From Dactylococcopsis salina PCC 8305 (GTDB lineage: Bacteria; Cyanobacteriota; Cyanobacteriia; Cyanobacteriales; Rubidibacteraceae): a DNA stretch of 64,000 bases. Location: contig NC_019780.1 of NCBI RefSeq assembly GCF_000317615.1, positions 2,811,840 through 2,875,839 of the forward strand. The letters are read 5' to 3'. Position 1 is the stretch's first letter; each line of letters opens with the position of its first letter. Positions 1 through 64,000 of this stretch are shown here, piece after piece. Made by a program: the position numbers and the translations under genes. Under the pieces are notes generated by a model. The model saw only the letters and a list, made by a program, of their open reading frames with translations, did no database searches and was not told where the DNA came from.

Positions 1-191
1 ATGATCCCGTATATGGCGCACGTCCGCTAAAACGAGCGATTCAACGGGAGTTAGAAAACCCAATTGCAACTAAAATCCTAGAAATGGCATTTGGAGAAGG
101 GGATACAATTCTTGTCGATTGTGTTGAGAATCAACTGGTTTTCAAAAAAGAAGAAGAAGCGCCATCAGTAGCGGTGGAAGTCGTATCTTAA
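1..191 (+). CDS. clpB: ClpB-type AAA+ disaggregase, C-terminal end (partial)
   Basis: The open frame enters from the left edge (codons in phase with base 3) and stops with TAA at 189-191. It reads [20 protein letters not shown] and continues [15 protein letters not shown], which is the characteristic sensor-2/C-terminal domain of ClpB (GARPLKR arginine, then [10 protein letters not shown]). ClpB is a cytosolic hexamer that pulls proteins out of aggregates together with DnaK. Only about 62 residues lie in the window, so intactness of the two ATPase domains cannot be judged. Cyanobacteria usually carry two clpB genes and this fragment does not decide which one it is. Confidence 0.9.
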
Positions 192-234
192 TCAGTTTTA
201 GTGGGGAATTGGTGCGAATACAGTTTAAAGCGAG

Positions 235-1353
235 ATGAACTTAAAACAATTTTGGCAAAATTTCGGTGAAGCTGCGGTTTATTATCCTCAGTTAGCACAG
301 AAAATGGGGGGAGTTAGTGCTGCCATTCTTTATCAGATTTTGGGACGTTGGTTGAATCAATCTTCAACAGTACAGTGTTCCTTAAAAGAGATTACAGACG
401 CAACAGGATTAAGTGAAGCGGAACAAAAGTTAGCCAGAGAAGAGTTAAAAGCGCGATCGGTGCTAGAATTTAAGCTGATGCGGTCTCAACCCGAAATTTA
501 TTCCTATACCCTGAATTTTGAGCAATTAGAACAATTAATTCTCAATGATTCAGCAGTGGAAAAAACCAGCACTGTTAAACGTGATCCCTATTTTCCACCG
601 CGCCGTCAACCGATCGCAGTTAGCGTCACCCCACACTATCAGTTTAGTGGACCTTGGCGATCGCAACAACAATTAGAAGCCTTCCAAGACGCGCTTTTAA
701 GTTATGCCAAACAACAAGGATATTCTAATCCAGGCGGATGGGTTTTTAAAATTATTGATGGCATTTCTAAAGGAATTAAATCGCCATTTTGGGACGAATT
801 TATTGCCGAAAAACCATTAGGAAGCAGTCAAAAAATTCAACAGGAATGGGAAATTGAACCTGGTGTTCCTTATCCCGCCTTTGAAAGTGAACGCATCCAA
901 TATTATACTCATAAAGGAGAACCCTTAGAATCCGCAGTAGCGAAAGCTCGATCGGAATTGAGAAATCCAGTAAAAGCGAAAGACCTCTGGGAAGGATTTT
1001 TAAGGAAGTGCGATCGCATCGCCAATGACGCATTAAAAGCAAAAAAAGCAGGAGTAGAAACCCCTTATCTTCCGCCTTCGTTTAGTGAACAATCAACAGT
1101 CACCAAAGCCAGCGTCATGGAAAAACTGTCTCAACTACAAGGAGATTCTTCCTTATTAGAAGCAGAAAACCCACCCGAAAAAACCTTATCAGAAGAAGAA
1201 GAAACTTCCTCAGACATTCCCAGTTTAGAGTCTTTAAATAATTTATATCAATCACCAATTACCCAAAATTGGGTAGAAGAACAAATTGCCAAACATCCCG
1301 AATGGGGCTATACAATTAGGGAAGGAAAAGTCATTGATCAATACCCATTCTAG
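235..1353 (+). CDS. Conserved hypothetical protein with N-terminal winged-helix-like region
   Basis: A 372-residue protein starting 43 bases after clpB ends. Residues about 25-100 (AAILYQILGRWLNQ, then SLKEITDATGLSEAEQKLAREEL) look like a winged helix-turn-helix of the kind found in replication-initiator or DnaD-like proteins. A middle part (about 130-200) has GGWVFKIIDGISKGIKSPFWDEF, and an acidic low-complexity stretch rich in E and S lies near 300-335. I recognise this type as a hypothetical protein of cyanobacteria but not its function; DNA binding is inferred only from the N-terminal pattern. No membrane segment is seen. The stop codon is followed immediately by a 7-bp satellite. Confidence 0.75.
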   Translation: MNLKQFWQNFGEAAVYYPQLAQKMGGVSAAILYQILGRWLNQSSTVQCSLKEITDATGLSEAEQKLAREELKARSVLEFKLMRSQPEIYSYTLNFEQLEQLILNDSAVEKTSTVKRDPYFPPRRQPIAVSVTPHYQFSGPWRSQQQLEAFQDALLSYAKQQGYSNPGGWVFKIIDGISKGIKSPFWDEFIAEKPLGSSQKIQQEWEIEPGVPYPAFESERIQYYTHKGEPLESAVAKARSELRNPVKAKDLWEGFLRKCDRIANDALKAKKAGVETPYLPPSFSEQSTVTKASVMEKLSQLQGDSSLLEAENPPEKTLSEEEETSSDIPSLESLNNLYQSPITQNWVEEQIAKHPEWGYTIREGKVIDQYPF

Positions 1354-1471
1354 TTATTTGTTATTTGTTATTTGTTATTCGTTATTCGTTATTTGGTCAC
1401 TGATTACTGGTCACTGATTACTGGTCACTGGTCACTGATCACTGGTCACTGATCACTGGTCACTGATCACT
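1354..1471. repeat. Heptamer satellite, TATTTGT type followed by GGTCACT type
   Basis: The segment starts with about six copies of a TTATTTG/TTATTCG heptamer and switches at about 1393 to GGTCACT/GATTACT/GATCACT heptamers. Both halves have 7-bp period. The array lies directly between the stop of the preceding gene and the small ORF at 1483. The same two-part structure recurs near 5.5 kb and 63.0 kb. Confidence 0.9.
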
Positions 1472-1482
1472 GTAATAGAATT

Positions 1483-1671
1483 ATGGAACATTTAAGTAAA
1501 ATTAATTTCCTTTACACAGGAAGAACGATTCCTTCTCAATCAGAAAGAAAACGAATTTATGAACAGAAAGAAAAAGAACAACAAGAACAAAGAGAACAAA
1601 AACTGAGAGAACTTCGTTTGCTAGGAGAGTCTCACCCTGAGAAGATATTAAAGGAAACCAATTATCAATAA
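1483..1671 (+). CDS. Small hypothetical charged protein
   Basis: A 62-codon frame beginning 11 bases after the heptamer array. The product is strongly charged; residues 20-48 (SERKRIYEQKEKEQQEQREQ) would form a single amphipathic helix or coiled coil. No domain is recognised. Support is limited to an open frame of plausible composition in an otherwise unused gap and its position just upstream of the DUF2499 gene (16-base spacing). It may be a real short gene or a remnant whose promoter region was replaced by the satellite. Confidence 0.4.
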   Translation: MEHLSKINFLYTGRTIPSQSERKRIYEQKEKEQQEQREQKLRELRLLGESHPEKILKETNYQ

Positions 1672-1687
1672 TAGAGATTCAACAATT

Positions 1688-1996
1688 ATGAATGCACTCT
1701 CAATACCAACTTGGATCGTTCATGTTTCCAGTGTCATTGAATGGATCGTCGCAATTTGGTTAATTTGGCGTTACGGTGAAATCACTGGCGAGAAAAAATG
1801 GTGGGGACTCTCCTTAGCCATGTTTCCCGCATTAGTTAGCGCCATGTGCGCCGTCACTTGGCACTTTTTCGATAATGCAGAATCTCTCGATTGGCTAGTC
1901 ATTCTCCAGGCTGGTATGACCTTATTAGGAAATATTACCCTTTGTGCCGCCGCTTGGTGGATTTGGCGAACCTCTCCGTCTTCCCCCTCAAGTTAA
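1688..1996 (+). CDS. DUF2499 small membrane protein
   Basis: A 102-residue protein with three predicted membrane segments (about residues 8-28, 38-60 and 70-92). The motifs SIPTWIVHVSSVIEWIVA at the start, ALVSAMCAVTWHFFDN in the middle and LVILQAGMTLLGN match the DUF2499 family of cyanobacteria and plastid-bearing eukaryotes. The family has no established biochemical role, although its distribution suggests a link to photosynthetic membranes. Length agrees with the family (about 90-110 residues). The metal-sensor gene follows after 41 bases on the same strand, so the two may share a transcript. Confidence 0.8.
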   Translation: MNALSIPTWIVHVSSVIEWIVAIWLIWRYGEITGEKKWWGLSLAMFPALVSAMCAVTWHFFDNAESLDWLVILQAGMTLLGNITLCAAAWWIWRTSPSSPSS

Positions 1997-2037
1997 ACTG
2001 GATAGGTAGAATTGTCATTAAAGCTCAACTTCATCTT

Positions 2038-2391
2038 ATGACTGAAAACGCTTCTCCGAAAGCTCAATATAATGAAACTTCTCATTCTCACCCTCACTCG
2101 GATTTTGCAAGTCATCCCCATGTCCATAGTGAGGAATCTTTACGGCGGATTGTCAATCGTCTCTCGCGCTTAGAGGGACATATTAGGGGGGTGAAAACAA
2201 TGGTTTCTGAAAGCCGTTCTTGTCCAGAGGTATTAATGCAAATTGCGGCGGTGAGAGGAGCGTTAGATCGCGTCGCGCGGATGATTCTAGACGAACATTT
2301 GAGTGAATGTATCACTCGCGCCTCAAAAGAAGGGAACATTGACACGGAATTGGAAGAACTGAAAGCAGCGCTCGATCGATTTCTCCCCTAA
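2038..2391 (+). CDS. CsoR/RcnR-family metal-responsive repressor, InrS-like
   Basis: A 117-residue all-helical DNA-binding repressor. I take ATG 2038; the longer open frame upstream overlaps the DUF2499 gene out of frame. The DUF156 core is clear: LRRIVNRLSRLEGHIRGV, then C62, H87 and C91. The spacings C62-H87 (25) and H87-C91 (4), together with H30 thirty-two residues before C62, match the His-Cys-His-Cys set I recall for the Synechocystis nickel sensor InrS (H21, C53, H78, C82). The N-terminus is His-rich (HSHPHSDFASHPHVH). Family members are tetramers released from DNA on metal binding. The cognate efflux gene is not adjacent, so nickel specificity is inference; copper or cobalt remain possible. 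Confidence 0.85.
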   Translation: MTENASPKAQYNETSHSHPHSDFASHPHVHSEESLRRIVNRLSRLEGHIRGVKTMVSESRSCPEVLMQIAAVRGALDRVARMILDEHLSECITRASKEGNIDTELEELKAALDRFLP

Positions 2392-2432
2392 TCAAGTAGA
2401 GACGTGCCTTGGTACGTCTCTACTTGATTTTT
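2391..2432 (+). terminator. Strong intrinsic terminator after the CsoR-type gene
   Basis: A perfect 15-bp inverted repeat (2391-2405 with 2414-2428, loop of 8) begins at the last base of the stop codon and is followed by a T-run. The inner part, GTAGAGACGT...ACGTCTCTAC, also occurs in related form at about 46.74 and 49.93 kb, so the terminator is built from a dispersed palindromic repeat. Confidence 0.8.
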
Positions 2433-2454
2433 ATCCAATAGGGATCAGTAATCC

Positions 2455-2690
2455 CTTGTAACTGCTGTTGGGTTTCGCTTTCCTCCACCCAACCTACTTT
2501 TTCTAAATTAGCAAAAGGTAAACAGTAGGGTGGGCACTGCCCACCTTTTTAAGATGAATGACTTTCGCAATCTTCAATCTACTTGACAGCAGATATTAAG
2601 TTAAACAACGAACAAGCATCTAGCTATCCCATCAGAACCGTAATTTTTGCCCCCCAACCCCCCAAGTTTGGGGGGCTTGAAACAGAAAGT
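2455..2690. repeat. Cluster of three dispersed hairpin repeats
   Basis: This stretch holds no gene. It contains a GTTGGGTTTCG...CCACCCAAC hairpin (about 2468-2500), a GGTGGGCACTGCCCACC palindrome followed by five T (2529-2550), and a GCCCCCCAACCCCCCAAG/GGGGGGC stem (about 2648-2680). All three types recur elsewhere in the window. Confidence 0.75.
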
Positions 2691-2794
2691 GGAAACTTAA
2701 CCATTTCTTAACTTAGTTAGGCAAATTAACTAATATAATATAAGAGTGGCTAACTTTAACTGATCAATAACCAAGACAGTTTAAGAATAAGTCA

Positions 2795-2970
2795 CTTTTC
2801 GGCGGTGAGTTACATCGTGTCAGCCTGTGGACTGGTTAACGCCGACGTTGCCAGGAAAAGCCCTGAGCGGAAAGAAGCAGGAAGTGGACATCAGAGTAAA
2901 TCAGGTTTTGAGTAAACGTGGTTAAGTTTGAGTAAGTTCCTCATAACGGCTTAACCGAAGCCCACTTTTT
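2795..2970 (+). ncRNA. Candidate structured noncoding RNA upstream of the PucC-type gene
   Basis: An unusually GC-structured 175-base stretch in AT-rich intergenic DNA with no open frame. Visible stems include CGGCG (2800-2804) with CGCCG (2840-2844), a CCTG/CAGG hairpin near 2862-2880, and a terminal stem GTGGTTAAG (2918-2926) with CTTAACC...CCAC (2950-2965) followed by TTTTT. The last looks like an intrinsic terminator, so this may be a free small RNA rather than a leader. I compared it from memory with 6S, SRP, RNase P, tmRNA and common riboswitches; it resembles parts of 6S/SRP (CCTGAGC, GGAAAGAAGCAG) but matches none convincingly. Confidence 0.35.
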
Positions 2971-3046
2971 CCATAACATTGAGGATAACTATAAGTTAAA
3001 ATCAGGACTGGTAAGCATTTCCAGTCCTAATTTCAATTTAACTAAC

Positions 3047-4549
3047 ATGGCAACCAGTGACCTGAATTTTTCTTCTCCTCCCCAAGAAACATCACCCTCT
3101 CCGCAAGTGAAACTCCCCACAATGTTTCGCTTAGGATTATTCCAAATGGCGTTAGGTGTGATGTCTATTTTAACTCTTGGTGTTCTCAATCGAGTGATGA
3201 TTAGTGAGTTAGGCATCCCTGCCACGATTGCCGCTGGCACATTAGCGTTAAGCCAGTTTGTCGCCCCGGCGCGAGTTTGGTTCGGACAACTCTCTGATAG
3301 TAAAACGATTTTCGGACTCCATCGCAGTGGTTATGTTTGGGTGGGAACGGCGTTATTTACGTTTGCGGCTTTTCTCGCGGTACAAGTAATGTGGCAATTG
3401 GGAGATTCAATTAGAGAAGCGGGAGGCTGGTTTTGGAGTGGAGAAACGGTCTTTTTTACCGCTTTATTGGGCTTGATTTTTATCTTTTATGGGTTAGCTT
3501 TAAGTGCGAGTTCCACTCCTTTTGCTGCGCTTTTAGTAGATATTTCTGAGGAAGAAAATCGATCGAGGCTGGTGGGAACGGTTTGGTCGATGTTAATGGT
3601 GGGAATTGTAATTGGCGGTGTTAGCGGCGGAATTTTACTCAGCATCATTCAACAAGAGGGAGTGATTTGGAGTGCTAATGTCGGCAGTTTATTACTGAGT
3701 AATGAAAAGGTAATACAAACGCCACTGGAAACATTACAAGGAGGAATCAATCGCCTATTTATTGTTGTTCCTTTGGTGGTTTTCGGATTAGCATTTCTTG
3801 CCACTTGGGGCATCGAAAAAAAATACTCTCGCTACAAAAGTCGTTCCACAGTTGCCGATCGCGAAGACAGTGTAACATTAGGACGAGCAATTAGAGTGTT
3901 AACAGCCAGTCGTCAAACAGGCTTATTTTTTAGCTTTCTGATTATGATGACCATCAGTTTATTTATGCAGGAAGCAGTCTTAGAACCTTATGGGGGCGAA
4001 GTGTTTGATTTACCGATTTCTCAAACTACCCAATTAAATGCGTTTTGGGGATTAGGAACATTAATTGGTGTCAGTAGTACAGGATTTTTAGTTGTTCCTC
4101 GCATCGGAAAACAAAATACAACTCGTTTGGGATGTTTATTAGTCGCTGGAAGTTTTATCCTGATTATTCTGTCGGGATTAACTCAAGAAGCAGTGGTTTT
4201 AAAATCAGCAGTGTTTCTGTTTGGATTAGCGGCGGGTTTGACAACCACTGGGGCGATTAGTTTAATGTTAGACTTGACCGCAGCGGAAACCGCTGGAACG
4301 TTTATTGGTGCTTGGGGGTTAGCGCAAGCGTTAGCCCGCGCTATGGCGACATTAGCAGGTGGGATTGTTTTGGATGTGGGAAAAGCGTTATTTACTGCGC
4401 CAGTGTTCGCTTATGGGTTAGTATTTGGATTGCAGGCTTTGGGAATGTTAGGCGCGATCGGGCTTTTGAATCGGGTTGATGTCTCAGAGTTTCGCACGAC
4501 CACAAATCAAGCAATTTCTACGGTGATGGAAGGGGATTTAGACGGATGA
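3047..4549 (+). CDS. BCH1/PucC-family major facilitator transporter
   Basis: A 500-residue polytopic membrane protein with about 12 segments. The opening MFRLGLFQMALGVMSILTLGVLNRVMISELG and the PARVWFGQLSDSK loop are typical of the BCH1/PucC family. PucC and LhaA act in assembly of bacterial light-harvesting complexes, and cyanobacterial homologues are thought to handle chlorophyll or chlorophyll-binding proteins. Length fits the family (about 450-500). A 60-residue insertion around 200-235 lies between predicted segments. The gene overlaps the next one by 4 bases (ATGA at 4546-4549), so the two are translationally coupled. The exact substrate cannot be read from sequence. Confidence 0.8.
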   Translation: MATSDLNFSSPPQETSPSPQVKLPTMFRLGLFQMALGVMSILTLGVLNRVMISELGIPATIAAGTLALSQFVAPARVWFGQLSDSKTIFGLHRSGYVWVGTALFTFAAFLAVQVMWQLGDSIREAGGWFWSGETVFFTALLGLIFIFYGLALSASSTPFAALLVDISEEENRSRLVGTVWSMLMVGIVIGGVSGGILLSIIQQEGVIWSANVGSLLLSNEKVIQTPLETLQGGINRLFIVVPLVVFGLAFLATWGIEKKYSRYKSRSTVADREDSVTLGRAIRVLTASRQTGLFFSFLIMMTISLFMQEAVLEPYGGEVFDLPISQTTQLNAFWGLGTLIGVSSTGFLVVPRIGKQNTTRLGCLLVAGSFILIILSGLTQEAVVLKSAVFLFGLAAGLTTTGAISLMLDLTAAETAGTFIGAWGLAQALARAMATLAGGIVLDVGKALFTAPVFAYGLVFGLQALGMLGAIGLLNRVDVSEFRTTTNQAISTVMEGDLDG

Positions 4550-5355
4550 GAGAACAGATTTTAGAAGATGCTTTCGCTTTTAGTCAAAGTTTGACGAAAC
4601 GCATTGGAGAAACTCTAAGCCAACAGTTTGGGAAGGTACAAGCGCAACATAAACCCGACGGATCACTGGTGACAGATTCTGATCAATGGGCAGATGAGCA
4701 AATTCGCAGCGCGATCGCCTCTCAATTCCCCGATCATGGCGTACTCACCGAGGAAACCGTTCATATCTTCCCAGACAAGGAATGGTGTTGGGTGATTGAT
4801 CCCATTGATGGCACAACGAACTTTACACGGGGGATTCCCGTTTGGGGGATTTCTATGGGGTTACTTTATCGCGGAGTGCCCGTGTTTGGATATGTTCATT
4901 TTCCGATTTTGCAACAATCCTTTCATGGTTTCTGGTTGACAGGTTCAGGATTAAGCGGCGAAAATGGTGCTTATCGCAACGGGGAAGTGATTAAAAGCAG
5001 TCCTGATGAACCGAGTCAGAGTCATTTGTTTAGTTTGTGCGCCCGCAGTACCTCGGTTTTTAAGCAGTCTTTACCCTGTAAAACTCGCGTGGTTGGGGTT
5101 TGTACCTATAGCTTTTTATTGGTTGCTAGTGGCGCAGCTTTAGGCGCGATCGAAGCGATTCCGAAAGTGTGGGATATCGCAGCCGTATGGGCGATCGTGC
5201 AAGCAGCAGGAGGAAAATTTGTTCCCCAGACTCCCACCTCGGTTTTCCCATTAGAAGCGGGAGTGGATTACGGGAAAAAACCCTTACCGACATTGGTCGT
5301 CAGTCGCAGTGAATTAATTTCGGTATTTCAGCCTTTAGTGCAAGAGATGGGATAA
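4546..5355 (+). CDS. Inositol monophosphatase family phosphatase
   Basis: A 269-residue Mg-dependent sugar/inositol phosphatase fold. Metal-site motifs are present: EE at 69-70, D85-P-I-D-G-T-T-N-F93, and the C-terminal WDIAAVWAIVQAAGG (about 208-222). Family substrates include inositol phosphate, fructose-1,6-bisphosphate, histidinol phosphate and PAP; the sequence does not tell which applies here. The start codon overlaps the stop of the PucC-type gene. The second metal motif is followed by GGKFVPQTPTSVFPLEAG, a variant seen in cyanobacterial members. tRNA-Thr follows 39 bases downstream. Confidence 0.85.
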   Translation: MREQILEDAFAFSQSLTKRIGETLSQQFGKVQAQHKPDGSLVTDSDQWADEQIRSAIASQFPDHGVLTEETVHIFPDKEWCWVIDPIDGTTNFTRGIPVWGISMGLLYRGVPVFGYVHFPILQQSFHGFWLTGSGLSGENGAYRNGEVIKSSPDEPSQSHLFSLCARSTSVFKQSLPCKTRVVGVCTYSFLLVASGAALGAIEAIPKVWDIAAVWAIVQAAGGKFVPQTPTSVFPLEAGVDYGKKPLPTLVVSRSELISVFQPLVQEMG

Positions 5356-5394
5356 TTTCAAATCACAGGAAAATAAGTTATAATGTTTTTCCGT

Positions 5395-5466
5395 GCCAGC
5401 ATAGCTCAGTGGTAGAGCAACTCACTCGTAATGAGTAGGTCGTCGGTTCAAATCCGATTGCTGGCT
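5395..5466 (+). tRNA. tRNA-Thr (anticodon CGT)
   Basis: A full cloverleaf: acceptor GCCAGCA (5395-5401) pairs with TGCTGGC (5459-5465), discriminator T5466, D-arm GCTCAGTGGTAGAGC, anticodon stem ACTCA/TGAGT with loop CTCGTAA (anticodon CGT), and T-arm GTCGGTTCAAATCCGAT. The CCA end is not encoded. A T-run follows directly and can act as the terminator. Confidence 0.95.
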
Positions 5467-5479
5467 CTTTTTTTGTTGT

Positions 5480-5624
5480 ACAGTCAGAAGTAGGTTGGGT
5501 GGAGGGAAACGAAACCCAACACCAATATTCGTTATTCGTTATTTGTTATTTGTTATTTGTTGTTTGTTGTTGATCACTGATTACTGATTACTGGTCACTG
5601 GTCACTGATTACTGGTCACTGATT
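5480..5624. repeat. GGTTGGGT hairpin followed by two-part heptamer satellite
   Basis: An AGGTTGGGTGGAGGGAAACGAAACCCAAC hairpin unit (described in parts: arms GGTTGGGT and ACCCAAC) at about 5488-5520 is followed by TATTTGT-type heptamers (5525-5570) and GGTCACT/GATTACT heptamers (5572-5622). The array ends exactly where a truncated duplicate of the HicB-like gene begins. Confidence 0.85.
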
Positions 5625-5689
5625 ATGCGATTCAAGGCTGGCTAGAAGTTGCTAGTGAACAAGAAGACCTCGATCCAGAAAAGCATTAG
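5625..5689 (+). pseudogene. 3' remnant of a HicB-like gene (duplicate of 6765-6829)
   Basis: The last 21-22 codons of the HicB-like gene (AIQGWLEVASEQEDLDPEKH, TAG at 5687-5689) occur here without a start. The duplicated block runs on to about 5744, and 5625-5744 equals 6765-6884 with two visible substitutions, offset exactly 1140 bases. The heptamer satellite has taken the place of the 5' part of the gene. Confidence 0.85.
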
Positions 5690-5756
5690 AGTAAAGTGTC
5701 ATCATTGGAAAACTCGATCGCGCTTCCGATTAATTAAATACAAGAATTGTGTTTTG

Positions 5757-6458
5757 TCAGGAACGGGCTAACATTTTTTGCCGTCTAGTTTTGACAATTT
5801 CTGGCACATATTTATTTTTATCGGTTTGTCCATTAAAACCCAATCGTTCATAAACCATACCACCGATTCCAGGGATTACTTCACCTGATTTGTTACGCTC
5901 ATCATCACGGGCAAAGTAAAAGAACTGAAACTTCTGATAGATATCTTCTTCAAACTCGGCTTTGAGTTTTTCTTCTGCACCTTGATAAATGACAGGGGCG
6001 ACAACAAAAATCTGTTCAGGTTCGATTTTTTGAATGAGGTTCGTTAAATTGGTTTTGACAACACAAGCGCCAGAAATAATGGATTTTACAATAATTAAAT
6101 AGTTAACCTTGGCTTGAGTCGGTTCTTGGTATTTTTTGAGAATTGGGGCGACTTGCAAGTCTGGAATGTCGAAGGGAGAGAAGCGTTGATTCCAGAAGCA
6201 AGCAAAGGAAATGTCCTGATAACAGGTTTCTAAGCGAGAGAGAACGCCTTTTGCTAAATAGTCAGCATCTTCTACGGTAGAAGCTAGATAAATCTTGGGC
6301 TGATTTTCTGTAATTTTATTGAGAAAGATATCGCCAAAGGATTCACCGAGAGATGTCATGGCTTGGCGGTACTCGGTGGGAGACACTTGTTTATCGGCTA
6401 GGGTATCTAGTAGTTGTTGCGTGTGGGGGGTGTTGTATGGCGAATCGTGTCTTGACAT
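5757..6458 (-). CDS. Phosphoribosyltransferase-like protein with atypical PRPP loop
   Basis: A 233-residue soluble protein. The central strand-loop KVNYLIIVKSIISGACVVKTN occupies the position of the PRPP-binding loop of type I phosphoribosyltransferases (normally hydrophobic strand, then DD/ED and S/T-G-T) and EQIFVVAPVIYQGAEEKL matches the following strand. The usual acidic pair is replaced by K-S, so catalysis is doubtful and the protein may be a binding or regulatory relative. The assignment is by fold pattern only. It lies alone on the minus strand between two copies of a 120-bp duplication, which suggests it arrived or survived in a rearranged segment. ATG 6458 is followed upstream by a strong hairpin. 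Confidence 0.5.
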   Translation of the reverse strand: MSRHDSPYNTPHTQQLLDTLADKQVSPTEYRQAMTSLGESFGDIFLNKITENQPKIYLASTVEDADYLAKGVLSRLETCYQDISFACFWNQRFSPFDIPDLQVAPILKKYQEPTQAKVNYLIIVKSIISGACVVKTNLTNLIQKIEPEQIFVVAPVIYQGAEEKLKAEFEEDIYQKFQFFYFARDDERNKSGEVIPGIGGMVYERLGFNGQTDKNKYVPEIVKTRRQKMLARS

Positions 6459-6477
6459 TGGCGCAACCTATATTTTT

Positions 6478-6510
6478 GAAGTCCCACCAGTAGAGAACTG
6501 ATGGGACTTC
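6478..6510 (-). promoter_or_regulatory. Strong hairpin in the 5' leader of the phosphoribosyltransferase-like gene
   Basis: GAAGTCCCA (6478-6486) pairs with TGGGACTTC (6502-6510), extended by CAGT/ACTG inside. It sits about 20 bases upstream of the minus-strand start codon and could act as an attenuator or mark an old element end. No T-run follows on the minus strand. Confidence 0.45.
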
Positions 6511-6643
6511 GCCTTTGCTACTATAGCTCACAAGGTGCTAGTCTGTTATAGACAAATATCTTTATTGCCCTGGTCGCTTGCTAAAAAGGCAGAGGCGAAC
6601 TCAGCGCTTACATTCATAAATTTAACACGAAAATAATCAGGTA

Positions 6644-6829
6644 GTGATGAAAATTAAAGTTGTAATCTGGCAAGAAGATGGCGTTTGGTGCGGTTCTGTT
6701 CCTGCTTTACCTGGATGTCATACTTGGGGAGACAGCTACGAACATCTCCTAGAAATGCTACAAGATGCGATTCAAGGCTGGCTAGAAGTTGCTAGCGAAC
6801 AAGAAGACCTCGATCCAGAAAAGCATTAG
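6644..6829 (+). CDS. HicB-like (type II toxin-antitoxin antitoxin fold) protein, orphan
   Basis: A 61-residue protein starting GTG 6644 or ATG 6647. The sequence KVVIWQEDGVWCGSVPALPG, then CHTWGDSYEHLLEMLQDAIQGWL, is the HicB partial RNase-H-like fold. HicB normally neutralises the RNA-cleaving toxin HicA and represses its own operon. No HicA-sized frame with the expected GSHH-type motif lies on either side, and there is no C-terminal DNA-binding extension, so this is an orphan antitoxin-fold protein. A truncated copy of its 3' end lies 1.14 kb upstream, showing past duplication in this spot. Confidence 0.75.
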   Translation: MMKIKVVIWQEDGVWCGSVPALPGCHTWGDSYEHLLEMLQDAIQGWLEVASEQEDLDPEKH

Positions 6830-6934
6830 AGTAAAGTGTCATCATTGGGAAACTCGATCGCGCTTCCGATTAATTAAATACAAGACTCGATCGCGCTTCC
6901 TTTTTCCTAAAATAATCGCGCTTTTCAGATTGGT

Positions 6935-8611
6935 TTAAAGTTCAAGGTGGTGGATAACAGAAGCAGAAATCGCACTGGCGAGTTCTTCTTTTTTCCTGAG
7001 ACTTTCTTCTACGCGATCGCAGCGTTTCATCAGTTCATCTACTTTGCTGACAATCCGTTTTTGTTCTTCTAATGGTGGTAAAGGGACTGGTGCTTTTAAT
7101 AAATCTGTATCAGAAATTGCTGGATAAGCAACTCCTTTTTGATATAATTCTACATATTCAGTAAAATATCGACCTCTTAAAAGATAATATAAGAATTGAT
7201 TAAATAAACCATCGTAAGGATGAAGAATTGAAAATGCTGTACTAGCAATTGGTTGTGGATCGTAGTCTTTCTTTATTACTGCTATATTTAGTAAATAGGG
7301 TCTTACAGTTGAGTAAATAACAGTACCTTTCTTGACAAGTTTTCTTGCTCGTGATGGTGCATTTTCTGGATTTATAACCGTAACTTCTTCTTTGACTGTT
7401 CCTGTTTTTCCGTTGATAGCTGAAACATCAATATAACTGAAAATTGTATCAGGTTTCTTTTGCCCTAAGTCATGAGTGATTTCACCAAGCCTTGCCCAAG
7501 TCCATGTAAAAGGAATACTAAACGGTTTTTCAGAAGGCTGAATTTCACTAATTTTACGATTGCGAATTGATTTAGACTTGATTAATTTTTTTCGTTGTTC
7601 TCTGATTTTCTTTAGTAATTCTGTCGCCTCTTCTCTTTGCGAGTTCTGAGGGACTAATTTTCCTCTGATTGCTAAATCTAAAATCAAATCTCGAAAATCT
7701 TTAATTCCATTTGTTTGTGTTACGATCGCGCTAAAATTGTCGCGAACAAAATGCCAACTTTTCTTAAAGTCTTTCTCAGTTTCAGCCGTTTCTAAAGCAT
7801 GAATCGCCGATCGCCGTAGCTGTTGCTGTAATTCGTTGCGGTTTTTCTTGCTTGCTTGGGCGCGATCGCAGCATTTCATTAGTTCATCTACTTTGCTAAC
7901 AATCCGTTTTTGTTCTTCTAATGGTGGTAAAGGGACTGGTGCTTTTAATAAATCTGTATCAGAAATTGCTGGATAAGCAACTCCTTTTTGATATAATTCT
8001 ACATATTCAGTAAAATATCGACTTCTTAAAAGATAATATAATAATTGATTAAATAAACCATCGTAAGGATGAAGAATTGAAAATGCTGTACTAGCAATTG
8101 GTTGTGGATCGTAGTCTTTCTTTATGACTGCTATATTTAGTAAATAGGGTCTTACAGTTGAGTAAATAACAGTACCTTTTTTGACAAGTTTTCTTGCTCG
8201 TGATGGTGCATTTTCTGGATTTATAACCGTAACTTCTTCTTTGACTGTTCCTGTTTTTCCGTTGATAGCTGAAACATCAATATAACTGAAAATTGTATCA
8301 GGTTTCTCTTGCCCTAAGTCATGAGTGATTTCACCAAGCCTTGCCCAAGTCCATGTAAAAGGAATACTAAACGGTTTTTCAGAAGGCTGAATTTTACTAA
8401 TTTTACGATTGCGAATTGATTTAGACTTGATTAAATTTTTTCGTTGTTCTCTGATTTTCTTTAGTAATTCTGTCGCCTCTTCTCTTTGCGAGTTCTGAGG
8501 GACTAATTTTCCTCTAATTGCTAAATCTAAAATCAAATCTCTTAAACATTGAATCCCATTTTCTGCTTCTATGATGACATCAAAATTTTCCCAAAGTATA
8601 TTTAAATCCAT
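6935..8611 (-). CDS. hsdS: Type I restriction-modification specificity subunit with duplicated recognition domains
   Basis: A 558-residue HsdS. Each half has a target-recognition domain followed by a conserved helical spacer (LPPLEEQKRIVSKVDELMK, at about 235-255 and 518-540). HsdS reads the two halves of a bipartite DNA site and docks two HsdM. Here the two recognition domains are nearly the same sequence: both contain PFSIPFTWTWARLGEITHDL, SYIDVSAINGKTGTVKEE and PIASTAFSILHPYDGLFNQ. Normal HsdS recognition domains are dissimilar. The prediction is that both half-sites are the same, giving a palindromic bipartite target. The ATG shares base 8611 with the hsdM stop, so translation is coupled. 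No frameshift is visible. Confidence 0.92.
   Translation of the reverse strand: MDLNILWENFDVIIEAENGIQCLRDLILDLAIRGKLVPQNSQREEATELLKKIREQRKNLIKSKSIRNRKISKIQPSEKPFSIPFTWTWARLGEITHDLGQEKPDTIFSYIDVSAINGKTGTVKEEVTVINPENAPSRARKLVKKGTVIYSTVRPYLLNIAVIKKDYDPQPIASTAFSILHPYDGLFNQLLYYLLRSRYFTEYVELYQKGVAYPAISDTDLLKAPVPLPPLEEQKRIVSKVDELMKCCDRAQASKKNRNELQQQLRRSAIHALETAETEKDFKKSWHFVRDNFSAIVTQTNGIKDFRDLILDLAIRGKLVPQNSQREEATELLKKIREQRKKLIKSKSIRNRKISEIQPSEKPFSIPFTWTWARLGEITHDLGQKKPDTIFSYIDVSAINGKTGTVKEEVTVINPENAPSRARKLVKKGTVIYSTVRPYLLNIAVIKKDYDPQPIASTAFSILHPYDGLFNQFLYYLLRGRYFTEYVELYQKGVAYPAISDTDLLKAPVPLPPLEEQKRIVSKVDELMKRCDRVEESLRKKEELASAISASVIHHLEL
7013..7692. repeat. Direct repeat B of the hsdS recognition domain
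   Basis: This 680-bp block repeats 7862-8541 at an offset of 849 bp (283 codons, so in frame) with few substitutions by eye. It encodes the C-terminal recognition domain and part of the spacer. Confidence 0.9.
7862..8541. repeat. Direct repeat A of the hsdS recognition domain
   Basis: This is the partner of 7013-7692 and encodes the N-terminal recognition domain. Such high nucleotide identity inside one gene points to a recent tandem duplication or gene conversion, and makes the gene prone to loss of one half by recombination. Confidence 0.9.
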
Positions 8612-10083
8612 TACATTTCCTCCCTTTGTAAAGATGCCATTAAACTTGATTTTAGCGCATTTCTAGCTTCTTCCACTTCTGCTTCCGCTTCCCGATATTT
8701 CTTTAACAACGTCTCAGGGTCTTTATAATCTTCTGCTGCAACATTGGGGTTTTTAATATCCAGATTAAACCCATTCGCTTTAATATCCTCCACTGAAACT
8801 TGCCAAGCCAACTCCGTTTCCTCGCGATTATTCCACCATTGCTTCTCCGCTGCAAACTCCTCAATCCGCATCGGCTTAGTTTTGGAGTAAGATTTATAGC
8901 CAGAGGGATAGGGGTGTTCGTAATACCAGACCGTTTCTGTGGGTTCGCCCTTAGTAAAAAACAAAACATTGGTGCGAATGCTGGTATAAGGATTAAACAC
9001 GCCATTGGGTAAACGGACAATGGTATGTAAATTACAATCGCGCAGCAGCTTCTCTTTTAAGCGCGTTTTAATGCCTTCCCCAAATAATGTCCCATCAGGA
9101 AGCACAATTGCAGCACGTCCTTGAGGTTTCAATAATTCCATCACCAGCAATAAAAATAAATCTGCTGTCTCTCTGGTGCGAAACTCAGTGGGAAAATTGG
9201 ACTCAATGCCATCTTCTTCCATCCCCCCAAACGGTGGATTAATCACCACCACATCCACCTGATCTTTCGGGCTATAATCGCGGAGGGGTTTAGCTAAGGC
9301 GTTCGCATGACGCACCGTTGTCGGGACTTCCACCTCATGCACCATTAAATTTGTCACGCAGAGTAAGTGAGGTAAGGCTTTCTTCTCAATTCCCCAAATA
9401 TTTTGTTTAATCGCTTCCAACTGTTCGGGGGTTTGCGCTTGTTTTCGCAGATGTTCATAGGCTGCGGTTAAAAAGCCTCCCGTTCCGCAAGCAGGGTCTA
9501 ATACTGTCTCCCCTAACTGCGGGTTCACCATATCCACTGCAAACTGAGTAACCGCGCGAGGGGTGTAAAACTCCCCATAATTCCCCGCACTCTGTAAATC
9601 TTTCAGGATTTTCTCATAGATATCGCCAAATAAATGTCGGGTTTTCGATTCGTTAAAATCAATGGAATCATTAATCTTATCAATCACCTGTCGCAGCAGC
9701 GTCCCCGACTTCATGTAATTGTAAGCATCCTCAAACACACTGCGAAGCAATTCCGCACGCTGTCGAGATAACCCTGTAAGATTAGTAAAGTCTAATTCCT
9801 TTAATTGGGGAAATAGCTGATTATCCACAAACGCCAAAAGCGCATCCCCTGTGGGGGCTTTTTTTCCCAATGTCTCACTATCCGCCCATTCTTCCCACCG
9901 CAAACCCATCGGAATCGGGGATTCATACTCATCATCGCTGAGTTCCAATTCTTGATCTTGGTCGCTAAACTTCTTGTAAAACAGCATCCATCCCAATTGA
10001 CCAATGCGCTGGGCATCACCATCCACGCCCACATCTTTGCGCATAATGTCTTGAATAGATTTAATCGTGGCATTGAGAGACAT
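8611..10083 (-). CDS. hsdM: Type I restriction-modification DNA methyltransferase subunit
   Basis: A 490-residue N6-adenine methyltransferase. An N-terminal helical HsdM_N domain (SLNATIKSIQDIMRKDVGV onward, about 1-140) precedes the SAM-binding motif DPACGTGGFLTAAYEHL (about 196-212) and the catalytic NPPFGG motif (about 282-287). With HsdS it would methylate the target adenines. Length and motifs are those of a complete protein. It is first in the minus-strand pair with hsdS. The restriction subunit gene upstream is broken, so this enzyme probably now works only as a methyltransferase. Confidence 0.95.
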   Translation of the reverse strand: MSLNATIKSIQDIMRKDVGVDGDAQRIGQLGWMLFYKKFSDQDQELELSDDEYESPIPMGLRWEEWADSETLGKKAPTGDALLAFVDNQLFPQLKELDFTNLTGLSRQRAELLRSVFEDAYNYMKSGTLLRQVIDKINDSIDFNESKTRHLFGDIYEKILKDLQSAGNYGEFYTPRAVTQFAVDMVNPQLGETVLDPACGTGGFLTAAYEHLRKQAQTPEQLEAIKQNIWGIEKKALPHLLCVTNLMVHEVEVPTTVRHANALAKPLRDYSPKDQVDVVVINPPFGGMEEDGIESNFPTEFRTRETADLFLLLVMELLKPQGRAAIVLPDGTLFGEGIKTRLKEKLLRDCNLHTIVRLPNGVFNPYTSIRTNVLFFTKGEPTETVWYYEHPYPSGYKSYSKTKPMRIEEFAAEKQWWNNREETELAWQVSVEDIKANGFNLDIKNPNVAAEDYKDPETLLKKYREAEAEVEEARNALKSSLMASLQREEM

Positions 10084-10088
10084 ATAGC

Positions 10089-10240
10089 GATCCTAAATTA
10101 GTTTTAAATTCCTGCATTTGATCCCCCTTTAATTCCCCCCTTACTAAGGGGGGATAGGGGGGATACCTACGGCTCGGCTTGCAGCCTACGGAAGTTAATC
10201 TACTTTTTACAAATCCGATCATCTCATCTTGCTATATCGC
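10089..10240. repeat. Dispersed repeat with CCCCCC/GGGGGG hairpin, inverted relative to 14820-14945
   Basis: The block contains AATTCCTGCATTTGATCCCC, a stem built from CCCCCCTTA and TAAGGGGGG, and CTACTTTTTACAAAT...GATCATCTCATCTTG. The reverse complement of 14820-14945 carries the same elements in the same order. The two copies therefore form a long inverted pair around hsdR, parA and the GST gene. Confidence 0.8.
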
Positions 10241-10265
10241 TTTTTTTGACTTCTCTGTCATTAAA

Positions 10266-10502
10266 TCATATTAGAGAGTTGTCATCACTCTCACCCAATA
10301 ATTCTTTCATCAGTTCATCTTGTTGGGCGTTGCGTTCCTCTCTTGTTATGTGAACATATTCTTCAGCAGGGGGATCAAAGGGCTGGTGATTCCGTTGCAG
10401 AAGTTTTTGGTGTTCTTTGGCGAAACGATTAGGATGCGCTTGATCATAATCAAAGTCATATTCAGGGAGTAATTCGTCTTCAGGATGGTGTGTATTATTC
10501 AT
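10266..10502 (-). CDS. Small acidic hypothetical protein between hsdM and hsdR
   Basis: A 78-residue protein, strongly acidic and soluble: EDELLPEYDFDYDQAHPNRF, then PAEEYVHITREERNAQQDEL near the end. The phrase DYDQAHPNRFA is typical of short antitoxin-like or hypothetical proteins found next to cyanobacterial toxin or restriction genes, but I cannot assign a function. It lies inside the type I locus on the same strand as hsdM and hsdR, so a role with that system is possible by position only. Confidence 0.55.
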   Translation of the reverse strand: MNNTHHPEDELLPEYDFDYDQAHPNRFAKEHQKLLQRNHQPFDPPAEEYVHITREERNAQQDELMKELLGESDDNSLI

Positions 10503-10790
10503 AGCTTGTAGCTTGTAGGGTGGGCATTGCCCACCATAATCAATTAATTATATATAAACTTAGCGGTTAGCCCGTAAAGAAACTGCCCTGTCAAGGCATC
10601 TGTCGGGGATTTAACTCTAAGAGTAAAATCTAGATCAAAGCTCAATTAGCTCTGGTGGGCATTGCCCACCCTACGTGACTGTCAAGGCGATCTGTCGGGG
10701 ATTTAACTCTAAGAGTAAAATCTAGATCAAAGCTCAATTAGCTCTGGTGGGCATTGCCCACCCTACGTGACTCCTCATCATTGGCATTAT
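10503..10790. repeat. Two tandem 91-bp units plus GTGGGCATTGCCCAC palindromes
   Basis: No gene is seen here. The unit from CTGTCAAGGC through GATTTAACTCTAAGAGTAAA to CCCACCCTACGTGACT occurs at about 10588-10680 and again at 10679-10772 with one inserted base. Each unit ends in the GGTGGGCATTGCCCACC palindrome, which also stands alone at 10517-10537. TCTAAGAGT/ACTCT-type symmetry inside could form a second small hairpin. Confidence 0.85.
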
Positions 10791-12482
10791 TCAAGCGCTT
10801 TCGTCATCATAAAGCAATTGCTGTAACTCTCGTACCGCTTCCTGATATTGTTTCTTCCCACCAAAGGTTTTGACGATTTCCACGGGCGTTCCGATTTCTG
10901 TAAAGGGATTTAGCTTTAATACTTTTGTATCTCCTGCGGGAATAACATTTTGATCCGCATACTTTTCTAACAGCGCATCCAGTACCGCCCTTGCTTTCTC
11001 CCCATATTTGCTAAATACATCCTGTTTGCGAACTTTCTCTGCGCGTTCTCTACGGGTTAAGGGCGGTCGATCGAACGCGATATGACAAATTAGGTCAAAG
11101 GGATCATAATCTTGTCCTACCATGTCTTGTAGAGCCTCTAAAAAGACTCCTTGCTGTTGTAATTCCTCGATAATCGCCTGTTTACGATCGCTGTCTTGCC
11201 AACGTTTGAGAAATTCATCTAAAGATTGATAGGTTTCGTTAACCGTGCGACGGGTATAATCCCGTAAAGATTCGGTTACTAACTCGCCACTGGTGTCATA
11301 ATAACTTGTTCGTTCTCTGGCGACAGAAAATCTTTGTTTTCCAACCACATACTTCTGTTGCGGATTAACACTAGCCTCTTCCCCTTCTAAAACTTCGCTG
11401 ATTTCTTCGTCTGTGTTACCTGTGCGATAAGTCTGACTGTAATTTTCATCTTGAATCGGGGGACCATCCCAGTCGGGGTCCTCAAAATTATGGGTGGCGT
11501 TGCGAAAATCAATGATGGTGAAGTAATGCTTATTGTAATCGGTTCTTAAACGAGTTCCCCGTCCAATAATCTGCTTAAACTCGGTCAATGATTGAATCCG
11601 TCGATCTAAAACAATGACATGGCAAGTCTGCGCGTCAACCCCTGTGGTCATTAGTTTAGATGTGGTGACAATGACGGGATAGGCTTCTTTGGGATTGATA
11701 AAGTTATCCAGTTGGGCTTTTCCTTCAGTTTCATCCCCTGTAATTCGCATGATATAACGCCGATCGCGCTGGACAAAAGGACGATTCGCTGGCACATTCA
11801 TCAACGCTTGTCGCATGGCTTCGGCATGATCAATGTTCTCACAGAAAATGATGGTTTTTCGCATCGGATCGCCATCATGGATAAATTCCGTAATATATGC
11901 AGCGACTTCTTGGGTGCGTTGAGGAAATTTGATCGCGCGATCGAAATCCCGTACATTATAATCTCGTTCCTCAATCAACTGTCCATAATCATCTGTTTCC
12001 CCCGCGTCTGGTGTCCATCCTTCGAGATCAATATCTAAATTGACTTGCACCACCTTAAACGGGGCTAAGAACCCATCTTCAATCCCTTGTCGCAAGGAAT
12101 AGGTGTAAATCGGTTCGCCAAAATAATCAATATTAGAAATATATTCCGTTTCTCTTGGAGTTGCGGTTAAGCCAATTTGGATCGCGCTGTGGAAATAGTC
12201 CAACACTTGTCGCCAGGTGGAATCTTCCGCAGCACTCCCCCGATGACACTCATCAATCACCACTAAATCAAAAAAATCTCGATCGAACTTGCTGTAAATG
12301 CTTTCTCGTTCCTCATCTCCCACCAATGCTTGATACAGGGCTAAATAAATCTCATAAGAACTATCAATGCGCCCTTTCTCATCCACCAATTTTCGGGTTA
12401 ATTTCTGCATCGCACCGCCAAAGGGCTGAAAGTCGTTTGTCTTAGTTTGATCCACTAACGCATTACGATCCGCAAGAAATAA
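10791..12482 (-). pseudogene. hsdR: Type I restriction subunit, N-terminally truncated
   Basis: The C-terminal two-thirds of HsdR remains: [12 protein letters not shown] (helicase motif Ia region), VVIDECHRG (motif II), IGLTATP (motif III), TTSKLMTTGVDAQ (motif V), QIIGRGTRL (motif VI), then the EcoEI-type C-terminal domain. The N-terminal endonuclease domain and the Walker A motif, expected just before LFLADRN, are missing. The frame stays open upstream to 12695 only because it runs through a 9-bp satellite that adds about 70 residues of G-D-G, R-W-G and S-P-L repeats. Without ATP binding and nuclease motifs, translocation and cleavage should be lost. The missing 5' part is not elsewhere in the window. 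Confidence 0.88.
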
Positions 12483-12672
12483 CAAGGGAGACAAGGGAGA
12501 CAAGGAAGACAAGGGGGACAAGGGAGACAAGGGAGACAAGGGAGACAAGGGGGACAAGGAGGACAAGGGAGACAAGGAGGACAAGGGAGCAATGGGAGCG
12601 ATTTTTCTCCCCCATCTCCCCCATCTCCCCCATCTCCCCCCATCTCCCCCATCTCCCCCATCTCCCCCATCT
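12483..12672. repeat. 9-bp satellite hairpin (GGGAGACAA arm, CATCTCCCC arm)
   Basis: About twelve GGGAGACAA-type 9-mers (12485-12590) are followed by GGGAGCGATTTTTCTCCC and then about eight CATCTCCCC 9-mers (to 12672). The arms are partly complementary (GGGAG/CTCCC), so the whole can fold around the AGCGATTTTT core. The same core with other arm lengths occurs at 26430, 46910 and 56995; 59805 has only related 9-mers. Confidence 0.88.
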
Positions 12673-12734
12673 TCCCTCTTGCCTCTTGCATGCAAGCCTT
12701 ACTACACCAAAAACATGAACTTTTTCAGCAAACC

Positions 12735-13625
12735 CTAATTAATCTTCTTTAAAAGTTCTTCCGTTAATTGAGAAAAGGCTTTTGAACCCGAAGAGTTAGG
12801 CATTGCTAAAACCGCAGGGGTGAAGGTATCCACTGCTTTTGCTACATTAACATCCATCGGAATTTGTTGCTGAAAAATTTGATCAGGAGTAAAATCTTGT
12901 TGGATTCTTTGGATGACTTGTTTGTAATAACGACCGAATAATCCCCCACTTGATAAAATAAAAACAATTCCTAATAAACGTAATTTTTGTAATTGTTCTG
13001 ATTCACTTTTATCGTTGGCTTTTAAACGAGTGATTCGCTTTTCTAAGAGTTGAACTCCTACTAATGATAACGGTTCGGGGCGTGCGGGTAATAAATAAAA
13101 ATCACTGGCGGCGATGCCACTGCGAGTTAATAAATTATAACCTGGAGCGCAATCCATAATGATAAAATCATAATCATTAATTACAGGCTGAATAATTTTC
13201 TGAACTAAAGTTGATTCAAAATTATCCCAAGCCTGATTAAAATCTTGTCCCGAATTAGAAATCGCTTCCTCGTGGAGTTTTTTAGAAACTAAATACTCGT
13301 CATAAAGTTCAATATCTCCTGCTAATAATTCTAAACCACTAATGCCACAAATTTGAGAATAAATTAAGTCGGGGGTGTCGTATTTGCGACGAATGTTAGG
13401 GCGAACAATTTTATCAATTAAATAACTGAGGGTGCGACGACGGCGGCGAACTTTGCTAAATTCTTGGGGAGGCATTAAACTCAGTGTGGCGCTGATTTGT
13501 GAATCGAGATCAACCACTAATACTCGTTTCTGATGGTTTTTCGCTAAACAGGTGGCAAGATTGACGGTGAGGGTGGTTTTTCCCACGCCTCCTTTCATGT
13601 TAACGGTACTAATAACAATTCCCAT
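12735..13625 (-). CDS. ParA/MinD-family P-loop ATPase
   Basis: A 296-residue ATPase. I choose ATG 13625 (MGIVISTVNMKGGVGKTT); a longer frame to 13646 exists. The deviant Walker A KGGVGKTT (about 11-18), Walker A' VLVVDLDSQ and switch IIMDCAPG are all present, as in ParA-type partition proteins that bind DNA nonspecifically as ATP dimers. There is no ParB gene next to it, so this is an orphan ParA that may position some cargo or descend from a plasmid. It lies inside the region bounded by the inverted repeats at 10.1 and 14.9 kb, next to the broken hsdR, which suggests a mobile origin. Confidence 0.9.
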   Translation of the reverse strand: MGIVISTVNMKGGVGKTTLTVNLATCLAKNHQKRVLVVDLDSQISATLSLMPPQEFSKVRRRRRTLSYLIDKIVRPNIRRKYDTPDLIYSQICGISGLELLAGDIELYDEYLVSKKLHEEAISNSGQDFNQAWDNFESTLVQKIIQPVINDYDFIIMDCAPGYNLLTRSGIAASDFYLLPARPEPLSLVGVQLLEKRITRLKANDKSESEQLQKLRLLGIVFILSSGGLFGRYYKQVIQRIQQDFTPDQIFQQQIPMDVNVAKAVDTFTPAVLAMPNSSGSKAFSQLTEELLKKIN

Positions 13626-13708
13626 TGTGGCAGTTTTTGGCAGCACGATCGAGCTTAGTTTACCATGAAATTAGCATCGATCGAGCAAATCAAAAAGGAT
13701 CATTTTCC

Positions 13709-14401
13709 ATGACGATTAAACTTTATAGCGCGAGTGTTTGTCCTTTTGCCCATCGCACTCGTTTAACGTTACTAGAAAAAGGACTTGATTTCCAACTGAT
13801 TGAAATTGATCTTAATAACAAGCCAGATTGGTTTTCTGAGATTTCTCCTTATGGCAAAGTTCCTGTCATTAAACACGACAATAATTGCATCTGGGAATCA
13901 GCGATAATTAACGAATACATTGATGAAGCATTTCCCGATATTTCTTTAATGCCAAAAACGGCATCCGATCGAGCTTTTGCTAGAATTTGGATTGATTTTG
14001 CCAACACAAAACTCGTTCCTGTATTTTATAAAATGTTGTTGGAACAAGACCCAGAAAAACAGACCAAATGGAAAAATCAATTCCGAGAACACTTAAACTT
14101 TATGGAAACTGAAGGCATGAGAAAACTGAGTGAAAACGGCGATTATTGGCTCGGCGATCGTCTTTCTCTTGTTGATTTAACCTTTTATCCCTGGTTTGAA
14201 AGATTCTGTATTTTAGAACATTATCGATCGGTTTTTCTCCCTAAAACCTGTTCTTTTCTTCAACATTGGTGGCGCACAATGTCAGAACGAGACTCGGTAC
14301 AAAACATTAAAAATGCTTCGGAGTTTTATATTGCACAATACCAAAAATATGCTAATAATACGGTTAATAGTGTCACCGCTCAAGAAATGCGCGACAACTA
14401 A
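13709..14401 (+). CDS. Glutathione S-transferase family protein (omega/DHAR-like)
   Basis: A 230-residue two-domain protein from ATG 13709; the open frame upstream overlaps parA. The thioredoxin-fold N-domain has the motif C11-P-F-A with YGKVPVIKHDNNCIWESAIINEY (cis-Pro and Glu-Ser glutathione site), and the C-domain has GDRLSLVDLTFYPWFER (N-capping box region). A catalytic Cys rather than Tyr/Ser suggests thiol transferase or dehydroascorbate reductase activity typical of omega-like classes. It is divergent from parA with 83 bases between start codons. Confidence 0.88.
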   Translation: MTIKLYSASVCPFAHRTRLTLLEKGLDFQLIEIDLNNKPDWFSEISPYGKVPVIKHDNNCIWESAIINEYIDEAFPDISLMPKTASDRAFARIWIDFANTKLVPVFYKMLLEQDPEKQTKWKNQFREHLNFMETEGMRKLSENGDYWLGDRLSLVDLTFYPWFERFCILEHYRSVFLPKTCSFLQHWWRTMSERDSVQNIKNASEFYIAQYQKYANNTVNSVTAQEMRDN

Positions 14402-14489
14402 TTAATTGTTTATACAGCCGTTATTAGTCTAACTTTATTGGCGGTTGGGGCGAGAGAATTGACAATTAATCTAAAATTTGCATATAACA

Positions 14490-14800
14490 GTTCCCCCCTT
14501 TCAAAGGGGGGTTAGGGGGGATAGCTCAATAGAACTGAGAAAAAGATTACTCTCTCAAAGGGGGGTTAGGGGGGATAGCTCAATAGAACTGAGAAAAAGA
14601 TTACTCTCTCAAAGGGGGGTTAGGGGGGATAGCTCAATAGAACTGAGAAAAAGATTACTCTCTCAAAGGGGGGTTAGGGGGGATAGCTCAATAGAACTGA
14701 GAAAAAGATTACTCTCTCAAAGGGGGGTTAGGGGGGATAGCTCAATAGAACTGAGAAAAAAGTTACTCTCTCCTTTCCCCCTTTCAAAGGCAGTAGAGGG
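14490..14800. repeat. Tandem array of about five 54-bp units
   Basis: Units begin ATAGCTCAATAGAACTGAG and end in GGGGTTAGGGGGG, with exact 54-bp spacing (14521, 14575, 14629, 14683, 14737). Because 54 is a multiple of three, one frame stays open as an 18-residue repeat (SIELRKRLLSQRGVRGDS). That frame has no other gene-like property and I do not call it coding. The CCCCCCTTTCAAAGGGGGG palindrome marks the first unit. Confidence 0.92.
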
Positions 14801-14819
14801 GATTAATTTACAAATCATT

Positions 14820-14945
14820 TGGGATTCCTATATAACAAGATGATCTCATTTGTAAAAAGTAGCTTAACTTACGATCCCCCCTAACCCCCCTTAATAAGGG
14901 GGGAATTAAAGGGGGGATCAAATGCAGGAATTTACAACTGATTTA
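14820..14945. repeat. Inverted partner of the 10.1-kb repeat
   Basis: It contains GATGATCTCATTTGTAAAAAG, then CCCCCCTTAATAAGGGGGG and GGATCAAATGCAGGAATTT, which is the reverse complement of the block at 10089-10240 with small differences. Together they flank about 4.6 kb. Confidence 0.8.
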
Positions 14946-15023
14946 GAATTGCGATATACCATAGGAAACAGAAATTGTTTAACATTGAAAAACAGATTCA
15001 GTCAGTAAATTAAATATTGAGGA

Positions 15024-15200
15024 GTCAACGACCCACCGTTAAACCTCTTGGGGGGTTATAACGGGGGCTTATTGGAGTCCACAAGTTGACCAGCCTAAGC
15101 CCTTCGACTTCGCGGACACGCTCGCGTGTCGAAGTGCAGGGCTACGTTTCTAAAGCCATCACACCTCGGAATACGTGCTAGTTCCCTGCTCTGTGGTTAA
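15024..15200 (+). ncRNA. HEARO / IscB omega-RNA scaffold, copy 1
   Basis: The segment aligns along its length with 45996-46142. The first stem, CCGTTAAACCTC...GGGGTTATAACGG, covaries with copy 2 (A-T to G-C and T-G to T-A). GTCAA at the start can pair with TTGAC at about 15085, and AGCC pairs with GGCT around a side hairpin. Copy 1 has an extra 30-base GC hairpin (CTTCGAC...GTCGAAG) inserted in that side arm. In IscB systems the guide is the roughly 16 bases upstream of the scaffold, here within 15005-15023. Confidence 0.8.
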
Positions 15201-15219
15201 GCATACGTTACTTTCATGA

Positions 15220-15366
15220 AAGAAAAAAGGAGAATATGTTGGAAGAGTAGCAGTAAGAACTTCAGGAAGTTTCAACATAAAAACTAAGTCAGGTTTAGTG
15301 CAAGGAATTTCCCACAAATACTGTAAATTAGTTCATCAAAAAGATGGATTCGCATACGCAAATTAA
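15220..15366 (+). pseudogene. iscB: IscB C-terminal remnant
   Basis: In frame after a TGA at 15217-15219, 48 codons read KKKGEYVGRVAVRTSGSFNI and then KTKSGLVQGISHKYCKLVHQ, ending in TAA 15364-15366. This is the conserved C-terminus of IscB-type RRXRR/HNH proteins. The bridge helix, RuvC and HNH parts are missing, so no nuclease can be made from this copy. Confidence 0.82.
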
Positions 15367-15378
15367 TTGTAAACATAT

Positions 15379-15449
15379 CAAGTGGAGGACGTGCTTTCCT
15401 CTCCCAATAAATCAGAGATTATATTGGGAGTCTCCAGCACGAAGAAAAG
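15379..15449 (+). other. Right-end hairpin of element 1
   Basis: GTGCT (15391-15395) pairs with AGCAC (15436-15440) around an inner 8-bp stem CTCCCAAT/ATTGGGAG. The outer bases and the tail GAAGAAAAG are identical in element 2 while the inner stem differs in sequence but not in pairing. The tail now serves as the leader directly before the cimA start. Confidence 0.75.
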
Positions 15450-17111
15450 ATGACTTTAAATCAAACTAAAAATGGTGTCTGGATTTATGACACAACTCTC
15501 AGAGATGGTTCACAACAAGAAGGAATTTCCCTCTCTGTAGAAGACAAATTAAAAATTGCCCACAAATTAGACGAATTGGGAATCCCCTTCATTGAGGGAG
15601 GATGGCCCGGTGCCAACCCGAAAGATGTTCAGTTTTTCTGGCAATTGAAAGAAGAACCCCTTTCCCAAGCAGAAGTGGTGGCGTTTTGTTCTACTCGTCG
15701 CCCTCATAAGTCGGCGGAAAATGATCCGATGCTACAGACGATTTTAGCTGCTGGAACACGCTGGGTGACGATTTTTGGCAAGTCTTGGGATTTGCACGTC
15801 ACTGAGGGCTTAAAAACCACCTTAGACGAAAATTGTGCGATGATTCGAGACACGATCGCGCTGTTACGATCGAACGGGAGAAAAGTAATCTATGATGCGG
15901 AACATTGGTTTGATGGCTATCAATCTAACCCTGAATACGCTCTCAAAACCTTAACTACAGCAGTAGAAGCGGGTGCAGAATGGTTAGTGTTATGTGATAC
16001 TAATGGTGGCACGCTACCGCAAACCGTCAGTTCGGTTGTGCAAACGGTGGTCAAACATTTAGGAATTAACCCCAATGATGAGCAATCGCCCAAATTAGGG
16101 ATTCATACTCACAACGACTCAGAAACCGCCGTAGCCAGTTCCTTAGTTGCGGTGGAAAATGGCGCGAGAATGGTACAAGGAACAATCAATGGTTACGGAG
16201 AACGTTGTGGTAATGCTAATCTCTGTTCCGTGATTCCGAATCTACAATTAAAACTGAATTACTCCTGTTTAGAATCAGAACAATTAACGAAACTTACGCC
16301 AACCAGTCGCATTATTGATGAAATCGTCAACTTTGCCCCTGATCCTCACGCGCCTTATGTGGGACGCTCTGCGTTTGCTCATAAAGGGGGGATTCATGTG
16401 TCCGCAGTGGAACGAAATCCTCTCACCTACGAACATATTAACCCGAATGTCATCGGTAATGAACGGCGCATTGTCATTTCAGATCAAGCTGGAATTAGTA
16501 ACATTGTGGCGAAAGCTCGCGCATTTGGTATTAATTTGGATAGAAAAGACCCTGCTTGTGCTGACATTCTACAACGAACCAAAGAATTAGAAAATCAGGG
16601 CTATCAGTTTGAAGTCGCCGAAGCTAGTTTTGAGTTGTTGGTGTATGAGTTATTACAGCAACGTCTGGAAATGTTCCAATTGAAAGGCTTTCAGGTGAAC
16701 TGTGATATGTTGCGCGGTGAGGAGGCTTTGCTTAGTGATGCGGTGGCGACAATTAAGGTAAGTGTCAATGGTGAGGATATTTTAGAAGCGGCGGAGGGAA
16801 ATGGTCCGGTTTCGGCGTTAGATGCGGCGTTACGGAAGGCGTTAGTGAAGTTTTATCCCCAAATTGCTGATTTTCATTTAACGGATTACAAGGTGCGAAT
16901 TTTGGATAGTACCGCCGGAACTGATGCGGTGACAAGAGTTTTGGTAGAATCCAGTGATGGGAAGCGACGCTGGACAACGATCGGGGTTTCTTCTAATATC
17001 TTAGATGCCTCTTATCAAGCGGTGGTTGCTGGCATTGAGTATGGTTTATTACAAAGGAAAGGGGAAACCGTTGTAGAGAGTGATTATCGTGTCGGAAACA
17101 ACGTTGTATGA
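15450..17111 (+). CDS. cimA: Citramalate synthase
   Basis: A 553-residue enzyme of the LeuA/HMGL family. The catalytic TIM barrel opens IYDTTLRDGSQQEGIS (metal and base residues), has GIHTHNDSETAVA and GTINGYGERCGNANL, and is followed by the LeuA dimer/allosteric domain (about 400-535). It condenses pyruvate with acetyl-CoA to citramalate, the first step of the threonine-independent route to isoleucine. The GGWPGANPKD stretch separates CimA from LeuA. The HEARO element abuts the ATG, so the native leader is lost. Its stop overlaps the next gene. Confidence 0.93.
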   Translation: MTLNQTKNGVWIYDTTLRDGSQQEGISLSVEDKLKIAHKLDELGIPFIEGGWPGANPKDVQFFWQLKEEPLSQAEVVAFCSTRRPHKSAENDPMLQTILAAGTRWVTIFGKSWDLHVTEGLKTTLDENCAMIRDTIALLRSNGRKVIYDAEHWFDGYQSNPEYALKTLTTAVEAGAEWLVLCDTNGGTLPQTVSSVVQTVVKHLGINPNDEQSPKLGIHTHNDSETAVASSLVAVENGARMVQGTINGYGERCGNANLCSVIPNLQLKLNYSCLESEQLTKLTPTSRIIDEIVNFAPDPHAPYVGRSAFAHKGGIHVSAVERNPLTYEHINPNVIGNERRIVISDQAGISNIVAKARAFGINLDRKDPACADILQRTKELENQGYQFEVAEASFELLVYELLQQRLEMFQLKGFQVNCDMLRGEEALLSDAVATIKVSVNGEDILEAAEGNGPVSALDAALRKALVKFYPQIADFHLTDYKVRILDSTAGTDAVTRVLVESSDGKRRWTTIGVSSNILDASYQAVVAGIEYGLLQRKGETVVESDYRVGNNVV

Positions 17112-17733
17112 AAATCGCTGGCGTGCTGGGGAAAGTCTAGCGACGGAGATTGTAACCGCTTTAGAGGGAGTGACCTTATCGGTTAGGGTGTGTGCGCTTC
17201 CTCGCGGTGGGATTCCTGTGGCAGCACCGATCGCGCAACGTTTAAACTGTCCTTTAGATGTGTTAGCGGCGAAAAAAATCTCTCTTCCCTCTAATCCTGA
17301 GTTAGCATTAGGGGCAGTAACCCCAGATGGAACGACGGTTTGGGCGCAATCTCCCTATTTGAAACGAAAAAATCAGCAGGAGTTGGACAAGGCAAGGGAA
17401 AACGCCCTACAAGGCGCGATCGAGCTACAAGAACAGTTTAATCCTTATTGCGCCTCAATGGAGCATCTAGAAAATACAATTATCATTGTTGTGGATGATG
17501 GGATCGCTACTGGCATGACCATGATCACGGCTGTCACTTCCTTACGGGAAAAGCAACCGACAGAGATTTGGGTAGCTGCACCCGTCGCACCTCCAGAAAC
17601 GAAAGTGGAATTTTTAGAACGTTGCGATCGAGTGCTAATTTTGCAAACTCCTGATCCGTTTATGAATGTGGGACGGTTCTACAAGCACTTTCCGCAAGTT
17701 TCAACCGTAGAAGCGATTTCTTATCTGAATTAA
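17089..17733 (+). CDS. Phosphoribosyltransferase family protein
   Basis: About 214 residues from GTG 17089 (an alternative GTG at 17080), overlapping the 3' end of cimA by about 23 bases. The PRPP loop NTIIIVVDDGIATGMTMITAV has the canonical DD and T-G-M-T, and LPRGGIPVAAPIAQRL forms the pyrophosphate loop. The family resembles predicted phosphoribosyltransferases of the COG1926 type. The nucleobase substrate is unknown. Overlap with cimA implies coupled translation, although no pathway link between them is evident. Confidence 0.85.
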   Translation: MSETTLYENRWRAGESLATEIVTALEGVTLSVRVCALPRGGIPVAAPIAQRLNCPLDVLAAKKISLPSNPELALGAVTPDGTTVWAQSPYLKRKNQQELDKARENALQGAIELQEQFNPYCASMEHLENTIIIVVDDGIATGMTMITAVTSLREKQPTEIWVAAPVAPPETKVEFLERCDRVLILQTPDPFMNVGRFYKHFPQVSTVEAISYLN

Positions 17734-17754
17734 CCGAGCCAGTAATTGTTTATA

Positions 17755-17800
17755 AATAGTGTTGGGTTTCGCTTCCCTCCACCCAACCTACTTTTTACTG
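17755..17800. repeat. GTTGGGTTTCG...CCACCCAAC hairpin repeat
   Basis: A single dispersed hairpin copy lies between convergent genes (arms GTTGGGT and ACCCAAC, followed by CTACTTTTT). It can serve as a bidirectional terminator here. Confidence 0.7.
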
Positions 17801-17810
17801 AAAAATTTAG

Positions 17811-18401
17811 TTAGGATCGATTGAACTTGTTTTTACACCAGGCACCAATTCCTCCCGCCATCATTACACCTAGTATGGTTGTTGGTTCGGGAACAGCTTG
17901 GCTGTTGCCTTGATAAACGGTAAAATGAGACAGCCCAGGGGAGGGTTTGCCATTTCCTTTGGCTAGACCTTCTGTATTCCATGATCCGCCTGCTGTGGTT
18001 TCGCCGCGACCGAGATAATAAAGACTGTAAGAGGGGCCACCTTTAAGAGCAACCATATAGTCAGAATTAGAGTTTAATCCGTTGAGTGACCAAGTTCCAC
18101 TGGTATTACCACCACCAACAGAAAGATTACTGTTAGAGCCAGAGTTACTATCGATTTTAGAAAATTGTTGCCAGTCATTAATCCCGAATGAACCACTGAG
18201 GTTAGAGTTAGCATCGTTACCGCTAAAAGAACCTAAACAGTTACTTGCTCCGGACAGGTTGTTTGTGGAACACGCTACTGGGTCATCAAAAGAAGGGGGG
18301 CCGCCTTTCGCTCTTGCAGGTGATGAGATTAAACTTGTAAGCGCGATCGCACTCACTAATAAAGCCCCCGATTTGAAGACTGTTCTTGATTGCTGATTCA
18401 T
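17811..18401 (-). CDS. PEP-CTERM sorted extracellular protein
   Basis: A 196-residue secreted protein. A signal peptide (SGALLVSAIALTSLISSPARA) ends near residue 31. The mature part is rich in G, S and N (CLGSFSGNDANSNLSGSFGI) and looks beta-structured. The C-terminus has VPEPTTILGVMMAGGIGAW followed by basic CKNKFNRS, the PEP-CTERM sorting signal read by an exosortase-type system and often linked to exopolysaccharide. The ligand or role of the mature domain is unknown. The exosortase gene is not in the window. Confidence 0.88.
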   Translation of the reverse strand: MNQQSRTVFKSGALLVSAIALTSLISSPARAKGGPPSFDDPVACSTNNLSGASNCLGSFSGNDANSNLSGSFGINDWQQFSKIDSNSGSNSNLSVGGGNTSGTWSLNGLNSNSDYMVALKGGPSYSLYYLGRGETTAGGSWNTEGLAKGNGKPSPGLSHFTVYQGNSQAVPEPTTILGVMMAGGIGAWCKNKFNRS

Positions 18402-18459
18402 GGTTTTTCCCTCTTATTTTTTCTCTATATGTGATTGAAATCTATATTGTGTTTCTATC

Positions 18460-18518
18460 ATAATCGAAACAATACTTAAGTGCAAGCATATAATCGAAAC
18501 AATACTTAAGTGCAAGCA
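18460..18518. repeat. Two direct 29-bp repeats in a divergent promoter region
   Basis: ATAATCGAAACAATACTTAAG plus TGCAAGCA occurs at 18460-18488 and 18490-18518, period 30 bp. It lies between the PEP-CTERM gene (minus) and the gene at 18652 (plus). Identical tandem sites in a divergent intergenic region could be a regulator binding site, or a simple duplication. Confidence 0.85.
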
Positions 18519-18651
18519 AGCATCTCCTACTGGAAGCAGAATAAACCCTGTATCTGAGGTTTCACTACGATCAGAACTTTGTTAAAAAATATTAAGCATC
18601 TGGACTGTGTGGGATGGGATAATTAAAGGGACAATATACAGAGCATTTACC

Positions 18652-19074
18652 ATGAATCAAACAGAAAAATTAATCTGGACGGCGGAAAACGAACTAACGG
18701 AATATAGCACCGAAGCACGTAAAATTGAGAAACTACGTCGCCAATTTAGCTTTGTTGTTCCCTATCCCCAACAAAAGGCGATTCGTGACCAAATTGAGGC
18801 GGAAATGCCGAAAAATCCGATTGCGAAGGTGGTGGAAGACAATCGTCAAACCGTCGCCTTACCTTTCTGGGGAATTGGTGGGTTAGGGTTATTATTTGGG
18901 ATATCATCACAACAACCCCTTGATTTCATTGCGACCGCGATCGGGTTTTATGCGGCGTATCAAATTCAAAAATGGGGTTGGAACTTAGAAGCGAGACGTT
19001 TGGTCATTAAAACTTTCGATGCGATCGAAGCGAGTGTTCAAGCAGAAAGATCAAAAACCGCAACCGATCAATAA
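18652..19074 (+). CDS. Conserved hypothetical membrane protein
   Basis: About 140 residues from ATG 18652; the upstream in-frame extension has no support. An N-terminal amphipathic region (EARKIEKLRRQFSFVVPYPQ) precedes two hydrophobic segments (about 68-85, WGIGGLGLLFGISS, and 90-105, FIATAIGFYAAYQI) and a basic/charged tail. The shape suggests a small integral membrane protein of cyanobacteria. I do not recognise a function. Confidence 0.7.
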   Translation: MNQTEKLIWTAENELTEYSTEARKIEKLRRQFSFVVPYPQQKAIRDQIEAEMPKNPIAKVVEDNRQTVALPFWGIGGLGLLFGISSQQPLDFIATAIGFYAAYQIQKWGWNLEARRLVIKTFDAIEASVQAERSKTATDQ

Positions 19075-19088
19075 TTCATTAAGAACAA

Positions 19089-19946
19089 TTAAGGAGAATA
19101 GATCGTCGCCGTAATCCCTTGTTCCTCAAGTCTCTGTAATAAAGTCTTAGCGCGAGATTCAGTATCAAACGCTCCCACTTGCAACACTTGACCTACTTGA
19201 GGAAATTCTCGCAAGTAAGCATCAGCCACCAGTTGACGAGTTTTTTTATACTCAGTTTGGTTGGGATTTTCCACCACAACACAATAAAAATTGCCGCCAC
19301 AACTGGGTTTTTCTGAGGGGGGAAGTTCTGTCGCTGGTTCCGCTTCTACTAGATTGTCCTGATCAAGTTCTACAAACTCATCTGCGGCTAAATTCGGACG
19401 ATTAGGGATTGTCTCCTCAGAAGAAGACTCTGGAGACTCTAATTTCGGTTCTGGGGGTAACGTTTCCACCTCACCAGAAGAAGCGCTGAGACGATTTTCT
19501 CCGAGATTGATTAAAGTTAGACTGACCAAAGTTCCCGCGAGGATAAAAATTAACATTCCAGCGATACCGAGAGGAGTGAATAAATAACTCCACACCGAGG
19601 TTTGTTTAGTGGGAGTCGATTTCCTTGAGGGAGGAGTGGTGTTTTCTTCTTGCTGACTTAAAGTTCGTAATAACTCTTCTGAAGAAGCTAAATAGCTGTC
19701 TGGTTCGTCAAACTTAGTTTCTGGTTCGATTTCCGTTAGAAATGAAGATTCAGAAGGGGAAGAAGTGAGAGAAGGTGAGTCCGATTGCTCTTGAGAGACA
19801 ACGATTCCTTTACGCTGTTTTTGACTGGACTGAAATCGGTCTAACTCCTCTTCGAGGTTAACATTAAAACTGCTCAAGGCGATTTGCAATTTGGGATGTA
19901 AGGTCGCCTTTTCTTGCTTCGGATTGATTTGAGTATGAGAATCCAT
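19089..19946 (-). CDS. Single-pass protein with SPOR-like C-terminal domain
   Basis: A 285-residue protein. Residues 1-120 are hydrophilic and acidic, one membrane segment lies at about 128-150 (GIAGMLIFILAGTLVSLTLI), a Pro/Glu-rich linker follows, and the end (VGQVLQVGAFDTESRAKTLL, then QRLEEQGITATIYSP) resembles a SPOR domain. SPOR domains bind denuded peptidoglycan at division sites. The topology would place this domain in the periplasm. It is convergent with the preceding gene, 14 bases apart. Confidence 0.72.
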   Translation of the reverse strand: MDSHTQINPKQEKATLHPKLQIALSSFNVNLEEELDRFQSSQKQRKGIVVSQEQSDSPSLTSSPSESSFLTEIEPETKFDEPDSYLASSEELLRTLSQQEENTTPPSRKSTPTKQTSVWSYLFTPLGIAGMLIFILAGTLVSLTLINLGENRLSASSGEVETLPPEPKLESPESSSEETIPNRPNLAADEFVELDQDNLVEAEPATELPPSEKPSCGGNFYCVVVENPNQTEYKKTRQLVADAYLREFPQVGQVLQVGAFDTESRAKTLLQRLEEQGITATIYSP

Positions 19947-20546
19947 ATTGATCCGCGATTTTTACTGCAATAACTGAGCAGTTACTATTTTACGGGAATT
20001 ATAACGGTTTACCTTGTCTTTTATCGCTTCTAACTTCGTAATACCAATTAAAAAGTAGATGTTACATCTTGTAGGGTTTGCCTTGCAAACCCTACTACAC
20101 CTCAAATTTTGTATTAATAATGAGTAATACCAATTTAGAAAGTAGATGTTACATCTTGTAGGGTGGGCAAGGCAAACCCTACTACACTCAAATTTTGTAT
20201 TAATAATGAGTCCTTAATTATTGTTATTTCAGAAGGGATGTTTCTTAGTAAAGCGAAAATTATTTCTCTCGGTTTTAATCTCTTAGAATTAGCTTTATTT
20301 TTGGATTTTACGGAGAAAGCAGTAATTTTACTTATTTTTTCCTCGATTTCCTTGAGCATCCCGATCTGGAGCAATTATTTATATTTATAAAGCAAATATA
20401 AAGAAAAAATAAACTTTTATTTTTCGGTGGGGATCACTAAATGAAGATACCGTGAGCTTTTGAGGGGATCAAGATAAATTAAGAGAGAATAGATAATAAG
20501 ACTATAGGATTTAAGATCAAAACTATATCGCATTGAGGAAAAAGCT
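19947..20546. repeat. Intergenic stretch with two tandem 86-bp units and no clear gene
   Basis: Units beginning AGTAGATGTTACATCTTGTAGGG and ending TTTGTATTAATAATGAGT occur at about 20052-20127 and 20139-20212; each contains a palindrome built on GTAGGGTTTGCC/GCAAACCCTAC. The remaining 20213-20546 is AT-rich. Short frames exist on both strands (79 and 75 codons) but overlap each other and the repeats, so I do not call them. Confidence 0.7.
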
Positions 20547-20849
20547 ATGAGAACTCCCAATAATTTACCCTCGGTTTGCAGACATTGTCGTCACTACTCC
20601 CCCCAAGGGCGCAGAGGAGGGATGTGTCAGAAACTCAGTGCGCCAGTAAGAGGAGATTGGCAAGCCTGTTCTTTGGCTGATTCACCATTCCTTCCCACCT
20701 GGGAAACTTGGGAGGCGATTACTTTATGGGAAACGCCAAATTTCCAAGCGGTGAAGGTGACTCAGAAAACCAATTCTCCATCGGAAGCGGTAGAGGTTTC
20801 TTTTGATTTGGAAGAGAAATCAGAGTCAAAAGCGGTTGTTAATGCTTAG
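20547..20849 (+). CDS. Conserved hypothetical protein with four-cysteine N-terminus
   Basis: A 100-residue protein. The N-terminal half has CRHCRHYSPQGRRGGMCQKL and later WQACSLADSPF, giving C11-X2-C14, C27 and C41, a probable zinc or iron-sulfur site. The middle (WETWEAITLWE) is tryptophan-rich and the tail is acidic. I know this pattern as a small protein widespread in cyanobacteria without assigned function. It stands alone with an AT-rich leader. Confidence 0.75.
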   Translation: MRTPNNLPSVCRHCRHYSPQGRRGGMCQKLSAPVRGDWQACSLADSPFLPTWETWEAITLWETPNFQAVKVTQKTNSPSEAVEVSFDLEEKSESKAVVNA

Positions 20850-20994
20850 TTTAAGAACATCAAGTTACGTCTTTTTTTAAGAACCTTTTTTAATCAACGA
20901 GAGGACTCACTGAGCATTATTTCTTCCGAAAAAATACACAATCATTAGAAGTTTTTTTCAGTGAGTTATAGAGCATTTTTGTCAGTCTAAAATC

Positions 20995-21060
20995 ATCTTT
21001 AAAACTGTGTTGGGTTACGTTACCTTCACCCAACCTACAACCTACTGATTTGGTGTTGGG
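20995..21060. repeat. GTTGGGTTACG hairpin repeats
   Basis: Two copies of the GTTGGGTTACGTTACC...ACCCAAC repeat lie at 21007-21042 and 21050-21075. The second copy is cut off by the start of a gene fragment. Confidence 0.75.
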
Positions 21061-21420
21061 TTGCGTTACCTTTGGAGAGTCAGTCAGTTTTGCGGCGTTA
21101 TTGGAAGCTCGATCGCGCGTTATCGATTGCTGGAGAATTTAACGGCGGAGTTAGCCGCTGGTTCTCAGGTTGGGGAGAGTATGTTAAACCTAAAAGTACA
21201 GTCTGCAAATCCGATCGATGTGGGTTTGGCGGTTAATAACTATCAGTCTCGGACGATCGGAGTCTGGCAGCAAAAACTACAGTTGCAGCATCATAAGTAA
21301 TTTTTTCAGTTGGCAGTTAGATGGGCAATGGTTACATTCCTTTGGTGAGGATCATCTGCTAGTCACTCGTCTTCGCGGACAACTGACCGATCGCCTCTTA
21401 ACCATTTTTCTAGGGAGCAA
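21061..21420 (+). pseudogene. Unidentified gene fragments, frameshifted
   Basis: Two adjoining open stretches in different frames look protein-like: LLENLTAELAAGSQVGESML with NPIDVGLAVNNYQSR (21120-21297), and WQLDGQWLHSFGEDHLLVTR with LTDRLLTIFLGSK (21310-21422). Neither has a start or a complete domain, and I could not name the parent protein. The second merges at about 21400 with a sequence repeated near 43.2 and 43.8 kb. Confidence 0.45.
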
Positions 21421-21690
21421 AATATTGAGCAACGGTCATCCGCAGGCTCCCGAACTTGGTTCGGGAGTACGGATGACGAAATTGCGCCCTTTCAGGTATG
21501 CTGATAATAATGATAATCCCACGGGATGGTCTGTCTTTTTATCAATTTAGCCCCATCAAACCCCTATAACCTCGTGGCATTTGCTCAAGTCTTCTCAAGT
21601 CTTTGCACGTTTACTTAAACCAATTTTTCGAGGGAAATTATAAACTTTGTAAAGAAAGGTTGACAGATAACCGAATTAATGCAGGGGAGA
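21400..21690 (+). repeat. Degenerate third copy of the 43-kb segmental repeat
   Basis: TAACCATTTTT, AATCCCACGGGATGGTCTGT and the stretch ending TTTAATGC-like correspond to 43165-43395 and 43815-44045. This copy is interrupted by a 43-bp palindrome at 21435-21477. Confidence 0.75.
21435..21477. repeat. Nested perfect palindrome inserted in a repeat
   Basis: GTCATCCG (21435-21442) pairs with CGGATGAC (21470-21477), and inside it CTCCCGAAC (21447-21455) pairs with GTTCGGGAG (21459-21467). The other two copies of the surrounding repeat lack it, so it looks like a small insertion. Confidence 0.8.
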
Positions 21691-21775
21691 AGCAACCTCA
21701 AATTTGATCTAGGTGTGGCGATTGTGCAACCTAATCATATCGGATTAACGAGAAAAAGTAAACTCGATTAGTTTT

Positions 21776-21998
21776 TTAATCAGATTCGGGTTGCAATAAT
21801 TCTGGCATCTCTTCCCCTTCTTTGGGCTGCAAGAGTTCAGGAGGATCATCCTGTTGTTCGAGTTGACGCTGACGTTCCTGTATCGAGGCGACTTTTCCCA
21901 CTCGATCGAGCGATCGTCGCACTGGTGACAGAACCACCTGGATTAACTTGAATACTAACGATCGGGCGTACTTCTACCTCGAAATTGATTTCTGGTTT
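21776..21998 (-). pseudogene. TonB-like C-terminal fragment, frameshifted
   Basis: The minus strand reads EVEVRPIVSIQVNPGGSVTS and then ATIARSSGK, a TonB C-terminal-domain pattern, then shifts frame to VASIQERQRQLEQQDDPPEL and MPELLQPESD with a stop at 21776-21778. TonB transmits ion-motive force to outer-membrane siderophore receptors. The 5' part and part of the domain are gone. Confidence 0.6.
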
Positions 21999-22017
21999 AC
22001 TACCACATCCCAAGAGC

Positions 22018-22137
22018 ACAACTTATCTCGATTTACATTACCAGTTACAGCTTTTGGAGTTATTAAAAACTCTCAATCATAGACAGTTAACGATTGTGAC
22101 GGTGTTACATGAAATAAATTTATCCGATCGCTGTTAG
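22018..22137 (+). pseudogene. Iron-siderophore ABC transporter ATPase fragment
   Basis: Forty codons read TTYLDLHYQLQLLELLKTLN and TIVTVLHEINLSDR then TAG. This is the D-loop to switch-histidine segment of FecE/FhuC/BtuD ATPases (normally DEPTTYLDLRYQ...TVLHDINLA). Walker A, Q-loop and signature are absent. It follows the TonB fragment and supports a decayed siderophore-uptake locus. About 110 bases downstream (IEQQVIRWLLAISSSPF) may be another remnant. Confidence 0.75.
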
Positions 22138-22296
22138 CGAAGAAAACGATTGTTGATCTCGATCGTCATCGTTGAATCAGAAGCGATCGAACAACAAGTA
22201 ATTCGTTGGTTGCTTGCGATTTCCTCTTCTCCTTTTAGGAGTCGAAATAAACATTAAGTTAGATTAAGCTGACCACAAAAAATCACTAACCGCAGG

Positions 22297-22915
22297 CAAA
22301 ACTCTAAAAATATGGTACGCAATCAGATTTGAAGTTGAATTAAACATCATCTCCCCACCCCACAATGGAGATGGGGGACAAAAATGTAGGTTCGGTGAAG
22401 GTAACGTAACCCAACACCATCCCAGTCGGTTGGGTGAAGGTGACGTAACCCAACACCATCAAGGGGGGAATAATACCAGGTTTAGGTAATTCCTTATAAT
22501 TGGTGTTGGGTTTCGCTTCGCTACACCCAACCTACGGTTTATCATTGATTGAGCAAAACTCTAAAAATATGGTATGCAATCAGATTTGAAGTTGAATTAA
22601 ACATCATCCCCAACCGCCACCCCCAGAGAAGTCATTAAAAGCAAAAATTTTTTTTCAAGGGTTGCGCTCGATCGAGTTTCCTGATAGAGTATTTCTAGAT
22701 AATGGGAAGTGTTGCCAATTTTAGAAAACGTCTCTGAAAGCAAGGAAACTCGTTCCTCATATCCCCCCTCCCCGTATTGACAAGCCTCGATCGAGCATAA
22801 GAATTGAACGAAATACTGAAAACTTACCATAAGAAAAAGTAGTGGGTGAAATCAAGAAAATATGGTATGCAAACGGATTCTCACGTTGAATCAAACATCA
22901 TTCCCATTCCACAAT
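22297..22915. repeat. Three direct copies of a 55-60-bp repeat, with hairpin repeats between
   Basis: AAATATGGTATGCAATCAGA followed by TTTGAAGTTGAATTAAACATC occurs at about 22310-22355 and 22567-22612, and a diverged form at 22858-22905. GTTGGGT-type hairpins fill 22385-22545. Confidence 0.8.
22597..22830 (-). CDS. Possible small hypothetical gene or remnant
   Basis: A 77-codon minus-strand frame (FVQFLCSIEACQYGEGGYEE, then SETFSKIGNTSHYLEILYQE). Composition is protein-like and a start codon is present, but it lies within the decayed region and its 3' end runs into the dispersed 55-bp repeat. A run of eight A/T near 22650 would be prone to slippage. I do not recognise the family; remnant is as likely as gene. 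Confidence 0.3.
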   Translation of the reverse strand: MVSFQYFVQFLCSIEACQYGEGGYEERVSLLSETFSKIGNTSHYLEILYQETRSSATLEKKFLLLMTSLGVAVGDDV

Positions 22916-22934
22916 TCGGAATTAACAGAAAAGA

Positions 22935-24623
22935 TTAATTCCGATCATGGGCTTGAATGCGAAACGCTTGAGGCGGATAAAGCGCAACCACATGAGGCAC
23001 AGGACGCGGTACAAACCTCATTAACGATTCTCCTTGATAAACCAAAGCCGTGCTGGCGCCAGAATCTAACATCACTGCTTCTCGTAAACCAACTTCCTGT
23101 AAAACTTCTCCTAAAGTCACCGCATCCAGCCGTGTTTGAGAAACTCCGATAACGGGTTGTCCAGCTTGGTTAATTCCCCAAAAGGCACGAAAACGCATGG
23201 CATCAAAGCCATATAAATCCGTAAAGGTACGATAAGGTTGGGGTTGATTGTCTTTCACTAACCAAGCGGCTGCCACAAACGCATCACTAACCCCTGATAG
23301 TATTTCTCTTAACTCGGTGAGGGTATCATGTTTTTCAGGGTTGAAAGGAACGAACTTAACTTGATCATAAGCAATTAAAACCAGAGGACGATCGACCAGA
23401 GATTTATTTTCCCCCTTATTCCCAGCAGAAAATTCTGAATTGTGATGACTGAGACTTGGACCAATTAAGACATTAGAATCTAGATATTTTAAGGAGAAAA
23501 ATGCGCCATCTACTGCTGCTTGGGCTTGCGTTCCCTCAATAATTTCTTCCACTTGATAACGACTGTCGGCGTGAATTGTTTTTGGTCGTCCTCCTGTAAT
23601 TATTGTTACTTCATGTCTTCCCACCTCATGGGTGCTTTTGCGGATGGGAGTGTTAAAGTTATAGCTGCCGTCTTGACGCGGTAGGGGATGACCGCCCCAT
23701 GCTTGCAATAATACAGTTTCTAAGCGAGACTGTCCAAAACGAGCAATACTGAGTAGGTTTTCTGATTCTCCCGCGAAGTCAGTATTGTTATTTTTCATTT
23801 CTAAAGCGGCTTTATATCCTGCTTTTTTTACTTGTTCTCGCACTCGTTGATCATGTTTTCCGACGGGATAGGTAAAGTATTTGATCGCGATACCGAGTCG
23901 CTTTTCTAAAATTGCTTTCGAGTCAAAAATTTCTTTTTTTAGGTCTTGATCTGATAATTCTCTTAAGTCGTTGGGATGACTAATGCTGTGAGACGCAATT
24001 GTTACTAGGGGGTCATTTGCCATTTCCTGTAGTTGTTCCCAAGTGACACTGGTACGACCGGTTGTTATTTCCATCTTATTCGTATAAATGGAAAAGGTGG
24101 CTGGATAATTATATTTTTTCAATAGGGGATATACATATTTGTAATGTCCACCATAACCATCATCAAAGGTTAATAAGATCGGTTTTTCGGGTAGAGGTGT
24201 TCCTGTTTGTAAATGATTGAGCAGTCGATCGAAGCTAATGGGAGTTGCACCAGCTAGGGCAATTTTTCGGAAATGATGGTTTAATTCTTCTGGAGTAACA
24301 TCAAAAAAAACTTCCTTTTCTGGAAGAATATCATGGTACATGACGATCGGCACTTTCGCCTGTCTAGCGTGTTCGTTGATTTCGGGCCAAGGGCTTTTCG
24401 GAATCTCTGGTGGTAAACTTTCGCTAATAACATTAGTCCTTTCCGAAATGGCATTTAGTCCTGATCTTGCTGGTATGGATAGAGATTCCTGAGAAGTATT
24501 ATTTTTAATAATGATGTAGCTAACTGTCCCGAAAAAACTCACCCCAAGAAGGAAAAGACTGAGGTTAAGCATCGGTTGAGGACGAGTGACACGACCAACT
24601 TTTGTTCTAGACTTTCGCAACAT
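22935..24623 (-). CDS. Polysaccharide deacetylase fused to phosphodiester glycosidase
   Basis: About 562 residues from ATG 24623 (MLRKSRTKVGR); a longer frame to 24662 exists. A membrane anchor (about 20-40) is followed by a NodB-like deacetylase: MYHDILPE, LTFDDGYGGHYKYVYPLL (metal Asp) and ASHSISHPNDLREL (metal His pair), at about 90-300. The C-terminal domain (about 330-560) has VDGAFFSLKYL, AMRFRAFWGINQAGQPVIGV and MLDSGASTALVYQGE, the NAGPA/phosphodiester glycosidase signature. The enzyme would act outside the inner membrane on N-acetylated glycans or glycan phosphodiesters. Substrate is unknown. Confidence 0.88.
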   Translation of the reverse strand: MLRKSRTKVGRVTRPQPMLNLSLFLLGVSFFGTVSYIIIKNNTSQESLSIPARSGLNAISERTNVISESLPPEIPKSPWPEINEHARQAKVPIVMYHDILPEKEVFFDVTPEELNHHFRKIALAGATPISFDRLLNHLQTGTPLPEKPILLTFDDGYGGHYKYVYPLLKKYNYPATFSIYTNKMEITTGRTSVTWEQLQEMANDPLVTIASHSISHPNDLRELSDQDLKKEIFDSKAILEKRLGIAIKYFTYPVGKHDQRVREQVKKAGYKAALEMKNNNTDFAGESENLLSIARFGQSRLETVLLQAWGGHPLPRQDGSYNFNTPIRKSTHEVGRHEVTIITGGRPKTIHADSRYQVEEIIEGTQAQAAVDGAFFSLKYLDSNVLIGPSLSHHNSEFSAGNKGENKSLVDRPLVLIAYDQVKFVPFNPEKHDTLTELREILSGVSDAFVAAAWLVKDNQPQPYRTFTDLYGFDAMRFRAFWGINQAGQPVIGVSQTRLDAVTLGEVLQEVGLREAVMLDSGASTALVYQGESLMRFVPRPVPHVVALYPPQAFRIQAHDRN

Positions 24624-24814
24624 GATAAACCCACAGAATGTTTTTAGTTGGCTAGTTGTCAATTTTTGCCGCGAAAACTATACCATTTTTCATCAGAAAT
24701 AACAATATTCATCTAGAGTTTAGCAATATCAGGCTTATTTGAGGTATCTCAGAGACATTATTGATTTTTTTTGTAATCGTAGATAGTACAGTCAAGAAAG
24801 AAGAAATACTGATC

Positions 24815-25312
24815 ATGAATCAACAAGCAACTGTCGATACTTTCACAGAAAATCTAAACTTATCTAGAGCAAAAGTTGAAGAATTATTACAGTTAAGCGC
24901 GATCGAACTCCCGAAAAAAGAGGAGTTTCAAAATGAATTAAGCACCCTTGATCTGTCTCTATTGCGAGAAACGCTGCCTACTGCTAAATCAGTATTAGAA
25001 AATCAATTACCCGCATTTTATACCTGGCTAAAACAAGAACTTAAAATTAAGCGTGTTCCCGATAGCCCTAATCATACGACCACTTGGGTTGCGAACTTTC
25101 TCAATAATCAAGAAAGTATTGAACATTTAGTCGCTTTACATCGTCCAGTGCCTCCTGTTGCTTTAGAACAAGCAATTCCTCGTTTAGTCAGTTTATTTGA
25201 GAAAGTTGAGGATAGCCACATTCGTCAACAATGGCAAAGTGCTGTGGCTTTACTCTGTTTGGTTTTAGCAGCAGATGCCCGACAACAATTGCAACAAGAA
25301 GTTTCCCAATAA
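24815..25312 (+). CDS. Conserved hypothetical protein
   Basis: About 165 residues from ATG 24815, preferred because the 18 codons upstream are atypical. It is soluble, mostly helical: LSRAKVEELLQLSAIELPKK, TWLKQELKIKRVPD, and a C-terminal helix VALLCLVLAADARQQLQQEV. Cyanobacterial hypothetical proteins of this size exist but I cannot name the family. It is divergent from the deacetylase gene. Confidence 0.65.
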   Translation: MNQQATVDTFTENLNLSRAKVEELLQLSAIELPKKEEFQNELSTLDLSLLRETLPTAKSVLENQLPAFYTWLKQELKIKRVPDSPNHTTTWVANFLNNQESIEHLVALHRPVPPVALEQAIPRLVSLFEKVEDSHIRQQWQSAVALLCLVLAADARQQLQQEVSQ

Positions 25313-25469
25313 TACGACTCTAAAGAGTAATTTTTGGTTCAATATTTCATTCTTGAGTAGTTGGCACTACACACCAAATTATTATTCCCCCCTTTCAAAG
25401 CGGTTAGGGGGGATTTGTTGTAATTTGACTTCTCCACAATGGTAATAATTCTCGAAAATTATAGTAGTT

Positions 25470-25688
25470 TTAAGTCTGATTTTTTTTCTCATGCTTGGTT
25501 TTACGACCACTGACTCGTTTGCGCCACATTTTAAAGCTAGATGGTTTTAAACGGCTTCGCATTAATTCAATAACTTGCTGTTCTTTTAGACCATATTGAG
25601 CTTCGATCGCGTCAAAGGGAATATCATCTTCCCAAGCCATTTCAATAATACGTTCAATGTCTTCAAAATTCAATTGATTTGATTTCAT
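25470..25688 (-). CDS. DUF2805/TIGR03643 family small protein
   Basis: A 72-residue basic protein. NFEDIERIIEMAWEDDIPFD followed by AIEAQYGLKEQQVIELMRSR and SSFKMWRKRVSGR is the full TIGR03643 (DUF2805) signature. The helix-turn-helix-like centre and the basic tail suggest nucleic-acid binding, but no function is established. The length is normal for the family. Confidence 0.85.
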   Translation of the reverse strand: MKSNQLNFEDIERIIEMAWEDDIPFDAIEAQYGLKEQQVIELMRSRLKPSSFKMWRKRVSGRKTKHEKKNQT

Positions 25689-25786
25689 TCTTTAAATTGG
25701 TTGATCTACTCTCATCAATCAGGGCTATTTTTCGATTATGATTATCGAGAGCATTAACCCTTTAACGACTGATCTGACATATTGTT

Positions 25787-26425
25787 ATGAGCTTGCGATT
25801 ATATTTACTACGACACGGGGAAACCACTTACAGCCAAACGGGTAACTATTGTGGCGAAACCGATCCCGATTTAACCACTGAAGGTTATCAAATGGCGGAG
25901 GCGTTTGCTAAAGCCTATTCTAGTCTCCAATGGGATGCGATCTATTGTAGCCCAATGAAACGAACGGTGGCGACGGCTAAACCGTTATGTGATGCGGTTG
26001 GCTTGGAAATGCAACAACGAGACGGTTTGAAGGAAATTCGTTATGGTGCGTGGGAGGCGAAAAGTAGCGACTGGGTAAAGGAACACTATAATGAAGATTA
26101 TATTAATTGGCTGCGAGAACCGGCTTGGAATCCTCCCACAGATGGGGAAACTGCCGTCGAAATTGCTACTCGCGCTTCGGCGGTAATCAGTGAGATTCGA
26201 TCGAAATACGCTCACGGTAATATTTTAATTGTTTCTCACAAGGCAACATTACGGATTATTGTTTGTAGTTTACTGGGAATTGATTTAGGACGATATCGCG
26301 ATCGCATTGGCTTTTTAGCCGCTTCTTTGTGTTTGATTAAACTCGATCGACACGGACCTTTAATTGAAAGTTTAGGCGATCGATCGTTCATGGATCAAGC
26401 ATTGCGCGATCGCGCGGGTAGTTAA
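25787..26425 (+). CDS. Histidine phosphatase superfamily protein
   Basis: A 212-residue phosphoglycerate-mutase-like phosphatase. The phosphohistidine motif L-R9-H10-G-E-T is followed by YCSPMKRTVATA, acid donor region EIRYGAWEAKSSD and the second His in ILIVSHKATLRIIVCSLLG. In cyanobacteria such proteins hydrolyse small phosphoesters; the substrate is not readable from the sequence. The C-terminus ends at a 9-bp satellite. It is followed by 800 bases without a clear gene. Confidence 0.88.
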   Translation: MSLRLYLLRHGETTYSQTGNYCGETDPDLTTEGYQMAEAFAKAYSSLQWDAIYCSPMKRTVATAKPLCDAVGLEMQQRDGLKEIRYGAWEAKSSDWVKEHYNEDYINWLREPAWNPPTDGETAVEIATRASAVISEIRSKYAHGNILIVSHKATLRIIVCSLLGIDLGRYRDRIGFLAASLCLIKLDRHGPLIESLGDRSFMDQALRDRAGS

Positions 26426-27224
26426 GGCAAGATGGGGGAGATGGGGAGGATGGGGGAGAAAAATCACTCCCTTGTCTCCCATTTCTCCCTTGTCTAAACC
26501 GCCAAAGCCATAAGAAATCGCGCCTAATCCTAGCATTGGTAAAAAGTGTAATCGATCGATGCTTCTTAAAACCCGATCGTTTTCCACATCACGGGGGAGT
26601 TTTTGTGGAAAAAACCACTGATTTCATTTCCCTTTTCCTCCTTCGCACTATACGTTTAGAAATCATCCCATCAATTTACCGAACATCAAGACGTTGCTCA
26701 TAACATATATTAGTTTATTTTGTCAAATCCAAAATTCTGATCTAACAGCATCTCGCCCTTTTGATTATGGAAAATAACTGTGGGGATTCGTGATAGAATG
26801 GCAGGGACATTGGAAGTCGCTAGACAACTGAGGATTAAATCCAGAGATAGCACAATCCTTTGTCTTTCGGAATGATGCTTAAAGTTGCGTTGACTTATTG
26901 ATGCTTTTTGTTCGAGAGTTCTTGATAAAAAACCGATTTCATTCTTTTTCGTTTGTGGCTTACCTATAAAAACCAACAGTGAAGCCAAACAGGTTCAATC
27001 AACCATTCAGACTATTATCACAACGCAACGATTAACCGAATCAAGGCAAATCAACTTATCTGATGTCATTGATAATTGGTTACTTGCTATTCAATTATGC
27101 TAGTGCGATGAAAGTATCCCTCTTTACCCACTCCCTGAAAAGAGGGAAGAGTTAGTCAAATCAAGGCGTTTGAGTAAACGTCTCAATTCAAAAAAAAATT
27201 ATGGAAGCAATTTGAGGAAATTGA
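26426..27224. other. Gene-free stretch: 9-bp satellite and decayed coding remnants upstream of rne
   Basis: It opens with GATGGGGGA 9-mers and the GGGGGAGAAAAATCACTCCC core (26430-26500). On the minus strand 26510-26590 reads SIDRLHFLPMLGLGAISYG, a broken protein start. Plus-strand bits such as SEAKQVQSTIQTIITTQRLT (26980-27102) end in stops and look like another remnant. A 92-codon minus-strand frame (26710-26988) has no gene-like pattern. The last 120 bases would be the rne leader, which in cyanobacteria is involved in autoregulation. Confidence 0.6.
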
Positions 27225-29246
27225 ATGTCAAAACAGATTATTATTGCCGAGCAACACCACACCGCCGCAATTTTTTCGGAAAATCTCATTGAAGAGATTG
27301 TCGTAGCTACGGGAAATCAACAAGTTGGTGATATTTTTCTCGGCGTTGTGGAAAATGTCATCCCTGGCATTGATGCGGCTTTCGTTAATATCGGAGATGC
27401 GGAACGGAATGGGTTTATCCATGTCACCGATTTGGGTCCCTTGCGTCTGAAACGCAGCGCTGGAGCAATTACAGAGTTAGTCGCTCCTCAGCAAAAGGCT
27501 TTAGTCCAAGTGATGAAAGAGCCGACGGGAAATAAAGGTCCCCGTTTGACGGGTAATATTAGTTTACCTGGACGCTATCTGGTGCTGATGCCTTATGGAC
27601 GAGGAGTTAATCTCTCTCGACGAATTAGCAAAGAGGGCGATCGAAGCCGTTTGCGAGCGTTAGGGATTTTAATTAAACCCGCAGGAATGGGATTATTAAT
27701 CCGCACGGAAGCGGAAGGACAACCCGAAGAAGCAATTATCGAAGATTTAGAACTTCTCAAACAACAGTGGGAGTCCATTCAACAAGGCGCGAATACTACT
27801 CGTCCCCCCGCATTATTAAATCGTGATGATGATTTCATTCAAAGAGTGTTAAGAGATATTTATACCAGTGATGTGAATCGAATTGTCGTTGATTCCAATA
27901 TTGGGGTGAAACGAGTCAAACAACAACTTGCCAGTTGGAATGGCGGGCGATCGCCCAATGGGGTATTAGTGGATCATCATCGGGAAAGACAGTCAATTTT
28001 AGAGTATTTTCGCGTTAATGCGGCGATTCGAGAAGCACTCAAACCGAGAGTTGATCTCCCTTCTGGTGGTTATATCATCATTGAACCCACAGAAGCACTG
28101 ACGGTAATTGATGTGAACTCTGGATCATTTACTCGATCGGCGACTTCCAGAGAAACCGTTTTATGGACAAATTGTGAAGCGGCGGTAGAAATTGCTCGTC
28201 AGTTGTTATTACGGAAAATTGGGGGGGTAATTATTGTTGATTTCATCGACATGGACTCCCGACAGGATCAAATGAAGGTATTAGAGAATTTTGAACAGGC
28301 TTTGAAAAAAGACAAGGCGCGTCCACAAATTTCTCAATTATCAGAATTAGGGTTGATTGAGTTGACTCGTAAGCGTCAAGGACAAAGTCTGTATGAGATT
28401 TTCGGACAAACTTGTCCCACTTGTGCGGGTTTAGGTCATTTGGCTCATTTACCAGGGGAACATGATCCTGTTCCTGCGGTTTCAGCGACAACGATTCCGT
28501 CGCCTTCGCGGGTGAATGTTGAGGAAACAGAGGAAGACTCTGAGTTCATCTCACCGCCAGCGGACAACTCTGATTTAGAGTTGATGAATCATCCCAGTTA
28601 TCAAGAATCAAGCGGAGATAACGTCAACCGTCGTCGTCGTCGTCGCACGATCGATCCACCAGCGAAAACAGAATCAACGCCGAAACCAAAGCTGAATAAT
28701 GGCGCGAAAGGGTCGAATGGTGACTCAGAGTCTAGCCAGAAAAACGGCAAAGAGAGTAAAGAGATTAAGACGAAAACAGGAGGACGACCGGCGCAACGGG
28801 AAGAACCGAAGAAGAAAGTTGCAGTGGAGATGACTCCTTTGGAACAGGAGATGTATGCGTTGATGGGATTGTCGCCATTGGTGCGATTAGATGAAGAGGT
28901 CGATCGACGCAAGACTTTGGTTTATGCGGTTTCCCCAGGAGAAAATGGCACAACGGAACAGGATTCGGGAACGGAAATAGAAACAAAAACGCCTGTGGAA
29001 TCTCACCCCGTTGAAAGTGGAGAGGATGAGGAACAACAGGAAGAGGTTTCCACTGAGACAGAGGAAACAGAAACCACTCCCGATTCTGTTCCCACCCCTT
29101 CGGAAACAACAGCATCCAGTGTTGAGGAAACCAAAACTGAAACATCGGTAGCGTCAAACACGGAGACGGAGAAAGAGAAAGAAACGCCCTCCGAACCGAA
29201 AGTAATTCGCCGCCGTCGTCGTCGTTCTTCTGCGAGAGAAAACTAA
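27225..29246 (+). CDS. rne: Ribonuclease E/G
   Basis: A 673-residue endoribonuclease that starts mRNA decay and processes rRNA. The S1 domain (about 35-120), 5'-sensor and DNase-I-like catalytic domain are present: TVIDVNSGSFTRS and VIIVDFIDMDSRQDQMKV carry the metal-binding Asp residues, and CPTCAGLG (about 404) is the zinc link for dimers. The rest is an acidic, disordered tail. The very end, VIRRRRRRSSAREN, contains the RRRRRRSSA nonapeptide reported to recruit PNPase in cyanobacteria. The 3' end overlaps the convergent next gene by four bases. Confidence 0.95.
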   Translation: MSKQIIIAEQHHTAAIFSENLIEEIVVATGNQQVGDIFLGVVENVIPGIDAAFVNIGDAERNGFIHVTDLGPLRLKRSAGAITELVAPQQKALVQVMKEPTGNKGPRLTGNISLPGRYLVLMPYGRGVNLSRRISKEGDRSRLRALGILIKPAGMGLLIRTEAEGQPEEAIIEDLELLKQQWESIQQGANTTRPPALLNRDDDFIQRVLRDIYTSDVNRIVVDSNIGVKRVKQQLASWNGGRSPNGVLVDHHRERQSILEYFRVNAAIREALKPRVDLPSGGYIIIEPTEALTVIDVNSGSFTRSATSRETVLWTNCEAAVEIARQLLLRKIGGVIIVDFIDMDSRQDQMKVLENFEQALKKDKARPQISQLSELGLIELTRKRQGQSLYEIFGQTCPTCAGLGHLAHLPGEHDPVPAVSATTIPSPSRVNVEETEEDSEFISPPADNSDLELMNHPSYQESSGDNVNRRRRRRTIDPPAKTESTPKPKLNNGAKGSNGDSESSQKNGKESKEIKTKTGGRPAQREEPKKKVAVEMTPLEQEMYALMGLSPLVRLDEEVDRRKTLVYAVSPGENGTTEQDSGTEIETKTPVESHPVESGEDEEQQEEVSTETEETETTPDSVPTPSETTASSVEETKTETSVASNTETEKEKETPSEPKVIRRRRRRSSAREN

Positions 29247-30043
29247 GCAGGTTTTTCGGGAGAAGAGGGGTTTGTTCGTTGGAGAATGACCATCTTTTCT
29301 CCCACCACTGGACTACGGGCTAAAAGTTTACCATCAGGTGTGGTGAGAACCAGTTTTGTAAAGTCGAGTTTGCGCGATCGAGCTAACATTTCTTTAGAGA
29401 GTTCATCCTGGCGATCGGCAGAGAGGTTAAACCAGTCCTCATTTACCGCAATAATCAAGCGACCATCTCGAAAATTCGCTTCTAGAGACGCAATCAATCC
29501 TTCCGCATAACGGGTGGTGATTTCTGAAACTTGTTCTTGGATAGCAGCAATTAACCCCTGTTCTGGCGTGAGTTCGGGTTCAGGGGTTTCGGGTTCGGGT
29601 TCGGGTTGAGGGGGCGTTTCTGGCTCGATCGTTTCTTCGGGAAGGGGGATGGGAGGTTCTGGTTTTTCTGATATTTCTGGTTGCTGAGAGACTTCTGTAG
29701 GGGAAACCGTTTCTTGGAATAAGTCTTCTGGAACGATCGCGATGACTCCCCAAACAATGGCAACACTCCCACCGACTAAAATTGTCGTTAGTAGCCAATC
29801 GGGAAGCGGCTTGAAGAGAGTAATTTTGTCTCTTATTTGTCTGAGAATTTTGTCCCAACCGCGAAGTTCCTCGATCGCTGGTTGAGATTGATCCGTTTCC
29901 GTCACTGAAGCAAATTCTAACTGATCAACTGTGCTTTGTAACCGTGTGATGATCCCTTTTAAGACATTGATGGTTAGCCGAGTAAAAAATCCTTGTTTCC
30001 TTGTTTCTGACTCTTCGGCGGGACTCTGATTTTCTTCTGTCAT
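29243..30043 (-). CDS. Conserved hypothetical single-pass membrane protein
   Basis: About 266 residues from ATG 30043 (alternative ATG 30064). An N-terminal cytoplasmic region (GFFTRLTINVLKGIITRLQS) precedes one membrane segment at about 95-115 (WLLTTILVGGSVAIVWGVIA), a Pro/Glu-rich spacer, and a C-terminal domain with EGLIASLEANFRDGRLIIAV and LDFTKLVLTTPDGKLLARSP. Such proteins are common in cyanobacteria with no assigned role. The stop overlaps the rne stop region on the other strand. Confidence 0.7.
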   Translation of the reverse strand: MTEENQSPAEESETRKQGFFTRLTINVLKGIITRLQSTVDQLEFASVTETDQSQPAIEELRGWDKILRQIRDKITLFKPLPDWLLTTILVGGSVAIVWGVIAIVPEDLFQETVSPTEVSQQPEISEKPEPPIPLPEETIEPETPPQPEPEPETPEPELTPEQGLIAAIQEQVSEITTRYAEGLIASLEANFRDGRLIIAVNEDWFNLSADRQDELSKEMLARSRKLDFTKLVLTTPDGKLLARSPVVGEKMVILQRTNPSSPEKPA

Positions 30044-30159
30044 TACCTTGTAGTTCTCCAACATCTCCTCTGATGATTCACTTACTGTATCATCAACCCC
30101 ACCGCTCTTGGCAGTATCCCTTTACAATATGAAAAAAGCCAAAGTCGGTCGAATAATAC

Positions 30160-30535
30160 CCAACATCACCTGAGGTGAGAAGTAGGTTGGGTGATAACCC
30201 AACATCACCTGAAAAAGAAGTAGGTTGGGTGATAACCCAACATCACCGGAAAGAGGAGTAGGTTGGGTGATAACCCAACATCACCGGAAAGAGGAGTAGA
30301 AGTAGGTTGGGTGATAACCCAACATCAATCATGTCGAAGTAGGTTGGGTGATAACCCAACATCAATCATGTCGAAGTCGGTTCGGTGATAACCCAACATC
30401 ACCAAACACCATGTCATCTTATATTAAGTTTAGTAATTGGTGTTGGGTTTCGCTTCGCTCCACCCAACCTACTTTTTATTACTAGGTAATTGGTGTTGGG
30501 TTTCGCTTCGCTCCACCCAACCTACTTTTTATTAC
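30160..30535. repeat. Array of AGTAGGTTGGGTGATAACCC hairpins plus two TTTCGCTTCGCT units
   Basis: Six or seven copies of GTAGGTTGGGTGATAACCCA with ACATCA tails lie between 30155 and 30405. Here the arms GGTTGGGT/AACCCAAC nearly touch, giving an almost perfect palindrome. Two tandem 51-bp units (TTGGTGTTGGGTTTCGCTTC ...) follow at 30437 and 30488. No gene is present. Confidence 0.88.
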
Positions 30536-30566
30536 TAGAAGGGTGAGAAAATCCCACCCAATCGTA

Positions 30567-32168
30567 TTATTGAGGATCAGCAGCAGAAGTCGCAACTTCT
30601 CGTTTTTCCGAGGTGTGTTCTGAGGTTTCCTGATTTGCTTTGGCTTGTAAATAGGCTTCGAGTTGCGCTTCAATTTTATCTCGCACTAATTCCCGATAGG
30701 CTAAGAAATGTTCTCCTAAAGCACACATGGAGAGGTAACTTCCCCATAATTTCGGTTTAGCGCGGTACATATGGAACAGATAGCGCCAAAATGTCCAGCG
30801 CGTTTTACGGACGATTCCCTGTCGCCAGAAAATTAGTAACATGGCGCGGAGGGTGGTGCGATCGATTTGACGGGAGGGGCGATCGTGTTTCGGTTCACCA
30901 ATCATTAAATACTGATTATAAGCGCGATCGAGGTAATTTTGCGGATCATATAATTCCCAAAAAGCGCGAACATACTCTGTAGCAATTTCTTCAATGGGAC
31001 GAGTGGGGGTAAAATTCATCAGAGTGGTTTGATTAATATTCGCCCCTTGATCTAACAGTCGTCCTTCTTTTTGTAACCGATGCCATAATGCAGTATCAGG
31101 AAGCGCCTGTAACATACTGAACATCGCGAGGGTAATGGAGGTATTTTCCACAAATTCAATGATGCGATCGCCCGCTTGCGGTTTTTCTCCATCAAAGCCA
31201 ATGATAAAGCCCGCTGTCACCCGCAACCCGTGACGCATAATTGTTTTCACCGCTTCCGAAAGGGGATCACGAGTATTTTGATGTTTCTTGGTTAAAACTA
31301 AACTGTCTTCATCTGGGGTTTCAATTCCCAAGAAGACAGAATTAAAATTCGCTTCTACCATCAAATCCATCAATTCTGGGTCTTGCGCCAAATCCACAGA
31401 GGCTTCCGTGTTGAGTGTAAACGGATAATTTTTCTCCGCCATCCAGACTTTTAATTCTCGCAACAATAGCTTCACATTGCGTTTGTTACCAATGAAATTA
31501 TCATCAACAACAAAGATGCTTCTTCTCCATCCCAACTCATACAGTCGATCTAATTCTGCGATCAATTGCGCGGGGGTTTTCGTCCGTGGTTTACGTCCAT
31601 AGAGGACGATAATATCGCAAAATTCACACTGGAAGGGACAACCGCGAGAAAACTGCGCTGACATATTGTCATAGGCTTCAAGCTCTAATAAATCATAGCG
31701 AGGAATCGGCGTTTGCGTTACATCGGGTTTCTCATCAGCGCGGAATTTACCACTGGTTTCTCCTCTTTCTAGTGCTTCAACAAACATCGGAAGTGTAATT
31801 TCTCCCTCATCTAGAACGAGATAATCAGCACCAGTGGCTTCGGCTTCGTGGGGTAAAGCGGTGGCATAGGGACCTCCCACCGCGACGGGTTTTCCGTATC
31901 GTTTAGCGGTTTGGATTTGGGTGTTAAAGTCTTCTTTTTGCACAATCATCGCCGAAAGAATGACTAAATCCGCCCATTCCCACTCATCGGTAGTGACTTC
32001 GCGCACGTTACAATCGACTAATTTAAATTCCCACTCTTGGGGAAGGATGGCGGCGACGGTGATTAATCCTAATGGTGGTAAAAAGGCTTTACGTCCCACT
32101 AATGCGATCGCCTCTTCAAATGACCAGAAACTTTTGGGAAAACGGGGATAAACGAGTAAAACACGCAT
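30567..32168 (-). CDS. B12-binding-domain radical SAM protein with DUF4070
   Basis: About 533 residues from ATG 32168 (MRVLLVYPRFPKSFWSFEEA); codons upstream to 32216 look non-native. A cobalamin-binding-like N-domain (GGPYATALPHEAEATGADYL) precedes the radical SAM core with SRGCPFQCEFCDII (C-X3-C-X2-C, about 170-180) and a C-terminal DUF4070. The family includes hopanoid and lipid-modifying enzymes, but this subgroup is uncharacterised. It is preceded by its own leader and followed by hairpin repeats. Confidence 0.85.
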   Translation of the reverse strand: MRVLLVYPRFPKSFWSFEEAIALVGRKAFLPPLGLITVAAILPQEWEFKLVDCNVREVTTDEWEWADLVILSAMIVQKEDFNTQIQTAKRYGKPVAVGGPYATALPHEAEATGADYLVLDEGEITLPMFVEALERGETSGKFRADEKPDVTQTPIPRYDLLELEAYDNMSAQFSRGCPFQCEFCDIIVLYGRKPRTKTPAQLIAELDRLYELGWRRSIFVVDDNFIGNKRNVKLLLRELKVWMAEKNYPFTLNTEASVDLAQDPELMDLMVEANFNSVFLGIETPDEDSLVLTKKHQNTRDPLSEAVKTIMRHGLRVTAGFIIGFDGEKPQAGDRIIEFVENTSITLAMFSMLQALPDTALWHRLQKEGRLLDQGANINQTTLMNFTPTRPIEEIATEYVRAFWELYDPQNYLDRAYNQYLMIGEPKHDRPSRQIDRTTLRAMLLIFWRQGIVRKTRWTFWRYLFHMYRAKPKLWGSYLSMCALGEHFLAYRELVRDKIEAQLEAYLQAKANQETSEHTSEKREVATSAADPQ

Positions 32169-32267
32169 GAAGGAGGTTTTAGATTTGTTGTAAAGTATTT
32201 CCCCTCTACATAACACAGATTTTGGGTCGAAGCCAAGTTTTCTGCAGATTTTAAGTTTAATTTTTAA

Positions 32268-33431
32268 TTAAGATTTAATTTGATTGACTTGGTTTTGGAA
32301 GTAGTTTTCTTGATAACCTAAAGAGCGAGCGAGTTTTAGCGCTTTTTCATAAGCAATCAGCGCTTGCTGTTGTTCACCCCGTTGGCGATAAATTGCTCCC
32401 ATTTTGTCATAAGTCATCATTAAACCGTAATGGTCATAGGATCGCTCTTGGACGATTAATAATTGTTCATAAATATCGAGAGTGGTTTCCAGATTACCGT
32501 CATTTTGATAGAGTTGTCCTAAGCTTAAAAGTGCTTCTGATGCGATCGAGTATTTTTGTTGTGACCAAGCTAACTGAAAGGCTTCTTGATAGATTTCACT
32601 GGCTCGATCGAACGCTTCCATTTGCTCATAGTTTTTCCCAAGTGAAACCATTAAATTCGGTAAGGGTTGCGAGTTATTTTGCTGTTGATAAAGTGCGATT
32701 AAACGCTGTTTAACTTCGCTTCCTTTGTTGTAATTCTCTGCTTCTTCATAAAGCTGACTGAGTTTTTTTAAGTATTGAATTTGAGCGAGATCATCATTTT
32801 CCGTTTTCTGTAATAGTTTCTCGTAAGTATTCGCTGCTTTTTGGTAATGAAACTGAGATTGATGAAGCTGTGCAATTTTTTCGAGAATTTTATTGGGATT
32901 AGCACTGGTTTCTAATAATACTTGATACAGCGCGATCGCGCCGTCTAATTCTCGCATTCTTTCATAACTTTTGGCAATTACTTCTAACCAATTTTGCTGA
33001 TTATTTGCTTGAGCTTCCGTTTCAATTTCTCGTAAACGCTCTCGAATATTGCGGAAATCTTGAGAGCGATTTTCTGACCAAGCAATTTCTCCCACGCTTC
33101 CTAATGCTTTGATTTCCTTGACTCGATCGAGCTTCTGACGTAATCTTAACTCTCGATACCAAATCGTAAACGCTTCCTCTACCTTTCCTTGTTGATAAAC
33201 CTGTTTTGCTTGCTCATTGAGTTTGTTTAACGCTTCCTCTAACCTAAACTTTTCTAACGGACTAAGGGGACGAATTACAGGCGGATCAGGAAGTAACGGA
33301 TCATCAAACTTTTCGACTTGTAAAGGATTTTTAAAGGGAGTTTGAGCAATCACTGGAGTTAAGGAAACTAGGGAGAGACTCACTCCTAAACTGATTATTA
33401 TTCCCTTAAATAATGGCACATTTTTCATCAC
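32268..33431 (-). CDS. Secreted tetratricopeptide-repeat protein
   Basis: A 387-residue protein with an N-terminal signal peptide (GIIISLGVSLSLVSLTPVIA, cleavage near 30) followed by about eight TPR units from residue 65 to the end, for example EAFDRASEIYQEAFQLAWSQ and EQQQALIAYEKALKLARSLG. It should act as a periplasmic or lumenal scaffold; the partner is unknown. The next minus-strand gene upstream is 20 bases away, so an operon with the small membrane protein is likely. Confidence 0.8.
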   Translation of the reverse strand: MMKNVPLFKGIIISLGVSLSLVSLTPVIAQTPFKNPLQVEKFDDPLLPDPPVIRPLSPLEKFRLEEALNKLNEQAKQVYQQGKVEEAFTIWYRELRLRQKLDRVKEIKALGSVGEIAWSENRSQDFRNIRERLREIETEAQANNQQNWLEVIAKSYERMRELDGAIALYQVLLETSANPNKILEKIAQLHQSQFHYQKAANTYEKLLQKTENDDLAQIQYLKKLSQLYEEAENYNKGSEVKQRLIALYQQQNNSQPLPNLMVSLGKNYEQMEAFDRASEIYQEAFQLAWSQQKYSIASEALLSLGQLYQNDGNLETTLDIYEQLLIVQERSYDHYGLMMTYDKMGAIYRQRGEQQQALIAYEKALKLARSLGYQENYFQNQVNQIKS

Positions 33432-33451
33432 AAATTAGGAAGAAATAGAGA

Positions 33452-33775
33452 TTAATTATTTAAGTGTTGTTCGGGTGGGGGATTAATCAATTCCCATTCA
33501 TTCATCACCGCAACTAAACCCCAAGTTAAAAACCCTCCCAAAACGACACCCGTCACAATTAAACTAATATAAAAACGACGCAGCATTCGCAAGTTTTCTT
33601 GTCCTTGTGGAGACAATGGTTGAGAGCTTTTTTCCGTGAAATCTTCTGACTCTCCTTGTGGAGAACCAGAGGGAAACCCTGAGTCATTTTCTTCAGTAAA
33701 AGGGGGTTGCATGGAAGGACGAGAGCCATTTTGATGAGGGGGAGAGTTATGATTATGATTGTTATTGTTAGACAT
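33452..33775 (-). CDS. Small membrane protein with disordered N-terminus
   Basis: A 107-residue protein. The first 65 residues are disordered and rich in N, H, P, S (NNNNHNHNSPPHQNGSRPSM). A basic RMLRRFYISLI leads into one hydrophobic segment (about 72-92, VTGVVLGGFLTWGLVAVMN). It lies between the cofH gene and the TPR gene on the same strand with short gaps. I do not recognise a family. Confidence 0.65.
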   Translation of the reverse strand: MSNNNNHNHNSPPHQNGSRPSMQPPFTEENDSGFPSGSPQGESEDFTEKSSQPLSPQGQENLRMLRRFYISLIVTGVVLGGFLTWGLVAVMNEWELINPPPEQHLNN

Positions 33776-33800
33776 GAAATTTAATCAATTTAATTTTGGT

Positions 33801-34958
33801 TTATACATCAGACAAAACTGGTTTCGGGATGGGTTGATAAAGGGTGTTACGCTCTTGATAAGGACGATTAATTTGATTAATTGCGCCTTGGAGATCAGCA
33901 ACCTCTAAACAAGTTCCCCCTTGCGCTCCTGCCATGGTGGTAATATGTTCTTCCATGAGTGTTCCCCCCAAGTCATTACATCCACAATTTAACGCCTCTT
34001 GTGCCACTTTCAGACCTAGTTTAACCCAACTCGGTTGATGATTCGGAATCCATTTTCCTAAGTAAATTCTAGCTACTGCGGTTAACAATAGCGCATCTTC
34101 TGGAATCGGTTGATCTCTTCCGACTCTTTTTCGCAATGGTTGCGGTGCTTCTTGTCCCACAAATGGTAGTAAAATAAATTCGGTAATGCAAGCGGAATAA
34201 TTCGATCGAATTGCGGTTTCTTGGAGCGATCGAAGCTGTTCTAAATGGTAGATTTGTTGTTGATGGGTTTCAATATGTCCCGACAACATGGTGCTAGTCG
34301 TAGGGACTCCCAAACGATGAGCGGTGCTGATAATTTCTAACCAAGTTTGACTGTCTAGTTTTTCTGGACAAATGATTTTGCGAGCGCGATCGTCTAAAAT
34401 TTCCGCAGCGGTTCCAGGCATTGATCCCAATCCAACTGCTTTTAATTCTGCAATCACAGTTTCATAATTAATCCCATCTTCCCTAGAAATAAATTGAATT
34501 TCTTGTGGGGAAAATCCATGAAAATGAAGTTGGGGAAATGCTTCTTTAATTGTCTTCACCAATTGCTGATAATAAGCTAAAGTCGAGCCATTAATTCTCG
34601 CTAACGGGTTTAATCCTCCTTGCATACAAATTTCTGTTGCGCCGCGTTCCACTGCATTTTTAGACTTTCCTAAAATTTCCTCAAAACTCAACCAATATGA
34701 TCCTTCCGTATCTGTATCACGACGAAACGCACAAAAACTACAATGCTGCTCACAAATATTCGTAAAATTAATATTGCGATTCACCACATAAGTTACCGTT
34801 TCTCCCACCTGTTTTTGGCGCAGCAAATTCGCTGTTTCTTTAATCGCTTTTCTTGCAGATTCATCGGTTTGACGCAACAATAACTCTCCCTCTCGGAGGG
34901 AAATTTGTTCTTGATTTCGCGCTCGTTTGAGAATTGTATCCAGTTCTTTAGAAATCAC
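33801..34958 (-). CDS. cofH: FO synthase subunit 2 (CofH), radical SAM
   Basis: A 385-residue radical SAM enzyme. The cluster motif is C69-X3-C73-X2-C76 in [35 protein letters not shown] and [16 protein letters not shown] are CofH markers. CofH joins 5-amino-6-ribitylaminouracil to a tyrosine-derived unit; CofG then closes FO, the deazaflavin used by some cyanobacterial photolyases and as F420 precursor. CofG is not in the window. Length is normal. Confidence 0.92.
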
Positions 34959-35005
34959 ACTAATTCGTTATTAATAACTCGATCGGTTAGCTTCAATTTT
35001 AACCA

Positions 35006-35623
35006 TTAGAACTGTTTTTTGACATCTTCGGGAACACTCACTGGCGATTCACCCGCGAGTTTCCGTAAATTTTGGAGTCGGATTAACTCAGAGAAACTAA
35101 GCGCATTTCGTCCTTCAATTTCTGCTATTTTTTCAATGCTGCTTAACAATGCTTGGGCGGCTGTCGTGGGATCATAACCGCGCCTTTGGGCGACTCTCAA
35201 CGCCACCTCATCCGCATCTAATTCCGTTTGCACACTGCGAGTTTTGCGCCAAATTTGGCTTCCAGCTAAAACCGCTAAACCGCCACTGACAAGAAGACCA
35301 ATCACATCTCCTTGCGCTACTTCCACTCCCGCACTAATTATACCAGCGACTACAACGCCTTGATAAAGATCAGGTTTAAACCATTTAATTCCTGTTAACC
35401 AACACACCGATCGAAGCAACGCTAAATCACGCTCTTCCCGTGAGAGTTCCTGCCAAAGGTCAAAGTTAATATAAATTGGTTTTGCGCCTTGTTGCCAAGG
35501 TTGAGGAAAAGGAGTCTCAATGAGACGAGATTGTTGAGGTTTCGGGATAATTTTAGTGTACATTCGCCCCGAAGCAGGCATCAAGTCGATTAAGCGACGA
35601 ACTTCATCTTGATCTGGGTACAT
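35006..35623 (-). CDS. DUF3318 cyanobacterial protein
   Basis: A 205-residue protein. The start YPDQDEVRRLIDLMPASGRM and IYINFDLWQELSREERDLAL are the DUF3318 signature. Hydrophobic stretches near 105-145 (YQGVVVAGIISAGVEVAQGD, VIGLLVSGGLAVLAG) could be two membrane segments. A TELDADEVALRVAQRRGYDP stretch resembles the C-terminal part of M48-type peptidases, but no HEXXH is present, so enzymatic function is doubtful. Its role is unknown. Confidence 0.8.
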   Translation of the reverse strand: MYPDQDEVRRLIDLMPASGRMYTKIIPKPQQSRLIETPFPQPWQQGAKPIYINFDLWQELSREERDLALLRSVCWLTGIKWFKPDLYQGVVVAGIISAGVEVAQGDVIGLLVSGGLAVLAGSQIWRKTRSVQTELDADEVALRVAQRRGYDPTTAAQALLSSIEKIAEIEGRNALSFSELIRLQNLRKLAGESPVSVPEDVKKQF

Positions 35624-35761
35624 GGCTTTGGTTGCGCTTATAGGGATTCGTAACTGTTATATCACATCCTTTGTGGCATAATAACCTTGATTTTGATGGT
35701 GAGTCTCTGTTGATTGGGCAATTTTTCGATTTCGGTTCAAATAATCTCCCGATATAAAGCC

Positions 35762-36106
35762 TTAATTGGATTCAGTTTCTAAAACTCGCTTTAACTGCGG
35801 AATTAGTTGGTCTAAATCGTACTGAATCGTATCCCAGATAATTTCGTAACTAACCCTAAAATACTCATGTACCATCCAATTCCGAAGTGCTTTCATATCT
35901 TGCCAAGGCACTTCTGGATAACGAATTTGGATGTCTTCAGGAATTGTTCTCGCTGCTTCTCCAATAATAGTAAAGTTGTAGAGAACAGCATCGACAATGG
36001 CAGGCTGATTTTGAAATTCATCAAATGTTAATTGCTCGGTATAGTTTTGAATTTTCGCGATCGCGCTTTGAATGTCTTGAATCCGTTGCTGCCAATTTCT
36101 AGACAT
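35762..36106 (-). CDS. hepT: HepT-type toxin (HEPN ribonuclease fold)
   Basis: A 114-residue HEPN-domain protein (DUF86). The RNase motif RX4HXY is intact as R75-N-W-M-V-H80-E-Y82. HepT toxins act on tRNA or other RNA and are silenced when the partner MntA modifies the tyrosine of this motif with AMP. The gene starts one base after the mntA stop, the standard antitoxin-first order. It is complete. Confidence 0.9.
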   Translation of the reverse strand: MSRNWQQRIQDIQSAIAKIQNYTEQLTFDEFQNQPAIVDAVLYNFTIIGEAARTIPEDIQIRYPEVPWQDMKALRNWMVHEYFRVSYEIIWDTIQYDLDQLIPQLKRVLETESN

Positions 36107-36107
36107 T

Positions 36108-36398
36108 TTAAAAAATACGAATTAAATCTTTAAAGACTGGTTGGCGACAATGTTCCCGTAATGATTCCAGAGTGCCTAAATCAACAGAACACCCTAATTG
36201 CTTTTCCAAATAACGTTCAATTCGTGAAAATTTAAATAAACCTGCTGGTCTTTCAACTTCCACCAGAAAATCAGCATCACTCTCTTGAGTTGCTTCATCA
36301 CGAGCAACCGAGCCAAATAAGTATAACGATTTAACACCCAGTTGTTTCAGTTCTTCTTGCTGTTGTTCCAATTTTGATAAAACTTTCTCTTGTTTCAC
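36108..36398 (-). CDS. mntA: MntA-type nucleotidyltransferase antitoxin
   Basis: A 96-residue minimal nucleotidyltransferase. The GSX10DXD motif is exact: G29-S30, then ten residues, D41-A-D43 (LFGSVARDEATQESDADFLV). The family transfers AMP from ATP to the HepT tyrosine. It forms an operon with hepT and lies alone on the minus strand between housekeeping genes. Confidence 0.9.
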   Translation of the reverse strand: MKQEKVLSKLEQQQEELKQLGVKSLYLFGSVARDEATQESDADFLVEVERPAGLFKFSRIERYLEKQLGCSVDLGTLESLREHCRQPVFKDLIRIF

Positions 36399-36451
36399 GA
36401 GTCGCTTATTATTGAATAGTTCTATCTATACTTTACACTAGATTCAGTTTT

Positions 36452-37780
36452 TTAATCAAAAATTCTTTGCCACCAAGGAGTCGTTTCCTTCCCTTCAATT
36501 TCCACAAAATCAATCGTATTTTTAATGTCTTCTAATTCCCAACCCGTTAACTGAGAAAGTCTTTCTGCGTTCCGTTGTTGCCGATCGCGCACTCGTTTAT
36601 AATACTCTCTAGCTTCACTACAATTAGTTTCTCCCTCATAAGGATGACGAATCACATAACGTCCTTGGAAAAATTGTCGGTTGGGTGTTTCTTGAAAGCG
36701 TAAATCTTGCGGGTAAAGATTGCGGTTATAACGCAGATGAAGACGAGTAATAAAAACTGAATTATTTTCCCAAAAGACACCCGCTTGTTTTAATTCTTCT
36801 TGATTCAGGGGTTGTGCGGAACAAGGATCACATTTTCCCATGTCCCAAGCATATTCTAAAAAGACGGTTTTACCGTTATTTTCTTCCCAACTTTTCGCAA
36901 ACATGGACTGATAAAAGTCGGGAAATTTCTCTTTCTCTTTAATGTAAACGGGAATGTCCACATTAGAAGGAATTTTCACGGTTTTATAATTCGTCACTTC
37001 GGCTTGACCTTGGGGAGAAAGAAGATAAACCAGTAAGTCTTGATCTCCCTGTGCGTTTAATGTTCCTAAACGAATGGGTAACATAAACCGAGGAGATTCA
37101 TAAGCCATTTGTAATGGACGTAATGAGGAAAACTCTTCAGGATTATATTCTTCTAGGTTGACTTTGGCGACGAAAAATTTCAGATTTTGACGAATGTAAG
37201 GCTGTAATAATTGACTCGCACCATCAGGAATATTGTAGTTATTTCTCTTTAACCAAGTTTCTAAACCTTGAGATTCTGTTGCGCTGAGAATGACGATCGA
37301 ATATTCTCCTACATCAAATTCTTCTTCTACTGTTACTCCTAAAGAATCAGCCCCTGTTCCCGCACTTCTACTGCTTTCTGGTGTAGCGGCTTGTGGTAAT
37401 TCTAGCGCGATCGGGCGTTCTGGACGACAAGGATTATCATCAAAATATTCTACTAAACGAGGGGCGCTAAAACTATCAATCCGTTTAATTATTTTTGGGG
37501 TTTGAACTTGTACTTGTTCTTCTTTTAACACAACAGGAACGGGAACAACTAGGGCAAAATTTTCGATTTCTCCCTGATAGTCATTCGCCATGGTTAAAAC
37601 GGTTCTTTCCCCATCTCTAGCAATAATCACTTGTGAGGCTTGGTTATACAAATCGCCGTCAGCTTGTGCGACATAAAATCCACAAAATGCGAATGCAGAT
37701 GTTGGGTTAATTAAAAAAACGACGATCGCGCTGATGATGCCAACAATTAATTTACAGTTAAGAAATTTGAGTTTCTGCAT
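36452..37780 (-). CDS. DUF2330 domain protein, exported
   Basis: About 442 residues from ATG 37780 (MQKLKFLNCKLIVGII), overlapping the upstream gene end by about 23 bases. A signal peptide (about 1-32, ending SAFA) is followed by FCGFYVAQADGDLYNQASQV, the DUF2330 N-terminus, and a long beta-rich domain with paired cysteines (CDPCSAQPLN, NPCRPERP). DUF2330 proteins are predicted to be periplasmic, function unknown. Overlap with the RnfD-like gene suggests a two-gene unit for a redox or membrane function, by context only. Confidence 0.82.
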   Translation of the reverse strand: MQKLKFLNCKLIVGIISAIVVFLINPTSAFAFCGFYVAQADGDLYNQASQVIIARDGERTVLTMANDYQGEIENFALVVPVPVVLKEEQVQVQTPKIIKRIDSFSAPRLVEYFDDNPCRPERPIALELPQAATPESSRSAGTGADSLGVTVEEEFDVGEYSIVILSATESQGLETWLKRNNYNIPDGASQLLQPYIRQNLKFFVAKVNLEEYNPEEFSSLRPLQMAYESPRFMLPIRLGTLNAQGDQDLLVYLLSPQGQAEVTNYKTVKIPSNVDIPVYIKEKEKFPDFYQSMFAKSWEENNGKTVFLEYAWDMGKCDPCSAQPLNQEELKQAGVFWENNSVFITRLHLRYNRNLYPQDLRFQETPNRQFFQGRYVIRHPYEGETNCSEAREYYKRVRDRQQRNAERLSQLTGWELEDIKNTIDFVEIEGKETTPWWQRIFD

Positions 37781-38618
37781 GGTTTTTTCCTCCCAAATAA
37801 TAAGTCGTTTCTCTCCAATTAAAGCGTTTTCCTTGCCAGAAGTAATCAAATAATGGGGTTAAAATCGAGCAGAAAAATAGAGCAAAGAAAGGAGCAGTTG
37901 CTAAGAAAAATTGATATTTTAGAATTAAAGTAAAAAGCGCGATCGTTGCTGACCAAATTATCCTTCCCACTTTCCCATCAGGAATTGAACGAGGATCACT
38001 CAGCATAAAAAAGGCAAATAATAACAAACTACCACTATTTAATTCATGCCATAAAATCTCAAATTCAAACCCTAACCAAACATTTCGGAAAGCAATTCCT
38101 AAACTATACACAAGCAGGAAAACAACGGTGGTTTCCCAACGTCCTAACCAACTTAAAATTAAGCCTCCGACACCGACAAATAATAAGGCTAAGGAAAAAG
38201 ATTCTCCCCATTGTCCAGGGGATACCCATGCTTGATTGGTACAACATAAAACAATAATAATCCCAAAGTTGGCAGGATTAAATAAATGTTTCCCGCGATA
38301 TCGAATTAAAAATTTACTGAGAATCCCACAAGCCGCCGCTAATGCCATTATTAATGCGGAATGAGTGCGTAAAAGCAAACATAATCCGAGACTGGTAATG
38401 ATAGCGCTACGGGAAATTAAGTCTAATTTTTCTTGCTTTTTAATCAATAAGTCTGCTAAAATTTGTGTAGTTAAGCAGGAGATTATACTAATAAGAATAA
38501 TCGGAACATCGATCGCCATGTCGAAATTTTGACTGAGTAAACCTAAAGCCAAAAACCAGCTTAAGGCGATCGCTTGTATATCGCGTAATTCAATTTTGAC
38601 GTTGGAGATTACTTTCAT
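37758..38618 (-). CDS. RnfD/NqrB-like membrane protein
   Basis: About 286 residues from ATG 38618 (MKVISNVKIELRDIQAIALS); the longer frame overlaps argJ and is rejected. About nine membrane segments are seen. FNPANFGIIIVL and FFMLSDPRSIPDGKVGRIIW are RnfD/NqrB hallmarks. In true Rnf/Nqr the equivalent Thr carries covalent FMN; here the local motif is not the standard S/T-G-A-T, so flavinylation is uncertain. It is paired with DUF2330, and no other rnf genes are nearby, as often in cyanobacteria. Confidence 0.78.
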   Translation of the reverse strand: MKVISNVKIELRDIQAIALSWFLALGLLSQNFDMAIDVPIILISIISCLTTQILADLLIKKQEKLDLISRSAIITSLGLCLLLRTHSALIMALAAACGILSKFLIRYRGKHLFNPANFGIIIVLCCTNQAWVSPGQWGESFSLALLFVGVGGLILSWLGRWETTVVFLLVYSLGIAFRNVWLGFEFEILWHELNSGSLLLFAFFMLSDPRSIPDGKVGRIIWSATIALFTLILKYQFFLATAPFFALFFCSILTPLFDYFWQGKRFNWRETTYYLGGKNHAETQIS

Positions 38619-38631
38619 TTTTCCGATAATT

Positions 38632-39873
38632 TTAGGTGGTATATTCAGCGTTAATGCGGACGTAATCATAACTGAGATCGCAACCCCAGGCTTTCCCTTT
38701 TGCTTCTCCAGCACCGAGATCAACGGTGATCAAAACGGTATCTTCTTTCAAGTATTCTCCTTTGGCTTTTGCTTTTAAATACTCACTGGCGGCAGATCGA
38801 TCGAATTTGACGGGTTGACCGTCTTTTAATAATAAGAAATCCCCCAATTTAATTGCTAAATTTTCCGCTTCAAAGGCGACACCCGATCGTCCAGTGGCGG
38901 CGGCAATTCTTCCCCAGTTGGGATCGCGCCCAAAAATCGCTGATTTGACTAAGGATGAACCCGCGATCGTTTTTGCCACTTGTTGCGCGGCAGCTTCATT
39001 GGCAGCACCGATCACTTGCACTTCGATTAAACAGGTTGCGCCTTCGCCGTCTCTCGCGATCGATCGCGCCAGATGTTGACAAGCTGCGGTAAGCATTGCT
39101 TCCAGTTGATCCGCTTCCATACCGCTTTCGGTAATCGCGGGGGTGCGTGACTGACCATTAGCGAGAGCAATCAATGCGTCATTGGTACTGGTATCACCAT
39201 CAACAGTAATCTGGTTAAAGCTGCGATCGACCGCTCGTTTGACCATATCTTGCCACAAAGCGGTTGCCACTGCCGCATCACAGGTAATAAATCCTAACAT
39301 TGTTGCCATGTTGGGATGAATCATCCCTGATCCTTTTGCCATTCCCCCAATTCGCACGGGACGATCGCCGATCGTTGTTTCCAGCGCGATCGTTTTTGTG
39401 ACTAAATCTGTGGTGAGAATCGCTTGGGCGGCTGCTTCACCGCCAGTTTCTTTTAAGTGTTCCACGAGAGGGGGAATCCCCGCACGAAAAGCGGTCATTG
39501 CCATGCGATGACCAATTACCCCTGTGGAAGCCAGCAACACTTCTTGTGGCTCAATTTTGAGGTGTTGCGCTAACAATTGCGCCGTTTCGATCGCATCTTC
39601 CCAACCCTGTTTCCCTGTGGCGGCGTTGGCTTGTCCAGAGTTACAGAGAATTGCACGGGCTGAGGGTTGTTTGTCTAATTGTTGGCGACAGTAATCGACA
39701 CAAGCGGCGCGAACTTGTGATTGAGTGAAGACTCCCGCTGCGATCGCGCGCGTTTCGGAAAAAATCAGCGCCAAATCTGGCTGGTGAGAGGGTTTTAATC
39801 CTGCTGTAATTCCTGCGGCTTGAAATCCTTGAGGGGCTGTGATTCCCCCTGAAATAATTTTATAATTTGTCAC
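38632..39873 (-). CDS. argJ: Bifunctional ornithine acetyltransferase / N-acetylglutamate synthase
   Basis: A 413-residue enzyme of arginine synthesis that recycles acetyl groups from N-acetylornithine to glutamate. The autocleavage site is clear in HPNMATMLGFITCD (between Ala and Thr, about residue 190), with KGSGMI upstream and ITVDGDTSTNDALIALANG downstream. The start is GTG 39873. The 37-bp array begins only a few bases upstream, so the leader and ribosome site are made of repeat sequence (AAGGA lies about 12-15 bases away). Confidence 0.95.
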   Translation of the reverse strand: MTNYKIISGGITAPQGFQAAGITAGLKPSHQPDLALIFSETRAIAAGVFTQSQVRAACVDYCRQQLDKQPSARAILCNSGQANAATGKQGWEDAIETAQLLAQHLKIEPQEVLLASTGVIGHRMAMTAFRAGIPPLVEHLKETGGEAAAQAILTTDLVTKTIALETTIGDRPVRIGGMAKGSGMIHPNMATMLGFITCDAAVATALWQDMVKRAVDRSFNQITVDGDTSTNDALIALANGQSRTPAITESGMEADQLEAMLTAACQHLARSIARDGEGATCLIEVQVIGAANEAAAQQVAKTIAGSSLVKSAIFGRDPNWGRIAAATGRSGVAFEAENLAIKLGDFLLLKDGQPVKFDRSAASEYLKAKAKGEYLKEDTVLITVDLGAGEAKGKAWGCDLSYDYVRINAEYTT

Positions 39874-40394
39874 TGTTGGGTTATGTCCTTGGCTTCACCT
39901 TATTTACAGTTGTTGGGTTACGCCGTTGGCTTCACCCAACCTACAATTTTTGGGTTACGCCGTTGGCTTCATCTCATCTACAGTTGTTGGGTTACGCCGT
40001 TGGCTTCACCCAACCTACAATTTTTGGGTTACGCCGTTGGCTTCACCTTATTTACAGTTGTTGGGTTACGCCGTTGGCTTCACCTTATTTACAGTTGTTG
40101 GGTTACGCCGTTGGCTTCACCTTATTTACAGTTGTTGGGTTACGCCGTTGGCTTCACCTTATTTACAGTTGTTGGGTTACGCCGTTGGCTTCACCCAACC
40201 TACAATTTTTGGGTTACGCCGTTGGCTTCATCTCATCTACAGTTGTTGGGTTACGCCGTTGGCTTCATCTCATCTACAGTTGTTGGGTTACGCCGTTGGC
40301 TTCACCCAACCTACAGTTGTTGGGTTACGCCGTTGGCTTCATCTCATCTACAGTTGTTGGGTTACGCCGTTGGCTTCACCCAACCTACGGCTGT
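39874..40394. repeat. 37-bp tandem array, 13 exact-period units
   Basis: Units share the core TTGGGTTACGCCGTTGGCTT and recur exactly every 37 bases (ACG of the core at 39920, 39957 ... 40364). The remaining 15 bases alternate among three types: CACCTTATTTACAG, CACCCAACCTACA and CATCTCATCTACAG. A degenerate unit precedes. The array fills the gap between gatB and argJ. All three plus-strand frames are open through it; none is a gene. Confidence 0.95.
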
Positions 40395-40397
40395 TAG

Positions 40398-41885
40398 TTA
40401 ACCGTTCAACTTTTTCCCTAACAATTGGTTCGTTAATTTTGGATCAGCACGTCCACTTGTCCGCTTCATTACTTGACCGACAAAAAAGCCTTGGAGTTTC
40501 TTCTTCCCACCGCGATATTTTTCCACTTCTTCGGGATGATCCGCTAACACCTGATCAATAATTCCCTCTAATTCGCCACTGTCGGAAATTTGGGTTAACC
40601 CCTTCTCCTCGACCATTGCTTTCGGTGAACCGCCGTTGCTTAATAATTCTGGCAGAATCTCCTTCGCAATTTTTCCGCTAATTGTACCTTGGTCAATCAA
40701 GTTCACTAATTCCGCTAGTGCGTCGGGAGTGAGAGGCAAATCAGTAATTTTGATTTTGTTCTCGTTGAGATGGGCTGCAATATCTTGAGTTACCCAGTTT
40801 GCTACTTGTTTGGGATCAGCATCGGTGGCGACTGCTGTTTCAAAATACTCTGCGACCGATCGATCATCGGTTAAAACATTGGTATCATAGGCAGACAACC
40901 CGAATGCTTCTTGGTAGCGATGCCGTTTCGCCGCAGGAAGTTCTGGTAATTCTGACTGCCATTCCTCTAGTTGGGATTGAGAAACTTGAATCGGTGGTAA
41001 ATCTGGTTCGGGAAAATACCGATAGTCACTCGATCCTTCCTTACTTCGCATACTGATCGTGCGTTGACTTCCTTCTTCCCAAAGACGAGTTTCTTGGTAG
41101 AGTGCTTCTCCGTTTTCTAAAGCCTTCACTTGCCGTTGAATTTCGTAGTCAATAGCTTTTTCAATGGCGCTAAAAGAGTTCATATTCTTGATCTCAATTT
41201 TCGTCCCAAACTCACTGCTTCCCACAGGACGAACGGAAACATTGACATCACAACGGAGAGACCCTTCCTGCATATTGCCATCACCGACTCCAAGATAACG
41301 AATAATCCGTCGTAACTCTTGGGCATATTCGGCGGCTTCTTTGCCAGTACGAATATCAGGTTCAGAAACAATTTCTAATAGGGGAACACCAGCGCGGTTA
41401 AAATCGACTAGGGAATGGGTTGAGCCAGAAAGTCGATCGCTTCCCACATGAACTAATTTTCCAGCATCTTCTTCCATGTGTAAACGAGTGATACCAATTT
41501 TTTTCCGTATCGGTTCACTGCCTGGCTTTTCCACGATTTCGATTTCTAGCCAACCCTGTTCAGCGATGGGGAGATCATACTGAGAAATTTGATAATTTTT
41601 CGGGAGGTCTGCATAGAAATAATGCTTTCGATCGAACTTACTGTAAGGCGCGATTTGACAGTTCAAAGCCAATCCCGTTTTCACCGCCGATTCTAGCACT
41701 TTTTGGTTTAATACTGGCAACACGCCAGGATAACCCAAACAAATCGGAGAAACATTCGTGTTCGGTTGAGCGCCAAACGCCGTAGAAACGGGGCTAAAAA
41801 TTTTCGTTGCGGTATTGAGTTGACAGTGGGTTTCTAGCCCAATGACCGCTTCGTATTTGGTTTTTGTCGGTGCCGCAGTTGTCAT
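40398..41885 (-). CDS. gatB: Aspartyl/glutamyl-tRNA amidotransferase subunit B
   Basis: About 495 residues from ATG 41885, chosen because GGGAGG lies 7 bases upstream; ATG 41900 is an alternative. YEAVIGLETHCQLNTATKIF, CLGYPGVLPVLN and SLVDFNRAGVPLLEIVSEPD are GatB signatures, and the C-terminal YqeY-like domain ends GQVMKRTSGRADPKLTNQLL. GatB holds the mischarged tRNA and kinase site in the GatCAB complex that makes Gln-tRNA(Gln) and Asn-tRNA(Asn). It is complete. GatA and GatC are not nearby, as usual in cyanobacteria. Confidence 0.95.
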   Translation of the reverse strand: MTTAAPTKTKYEAVIGLETHCQLNTATKIFSPVSTAFGAQPNTNVSPICLGYPGVLPVLNQKVLESAVKTGLALNCQIAPYSKFDRKHYFYADLPKNYQISQYDLPIAEQGWLEIEIVEKPGSEPIRKKIGITRLHMEEDAGKLVHVGSDRLSGSTHSLVDFNRAGVPLLEIVSEPDIRTGKEAAEYAQELRRIIRYLGVGDGNMQEGSLRCDVNVSVRPVGSSEFGTKIEIKNMNSFSAIEKAIDYEIQRQVKALENGEALYQETRLWEEGSQRTISMRSKEGSSDYRYFPEPDLPPIQVSQSQLEEWQSELPELPAAKRHRYQEAFGLSAYDTNVLTDDRSVAEYFETAVATDADPKQVANWVTQDIAAHLNENKIKITDLPLTPDALAELVNLIDQGTISGKIAKEILPELLSNGGSPKAMVEEKGLTQISDSGELEGIIDQVLADHPEEVEKYRGGKKKLQGFFVGQVMKRTSGRADPKLTNQLLGKKLNG

Positions 41886-42123
41886 GGAAACCTCCCTCAA
41901 ATTCTTGTGTTCTATATTCTATCGCTTTCTCGCTTGATCTTCTTCCCAGAGGGATTTCTCCTCTGTTTGATAGAGGTGAAATTAACAATGGATCAGGTTT
42001 AATACATTTTATATCCTTATTTTTAAGTTTTATTTTTTTCTGTTAAGTTAAATAGGGTGGCGATCGATTTGATCCCGAAGCCTAATTTATAAAAACTTAA
42101 TTTTTAATTCAGGAGTTTACGTT

Positions 42124-42393
42124 ATGACGACCATGGCAACTCAGCCTTTAGAAACAGAAAATAAAATGTTACTGTGTCACTTTTTTAATCACCGTGATCA
42201 AGTCGTGATTGCTCGCATCAGTAATATTCCCAATTGGTATCTAGAAAGAGTCGTTTTTCCAGCGCAAAGATTCTTATTTGAAGCACCGGAAGAAGCGGTT
42301 TTAGAGATTCACTCTCCAGAACAAGGAACGATCCATGAAGACACGATTCCCTGTCGCGATCTTTCGATTAGTCAAGATGCTTTAAATAATTAA
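42124..42393 (+). CDS. DUF1830 family protein
   Basis: An 89-residue protein (or 86 from ATG 42133). MLLCHFFNHRDQVVIARISN, then IPNWYLERVVFPAQRFLFEA is the DUF1830 signature; family members are small cyanobacterial proteins of unknown function that end soon after a beta-rich core. GGAG-like bases (CAGGAG) precede the first ATG by about 9. It stands in a 5' region of AT-rich DNA. Confidence 0.85.
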   Translation: MTTMATQPLETENKMLLCHFFNHRDQVVIARISNIPNWYLERVVFPAQRFLFEAPEEAVLEIHSPEQGTIHEDTIPCRDLSISQDALNN

Positions 42394-42482
42394 TTCCCTT
42401 AAATTGAACCTAGAAAATGCTCGACTTGAGTAAGTATTTATTATTAATAGGAGAGTTAACTTCAGAAAAAAGGAGATTTTAA

Positions 42483-42944
42483 ATGTCCACCAAAGCTACA
42501 GTAGCTCATGGTTCTAATTTTCACTTGTATAAGGAAGTTTGTGATGAAAACTTCATCTATTTATCATTAGAGGGAGTTTCCTTTGAGGCGAGTTACAATC
42601 GGGTTATGGTTCCCATTCCCGTGCATATTTGGGAAGTAATTCGCCAGTATCCAGGAACTGACTTATCTTGGTCAGATCATACTGATGAAGAAATTGAGAG
42701 CTATGTGGAACAAGAGGTCAATAAACGGATCATGGCGTATCAGCAAGCCGAAAACGACCAACATCGGGGGTTAATTGCTTTATCTGGTTCGCTAGTTTAT
42801 GGTTCTGCTGATTCTCCTCGCCAAGAACAGCTTGAACAAGGGGTTGCTTATTTCAAACGATTGAGAGAGCATCAGCAACAAATCAAACAAGCGATCGAGC
42901 TATTAGAGAAAACGAACAAAAAGCAAAACTTAAGAAGATCATGA
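42483..42944 (+). CDS. Conserved hypothetical protein with coiled-coil tail
   Basis: A 153-residue protein. The beta-rich start (NFIYLSLEGVSFEASYNRVM, then VPIPVHIWEVIRQYPG) is followed by an acidic segment and a C-terminal helix rich in E, Q and K (FKRLREHQQQIKQAIELLEK). AAAGGAG lies upstream of ATG 42483. I recognise it only as a cyanobacterial hypothetical. It is 89 bases after the DUF1830 gene and may be cotranscribed. Confidence 0.7.
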   Translation: MSTKATVAHGSNFHLYKEVCDENFIYLSLEGVSFEASYNRVMVPIPVHIWEVIRQYPGTDLSWSDHTDEEIESYVEQEVNKRIMAYQQAENDQHRGLIALSGSLVYGSADSPRQEQLEQGVAYFKRLREHQQQIKQAIELLEKTNKKQNLRRS

Positions 42945-42999
42945 TTAATTTTTTGCCTGATGGGAGTTTCCGTTTTTTGGTACTCGATCGCACTGCAAA

Positions 43000-43085
43000 C
43001 GTAAGTTGGGTGGAGATGTAGATGTAGGTTGGGTGGAGGACACGAAACCCAACATCATCCATTAGTAATCTGTAATTTTGTCAAA
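43000..43085. repeat. AGTTGGGTGGAGATGTAG / ACCCAAC hairpin repeats
   Basis: Overlapping copies of the GGTTGGGTGGAGGACACGAAACCC repeat (given in part) stand here. The same variant with GGACACGAA centre recurs at 43527 and 43676, forming a local family. Confidence 0.75.
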
Positions 43086-43516
43086 TTATTGTATTAGGAA
43101 AACTAATTCAACCTTCTCCATAAATTAGATTTTTATATCAAACTCTGTCCTTTACACTTCTTAACCATTTTTGGATCGGGAAAAATATTGACGAGATTAC
43201 GCCTTTACAGCTATGATTGTCAAAATGATAATCCCACGGGATGATCTGTGCTTTTATCAATTTAGCCACCTCAAAGACTGATGATTTCGTGGCTAGTTTT
43301 CAAATCTTGTCAAGTTTTTGGGAAAGAGTTTAAACCAATTTTTACCAGTCAATGTTAAAGTTTGCAGCGAAGGGTTGACGAAAAAACGGTTTAATGCTGT
43401 GGGGAAATCTTCTTGGCGTGACCGTGAGTTTCACCCCCTACATCATACAACAATTGGGGGTGAATTGATCGCGCGATCGTCAACTTAATCGATCGGTTCT
43501 GTGGATTCGATCGAAC
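43086..43516 (+). repeat. Segmental duplication, copy A
   Basis: About 430 bp nearly identical to 43735-44168, offset about 650 bases. It contains TCCTTTACACTTCTTAACCA, AATCCCACGGGAT (palindromic ATCCCACGGGAT), TTTTTACCAGTCAATGTTA and ATCGATCGCGCGATCG-like words. A weak remnant frame (TLLNHFWIGKNIDEITPLQL then stop) suggests the left part was once the end of a gene. Confidence 0.85.
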
Positions 43517-43734
43517 TGCGAAAGTAGAAAGTAGGTTGGGTGGAGGACACGAAACCCAACATAAATTAGTCATTAGTCATTAGTCATTGGTCATTAGTCA
43601 TTAGTCATTGGTCATTAGTCATTGGTCATTGGAAAACAAAGAACAAAGGACGAAGGACGAAAGACAAAGGACAAAAATGTAGGTTGGGTGAAGGACACGA
43701 AACCCAACCTTTCCACCAATAATCTGTAATTCGG
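43517..43734. repeat. Hairpin repeats and ATTAGTC / AAGGACG heptamer satellites
   Basis: Between the two segmental copies lie a GGTTGGGTGGAGGACACGAA hairpin (43527), about ten ATTAGTC/ATTGGTC heptamers (43563-43632), AAGGACG/AAAGACA heptamers (43640-43672) and another hairpin (43676-43712). All simple parts have 7-bp period. Confidence 0.85.
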
Positions 43735-44168
43735 TCAAGTGTTATTAGTACAACTAATCAGAATCTCTCCATAAATTATATTTTTATATCAAACCCTGTC
43801 CTTTACACTTCTTAACCATTTTTGGATCGGGAAAAATATTGACGAGATTACGCCTTTTCAGCTATGATTGTCAAAATAATAATCCCACGGGATGGTCTGT
43901 GCTTTTATTAATTTATCTACCTCAAAGACTGATGATTTCGTGGCTAGTTTTCAAATCTTGTCAAGTTTTTGGGAAAGAGTTTAAACCAATTTTTACCAGT
44001 CAATGTTACAGTTTGCAGCGAAGGGTTGACGAAAAAACGGTTTAATGCTGTGGGAAAAATCTTATTGGCGTGACCCTAAGTCTCACCCCCTACATCATAC
44101 AACAGTTGGGGGTGAATCGATCGCGCGATCGTCAACTTAATCGATCGGTTCTGTGGATTTGATCGAAG
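43735..44168 (+). repeat. Segmental duplication, copy B
   Basis: Partner of 43086-43516 with scattered substitutions. The differences are single bases rather than indels, so a short frame (68 codons at 43839) is open here and closed in copy A; it is not convincing as a gene. Confidence 0.85.
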
Positions 44169-44213
44169 GGGAAACGTTATGGAGAGGAGAACAAGCCAAT
44201 CAACCGACTTGAT

Positions 44214-44579
44214 TTAATCATTGGAAAAACTGTCACTTAATCCAGATAGATGTAATCTGACTGCATTGAGATAGCTTTCATCTTTAGCGGCGGCTGGCGA
44301 AAGTTCTCCCGCGCGCGATCGCGCGACTGACTAACGTTTCCGCATCAACTTCTCCCACTTCATAGGCTTGTTGGAGTTGATAATAACTAGGGACTGAGAC
44401 TTGAATTGTCCGCGATAAGCAGCCGCTACTAAATCAAACGCTTCGGTGCTGCGAACATTTTGTTGATTTTGAGCAAGAGCTTGTTCTTTTGTTTCCGAAA
44501 AAGTCTCCCCTTGTGCAACTGGAGCAATTCCGAAAGTTAATAATAATGTAGTGAGGGTGCCGAGTGCTAACTTACGCAT
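44214..44579 (-). pseudogene. Exported small protein gene with two frameshifts
   Basis: From ATG 44579 the frame reads MRKLALGTLTTLLLTFGIAP with a signal peptide, then FDLVAAAYRGQFKSQ. At about 44395 the sensible frame shifts to VPSYYQLQQAYEVGEVDAET and LVSRAIAR, and at about 44305 shifts again to AGELSPAAAKDESYLNAVRL and SGLSDSFSND, stopping at 44214-44216. All three parts look like one 120-residue exported cyanobacterial protein. As it stands the product would be cut to 82 residues with a wrong tail. A MITE lies 38 bases upstream of the start. Confidence 0.75.
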
Positions 44580-44617
44580 CACTGCGACGACCTCCTTAAA
44601 TTTGTTTCGCTTCATTA

Positions 44618-44724
44618 CCTATAGCAATCTCAAATGAGTCGTTAGAGACTTCAGCCCCCTAGCCCCCAATCTTGGGGGAACTAGGTTAACCTATTTCTCA
44701 CATTTCATTCCTGATTGCTATAGG
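44618..44724. mobile_element. MITE, 107 bp, with 12-bp terminal inverted repeats and TTA duplication
   Basis: CCTATAGCAATC (44618-44629) is the exact reverse complement of GATTGCTATAGG (44713-44724). Both ends are flanked by TTA, a 3-bp target duplication as in parts of the IS5 family. The inside holds a CCCCCAATCTTGGGGG hairpin and no frame. Confidence 0.85.
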
Positions 44725-44831
44725 TTAAGAAAAGGTTAGAACCTGTGGAGTCTCACTGAAGACAGAGATTAATTTCGCTTTCAATCTTCTTAGATATAAA
44801 ATGATTAAGTAATAGCATGATTTTAATCAAC

Positions 44832-45021
44832 TACTCCGCCTGCAGTTTGGTATAGTATTCCCAAAGAACATCCTTATAATTCAATGGAGGCTTGGTGCGA
44901 AGGGGAATTAAACTGTGATCCTGATACTTTTTTAGGACAATTACAGTCATTTATAGGAGAAGAAGCAATCAGTCAATTGCGCGATCGACGCTTATCGGCG
45001 ATTTTCCGACCTCTTCTGTGA
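44832..45021 (+). pseudogene. C-terminal gene fragment or small hypothetical gene
   Basis: The plus strand reads TTPPAVWYSIPKEHPYNSME, AWCEGELNCDPDTFLGQLQS and FIGEEAISQLRDRRLSAIFR, ending at TGA 45019-45021. It is protein-like, but without a start before ATG 44884. It may be a 45-codon gene from 44884 or the tail of a lost gene. The family is not recognised. Confidence 0.45.
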
Positions 45022-45100
45022 TTAGAGAAAAGGTCAATAATTAATCACAAATTGCTAATATATTAATTAAATTCAAGAAAAAAACTCAAGGATAATAACT

Positions 45101-45289
45101 ATGATTTTTCCTGGCACTAAAGTAAAAGTTACTAACATTGATGATACTTATTACCGTTTTGAGGGCTTAGTACAACGCATTACCGACGATAACGTAGCGG
45201 TTTTATTTGAAGGAGGAAACTGGGATAGACTGGTAACATTTAAGTTCTCAGAATTAGAAGAAGTGACTCCCCGTAAAGGTCGCAAGTAA
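45101..45289 (+). CDS. ndhS: NDH-1 subunit S
   Basis: A 62-residue SH3-like protein. [20 protein letters not shown], then [20 protein letters not shown] and [15 protein letters not shown] match NdhS (DUF3252). NdhS sits on the cytoplasmic/stromal arm of the photosynthetic NDH-1 complex and provides a ferredoxin docking site for cyclic electron flow. The basic tail PRKGRK is usual. The HAS-barrel gene follows 27 bases later. Confidence 0.9.
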
Positions 45290-45316
45290 CAATTAATAAT
45301 GGTTTGAAAAGCGTAA

Positions 45317-45985
45317 ATGCGTATTCCTCTCCCACAATTTTCCACCGAGAATCTTCACCCGAATCATTTTGCTGAGGTGATTGAAACGACAACGACCGAT
45401 TTTCTCGCCCAATGTTTAGAACCAGAAGACCTGTCTTTTCCAGTGATGCCACCGTTTGGGAGTTGGGTGAAGTCTTTTGATGAGGAATCGGGAAATGAGG
45501 TATTAGCGGTGGTGACTTATGCAACAACGACTCCCATTGATTCCATACACCGCGCTCGTGCGTTGGGTCTCTCCTTAAGTGATTTACGAGAGGAACAGCC
45601 GCAAATTTTTGCAATGTTGAAAACTGAGTTTCGGGTGAATATGCTAGGCTTTTTCAGTCCCGAATCAGAAAGGAATGGAAATGGATTCAGGGGAGGACGA
45701 TGTTATCAATATCTCCCACCGCGTCCACCGCAAGTTCATCAAGGGGTCTATTATTGTGAAACAACGGAAGTAATGCGGTTTACGGAGGAACTGGATTTTT
45801 TGCGGACGTTGTTGGATGTGAAAACCGTTCCTGTGGATTCTTTGTTAGCGGCGGTGTTACGGAATATTTACCAACTCCGTCAAGCCGATCGAGAATGGTT
45901 AATTGAAGCAGGACGGAAGTTAGGTTCTTTACTCAAAGATGATTACGATCGGTTACGCTATATTCTAAGTCAGGTTCATTTTTAA
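45317..45985 (+). CDS. HAS-barrel domain protein
   Basis: A 222-residue protein. The first half is a beta-barrel (FGSWVKSFDEESGNEVLAVV, then TYATTTPIDSIHRARALGLS), resembling the HAS-barrel found at the start of HerA-type and F1-ATPase-like proteins; the second half is helical (TVPVDSLLAAVLRNIYQLRQ). No P-loop is present, so it lacks the ATPase part. Cyanobacterial genomes carry such stand-alone proteins, function unknown. The HEARO element 2 starts 10 bases after its stop. Confidence 0.75.
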   Translation: MRIPLPQFSTENLHPNHFAEVIETTTTDFLAQCLEPEDLSFPVMPPFGSWVKSFDEESGNEVLAVVTYATTTPIDSIHRARALGLSLSDLREEQPQIFAMLKTEFRVNMLGFFSPESERNGNGFRGGRCYQYLPPRPPQVHQGVYYCETTEVMRFTEELDFLRTLLDVKTVPVDSLLAAVLRNIYQLRQADREWLIEAGRKLGSLLKDDYDRLRYILSQVHF

Positions 45986-45995
45986 AATGGAAAAA

Positions 45996-46142
45996 GTCAA
46001 TAACCCACCGTTAAGCCTCTTGGGAGGCTATAACGGGGGCTTGCAAAAGCTCACAAGTTGACCAGCCTAAGCCTCTAGAAGGCTACGTTTCTAAAGCTAT
46101 CAAACCCTTAAATGCGTGCTAGTTTGAGGCTCTTTGGTTAAC
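45996..46142 (+). ncRNA. HEARO / IscB omega-RNA scaffold, copy 2
   Basis: It aligns with 15024-15200 but lacks the extra side hairpin (short AGCCTCTAGAAGGCT instead). The stem CCGTTAAGCCTC...GAGGCTATAACGG keeps pairing by two compensating changes relative to copy 1. A guide would be read from about 45977-45995, that is, from the stop region of the HAS-barrel gene. Confidence 0.8.
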
Positions 46143-46374
46143 AATTAAACATCTGTAACTGGGTTAAGGAAGTGTTGTTAGCGTGACAAACTTTAGAAAC
46201 ATTGGCGAAGCATACTTCACTCGGTGTAGCGAAGTATCCCATTACTGGGAACTAAAGGGAGACTACACCTCTCTCCCTTTAACCTTCTTGTAAACACATT
46301 AAATAGAGGACGTGCTTTCCTCTCCCTCTAACCCTTCGGGTATAGAGGGATTCTCCAGCACGAAGAAAAGATGA
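45996..46374 (+). mobile_element. HEARO-type element 2, without iscB
   Basis: The element has the same RNA scaffold at its left and the same right-end hairpin (to GAAGAAAAG) followed by ATGA (46371-46374) as the 15-kb element. The space between (46143-46290) has no iscB codons; it contains two perfect hairpins (ATACTTC...GAAGTAT and AAAGGGAGA...TCTCCCTTT). Homology with element 1 resumes at TTGTAAACA before the right end. It is a non-autonomous derivative. Confidence 0.8.
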
Positions 46375-46384
46375 TAAATGGTTT

Positions 46385-46708
46385 ATGACGGGACAAGAGT
46401 TGCAAAAACTGATTGTAGATAAATGGGGCTATTCCTTCGATGTGCAGTTACGTCGCTTGCGCGATAAAGTCTATTTGCAGGTGATGTGGCGCTATCTGGA
46501 ACAGGCTTCGTTTCCTTTGAGTGAAAAGGAATATCTAGAACATCTTAACGCGGTTTCCAGTTATTTAGAAGCCTGGGGAAGCGTTAACCAAGTGGAAGAT
46601 TTTATTACTAAAACCAAAGAACGTCCTCGTTTGGGAAAAGCGGTGAATATTCCCCTTGATCTTGGCGAAAGAGCTTCGGAATGGATTGTAGAAGGATCAG
46701 CCCTTTAA
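46385..46708 (+). CDS. DUF3067 protein
   Basis: A 107-residue protein. MTGQELQKLIVDKWGYSFDV, QLRRLRDKVYLQVMWRYLEQ and FITKTKERPRLGKAVNIPLD match DUF3067, found in cyanobacteria and plastid lineages; function unknown. Length is typical. The ATGA of HEARO element 2 lies 10 bases upstream of its start, so its leader also comes from the element. Confidence 0.82.
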   Translation: MTGQELQKLIVDKWGYSFDVQLRRLRDKVYLQVMWRYLEQASFPLSEKEYLEHLNAVSSYLEAWGSVNQVEDFITKTKERPRLGKAVNIPLDLGERASEWIVEGSAL

Positions 46709-46734
46709 TCCCCTAAGATCAGAGAAAAATTCGG

Positions 46735-47045
46735 TTGTGTAGAGACGTTCTATGGCACGTCTCCACGCGAAACCCAACACCAATCAGTTATAGCGCTACG
46801 CGCGGTTGCAAGAGGCAAAAGGCAAAAGGCAAAAGGCAAAAGGCAAAAGGCAAAAGGCAAGAGGCAAAAGGCAAAAGGCAAAAGGCAAAAGGCAAGAGGC
46901 AAGAAGCAAGATGGGGAAGATGGGGGAGAAAAATCGCTCCCTTGTCTCCCTTGTCTCCCATTTCTCGCTTCCACCTTTTCCAAGAATTAAGAGCCTTAAA
47001 AGCTGATTTGGTAAGGGTTTTAGGTTTATTCAGTAAGCCCTAATA
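46735..47045. repeat. GGCAAAA heptamer satellite and 9-bp satellite core
   Basis: A GTAGAGACGTTC...GGCACGTCTCCAC palindrome is followed by about fifteen GGCAAAA/GGCAAGA heptamers (46810-46905), then GATGGGGAAGATGGGGGAG with the AAAAATCGCTCCC core and CTTGTCTCC repeats (46908-46968). Open frames here consist of repeat residues only. Confidence 0.9.
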
Positions 47046-47084
47046 TAGTAATAGTAAATGGTCGATCACTTATTAATTTACTGG

Positions 47085-48750
47085 TCACTGATCACTGGTC
47101 ACTGGGAATCAAGAAGTGAGAAGAGAGAATTTAGAAGTGAGTTTAAATGCCTATTTTTCTCTTTTCTCTCTACTCGTTTCTTAATGACTGGTCACTGATC
47201 ACTGGTCACTGGTCACTGGTCACTGGGAATCAAGAAGTGAGAAGAGAGAATTTAGAAGTGAGTTTAAATGCCTATTTTTCTCTTTTCTCTCTACTCGTTT
47301 CTTAATGACTGGTCACTGGTCACTGATCACTGGTCACTGGTCACTGGTCACTGGGAATCAAGAAGTGAGAAGAGAGAATTTAGAAGTGAGTTTAAATGCC
47401 TATTTTTCTCTTTTCTCTCTACTCGTTTCTTAATGACTGGTCACTGATCACTGGTCACTGGTCACTGGTCACTGGGAATCAAGAAGTGAGAAGAGAGAAT
47501 TTAGAAGTGAGTTTAAATGCCTATTTTTCTCTTTTCTCTCTACTCGTTTCTTAATGACTGGTCACTGGTCACTGATCACTGGTCACTGGTCACTGGTCAC
47601 TGGGAATCAAGAAGTGAGAAGAGAGAATTTAGAAGTGAGTTTAAATGCCTATTTTTCTCTTTTCTCTCTACTCGTTTCTTAATGACTGGTCACTGGTCAC
47701 TGATCACTGGTCACTGGTCACTGGTCACTGGGAATCAAGAAGTGAGAAGAGAGAATTTAGAAGTGAGTTTAAATGCCTATTTTTCTCTTTTCTCTCTACT
47801 CGTTTCTTAATGACTGGTCACTGGTCACTGATCACTGGTCACTGGTCACTGGTCACTGGGAATCAAGAAGTGAGAAGAGAGAATTTAGAAGTGAGTTTAA
47901 ATGCCTATTTTTCTCTTTTTCTCTCTACTCGTTTCTTAATGACTGGTCACTGGTCACTGATCACTGGTCACTGGTCACTGGTCACTGGGAATCAAGAAGT
48001 GAGAAGAGAGAATTTAGAAGTGAGTTTAAATGCCTATTTTTCTCTTTTCTCTCTACTCGTTTCTTAATGACTGGTCACTGGTCACTGGGAATCAAGAAGT
48101 GAGAAGAGAGAATTTAGAAGTGAGTTTAAATGCCTATTTTTCTCTTTTCTCTCTACTCGTTTCTTAATGACTGGTCACTGGTCACTGGGAATCAAGAAGT
48201 GAGAAGAGAGAATTTAGAAGTGAGTTTAAATGCCTATTTTTCTCTTTTCTCTCTACTCGTTTCTTAATGACTGGTCACTGGTCACTGATCACTGGTCACT
48301 GGTCACTGGTCACTGGGAATCAAGAAGTGAGAAGAGAGAATTTAGAAGTGAGTTTAAATGCCTATTTTTCTCTTTTCTCTCTACTCGTTTCTTAATGACT
48401 GGTCACTGGTCACTGGGAATCAAGAAGTGAGAAGAGAGAATTTAGAAGTGAGTTTAAATGCCTATTTTTCTCTTTTCTCTCTACTCGTTTCTTAATGACT
48501 GGTCACTGGTCACTGGGAATCAAGAAGTGAGAAGAGAGAATTTAGAAGTGAGTTTAAATGCCTATTTTTCTCTTTTCTCTCTACTCGTTTCTTAATGACT
48601 GGTCACTGGTCACTGATCACTGGTCACTGGTCACTGGTCACTGGGAATCAAGAAGTGAGAAGAGAGAATTTAGAAGTGAGTTTAAATGCCTATTTTTCTC
48701 TTTTCTCTCTACTCGTTTCTTAATGACTGGTCACTGATCACTGGTCACTG
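47085..48750. repeat. Compound satellite: 14 units of an 86-bp core plus 2, 5 or 6 GGTCACT heptamers
   Basis: GGGAATCAAGAAGTGAGAAG recurs 14 times (47104, 47225, 47353, 47474, 47602, 47730, 47858, 47987, 48087, 48187, 48315, 48415, 48515, 48643). Spacings are 100, 121 or 128 (one 129), equal to an 86-bp core plus two, five or six heptamers. The core includes TTTAAATGCCTATTTTTCTC and ends TTTCTTAATGACT. The array runs into the 3' end of accD. Confidence 0.96.
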
Positions 48751-49633
48751 TAATGGGTTGAGATGAAGTGGGAAAATAAGGCTGATGTAAACAGATTAAC
48801 TGCGCGATCGTTTTTTTCAGTTGAAAACGGTTGATAATCGCATCCACAAAGCCATGTTGTAAGAGATATTCTGAGGTTTGGAAGCCTTCAGGAAGTTTTT
48901 CCCGTAAGGTTTGCTCAATCACTCGTTTTCCCGCAAACCCGATCGTTGCTTTGGGTTCAGCGAGAGTGACATCTCCCAGCATAGCAAAACTGGCGGTAAC
49001 GCCACCTGTGGTGGGATGAGTTAAAACAGGAATATAAAGCAAACCAGCTTCCCGATGACGTTGTAGCGCCCCAGAAATCTTCGCCATTTGCATCAAACTG
49101 AGCATTCCTTCCTGCATTCTTGCGCCTCCAGAAGCACAAATAATCGCGAGGGGAAAGGCTTGTTCGGTGGCGTGTTCCACGAGGCGACAGATTTTTTCTC
49201 CCACGACTGATCCCATGCTTCCCCCCATGAAACGGAAATCCATTACGCCTAATGCTAAGGGGAGTCCATCAATTAAACCTGTGCCAGTTTGCACCCCTTC
49301 TGTGAGATCGGTTTTTTCTTGCGCTTCTTGCAATCGATCGCTGTAGGCTTTACGATCATGGAAGTTAAGAGGATCAGTGGGGCGTAACTGTTCATTTAAG
49401 GGCTGCCAAGTTTCAGGATCAATCAGTTGGCGAATGCGCTCATTGCTATCAACGCGGAGATGATGATTGCATTCACTACAAACAAAATGATTCGCTTGTA
49501 AGTCTTTGGTATAGGCGAGTACGCCACAGGATTCGCATTTACTCCACAATCCATCAGCAATTTCTCGCTCTTGGTTTGGTTTTAAATCTGGTTCTGATTT
49601 CTGACGATTGGCAAACCAGTCAAATAAGGACAT
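48731..49633 (-). CDS. accD: Acetyl-CoA carboxylase carboxyltransferase beta subunit
   Basis: A 300-residue enzyme of fatty-acid synthesis that transfers carboxyl from carboxybiotin to acetyl-CoA together with AccA. The zinc ribbon is C33-X2-C36...C52-X2-C55, and [30 protein letters not shown] and [14 protein letters not shown] form the carboxyltransferase core. The last residues, ITVTSDQ, and the stop are encoded by the GGTCACT heptamer satellite, so the native tail was replaced or extended. The core is intact, so activity is likely kept. Confidence 0.95.
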
Positions 49634-49734
49634 AAATTAAATGTTTTTTACTTTGTTACTATTTTTTACTGCAAAGTTCATTATAAAATGAATTAGAATT
49701 TAGAGATCAAAATTAAATTAACGTTGGGTTCTGT

Positions 49735-49975
49735 TAACCGACAAATGATGGTGTTGGGTTTCGTCAACTTCACCCAACCTACGTTCTTATTAAGTCCCCC
49801 AGAATTGGGGGATTTAGGGGGCAATTTCTTGATGGTGTTGGGTTTCGTCAACTTCACCCAACCTACGTTTTTATTAAGTCCCCCAGAATTGGGGGATTTA
49901 GGGGGCAATTTCTTGATGGTGTTGGGTTTCGCGTGGAGACGTTCCATGGAACGTCTCTACCCAACCTACAATTGA
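49735..49975. repeat. Two tandem 84-bp units of GTTGGGTTTCGTCAAC and CCCCCAGAATTGGGGG hairpins
   Basis: The pair of hairpins (GTTGGGTTTCGTCAACTTCA with ACCCAAC, and AGTCCCCCAGAATTGGGGGA) occurs at about 49750-49833 and 49834-49917. A GTGGAGACGTTCCATGGAACGTCTC palindrome (partial) stands at 49932-49958. No gene is seen. Confidence 0.85.
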
Positions 49976-49981
49976 TGATTA

Positions 49982-50398
49982 ATGATTGATGATGTGATGA
50001 TTGTTCCTTATCGGGTGCGTTTAGCGGATACAGATGCAGCAGGAGTGGTTTATTTCGCTCACTTATTACGGATGTGCCACACTGCTTATGAAGAAGTTTT
50101 AATTCAGCGTGGGATTGATCTTCAAAAATACTTGCAAGAGGGAACAATTGCGATTCCGATTATTCATGGGGAAATAGATTGCTTGCGTCCGATTTTTTGG
50201 GGGGATTTGCTTCTCATTGCGTTAACTCCCCAATTTCTTTCGGACACAGAACTGTTGATTAGTTATCAGTTAACCTCCGAAACTGCATCAAAAACAATTT
50301 TGGCACAGGGAAAAACTCAGCACGTTTGCATTAATCCTAAAACTCGCCGTCGTATTGCTTTTCCTCAAGAATTTCGATCGAGCTTAGAGCAAGAATAA
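49982..50398 (+). CDS. Hotdog-fold acyl-CoA thioesterase, probable DHNA-CoA hydrolase
   Basis: A 138-residue 4-hydroxybenzoyl-CoA-thioesterase-type protein; ATG 49997 (MIVPYRV) is an equally good start. The motif RLADTDAAGVVYFAHLLRMC carries the catalytic Asp. Cyanobacterial members of this subgroup hydrolyse 1,4-dihydroxy-2-naphthoyl-CoA in phylloquinone synthesis; that specific assignment is from family knowledge. tRNA-Leu begins on the other strand one base after the stop. Confidence 0.82.
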   Translation: MIDDVMIVPYRVRLADTDAAGVVYFAHLLRMCHTAYEEVLIQRGIDLQKYLQEGTIAIPIIHGEIDCLRPIFWGDLLLIALTPQFLSDTELLISYQLTSETASKTILAQGKTQHVCINPKTRRRIAFPQEFRSSLEQE

Positions 50399-50481
50399 TG
50401 GGCAAGGAGAGACTCGAACTCTCACGACCAGTGGCCGCCACATTTTGAGTGTGGTGCGTCTACCAATTCCGCCACTTGCCC
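50399..50481 (-). tRNA. tRNA-Leu (anticodon CAA)
   Basis: Minus strand GGGCAAG (50475-50481) pairs with CTTGCCC (50400-50406), discriminator A at 50399. The anticodon stem CCACA/TGTGG holds loop CTCAAAA (anticodon CAA). There is a long variable arm as required for Leu, and the T-arm has GAGTTCGAGTCTC. The M48 protease frame ends inside the 5' part of this tRNA (stop at 50460-50462). Confidence 0.93.
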
Positions 50482-51326
50482 TTTTGCATGGCTTCCCCAT
50501 TATAACTGCTTTGATGCTGTTCTAGCAAGCGCTGATATTGAGGAGAACTCGCCCATCGATCGATGGCTTGAGCGCGAATTACAGGAACAGGATGACTGAG
50601 TTGTTGAGTTTGAGCGGTTTTCAGCAAGTCTCCCAATTGTGTCTCGCTCATTTGATCGTAAGCTCTCGCCTGATCAATAAATGCGCCTAAATTCAATTGT
50701 GGCGCGAGGGTAGGAGAACCGCCAGCCAGTTTCATTAGAACCGACATCACAACTTTGGGGTCTTGTACCGCCAGAAGCGCCGCTCGATCGCAGCTAAACT
50801 CAGCGCAACGAATCCATTCTAACATCTGATCTTGTAGAGACTGGGCTAAAATTACGCCCCAATTGGGCAATAATCCCGCCGCTAAGACGGCAATATTCAC
50901 CAAAGTTAAATATACCCCATGCTCACATTTTAGATGCCCCAATTCGTGAGCAATGACCGCTTGAATTTCTTCAGGAGTCAATAATTCCACGAGAGAAGTA
51001 TGGATAACAATAAAGGGCTGTTTCCCTCGCATGGCAAAAGTGTAAGCATTTGGTGCGGGATTTTGCTTAATGTACAATTCAGGAACATCAACATCCAGTC
51101 GCTGACAGGCTTCGATTAGAAGTTTATGCAAATCAGGAAGTTGTTTCTCGCTCACCTTAACACTGGCTGCGACATTCTGAAGATAGAAAAATTGTTCAGC
51201 GACTCCCCCTAAAACGGTTCTGACAGCAACATCCCAACCTGGAAACTGTTGTAGAGATTGGGTGGCTTCTAAGTCTAGGGGATGGCGAAATTCATTGGCT
51301 TTGAGTCCGATTAGATTCTGTTTCAC
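50460..51326 (-). CDS. M48 family zinc metallopeptidase
   Basis: A 288-residue peptidase from GTG 51326. The zinc motif H127-E-L-G-H131 is in AVIAHELGHLKCEHGVYLTL, and the third ligand region is WIRCAEFSCDRAALLAVQD (Glu in EFSCD). One or two hydrophobic stretches (about 138-165) suggest membrane association, as in HtpX-like quality-control proteases. The last seven codons (KGKWRNW) overlap the tRNA-Leu gene on the same strand. Confidence 0.88.
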   Translation of the reverse strand: MKQNLIGLKANEFRHPLDLEATQSLQQFPGWDVAVRTVLGGVAEQFFYLQNVAASVKVSEKQLPDLHKLLIEACQRLDVDVPELYIKQNPAPNAYTFAMRGKQPFIVIHTSLVELLTPEEIQAVIAHELGHLKCEHGVYLTLVNIAVLAAGLLPNWGVILAQSLQDQMLEWIRCAEFSCDRAALLAVQDPKVVMSVLMKLAGGSPTLAPQLNLGAFIDQARAYDQMSETQLGDLLKTAQTQQLSHPVPVIRAQAIDRWASSPQYQRLLEQHQSSYNGEAMQKGKWRNW

Positions 51327-51368
51327 GATCGCCTTGTTTACCTTTCTTAACGATTACTTCTAGCTTAA

Positions 51369-51785
51369 CTAGCTAATCCAATTTTTGACGCGACTAACTG
51401 CCTTCCAGTCTGGCTTTTTTTCTAGCCCATCATCAAGATTTTTGATAATTTCTTCTCGCAGTTGTGAACTTAAACCGATCATTTCCTGGGTGGCTTCTAT
51501 TTCCTCACGAACCCCTGATTTTCCCGCTTCTAATAGGGCGATCGCCAGATTAACCCGAGCTTGCGGTGCTTTTTTGTCAAATTTAACGCTTTTTTGCGCG
51601 GCTTTCAGGGCGGCGTTCGGTTGATCAGCGAGAAGGTAAAGCCACGCTAAACTACACCAGACCGCAGAATTTTTGGGAGCGCGATCGCGCAGGTCCTTAA
51701 AATAGGGAATCAACGTTTCGATCGATTCTCCCGCTTGATACCGTTCCAAGCCTTGATCATACAACTCATTAATCGACTCACTCAT
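51369..51785 (-). CDS. TPR-like small protein
   Basis: A 138-residue helical protein from ATG 51785 (or 51788). Two to three TPR-like helices pairs are visible (INELYDQGLERYQAGESIET, NSAVWCSLAWLYLLADQPNA, ARVNLAIALLEAGK) followed by a charged C-terminal segment. It lacks a signal peptide and is likely a cytosolic adaptor. It is 42 bases upstream of the M48 gene and probably shares its transcript. Confidence 0.78.
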   Translation of the reverse strand: MSESINELYDQGLERYQAGESIETLIPYFKDLRDRAPKNSAVWCSLAWLYLLADQPNAALKAAQKSVKFDKKAPQARVNLAIALLEAGKSGVREEIEATQEMIGLSSQLREEIIKNLDDGLEKKPDWKAVSRVKNWIS

Positions 51786-51861
51786 CACTAACGTTCCTTA
51801 ATCAAAATAAAAAGCAGACAACCAAGAGTTATCTGCTGAGATACTTTAACAAAAAATGGTC

Positions 51862-52218
51862 TTAGACACCAAAAGACTTCCCACAGCCACAAGTTTGGGA
51901 GGCATTGGGATTGGTAAATTGGAATCCTCCCCCAATTAAAGCGTTACTGTAATCCAGTTGTAAGCCATAGATATACAGTAAACTTTTCGGGTCACAGATA
52001 ATCTTAAAACCATCGTAATCAAAGACCTCATCATCCTCACGGACATTGCTGGGGTCTTCAAAATCCATCAGATAGGACATTCCAGAACAGCCGCCGTTGC
52101 GAACACCCACTCGCAAACAAAGGTCTTTTCCTTGTTCTTCTCGTAACTTATTCAAATGAGTCAGAGCGGTTTCTGAGAGTTGAATACCTTGTTGTTGGGA
52201 TTGAATTGCTTGTGTCAT
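51862..52218 (-). CDS. A-type iron-sulfur carrier (IscA/SufA family)
   Basis: A 118-residue protein from ATG 52218 ([15 protein letters not shown]); the extra 17 codons upstream look non-native. The three conserved cysteines are in [19 protein letters not shown] and the C-terminal [10 protein letters not shown]-type carriers bind iron or a cluster and pass it to apoproteins in Suf/Isc systems. Both IscA and SufA exist in cyanobacteria and I do not choose between them. Confidence 0.92.
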
Positions 52219-52298
52219 ATTCCCTATTTTTATCAGCTTTTTGTTAGTTTCCACTTTAACAAACTTCAAGTTGTTTAAGTCTAATCAGTCGCCCCAGA

Positions 52299-53396
52299 TT
52301 AACTGCTGGAACTCCCTGTAAAGACTCGCCCCAACTGTTTAAAGTTCTCTAAAACATTTCCCGTACCGAGAACCACACATTGTAAGGGATCAGGCGCCAC
52401 ATGAGTCACAATTCCCGTTTCATGGGTGATGAGAGTATCTAATCCTCGCAAGAGAGCGCCACCTCCGGCAAGCATAATCCCTTGATTGATGATATCAGAA
52501 GCCAACTCTGGTGGAGTCCGTTCCAAAGTCCGTTTAACTGCTTCCACAATCACCGATAAAGGTTCTGACATACTTTCCCGAATTTCTGGGGCTTTAATCG
52601 CCACCATACGCGGTAAACCCGATAATAAATGTAACCCTCGGACTTCCATAGATAAGTCATCATCTCCTTCTGTGGGATAAGCCGAACTCACCCGAATTTT
52701 AATTTCCTCGGCGGTTCGTTCCCCAATAACTAGGTTATGAACCTTTTTCATATACTGAGTAATGGAATCGCTGAGTTCATCGCCAGCCACACGGACAGAT
52801 TCACTTAAAACCGTTCCTTGCAAACTTAAAACAGCGACTTCGGTTGTTCCCCCACCAATATCAATAATCATATTTCCTGTGGGTTCAGCAACGGATAAAC
52901 CCGCACCAATGGCAGCGGCGACGGGTTCATCAATGAGAAATACATCCCTTGCTCCCGCTTGTAAAGCAGCTTCCATTACCGCTCGTTTTTCCACTCCCGT
53001 CACTCCCGAAGGAATACCAATAACAATCCGAGGAGAAACCAACGTTCTACCGCCATGAGCTCTTTTGATAAAGTGTTGCAACATCAACTCGGCGCTGTCA
53101 AAATCAGCAATGACTCCATCTCGCAACGGACGTGAGGCGACAATACTGCCAGGAGTTCGTCCTAACATTTGTTTCGCATCTTCTCCAAAAGCGAGTGCTT
53201 CCTTGTTATCTTGGTCAATGGCGACCACTGACGGTTCTTTTAGGACAATCCCCTTCCCTGAAACATAAACTAGGGTGTTTGCTGTTCCAAGATCAACGCC
53301 CATATTCCGTGAAAAAGATAACCGATTCCAAAAACTCACTCGTTTCTTAGCTCCCAAAGTGCCTTTCATTTTCCCTGCTTTCTTAGAGCAACACAC
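52299..53396 (-). CDS. mreB: Rod shape-determining actin homologue MreB
   Basis: Up to 365 residues; the start may be ATG 53372 (MKGTLGAKKRVSFWNRLSFS). The phosphate loops MGVDLGTANTLVYVSGKGIV and MIIDIGGGTTEVAVLSLQG and the adenosine motif GIMLAGGGALLRGLDTLI are all present. MreB filaments guide elongation-type wall synthesis. mreC and mreD do not follow: the gene downstream is the iron-sulfur carrier, an arrangement different from the usual mreBCD operon. Confidence 0.93.
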   Translation of the reverse strand: MCCSKKAGKMKGTLGAKKRVSFWNRLSFSRNMGVDLGTANTLVYVSGKGIVLKEPSVVAIDQDNKEALAFGEDAKQMLGRTPGSIVASRPLRDGVIADFDSAELMLQHFIKRAHGGRTLVSPRIVIGIPSGVTGVEKRAVMEAALQAGARDVFLIDEPVAAAIGAGLSVAEPTGNMIIDIGGGTTEVAVLSLQGTVLSESVRVAGDELSDSITQYMKKVHNLVIGERTAEEIKIRVSSAYPTEGDDDLSMEVRGLHLLSGLPRMVAIKAPEIRESMSEPLSVIVEAVKRTLERTPPELASDIINQGIMLAGGGALLRGLDTLITHETGIVTHVAPDPLQCVVLGTGNVLENFKQLGRVFTGSSSS

Positions 53397-53531
53397 TCTA
53401 ATTAATGTGGATTTTATTATTTTATCTGGGATTACGTCTAGTAGGGATGATACGGTTTTTATAAAAATCTGAATTTCAGGTTAAACTAAAGGCAGTTTTG
53501 AACGCTGTTTGAATGCTGGAGTTAGGTAAGG

Positions 53532-53894
53532 ATGATGAATCTAAATGTGGTGCATTTAGTGGGTCGCGCTGGTGTTGATCCAGAAATCAAATACTTTGAA
53601 AGTGGTAAGGTGTTATGTAAATTTCCCATTGCGGTCGATCGACGCACAAAAAAAGATGACAAACCCGATTGGTTTGAGCTAGAAATGTGGGGACGCACGG
53701 CGGAAATTGCTTCTGAATATGTCCGCAAAGGAAAACAGGTGGGAATACAAGGGAAGTTAAAAATTGACACTTGGCAAGACCAAAATGGTAATAATCGCTC
53801 TAGTCCAAGAATTGCTGTTGATCGATTAGATTTACTTGGATCAAAAGGGGATACTCAAGGGGGATCAAGCTATGATCGTCCCGATGAGTTTTAG
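53532..53894 (+). CDS. ssb: Single-stranded DNA-binding protein
   Basis: A 120-residue OB-fold protein (start 53532 or 53535). MMNLNVVHLVGRAGVDPEIK, then FPIAVDRRTKKDDKPDWFEL and VRKGKQVGIQGKLKIDTWQD are the SSB core. The C-terminus is short (YDRPDEF) with a D-E-F ending in place of the longer acidic DIPF tail of E. coli. It protects single-stranded DNA in replication and repair. It is divergent from mreB. Confidence 0.93.
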   Translation: MMNLNVVHLVGRAGVDPEIKYFESGKVLCKFPIAVDRRTKKDDKPDWFELEMWGRTAEIASEYVRKGKQVGIQGKLKIDTWQDQNGNNRSSPRIAVDRLDLLGSKGDTQGGSSYDRPDEF

Positions 53895-53981
53895 AAAATG
53901 CGTAAGACGAAAGGGGGAAAAATTTGGCGACATTGGCATAACCCTGTACTCTAGAACTTGTAGCATTAAAAAATAATTAAT

Positions 53982-54902
53982 ATGATGAGTCGTTTTCGTC
54001 AAGCTGTCGAAGCGCAAGAGTTTTTAGTTACCGCCGAGGTGACTCCTCCGAAAGGAGGAAACCCCGATCGGATGCTACAGGTGGCACAATCTTTAAAAGG
54101 GCGCGTTCATGCTGTCAATATCACTGATGGTAGTCGCGCTGTTTTAAGGATGTCCTCTCTAGCTGCTTCGGTTGTGCTATTACGCAATGATATCGAGCCA
54201 GTTTGTCAAGTCGCCTGTCGCGATCGAAATTTAATTGGGATTCAATCGGATTTAATGGGAGCGCAAGCATTAGGAATCCGCAATATTCTCGCTCTTACAG
54301 GTGATCCCGTGAAGGCTGGTGATCATCCCAAAGCAAAAGCTGTATTTAACTTAGAGTCGGTTCGCTTATTGAAGCTCATTCAAAAACTTAATGAGGGAAC
54401 AGATTTTAATGATAAGCCTCTTACTGATGGCGCGTTAGACTTGTTCGCAGGAGCGGCGGTTGATCCACAATCTGATAGTTGGTCAGGGTTGCAAAGACGC
54501 TTTGAGCAAAAGGTGAAAGCAGGGGCGCAATTTTTCCAAAGTCAAATGCTCACTGATTTCGATCGATTAGAGAAGTTTATGGATGAGGTGGCTTCCCCTG
54601 CGAAGAAACCGATCCTCGCTGGAATTTTCTTGTTTAAGTCGGCAAAAAATGCCCGTTTTATTCAGAAATATGTGCCTGGGGTTCATATTCCTGAAGAAAT
54701 TATCGAACGCCTCGATCGTGCTAGTGATCCCCTCCAAGAAGGGATTAAGATCGCAGCAGAACAAGTTCAAACCGCTCGTCAACTCTGTCAAGGGGTTCAC
54801 ATGATGGCGGTAAAAAAAGAGGAAGCGATTCCATCCATTCTTGATTTAGCTGGGGTGAAACCTGTGGAAGGGGTGAAACTTCCCACCGCAGCGACTCGCT
54901 AA
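53982..54902 (+). CDS. metF: Methylenetetrahydrofolate reductase family protein
   Basis: A 306-residue TIM-barrel flavoprotein. LVTAEVTPPKGGNPDRML (catalytic Glu region), VCQVACRDRNLIGIQSDLMG (equivalent to H-L-T-C), RNILALTGDPVKAGDHPKAK and GAQFFQSQMLTDFDRLEKFM support MTHFR activity, making 5-methyl-THF for methionine. A standard H-L-T-C motif is changed to Q-V-A-C, as in some non-enterobacterial relatives, so exact cofactor use is not certain. Confidence 0.85.
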   Translation: MMSRFRQAVEAQEFLVTAEVTPPKGGNPDRMLQVAQSLKGRVHAVNITDGSRAVLRMSSLAASVVLLRNDIEPVCQVACRDRNLIGIQSDLMGAQALGIRNILALTGDPVKAGDHPKAKAVFNLESVRLLKLIQKLNEGTDFNDKPLTDGALDLFAGAAVDPQSDSWSGLQRRFEQKVKAGAQFFQSQMLTDFDRLEKFMDEVASPAKKPILAGIFLFKSAKNARFIQKYVPGVHIPEEIIERLDRASDPLQEGIKIAAEQVQTARQLCQGVHMMAVKKEEAIPSILDLAGVKPVEGVKLPTAATR

Positions 54903-55035
54903 ATAATCAGGTTCAATTGTTCCTGTAATTAGAGCGCCATCGATGCGATCGGTGGCGTTGTTCAGTTTTTATACCATTTTGGAAAAGTAGTAGTAGGGTT
55001 TGCCTTGCCCACCCTACAAGATATAATTCAGTATT

Positions 55036-56445
55036 ATGTTAACTCGTTTAGTTTTAGTTTTAGTTTCTAGCAGCTTGTTCCTGACGCTGAGTAGTTGTAA
55101 CCGAAATAATTCTCCAGAAATTATTCGTCCCCAACCGCTACCACAAGATGAACTCATTAAAGTCTATTTTAATCAGAATCAAGCGGAAGGAGCAAACTAT
55201 ACTGATCCGTATCGTAACATCGATCGAAGCGGTGATAATTTAGAACAGATTATTATTAACAACATTGAAGACGCACAAGACACGATCGAAATCGCAGTTC
55301 AAGAATTTCGCCTCCCTAAAATTGCTCAATCTTTAGCAAAAAAACAGCAAAATGGAGTTAACATTAGGGTGATCATAGAAAATGATTATCGTCGCCCTTT
55401 TAGTGATTATTCTCCAGAGGAAATCAAGCAATCAACAGGACGAGAAAAAAATAGTTTACAAGCTGGATTTAATTTTATTGATCTCAATAGAGACGGAATC
55501 ATCAGCCAAGAGGAAAGTAAAAAACGAGATGCTTTAATCATTTTAGAAAATGCAGGAATCCCCATTCTTGATGATACGGCGGACGGAACAAAAGGAAGTG
55601 GTTTAATGCACCACAAATTTATGATTGTCGATGGAAAGATCAGCCTTGTTGCTTCCAATAACTTCACTCTCAGTGGGATTCATGGTGATTTAGAAGCCCC
55701 TAATACAAGAGGAAATGCAAATAATTTAGTCACTATTCGTAACAGTGAATTAGCTTCGATTTTTCAAGAAGAATTTGATTTAATGTGGGGAGATGGTGTC
55801 GGGAAAAAGCCTGATAGTGTTTTTGGAGTTAAGAAGGGAAATCGGATGTTTCCACCGATTTTAGTGGGTGAAAGTGCTGTTTCTGTTCACTTTTCTCCCC
55901 TTTCTAAAACCCAGTCTTGGCAAGATAGCAGTAATGGTTTTATTGGTGAAAAGTTAGCCAAAGCAGAAACTTCTGTAAATTTCGCTTTATTTGTTTTCTC
56001 TGAGCAGAAAATAGCCGACATTTTAGCGAAAGGTTATGAAAGAGAAGTAAACATTAAGGGATTAATTGAGCCTAGCTTCGCTTATCGTTATTATAGTGAA
56101 GGTTTGGATATGTTGGGAGTGGCTTTAGCCCGCAATTGTAAGTTTGAAAAAAATAATAATCCCTGGGAGGCTGCGATTTCTACTGTTGGGATTCCTCAAC
56201 TTCCTGAAGGCGATTTATTACATCATAAGTTTGCAGTTGTTGATGAAAAAGTAGTGATTACTGGTTCTCATAATTGGTCAGCTTCCGCCAATTATCAGAA
56301 TGATGAGACAGTTTTAGTGATTGAAAATCCCACAGTAGCGGCGCATTATCAACGGGAATTTGAACGCTTATATGATCGATCGGTTTTAGGGATTCCCCAA
56401 TGGCTACAAGAAAGAGTTAAAGAACAAGAAAAAGAATGTTCTTAG
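55036..56445 (+). CDS. Phospholipase-D-like lipoprotein with an EF-hand insertion
   Basis: A 469-residue protein. The lipoprotein signal ends at lipobox L-S-S-C21. Two HKD motifs are complete: HHKFMIVDGKISLVASNNFT (about 193-212) and HHKFAVVDEKVVITGSHNWS (about 395-414). An EF-hand-type loop, DLNRDGIISQEE, lies at about 152-163 between the first half-site strands. PLD-fold enzymes cleave phosphodiesters of lipids or nucleic acids; an outer or periplasmic location is inferred from the lipobox. Substrate is unknown; a nuclease is as likely as a lipase. Confidence 0.88.
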   Translation: MLTRLVLVLVSSSLFLTLSSCNRNNSPEIIRPQPLPQDELIKVYFNQNQAEGANYTDPYRNIDRSGDNLEQIIINNIEDAQDTIEIAVQEFRLPKIAQSLAKKQQNGVNIRVIIENDYRRPFSDYSPEEIKQSTGREKNSLQAGFNFIDLNRDGIISQEESKKRDALIILENAGIPILDDTADGTKGSGLMHHKFMIVDGKISLVASNNFTLSGIHGDLEAPNTRGNANNLVTIRNSELASIFQEEFDLMWGDGVGKKPDSVFGVKKGNRMFPPILVGESAVSVHFSPLSKTQSWQDSSNGFIGEKLAKAETSVNFALFVFSEQKIADILAKGYEREVNIKGLIEPSFAYRYYSEGLDMLGVALARNCKFEKNNNPWEAAISTVGIPQLPEGDLLHHKFAVVDEKVVITGSHNWSASANYQNDETVLVIENPTVAAHYQREFERLYDRSVLGIPQWLQERVKEQEKECS

Positions 56446-56855
56446 GAGGATAATTGATCACCGAGTTTCTCACGAGTTGCTTCGATTTTAGTTTCTAATT
56501 GGGTTTCGGTTTTAGTTGATAGGTTCATCGCTTCATTATAAGCCTCGATCGCCGCTTGATATTCTTCTTTTTTCACTAAAGCATCACCGCGACGTTCCCA
56601 CGCGGAAGGTTGATCCGTGTCAACCGCGATCGCTCGATCGTATAATGCAATAGCGCGGTCATAGTTTCCCGCTTCTAGTGCTTCATTTCCTCTTAACTCC
56701 CAAGCGCGATAATGAGCGCCACGAGACAACAATTGCGTGTTTATTTGTTCATTATTAGCGGTAAAAGTTTGGTTTTTTGCTTCACCCCCGATCGCGCTAA
56801 ACTGAGGAGTAATTAGCACACTGACACCGAAGATAAAGGGAATTAGTTTTCTCAT
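56442..56855 (-). CDS. Exported TPR protein
   Basis: A 137-residue protein from ATG 56855 (MRKLIPFIFGVSVLITPQFS). A signal peptide ends near residue 24, followed by two TPR units (AWELRGNEALEAGNYDRAIA, then AWERRGDALVKKEEYQAAIE) and a charged tail. It is likely a periplasmic adaptor. Its stop overlaps the end of the convergent PLD gene by four bases. Confidence 0.8.
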   Translation of the reverse strand: MRKLIPFIFGVSVLITPQFSAIGGEAKNQTFTANNEQINTQLLSRGAHYRAWELRGNEALEAGNYDRAIALYDRAIAVDTDQPSAWERRGDALVKKEEYQAAIEAYNEAMNLSTKTETQLETKIEATREKLGDQLSS

Positions 56856-56867
56856 ATCAACCTCCAT

Positions 56868-57170
56868 GGGTTGTTTTTCTTATCTATAATTCAACTGTAG
56901 AACAATCCCCCTTGAACACACTTCCCTCAATCTGTAGGGATTCTCCTCTCTCAAATGGATGATTTCTCTCACCAACTTCATCCACCCTATCCAAAGAGAT
57001 GGGGAAGATGGGGGAGATGGGGGAGATGGGGGAGAAAAATCGCTCTCTTGTCTTCCTTGTCTTCTTCTCTGTTCCCTGTTCCCTTGCTTTAACCAAGATA
57101 TTGTACTTTTTCAGGAGGCACTAATTAGTCAAAAAGTAAAATTAAAAGTATCGATCAAGTTATGAATTTA
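56868..57170. repeat. 9-bp satellite hairpin copy and AT-rich leader
   Basis: GATGGGGGA 9-mers (56998-57033) with the AAAAATCGCTC core and CTTGTCTTC repeats (57044-57072) are followed by TACTTTTTCAGGAGGCACTAATT. A tail of this form (CTTTTTCAG then a few bases then CTAAT) also follows the copy at 12.7 kb and resembles the end of the window, so the repeat may have a fixed right border. Confidence 0.8.
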
Positions 57171-57175
57171 ATATT

Positions 57176-58066
57176 ATGAATTATCCTTTTTATATTGTTG
57201 ATGTTTTTGCGGTTGCTAAATATACGGGAAATCAACTCGCTGTGTTTCCTCAAGCTGATCAAATTAGTGACCAGCAAATGCAAGAGTTTGCTAAAGAAAT
57301 TAATTTTTCAGAAACAACATTTATCACCACTTCTTCTCCCACTGAAAACGAATATGATGTTCGGATTTTTACGCCTAATCAAGAACTTCCCTTCGCTGGA
57401 CATCCTACTTTAGGAACAGCTTATATTATTCGAGAATATTTGATGTCGAAACAGGAGAAAGAAAACCAAGCTGAGATTACACTTAATTTAAAAGTTGGGA
57501 AAATTCCTGTCAGATTAGAAACAACTGAACAAGGGGAAGAAGTGCTTTGGATGCAACAAAATCAGCCTGAATTTGGTCAAAGCATTTCCCCAGAAACGAT
57601 CGCTACGGTTTTAGGAATTTCTGAAAAGGATATTAATCCTAATTTTCCCATTCAGGAAGTCTCAACAGGGATTTATTTTTTGATCGTACCCATCAATCGT
57701 TTAGAAGTCTTAAAACAAATTAAAGTTAACTTAGAACAATATTACCAGTTAATTTTTTCTCTGAAAGCGAAAAGCATTCTCGTGTTTTGTCCTGAAACTT
57801 ATTCCCCAGAAAATGATTTATGTGTTCGCGTATTTGCGGATTATTTAGCAATACCAGAAGACCCCGCAACTGGAAGCGCTAATGGTTGTTTAGCCGCTTA
57901 TTTATTTAATAATAATGTTTTTCCTATTCAAGGAAATAGATTAGAAGTTAAGGTGGAACAAGGATATGAAATTAATCGTCCTTCTCTCCTTTTTTTACAA
58001 GCAAGTGAAGACAAAATTAAAGTGGGTGGACAAGTAAAAACGATCGCGCAGGGAAATTTTATTTAA
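57176..58066 (+). CDS. PhzF family isomerase/epimerase
   Basis: A 296-residue two-lobed diaminopimelate-epimerase-like fold. NYPFYIVDVFAVAKYTGNQL, then AKEINFSETTFI (catalytic Glu), FTPNQELPFAGHPTLGTAYI and EDPATGSANGCLAAYLF are PhzF markers. PhzF itself isomerises a phenazine precursor, but cyanobacterial members have unknown substrates. Complete and typical length. Confidence 0.9.
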   Translation: MNYPFYIVDVFAVAKYTGNQLAVFPQADQISDQQMQEFAKEINFSETTFITTSSPTENEYDVRIFTPNQELPFAGHPTLGTAYIIREYLMSKQEKENQAEITLNLKVGKIPVRLETTEQGEEVLWMQQNQPEFGQSISPETIATVLGISEKDINPNFPIQEVSTGIYFLIVPINRLEVLKQIKVNLEQYYQLIFSLKAKSILVFCPETYSPENDLCVRVFADYLAIPEDPATGSANGCLAAYLFNNNVFPIQGNRLEVKVEQGYEINRPSLLFLQASEDKIKVGGQVKTIAQGNFI

Positions 58067-58079
58067 TGGCAAAAAAAGA

Positions 58080-58364
58080 TTAAAGCCAATTTTCTTCTTC
58101 CGTATCTGCTGGACGATAAACCTTTCTTTGCTGATGATTTTTACGAGTTTTTTCAAACAGTAATTCTTCGGTTAAATCCCATTTTGCTAATAAATCATCC
58201 AGATCTCTCTGTAGGGATTTTGCACCAGGAAAACTTTTATAACGAATGCGTAAACGGGCTAATTCTGCTAAATTGTAATCGGTTATGTCTTCTTGAAACA
58301 TCTGTTCAATGATGGCGTGGTCTTCCTTTTCTCTAGGATGTTTTTGTTCAGGAATTTCAGTCAT
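58080..58364 (-). CDS. DUF3288 family protein
   Basis: A 94-residue helical protein. NLAELARLRIRYKSFPGAKS, then LQRDLDDLLAKWDLTEELLF match DUF3288, a small cyanobacterial family of unknown function. Its ATG (58362-58364) directly abuts the ATG of the truncated sugar-kinase frame on the other strand, so no intergenic promoter remains between them. Confidence 0.82.
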   Translation of the reverse strand: MTEIPEQKHPREKEDHAIIEQMFQEDITDYNLAELARLRIRYKSFPGAKSLQRDLDDLLAKWDLTEELLFEKTRKNHQQRKVYRPADTEEENWL

Positions 58365-58544
58365 ATGTCTAAATGTTGTCTATTTGTCGGAATTACAACT
58401 CTTGATTTAATTTATTTAGCGCCACATCTTCCTCAAGCAAATGAAAAATTAAGCGCGATCGATTCTGCTGCCAAAATTGCTGCTGAATCCTGTCGATTTT
58501 TTGGCACTCGCAATTGGATGGAATCTAACGGTAATTCAGATTAA
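58365..58544 (+). pseudogene. PfkB-family sugar kinase, N-terminal remnant
   Basis: The 59-codon frame begins KCCLFVGITTLDLIYLAPHL and PQANEKLSAIDSAAKIA, the first strand and substrate motif of PfkB/ribokinase-family kinases (normally followed by GGPATNAA). After about 38 residues the sequence becomes unrelated (ESCRFFGTRNW) and stops. The rest of a 300-residue kinase is missing. Confidence 0.65.
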
Positions 58545-59702
58545 TTATTGTTTGGCTTTTCGTAAAGATTGAATTGTTGTTATGGTATGATCAACAGCGC
58601 GATCGATGTCTTCTGCTGTGGTAAATCGTCCCATCCCAAAGCGAATGGAAGCATTAGCAAGGGTTTTACTTCGACCGAGGGCGGTGATAACATGAGAAGG
58701 TGCAACGGATTGAGAGGAACAAGCCGAACCAGAAGAAACCGCAATCACTGGCTGTAATCCTAAAATTAATGCGGTTCCATCCACACCAGCCACACTGATA
58801 TTTAAGTTGTTAGGAAGGCGTTGGGCGCGATCACCATTGAGATAAACTCCTTCTAATTGTAATAACTTTTCCATCGCTCGATCGCGCAGTTTTTCCAGTC
58901 TTTCCCCTTCCGTCTCCATTTCTGCTAATCCCAATGCTACCGCTTTCCCAAAGCCAACAATTTGGGGAGGATACAGAGTTCCCGAACGCAATTCTCTCTC
59001 TTGTCCACCACCCTGTATTTGTGATTTTAGATAGACTTTAGGGTTGCGACGACGCACATATAACGCCCCAATTCCTTTCGGACCATACAATTTATGAGCA
59101 GTTAATGACATTAAATTAATGTTCATCGCTTCCACATCGAGGGGAATTTTTCCGATCGCTTGTGCTGCGTCAGTATGAAATAAAACCCCTTTTTCTCGAC
59201 ATAAAGCACCGATTTCTTTTAACGGTTGTAAGACACCAATTTCATTATTCGCCGCCATTACCGACACTAAAATTGTATCAGAACGAATGCTTTTTTCTAA
59301 GATATCTAAATCAATTAATCCGTCTTCTCCTACCGTGAGAAAAGTAATTTCAAAACCTAAACTCTCTAAATATTTACAAGGATCAATAACCGCACGATGT
59401 TCTGTGGCAACTGTAATGATATGCTGTCCTTGAGAGAAGTAAGCCTCAGCGACTCCTTTAATTGCTAAGTTGTTGGCTTCAGTTGCGCCACTGGTAAAAA
59501 CAATTTCCTCTGGTGAAGCATTAATCGCTTCTGCAATGATTTCTCTGGCTTGTTTCACTCCTGCTTCTGCTTCCCAACCATAGGCATGAGAAACACTGGA
59601 CGGATTGCCAAAATGTTCTGTAAAATAAGGCATCATGGCATCTAAAACACGAGGATCAACGGGTGTGGTGGCGTGACAATCAAGATAAATTGGGCGTTGC
59701 AT
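58545..59702 (-). CDS. Cysteine desulfurase (IscS/NifS family)
   Basis: A 385-residue PLP enzyme that supplies persulfide sulfur for iron-sulfur clusters and thio-modified tRNA. IYLDCHATTPVDPRVLDAM, VTSGATEANNLAIKG-like FTSGATEANNLAIKGVAEAY, the PLP lysine in SLTAHKLYGPKGIGALYVRR (about 203) and the catalytic Cys in SSGSACSSQSVAPSHV (about 328) are present. Group I IscS-like by length of the active-site loop. It ends where the pfkB remnant ends. Confidence 0.93.
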   Translation of the reverse strand: MQRPIYLDCHATTPVDPRVLDAMMPYFTEHFGNPSSVSHAYGWEAEAGVKQAREIIAEAINASPEEIVFTSGATEANNLAIKGVAEAYFSQGQHIITVATEHRAVIDPCKYLESLGFEITFLTVGEDGLIDLDILEKSIRSDTILVSVMAANNEIGVLQPLKEIGALCREKGVLFHTDAAQAIGKIPLDVEAMNINLMSLTAHKLYGPKGIGALYVRRRNPKVYLKSQIQGGGQERELRSGTLYPPQIVGFGKAVALGLAEMETEGERLEKLRDRAMEKLLQLEGVYLNGDRAQRLPNNLNISVAGVDGTALILGLQPVIAVSSGSACSSQSVAPSHVITALGRSKTLANASIRFGMGRFTTAEDIDRAVDHTITTIQSLRKAKQ

Positions 59703-59763
59703 TTTTGTTTCTATTTTAAGAGCGCGATCGAGTGTTATTGACCAATTTTAGCCCCCCAAACCC

Positions 59764-60024
59764 CAGGGCTGTTTCATTATGAATGAAATCAAGGGAGGTA
59801 GGGAGATGGGGGAGACAAGGGAGACAAGGGAGATGGGGGAGATTTCAGGACTCTTTTTTCTTATGAATTAGTCAAAAAGTAAGAAAAAGGCTTCGATCGA
59901 ACGTACCGTAAGAGGTTCAGGCGATCGAGCGAAGCTCGGTGAGCCTTCGGCTCAATCGATGCTTCGCATCGGTGCGCGGAGCGCAATCGCCTTCAATTTT
60001 GACCCCGAGAATGAAACAGCCCTG
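59764..60024. mobile_element. MITE-like element, 261 bp, 15-bp inverted ends and 10-bp target duplication
   Basis: CAGGGCTGTTTCATT (59764-59778) is the exact reverse complement of AATGAAACAGCCCTG (60010-60024). Both sides are flanked by CCCCAAACCC (59754-59763 and 60025-60034). The inside carries GGGAGACAA/GGGGGAGAT 9-mers (59805-59845) and a cluster of small hairpins (GAGCGAAGCTC, GAGCCTTCGGCTC, CGATGCTTCGCATCG, 59930-59990). It has no frame. Confidence 0.88.
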
Positions 60025-60037
60025 CCCCAAACCCCAA

Positions 60038-60292
60038 GTCAAAGCGTAGGTTGGGTGGAGGTGACGAAACCCAACAACAACCCAGTCAAAGCGTAGATTG
60101 GGTGGAGGTAACGAAACCCAAGTCAAAGCGTAGGTTGGGTGGAGGTAACGAAACCCAACAACAACCCAGTCAAAGCGTAGATTGGGTGGAGGTAACGAAA
60201 CCCAAGTCAAAGCGTAGGTTGGGTGAAGGTGACGAAACCCAAGTCAAAGCGTAGGTTGGGTGGAGGTAACGAAACCCAAGTCAAAGCGTAGG
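60038..60292. repeat. Seven-unit array of GTCAAAGCG plus GGTTGGGT hairpin
   Basis: Units start GTCAAAGCGTAGGTTGGGTG at 60038, 60084, 60122, 60169, 60206, 60243 and 60280, with spacing 37-38 or 46-47 depending on a 9-bp ACAACAACC insertion. The array replaces the 5' part of the flippase-like gene that follows. Confidence 0.9.
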
Positions 60293-60347
60293 TAGGATTT
60301 TAATGATAATTAATAAGTTTTCTTCAAAAAGTAGTTAAGGTTTTACG

Positions 60348-60779
60348 GTGGTTTATTTTTGGATTAACGTTTTTTTCCTAGCTAAAACTTTTCAGCAACA
60401 TTGGCGGGAAGTAGCGCCGATCGAGCTTAATCAATCACAATTAATTTCTGGGGCGATCGCGCCTTTTTTAACGTTAATTGGTTTTGTTGGTTTACGGGGG
60501 AGTGGGTTTCTGGTGACAATTGCTGTGTTTCAACCCTTGAGTGTTAGTGAGATTCCCTTGTTGCTTGGGGTGTTTAGTTTAGCTTGGTTTTTAGGCTTAG
60601 TTGTTCCTTCGCCAGGGGGAATTGGTGTTTTTGAAAGCACCGCGATCGCGCTTTTAAGTCCTAGTTTTCCCGTTGCAATTCTTCTCAGCAGTTTAGCCTT
60701 ATTTCGTCTGATTAGTATTAGCGCCGAAGCGATCGCCGCTGGGCTATCTTGGGGGATCAAATTGGTAATTAATCATTAA
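60348..60779 (+). pseudogene. Lysylphosphatidylglycerol-synthase-TM/UPF0104-type protein, N-terminally truncated
   Basis: The 143-residue frame is the C-terminal half of a flippase-like membrane protein: LTLIGFVGLRGSGFLVTIAV, SLAWFLGLVVPSPGGIGVFE and LASLALF-like SSLALFRLISISAEAIAAGL. The motif VVPSPGGIGVFE is the family hallmark. Normal members have about 300 residues and eight segments; here only four remain. A repeat array lies directly upstream, so the 5' half seems lost. Confidence 0.72.
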
Positions 60780-60931
60780 ACTTTAGCACTTTTCAAGCCC
60801 TTTAGTTCGGAAAACACTGATCGATCGCTATCATATTAATTTTTATGACAATTTTCCTTTACCGCAACACAACTCCCTTACCGTGGTAGGGTTGGAAAAA
60901 GTTCTGATTCCCTGTAATTGCTAAATTTATC

Positions 60932-62992
60932 ATGTTTATTTCCCCTGATTATCTCCTCCCAAATTGGCAAAACGCCTTAACCGAACTCGCCAGCAGTGGA
61001 CGTTTACTCACCGCCGCCCAAGAGGCTCTACAATTAGAAACGATTCCAGACTCCCTATTTGACCAACGAGGCAGCGATCGCGTGGTTAATGGTACGGTTG
61101 ACCTGGGTGCAGTAGAAGTTCAAGATGAAGATCCTGGCAATGAACTTCCAATCACGAATGAACCCAGTGCAGATGAGCAGTATTTACTGGAACTAATCAA
61201 TCGGATGCGAATCAATCCCAGTGAGGAGCTAGATTTATTGCTGAACGCAGGTAATCCTAATGTTGATAATGCCATCAGCTTTTTTGAAGTAGATATTGAG
61301 GAGTTACAAAGTCAGTGGAGTTCCCTAACCTCTGTTGCTCCCCTTGCTTGGTCAGAAGTTCTCAAAGAAGCTGCCATTGGTAATAATGACTATCAAGTTA
61401 GTATTGATGGTACAGGACACGCTCCTAACTTAGGACAACGTTTTACAGATGCGGGATATAATTTTTCTCGAGCGGGAGAGAATGCCTTTGCTCAAGCCGA
61501 TTCAGCATTTCAAGCTCACGCTGCCTTTGCAATAGACTGGGGATTTACACCCACTGGGATTCAAGATCCCCCTGGTCACCGCAATAGTATTATGAGTGAC
61601 AGCTTTCGAGAAGTTGGCTTGGAAGTGAGAGAAGAAGATAATCCAGAGACTGCTGTTGGAACAGTGATTGTCAGCCAAGAATTTGGGAATCGCTCCGATT
61701 TTGGTAGTCCTCGATTATTGGGAGTGGTTTACAACGACGGCGCGATCGCGGATGATGATTTTTACACACCAGGAGAAGGCATCAGTGATGTTGTCATTAC
61801 TGTAGCTGATCAGACTGACTCCAGCAACATCTTTACTACAACCACTCGGGAAGAAGGAGGCTATCAGATTGAGTTACCCAGTGGCAGTTATGAAGTGACA
61901 TTCAATGGTGACTTTAATGGGGATGGTGAAGAGGACACCTACAATGATGTTGTCATCATAGAAGCAGAGAACGTTAAGTTGGATGTTGATAATGATGTCC
62001 AAGGTGATGAAAATCAACCGCCAACCATTACTCCAGAATTCTTTGGCATCAATGCTGACAGTCCAGTGGGAACAGTTATCGGAGAAGTGACGGCAACTGA
62101 TCCCGATGAAGACGAGTTGACGTTTGAGATTACCGAAGGTAATGAAGACCTAGATGGTGATGGAGAAGTTGCTTTTACCATCGATGAAAATGGAGAAATT
62201 ACCGTCAACGATACCGACGATCTTGATTTTGAAAGCCAGAACAGTTTCATGTTTGGTGTCACAGTAACCGATGAAGAAGGACTGACTGTTACAGAAATGA
62301 TTACTGTGAATTTGGAAACAGAACCAGAAGACCCATCTGTTCTTAGTGCTGTCGATGATTTGGTCTTCGGAACTTCTAATAACGACACCCTCAATGCGGC
62401 TGATCAAAATAATCTTTACACAGGGAATAACCAAATCACCTTCACTGGCGCTGGGGAAGACCTTGTTGATGGTTCGATCGGGGGAGATGGTTCTAACCGT
62501 AATTATGGTGGCAGCAATGCTGATGAATTATTTGCAGGGAACAACGATCGTCTTTTTGGAGAAGGCGGTAACGACACCCTAGATGCTTCTCAAGGAACGG
62601 GTAATAACCGACTTTATGGAGGCGACGACAATGATGATCTCATTGCAGGAAATAATGATTTACTAACAGGTGGGAATGGAGACGATCGTCTTCTCGTGCG
62701 ACAAGGCGGAAACAATCTTCTGATTGGCAATAGCGGCGCTGATCAATTCTGGATTGCTACTGATGAAATTCCCAACTCTCCTAACACCATTACCGATTTT
62801 ACATCAGGAGAAGACGCGATCGGTTTTGGTGGTTTCCCAGACCTTTCTTTTAATGATCTCATTGTGAATCAAAATGGAGAAAACACAATCATTGGTTTAG
62901 AGGCTAACAATCCGATCGCTGAATTACAAGGGGTACAAGCCAATACCTTAACCGAAAATGACTTTGTTTTTGCAGCACAGTCTCCCCAGTAG
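60932..62992 (+). CDS. Secreted CAP-domain protein with RTX calcium repeats
   Basis: A 686-residue multidomain protein. Order: a 60-residue patchwork start (NWQNALTELASSGRLLTAAQ, then DQRGSDRVVNGTVDLGAVE, the tail of a choice-of-anchor Q domain); a CAP/SCP domain (about 80-255, with HAAFAIDWGF and PGHRNSIMSDSFREVGLEV); a Cna-B-like segment (about 262-355, GGYQIELPSGSYEVTFNGDF); a cadherin-like domain (about 365-470); and RTX-type repeats (about 495-600, GGNGDDRLLV, GEGGNDTLDASQG). No Sec signal is seen; RTX proteins leave by type I secretion with a C-terminal signal. The N-terminus looks assembled from pieces of other surface proteins. Confidence 0.82.
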   Translation: MFISPDYLLPNWQNALTELASSGRLLTAAQEALQLETIPDSLFDQRGSDRVVNGTVDLGAVEVQDEDPGNELPITNEPSADEQYLLELINRMRINPSEELDLLLNAGNPNVDNAISFFEVDIEELQSQWSSLTSVAPLAWSEVLKEAAIGNNDYQVSIDGTGHAPNLGQRFTDAGYNFSRAGENAFAQADSAFQAHAAFAIDWGFTPTGIQDPPGHRNSIMSDSFREVGLEVREEDNPETAVGTVIVSQEFGNRSDFGSPRLLGVVYNDGAIADDDFYTPGEGISDVVITVADQTDSSNIFTTTTREEGGYQIELPSGSYEVTFNGDFNGDGEEDTYNDVVIIEAENVKLDVDNDVQGDENQPPTITPEFFGINADSPVGTVIGEVTATDPDEDELTFEITEGNEDLDGDGEVAFTIDENGEITVNDTDDLDFESQNSFMFGVTVTDEEGLTVTEMITVNLETEPEDPSVLSAVDDLVFGTSNNDTLNAADQNNLYTGNNQITFTGAGEDLVDGSIGGDGSNRNYGGSNADELFAGNNDRLFGEGGNDTLDASQGTGNNRLYGGDDNDDLIAGNNDLLTGGNGDDRLLVRQGGNNLLIGNSGADQFWIATDEIPNSPNTITDFTSGEDAIGFGGFPDLSFNDLIVNQNGENTIIGLEANNPIAELQGVQANTLTENDFVFAAQSPQ

Positions 62993-63172
62993 GTTGGGTG
63001 GAGAGTAGCGAAACCCAACACCAATATTTGTTATTTGTTATTTGTTATTTGTTCACTGGTCACTGGTCACTGGTCACTGGTCACTGATCACTGGTCACTG
63101 GTCACTGGTCACTGATCACTGGTCACTGGTCACTGGTCACCGGTCACTGGTCACCGGTCACTGGTCACTGTA
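62993..63172. repeat. Hairpin plus two-part heptamer satellite
   Basis: An AGGTTGGGTGGAGAGTAGCG / AAACCCAAC hairpin (62990-63022) is followed by four TATTTGT heptamers (63026-63052) and about sixteen GGTCACT/GATCACT/GGTCACC heptamers up to 63168. The order matches the arrays at 1.35 and 5.5 kb. Confidence 0.92.
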
Positions 63173-63300
63173 AAAGATCGCATCTAAATCTAAATACCAA
63201 TTCTCAATCACCTGCTTAGAAATATGCTTCCCTCTCGTCTCAATCAGCATTTTTGCCATCTCCTTGCTGTAGCATTCAGAATCATCCCCGACCGTTTCCT
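63163..63300 (-). pseudogene. C-terminal fragment of an unidentified gene ending in the satellite
   Basis: The minus strand reads ETVGDDSECYSKEMAKMLIE and then TRGKHISKQVIENWYLDLDA, IFYSDQ with stop TGA. The final Y-S-D-Q-stop is coded by the heptamer satellite (TACAGTGACCAGTGA). The stretch is protein-like and lies downstream of the ImmA/IrrE-like fragment, so it may belong to a toxin-antitoxin-type pair. I could not identify it. Confidence 0.4.
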
Positions 63301-63307
63301 AGATGGT

Positions 63308-63562
63308 TCAGGCGACTGCATAAACCTCCTGTTCCATGCGAGTCAGCCGTAAGCGTTCAATCGTCATTCCCAACAATTCTGCTGCTTTCGACTCCGATAT
63401 CTTCTCTTGTTCTAGTGCTTGCCAAACTAAGCTAGAATATCGCTGATTAAGGGAAAAATCCTCGGCTTGCAGTTTTGGTTCCAGTTCAATGTCTAAAGCC
63501 CTTGTCCTTTGCGATATCGGATTAAATTTTGCGCGATCGCGTCTTTCATCAGAAGCAACCAT
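63308..63562 (-). pseudogene. ImmA/IrrE-type protein, probable C-terminal part only
   Basis: The 84-codon frame ends with LNQRYSSLVWQALEQEKISE and SKAAELLGMTIERLRL, the C-terminal helix-turn-helix-like tail of COG2856-type (HTH plus ImmA/IrrE peptidase) proteins. The HEXXH peptidase part is absent, and the first 30 residues (VASDERRDRAKFNPISQRTR) are unlike it. A gene of normal length would have about 380 residues, so this is a fragment or a very short derivative. Confidence 0.5.
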
Positions 63563-63719
63563 AACTTTAGCTCTTACATTTTAGCCCAATTTTCAATAAC
63601 CCGTAAAATATATTTTACATTCAAATCCTGCCATTATTGAGGAGAGTGTTGGTTAGGAGCGCGATCGCGCTAGACAGTAAGGCAATAAGAGTGGTTTGGC
63701 TAGTTGATCAAAAGGATAA

Positions 63720-63869
63720 CGTGAACAACGCGATCGAGAAGCTGAAGAACGTGGAGAAGAGGGTACACAACGAGAAATTGCAGCTAATCTCCTTAGTATG
63801 GGTATGGGAATTGAGCAAATTGCCCAAGCCACCGGTCTTTCTCCTGAAGAAGTGACGAAAAGACAGTGA
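63720..63869 (+). pseudogene. Rpn/PD-(D/E)XK transposase-type C-terminal fragment
   Basis: After an in-frame TAA (about 63719) the plus strand reads REQRDREAEERGEEGTQREI, then AANLLSMGMGIEQIAQATGL and SPEEVTKRQ, ending in TGA at 63867-63869. This is the typical C-terminus of Rpn-family recombination-promoting nucleases. The nuclease domain is missing. The stop lies in CAGTGACCAG, again heptamer-like sequence. Confidence 0.7.
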
Positions 63870-63887
63870 CCAGTTAGCAACTTGCCG

Positions 63888-63940
63888 AAGGGTGATCAGT
63901 TACCAACGAATAACAAATAACAAATAACAAATAACAAAAC
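63888..63940. repeat. AATAACA heptamer satellite (reverse orientation of TATTTGT type)
   Basis: Four to five AATAACA heptamers (63908-63937) are preceded by GATCAGTTACCAACG. This is the reverse complement of the TTATTTG satellite, with the GGTCACT-like part (CAGTGACCAG) on its left, so the compound unit is inverted here. Confidence 0.85.
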
Positions 63941-64000
63941 AATCGCGCCCCCTCTCTCCAACCCCGATCGCGCACTTTTTCAGGAAGCACTCAATCATTT

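Follow-up and report, generated by a model that had tools for sequence, protein, structure and literature searches.

The target-recognition domains (TRDs) of Type I specificity subunits lie in inverted orientation (PMC3874165). An S subunit that carries the same TRD twice is an uncommon rearrangement that has already been described, and palindromic reading by such a subunit is not new. PMC4996451 describes two Type I S genes of Bibersteinia trehalosi, Btr188II and Btr192III, in which, as here, one TRD is present twice. The copies in Btr188II are imperfect, and the enzyme methylates ACGN6CGT; this palindromic bipartite m6A site is reported from the strains themselves and from clones of M and S (PMC4996451). 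The BsaXI variant 2xTRD1 shares the TRD1-CR1-TRD1-CR2 architecture of the present gene and reads ACN5GT (PMC9159934). In Helicobacter pylori, the identical TRD2 and TRD3 of JHP1422 (M.Hpy99XV) together read the palindrome AAGN5CTT (PMC3936762), and in the allele HPV225_1544 the TRD1 and TRD2 positions hold one and the same TRD sequence (Furuta et al., PMC3077401). The S subunit of M.BstXI has two similar TRDs for the same half-site, CCA, and its overall site is symmetric; half-HsdS proteins such as NgoAV use one TRD specificity twice on a palindrome (both PMC3874165). A sequence-only reading of the present locus had taken it that the two domains of known HsdS proteins differ and that their sites are asymmetric. 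That claim is not supported, in view of Btr188II, M.BstXI, the JHP1422 construct and BsaXI 2xTRD1.

The gene studied here lies in the window, a stretch of 64,000 nucleotides from Dactylococcopsis salina PCC 8305, whose genome is a single contig of 3,781,008 bases. Judged by its genes, the locus is an EcoAI-class Type I operon; EcoAI itself is a class IB system. The reading order on the minus strand is a ParA-like gene (12735-13646), a truncated hsdR (10791-12695), hsdM and hsdS (Table 1). The frames of hsdM and hsdS are intact, and the end of hsdM and the start of hsdS share 1 nt. The catalytic motifs of HsdM are present (DPACGTGGF for AdoMet at 196 and NPPF at 282). PADLOC assigns HsdS to Specificity_I (E 1.7e-157). 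In a domain search, two stretches of HsdS matched PF01420, with conserved helices between and after them. The gap between hsdR and hsdM is 707 bases and is uninformative, because its size, calculated from ORF ends, varies among relatives (approximately 100 bases in G013, 371 in G012 and 905 in G043).

Table 1. Features of the hsdS locus in window coordinates.
Feature	Position	Strand	Description
hsdS, Type I specificity subunit	6935..8611	minus	ATG-started ORF, 558 aa; near-identical TRD pair
C-terminal repeat copy, TRD2 position	7013..7692	minus	most likely the overwritten copy
N-terminal repeat copy	7862..8541	minus	codons 24-250: conserved helix, TRD1, start of next helix; most likely the donor
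hsdM	8611..10083	minus	490 aa; PF02384, PF12161
92-base tandem repeat, 2 copies	10588..10772		in the hsdR-hsdM gap
hsdR remnant	10791..12485	minus	helicase and C-terminal part; homologous to G013 HsdR residues 217-780
9-base tandem repeats	12482..12676		occupy the place of the missing HsdR N-terminus

Further repeats were observed in the window. A 121-base direct repeat (98% identical) is found at 5625-5745 and 6765-6885, the second of which extends over the end of a small ORF at 6644-6829, which was labelled HicB-like by eye. Five 54-base repeats at 14478-14843 can be read as an open frame, which is probably no gene. At 47080-48750 a 128-base unit built from ACTGGTC heptamers is repeated about 14 times in an array. 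A second Type I locus of the genome (L066, G000:C1:2104000-2116000) has a 414-aa hsdS ORF and what appear by eye to be pieces of M and R genes, among which stands a 554-aa ORF resembling a reverse transcriptase.

hsdS contains a direct, in-frame repeat. In a shifted self-comparison the two copies are identical at 669 of 680 bases, with a shift of 849 bases (3 x 283 codons). Composition alone would give agreement at approximately 175 of the 680 positions, and outside the repeat the agreement drops to 9-17 per 30-base block. The repeat search by itself reported only a 300-base part (97% identical). The block holds 11 differences, six amino-acid changing and five silent. From the first to the second copy the residue changes are N59K, K73E, E102K, L190F, S197G and C247R. 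Counted over 224 codons, six amino-acid changing and six silent differences give a pN of 0.012, a pS of 0.038 and a pN/pS of 0.31 (Fisher p 0.039; the numbers are small), a weak sign that both copies may have been kept in use. The sequence-only reading had given the same coordinates for the repeat, had called both recognition domains nearly identical and had considered the copying recent; the DNA-level alignment of the halves that it proposed as a check is the one given above. On all three points it was borne out. By its divergence, the copying would be young relative to the split from G013, the pS of 0.038 between the copies standing against a dS of 0.97 for hsdM.

In the predicted structure of HsdS (mean pLDDT 85, pTM 0.69), the order of elements is almost the same in the two halves, and a long helix follows each half (231-275 and 514-557). 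S subunits, from Type I enzymes or related ones, make up the first nine fold matches in the PDB. The top fold matches, 3okg and 5ybb (Thermoanaerobacter HsdS), also match in sequence. As a whole, the model fits 3okg only modestly (TM 0.45 by query and 0.60 by target).

The best HsdS match among the 59 relatives searched is in G013, where the gene order is R-M-S. HsdM and HsdR are 88% and 85% identical to their counterparts there, and HsdS is 36% identical. Conserved R and M proteins with exchanged recognition domains are the usual Type I pattern. The conserved parts of the two hsdS genes align in order, and this allowed the segments that bound each TRD to be compared. The segment before TRD1 agrees with the N-terminal segment of G013 at 36 of 42 nt. 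The segment before TRD2 agrees with that same N-terminal segment at 33 of 42 nt, and with the middle segment of G013, which lies in its own position, at 22 of 42. Beyond the block, the scaffold matches by position: the sequence after TRD1 matches the central helix of G013 (66/75) and that after TRD2 matches its C-terminal helix (58/75). Since the segment proximal to TRD2 is nearer the N-terminal type and the flanks are positional, most likely the TRD1 block was the donor and replaced the TRD2 block. This N-to-C direction is based on the single relative G013. Copying from C to N was considered as well; it is rejected on the proximal segment against this one relative, and the distal segment is non-deciding, because there neither copy is clearly nearer to one G013 segment than to the other and the distal edge of the block cannot be placed. 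A point against the N-to-C direction is that in several other, more distant relatives the middle segment often ends in GKLVPQ, as it does in both copies here; this comparison concerns middle segments, the N-terminal segments of these relatives having mostly been missed by the motif used.

The closest TRD in the plasmid collection (107 records matched) is 51% identical and is the first TRD of its frame in pPAG5 of P. aeruginosa; a second match to the hsdS TRD was not found in the pPAG5 stretch. Its first position fits TRD1 being the older position in the present gene. We propose that the TRD1 block (approximately codons 24-250) was copied over the matching TRD2 block by intragenic recombination. 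The exchange would have used the conserved segments flanking each TRD and would have left three parts with their own sequence, namely the N-terminal tip, central helices and C-terminal helix. We infer this recombination route, as well as expression and activity of the locus.

Halves that are at least 80% identical over at least 100 residues were found in 2 of 94 HsdS-like ORFs, the window hsdS and L009 in genome G051; this is no rate, because L009 was found by its resemblance to the window gene. The ORFs counted were 340-640 aa long, were recognised by a motif expression and BLAST at 1e-5, and were aligned half against half. For 63 of them the source was a set of 80 stretches, one from this genome, taken from the best matches listed by score for PF01420 in 148 genomes; the other 17 stretches gave a protein already counted, one of the wrong length or one that was not recognised. 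The remaining 31 ORFs, the window gene included, came from searches with the proteins of this locus and are biased towards it. None of the 63 ORFs in the PF01420 subset has halves of at least 80% identity, the next highest values being 53.5% over 114 residues and 50.5% over 192 residues.

The halves of the cyanobacterial hsdS in L009 (817-2115, minus strand) are identical at 490 of 540 bases and at 88.7% of 203 residues. Compared with the window TRD, the two TRDs of L009 show 43% and 40% identity. In the phylum sample, 6 of the other 385 genomes have a TRD as similar as this (E 1e-15). Because L009 and the window hsdS differ in scaffold and length, their duplications seem to have arisen independently. 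A GTDB contig scan with a single protein returned one distant locus. Six relatives (L047-L052) were fetched, and hsdM is fragmented or partial in three of them, L050, L051 and L052 (genomes G020, G054 and G029). The R gene is broken in L051, and none was seen in L052.

The HsdR of the window lacks its head, which, like the N-to-C direction of copying, had not been noticed in the sequence-only reading. The remnant matches NF046051, the R family of EcoAI/FtnUII, with a score of 817 against a cut-off of 550, and the match spans only 210-768 of 768. In G013, HsdR has HSDR_N at 50-112, Walker A at 194 and DECH at 294; HSDR_N is also near 50-112 in the three other full-length relatives scanned. The alignment with G013 starts at residue 217. 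The first 216 residues, with the HSDR_N nuclease region and Walker A, are gone, and of these motifs DECH alone is retained. A domain search found no HSDR_N in the window HsdR.

The first 70 or so codons of the hsdR ORF consist of the 9-base repeats. This part has at least 26 further matches in the genome, all within residues 1-89; the whole-genome search with the repeat-bearing protein scored 21 of 172 candidates and says nothing on absence. With the repeat-free remnant as the query, only the remnant itself matched, and no second HsdR of this family was found in the genome. A head that had moved or been split off was looked for in two ways. A PF04313 search pointed to three places, the best of which sits in the second Type I locus of the genome (L066). 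The 225-aa N-terminal part of the G013 protein, used as a direct query, had no match in the genome (G000), and the same query was matched in three of three control genomes, one of them its source. The remaining 564 codons are free of stops and have a dN/dS of 0.056 against G013, so the loss of the head is probably recent. The locus is not a complete Type I restriction-modification system: with the nuclease region and Walker A lost from HsdR, the complex could methylate and could not restrict. On these grounds restriction by the locus is very unlikely and methylation is possible, and the locus would be at most a methyltransferase.

An M2S complex with this HsdS would read one half-site twice, XXX-Nn-X'X'X', with an adenine methylated on each strand. 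The same half-site would be read twice because the TRDs of HsdS sit inverted across an antiparallel coiled coil. By analogy with the systems described above, a single polypeptide is likely to read an interrupted palindrome. The sequence-only reading had predicted such a symmetric site, and the duplicated TRD supports it in this main point. Taken together, we consider it probable that this is an EcoAI-class hsdS in which the TRD1 block was copied over TRD2, with a symmetric predicted site and methylation without restriction; the loss of restriction would have made the change of specificity harmless. Searches of PDB-type, phylum-sample and plasmid-collection data found no characterised close relative of the TRD. 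Among the literature matches listed, no title indicated a methylome study of D. salina; a paper on HIP1 mentions the organism.

The duplication could instead be without consequence, hsdR being broken and hsdS a freely drifting leftover of a dying locus. The missing 216 residues of HsdR are in line with this, as is the frequency of broken M or R genes near related hsdS genes (three of the six relatives fetched); the second Type I locus of the genome also looks broken by eye. The low dN/dS of hsdM (0.077 against G013) is no sign of function, because the broken hsdR has a value just as low and both values predate the losses. Nevertheless, hsdM and hsdS are full-length, overlapping and stop-free, and the pN/pS between the copies, small as its numbers are, also argues against free drift. 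We regard a dying locus as unlikely. Alternatively, the two copies may already have diverged in specificity, which would make the site asymmetric or relaxed on one side. All six residue differences lie inside the repeat block, and by position E102K, L190F and S197G fall within the TRD; for TRD groups of H. pylori, differences of a few residues are described as accompanying altered half-sites. The differences are nevertheless limited to 6 of 224 residues, and Btr188II, with imperfect copies, is reported to remain palindromic (PMC4996451), which makes divergence in specificity improbable.

The repeat might also act as a switch, in which homologous recombination removes or adds the 849-base unit and alters the state of the enzyme. 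Long near-identical tandem repeats are good substrates for homologous recombination, and 680 such bases are present here. Deletion would leave an in-frame single-TRD protein of 275 aa; single-TRD forms are known to read palindromes (PMC3874165), and a three-TRD S protein exists in H. pylori (PMC3936762). However, after a deletion the shortened protein should still recognise one half-site twice, with hardly any change in specificity expected. There is also no silent copy, as the two matches of the TRD in the genome are both inside hsdS. No inverted repeat of at least 30 nt was found in 5000-10500; inverted repeats and silent copies would mark a phase-variable (inverting) hsdS, and the searches here showed neither. 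A switch by the direct repeat is highly improbable. It is true that short reads can misassemble repeats of 680 bases. An artefact of assembly is nonetheless extremely improbable: the 11 differences are scattered through the block, whereas copies produced by collapse or expansion should be identical, and the unique flanks of both copies match G013 in order.

Returning to the copied TRD1 block and its predicted symmetric site, the order of events can be considered. Loss of the HsdR head may have come first and freed hsdS to homogenise, giving a stand-alone methyltransferase with symmetric m6A on an interrupted palindrome. We find this full sequence of events doubtful. The order is only a suggestion, because similar decay occurs in other relatives. 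The loss of HsdR may also mark the onset of decay across the locus. If the proposed order is right, this would be a one-polypeptide route from a restriction system to an epigenetic marker. A locus that has lost restriction is also a test case for the idea that new specificities become fixed more readily when the enzyme can no longer cut the cell's own DNA. The half-site, once measured, would help to decode a TRD family that is present in other bacteria.

In comparison with this locus, BstXI is a Type II system. The TRDs of its M.BstXI S subunit are similar rather than near-identical, unlike those of the window hsdS, and the NgoAV S protein is truncated with a single TRD, whereas HsdS here is a long chain with two (both PMC3874165). 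BsaXI 2xTRD1 differs in being laboratory-made, Type IIB and only partially active (PMC9159934). Natural JHP1422 carries one more TRD, unlike the other two, and has an asymmetric site in addition, the version with two TRDs being a construct (PMC3936762), and HPV225_1544 is a Type IIG S gene (PMC3077401). The loci of Btr188II and Btr192III are reported to have the order M-S-R and an R gene, unlike the window locus (PMC4996451). The present gene would be a natural example of how a single recombination step can turn the asymmetric site of a Type I enzyme into a symmetric one, and the close relative G013 points to the likely donor and direction. What it adds to the known kind is this likely direction of copying, together with a headless HsdR.
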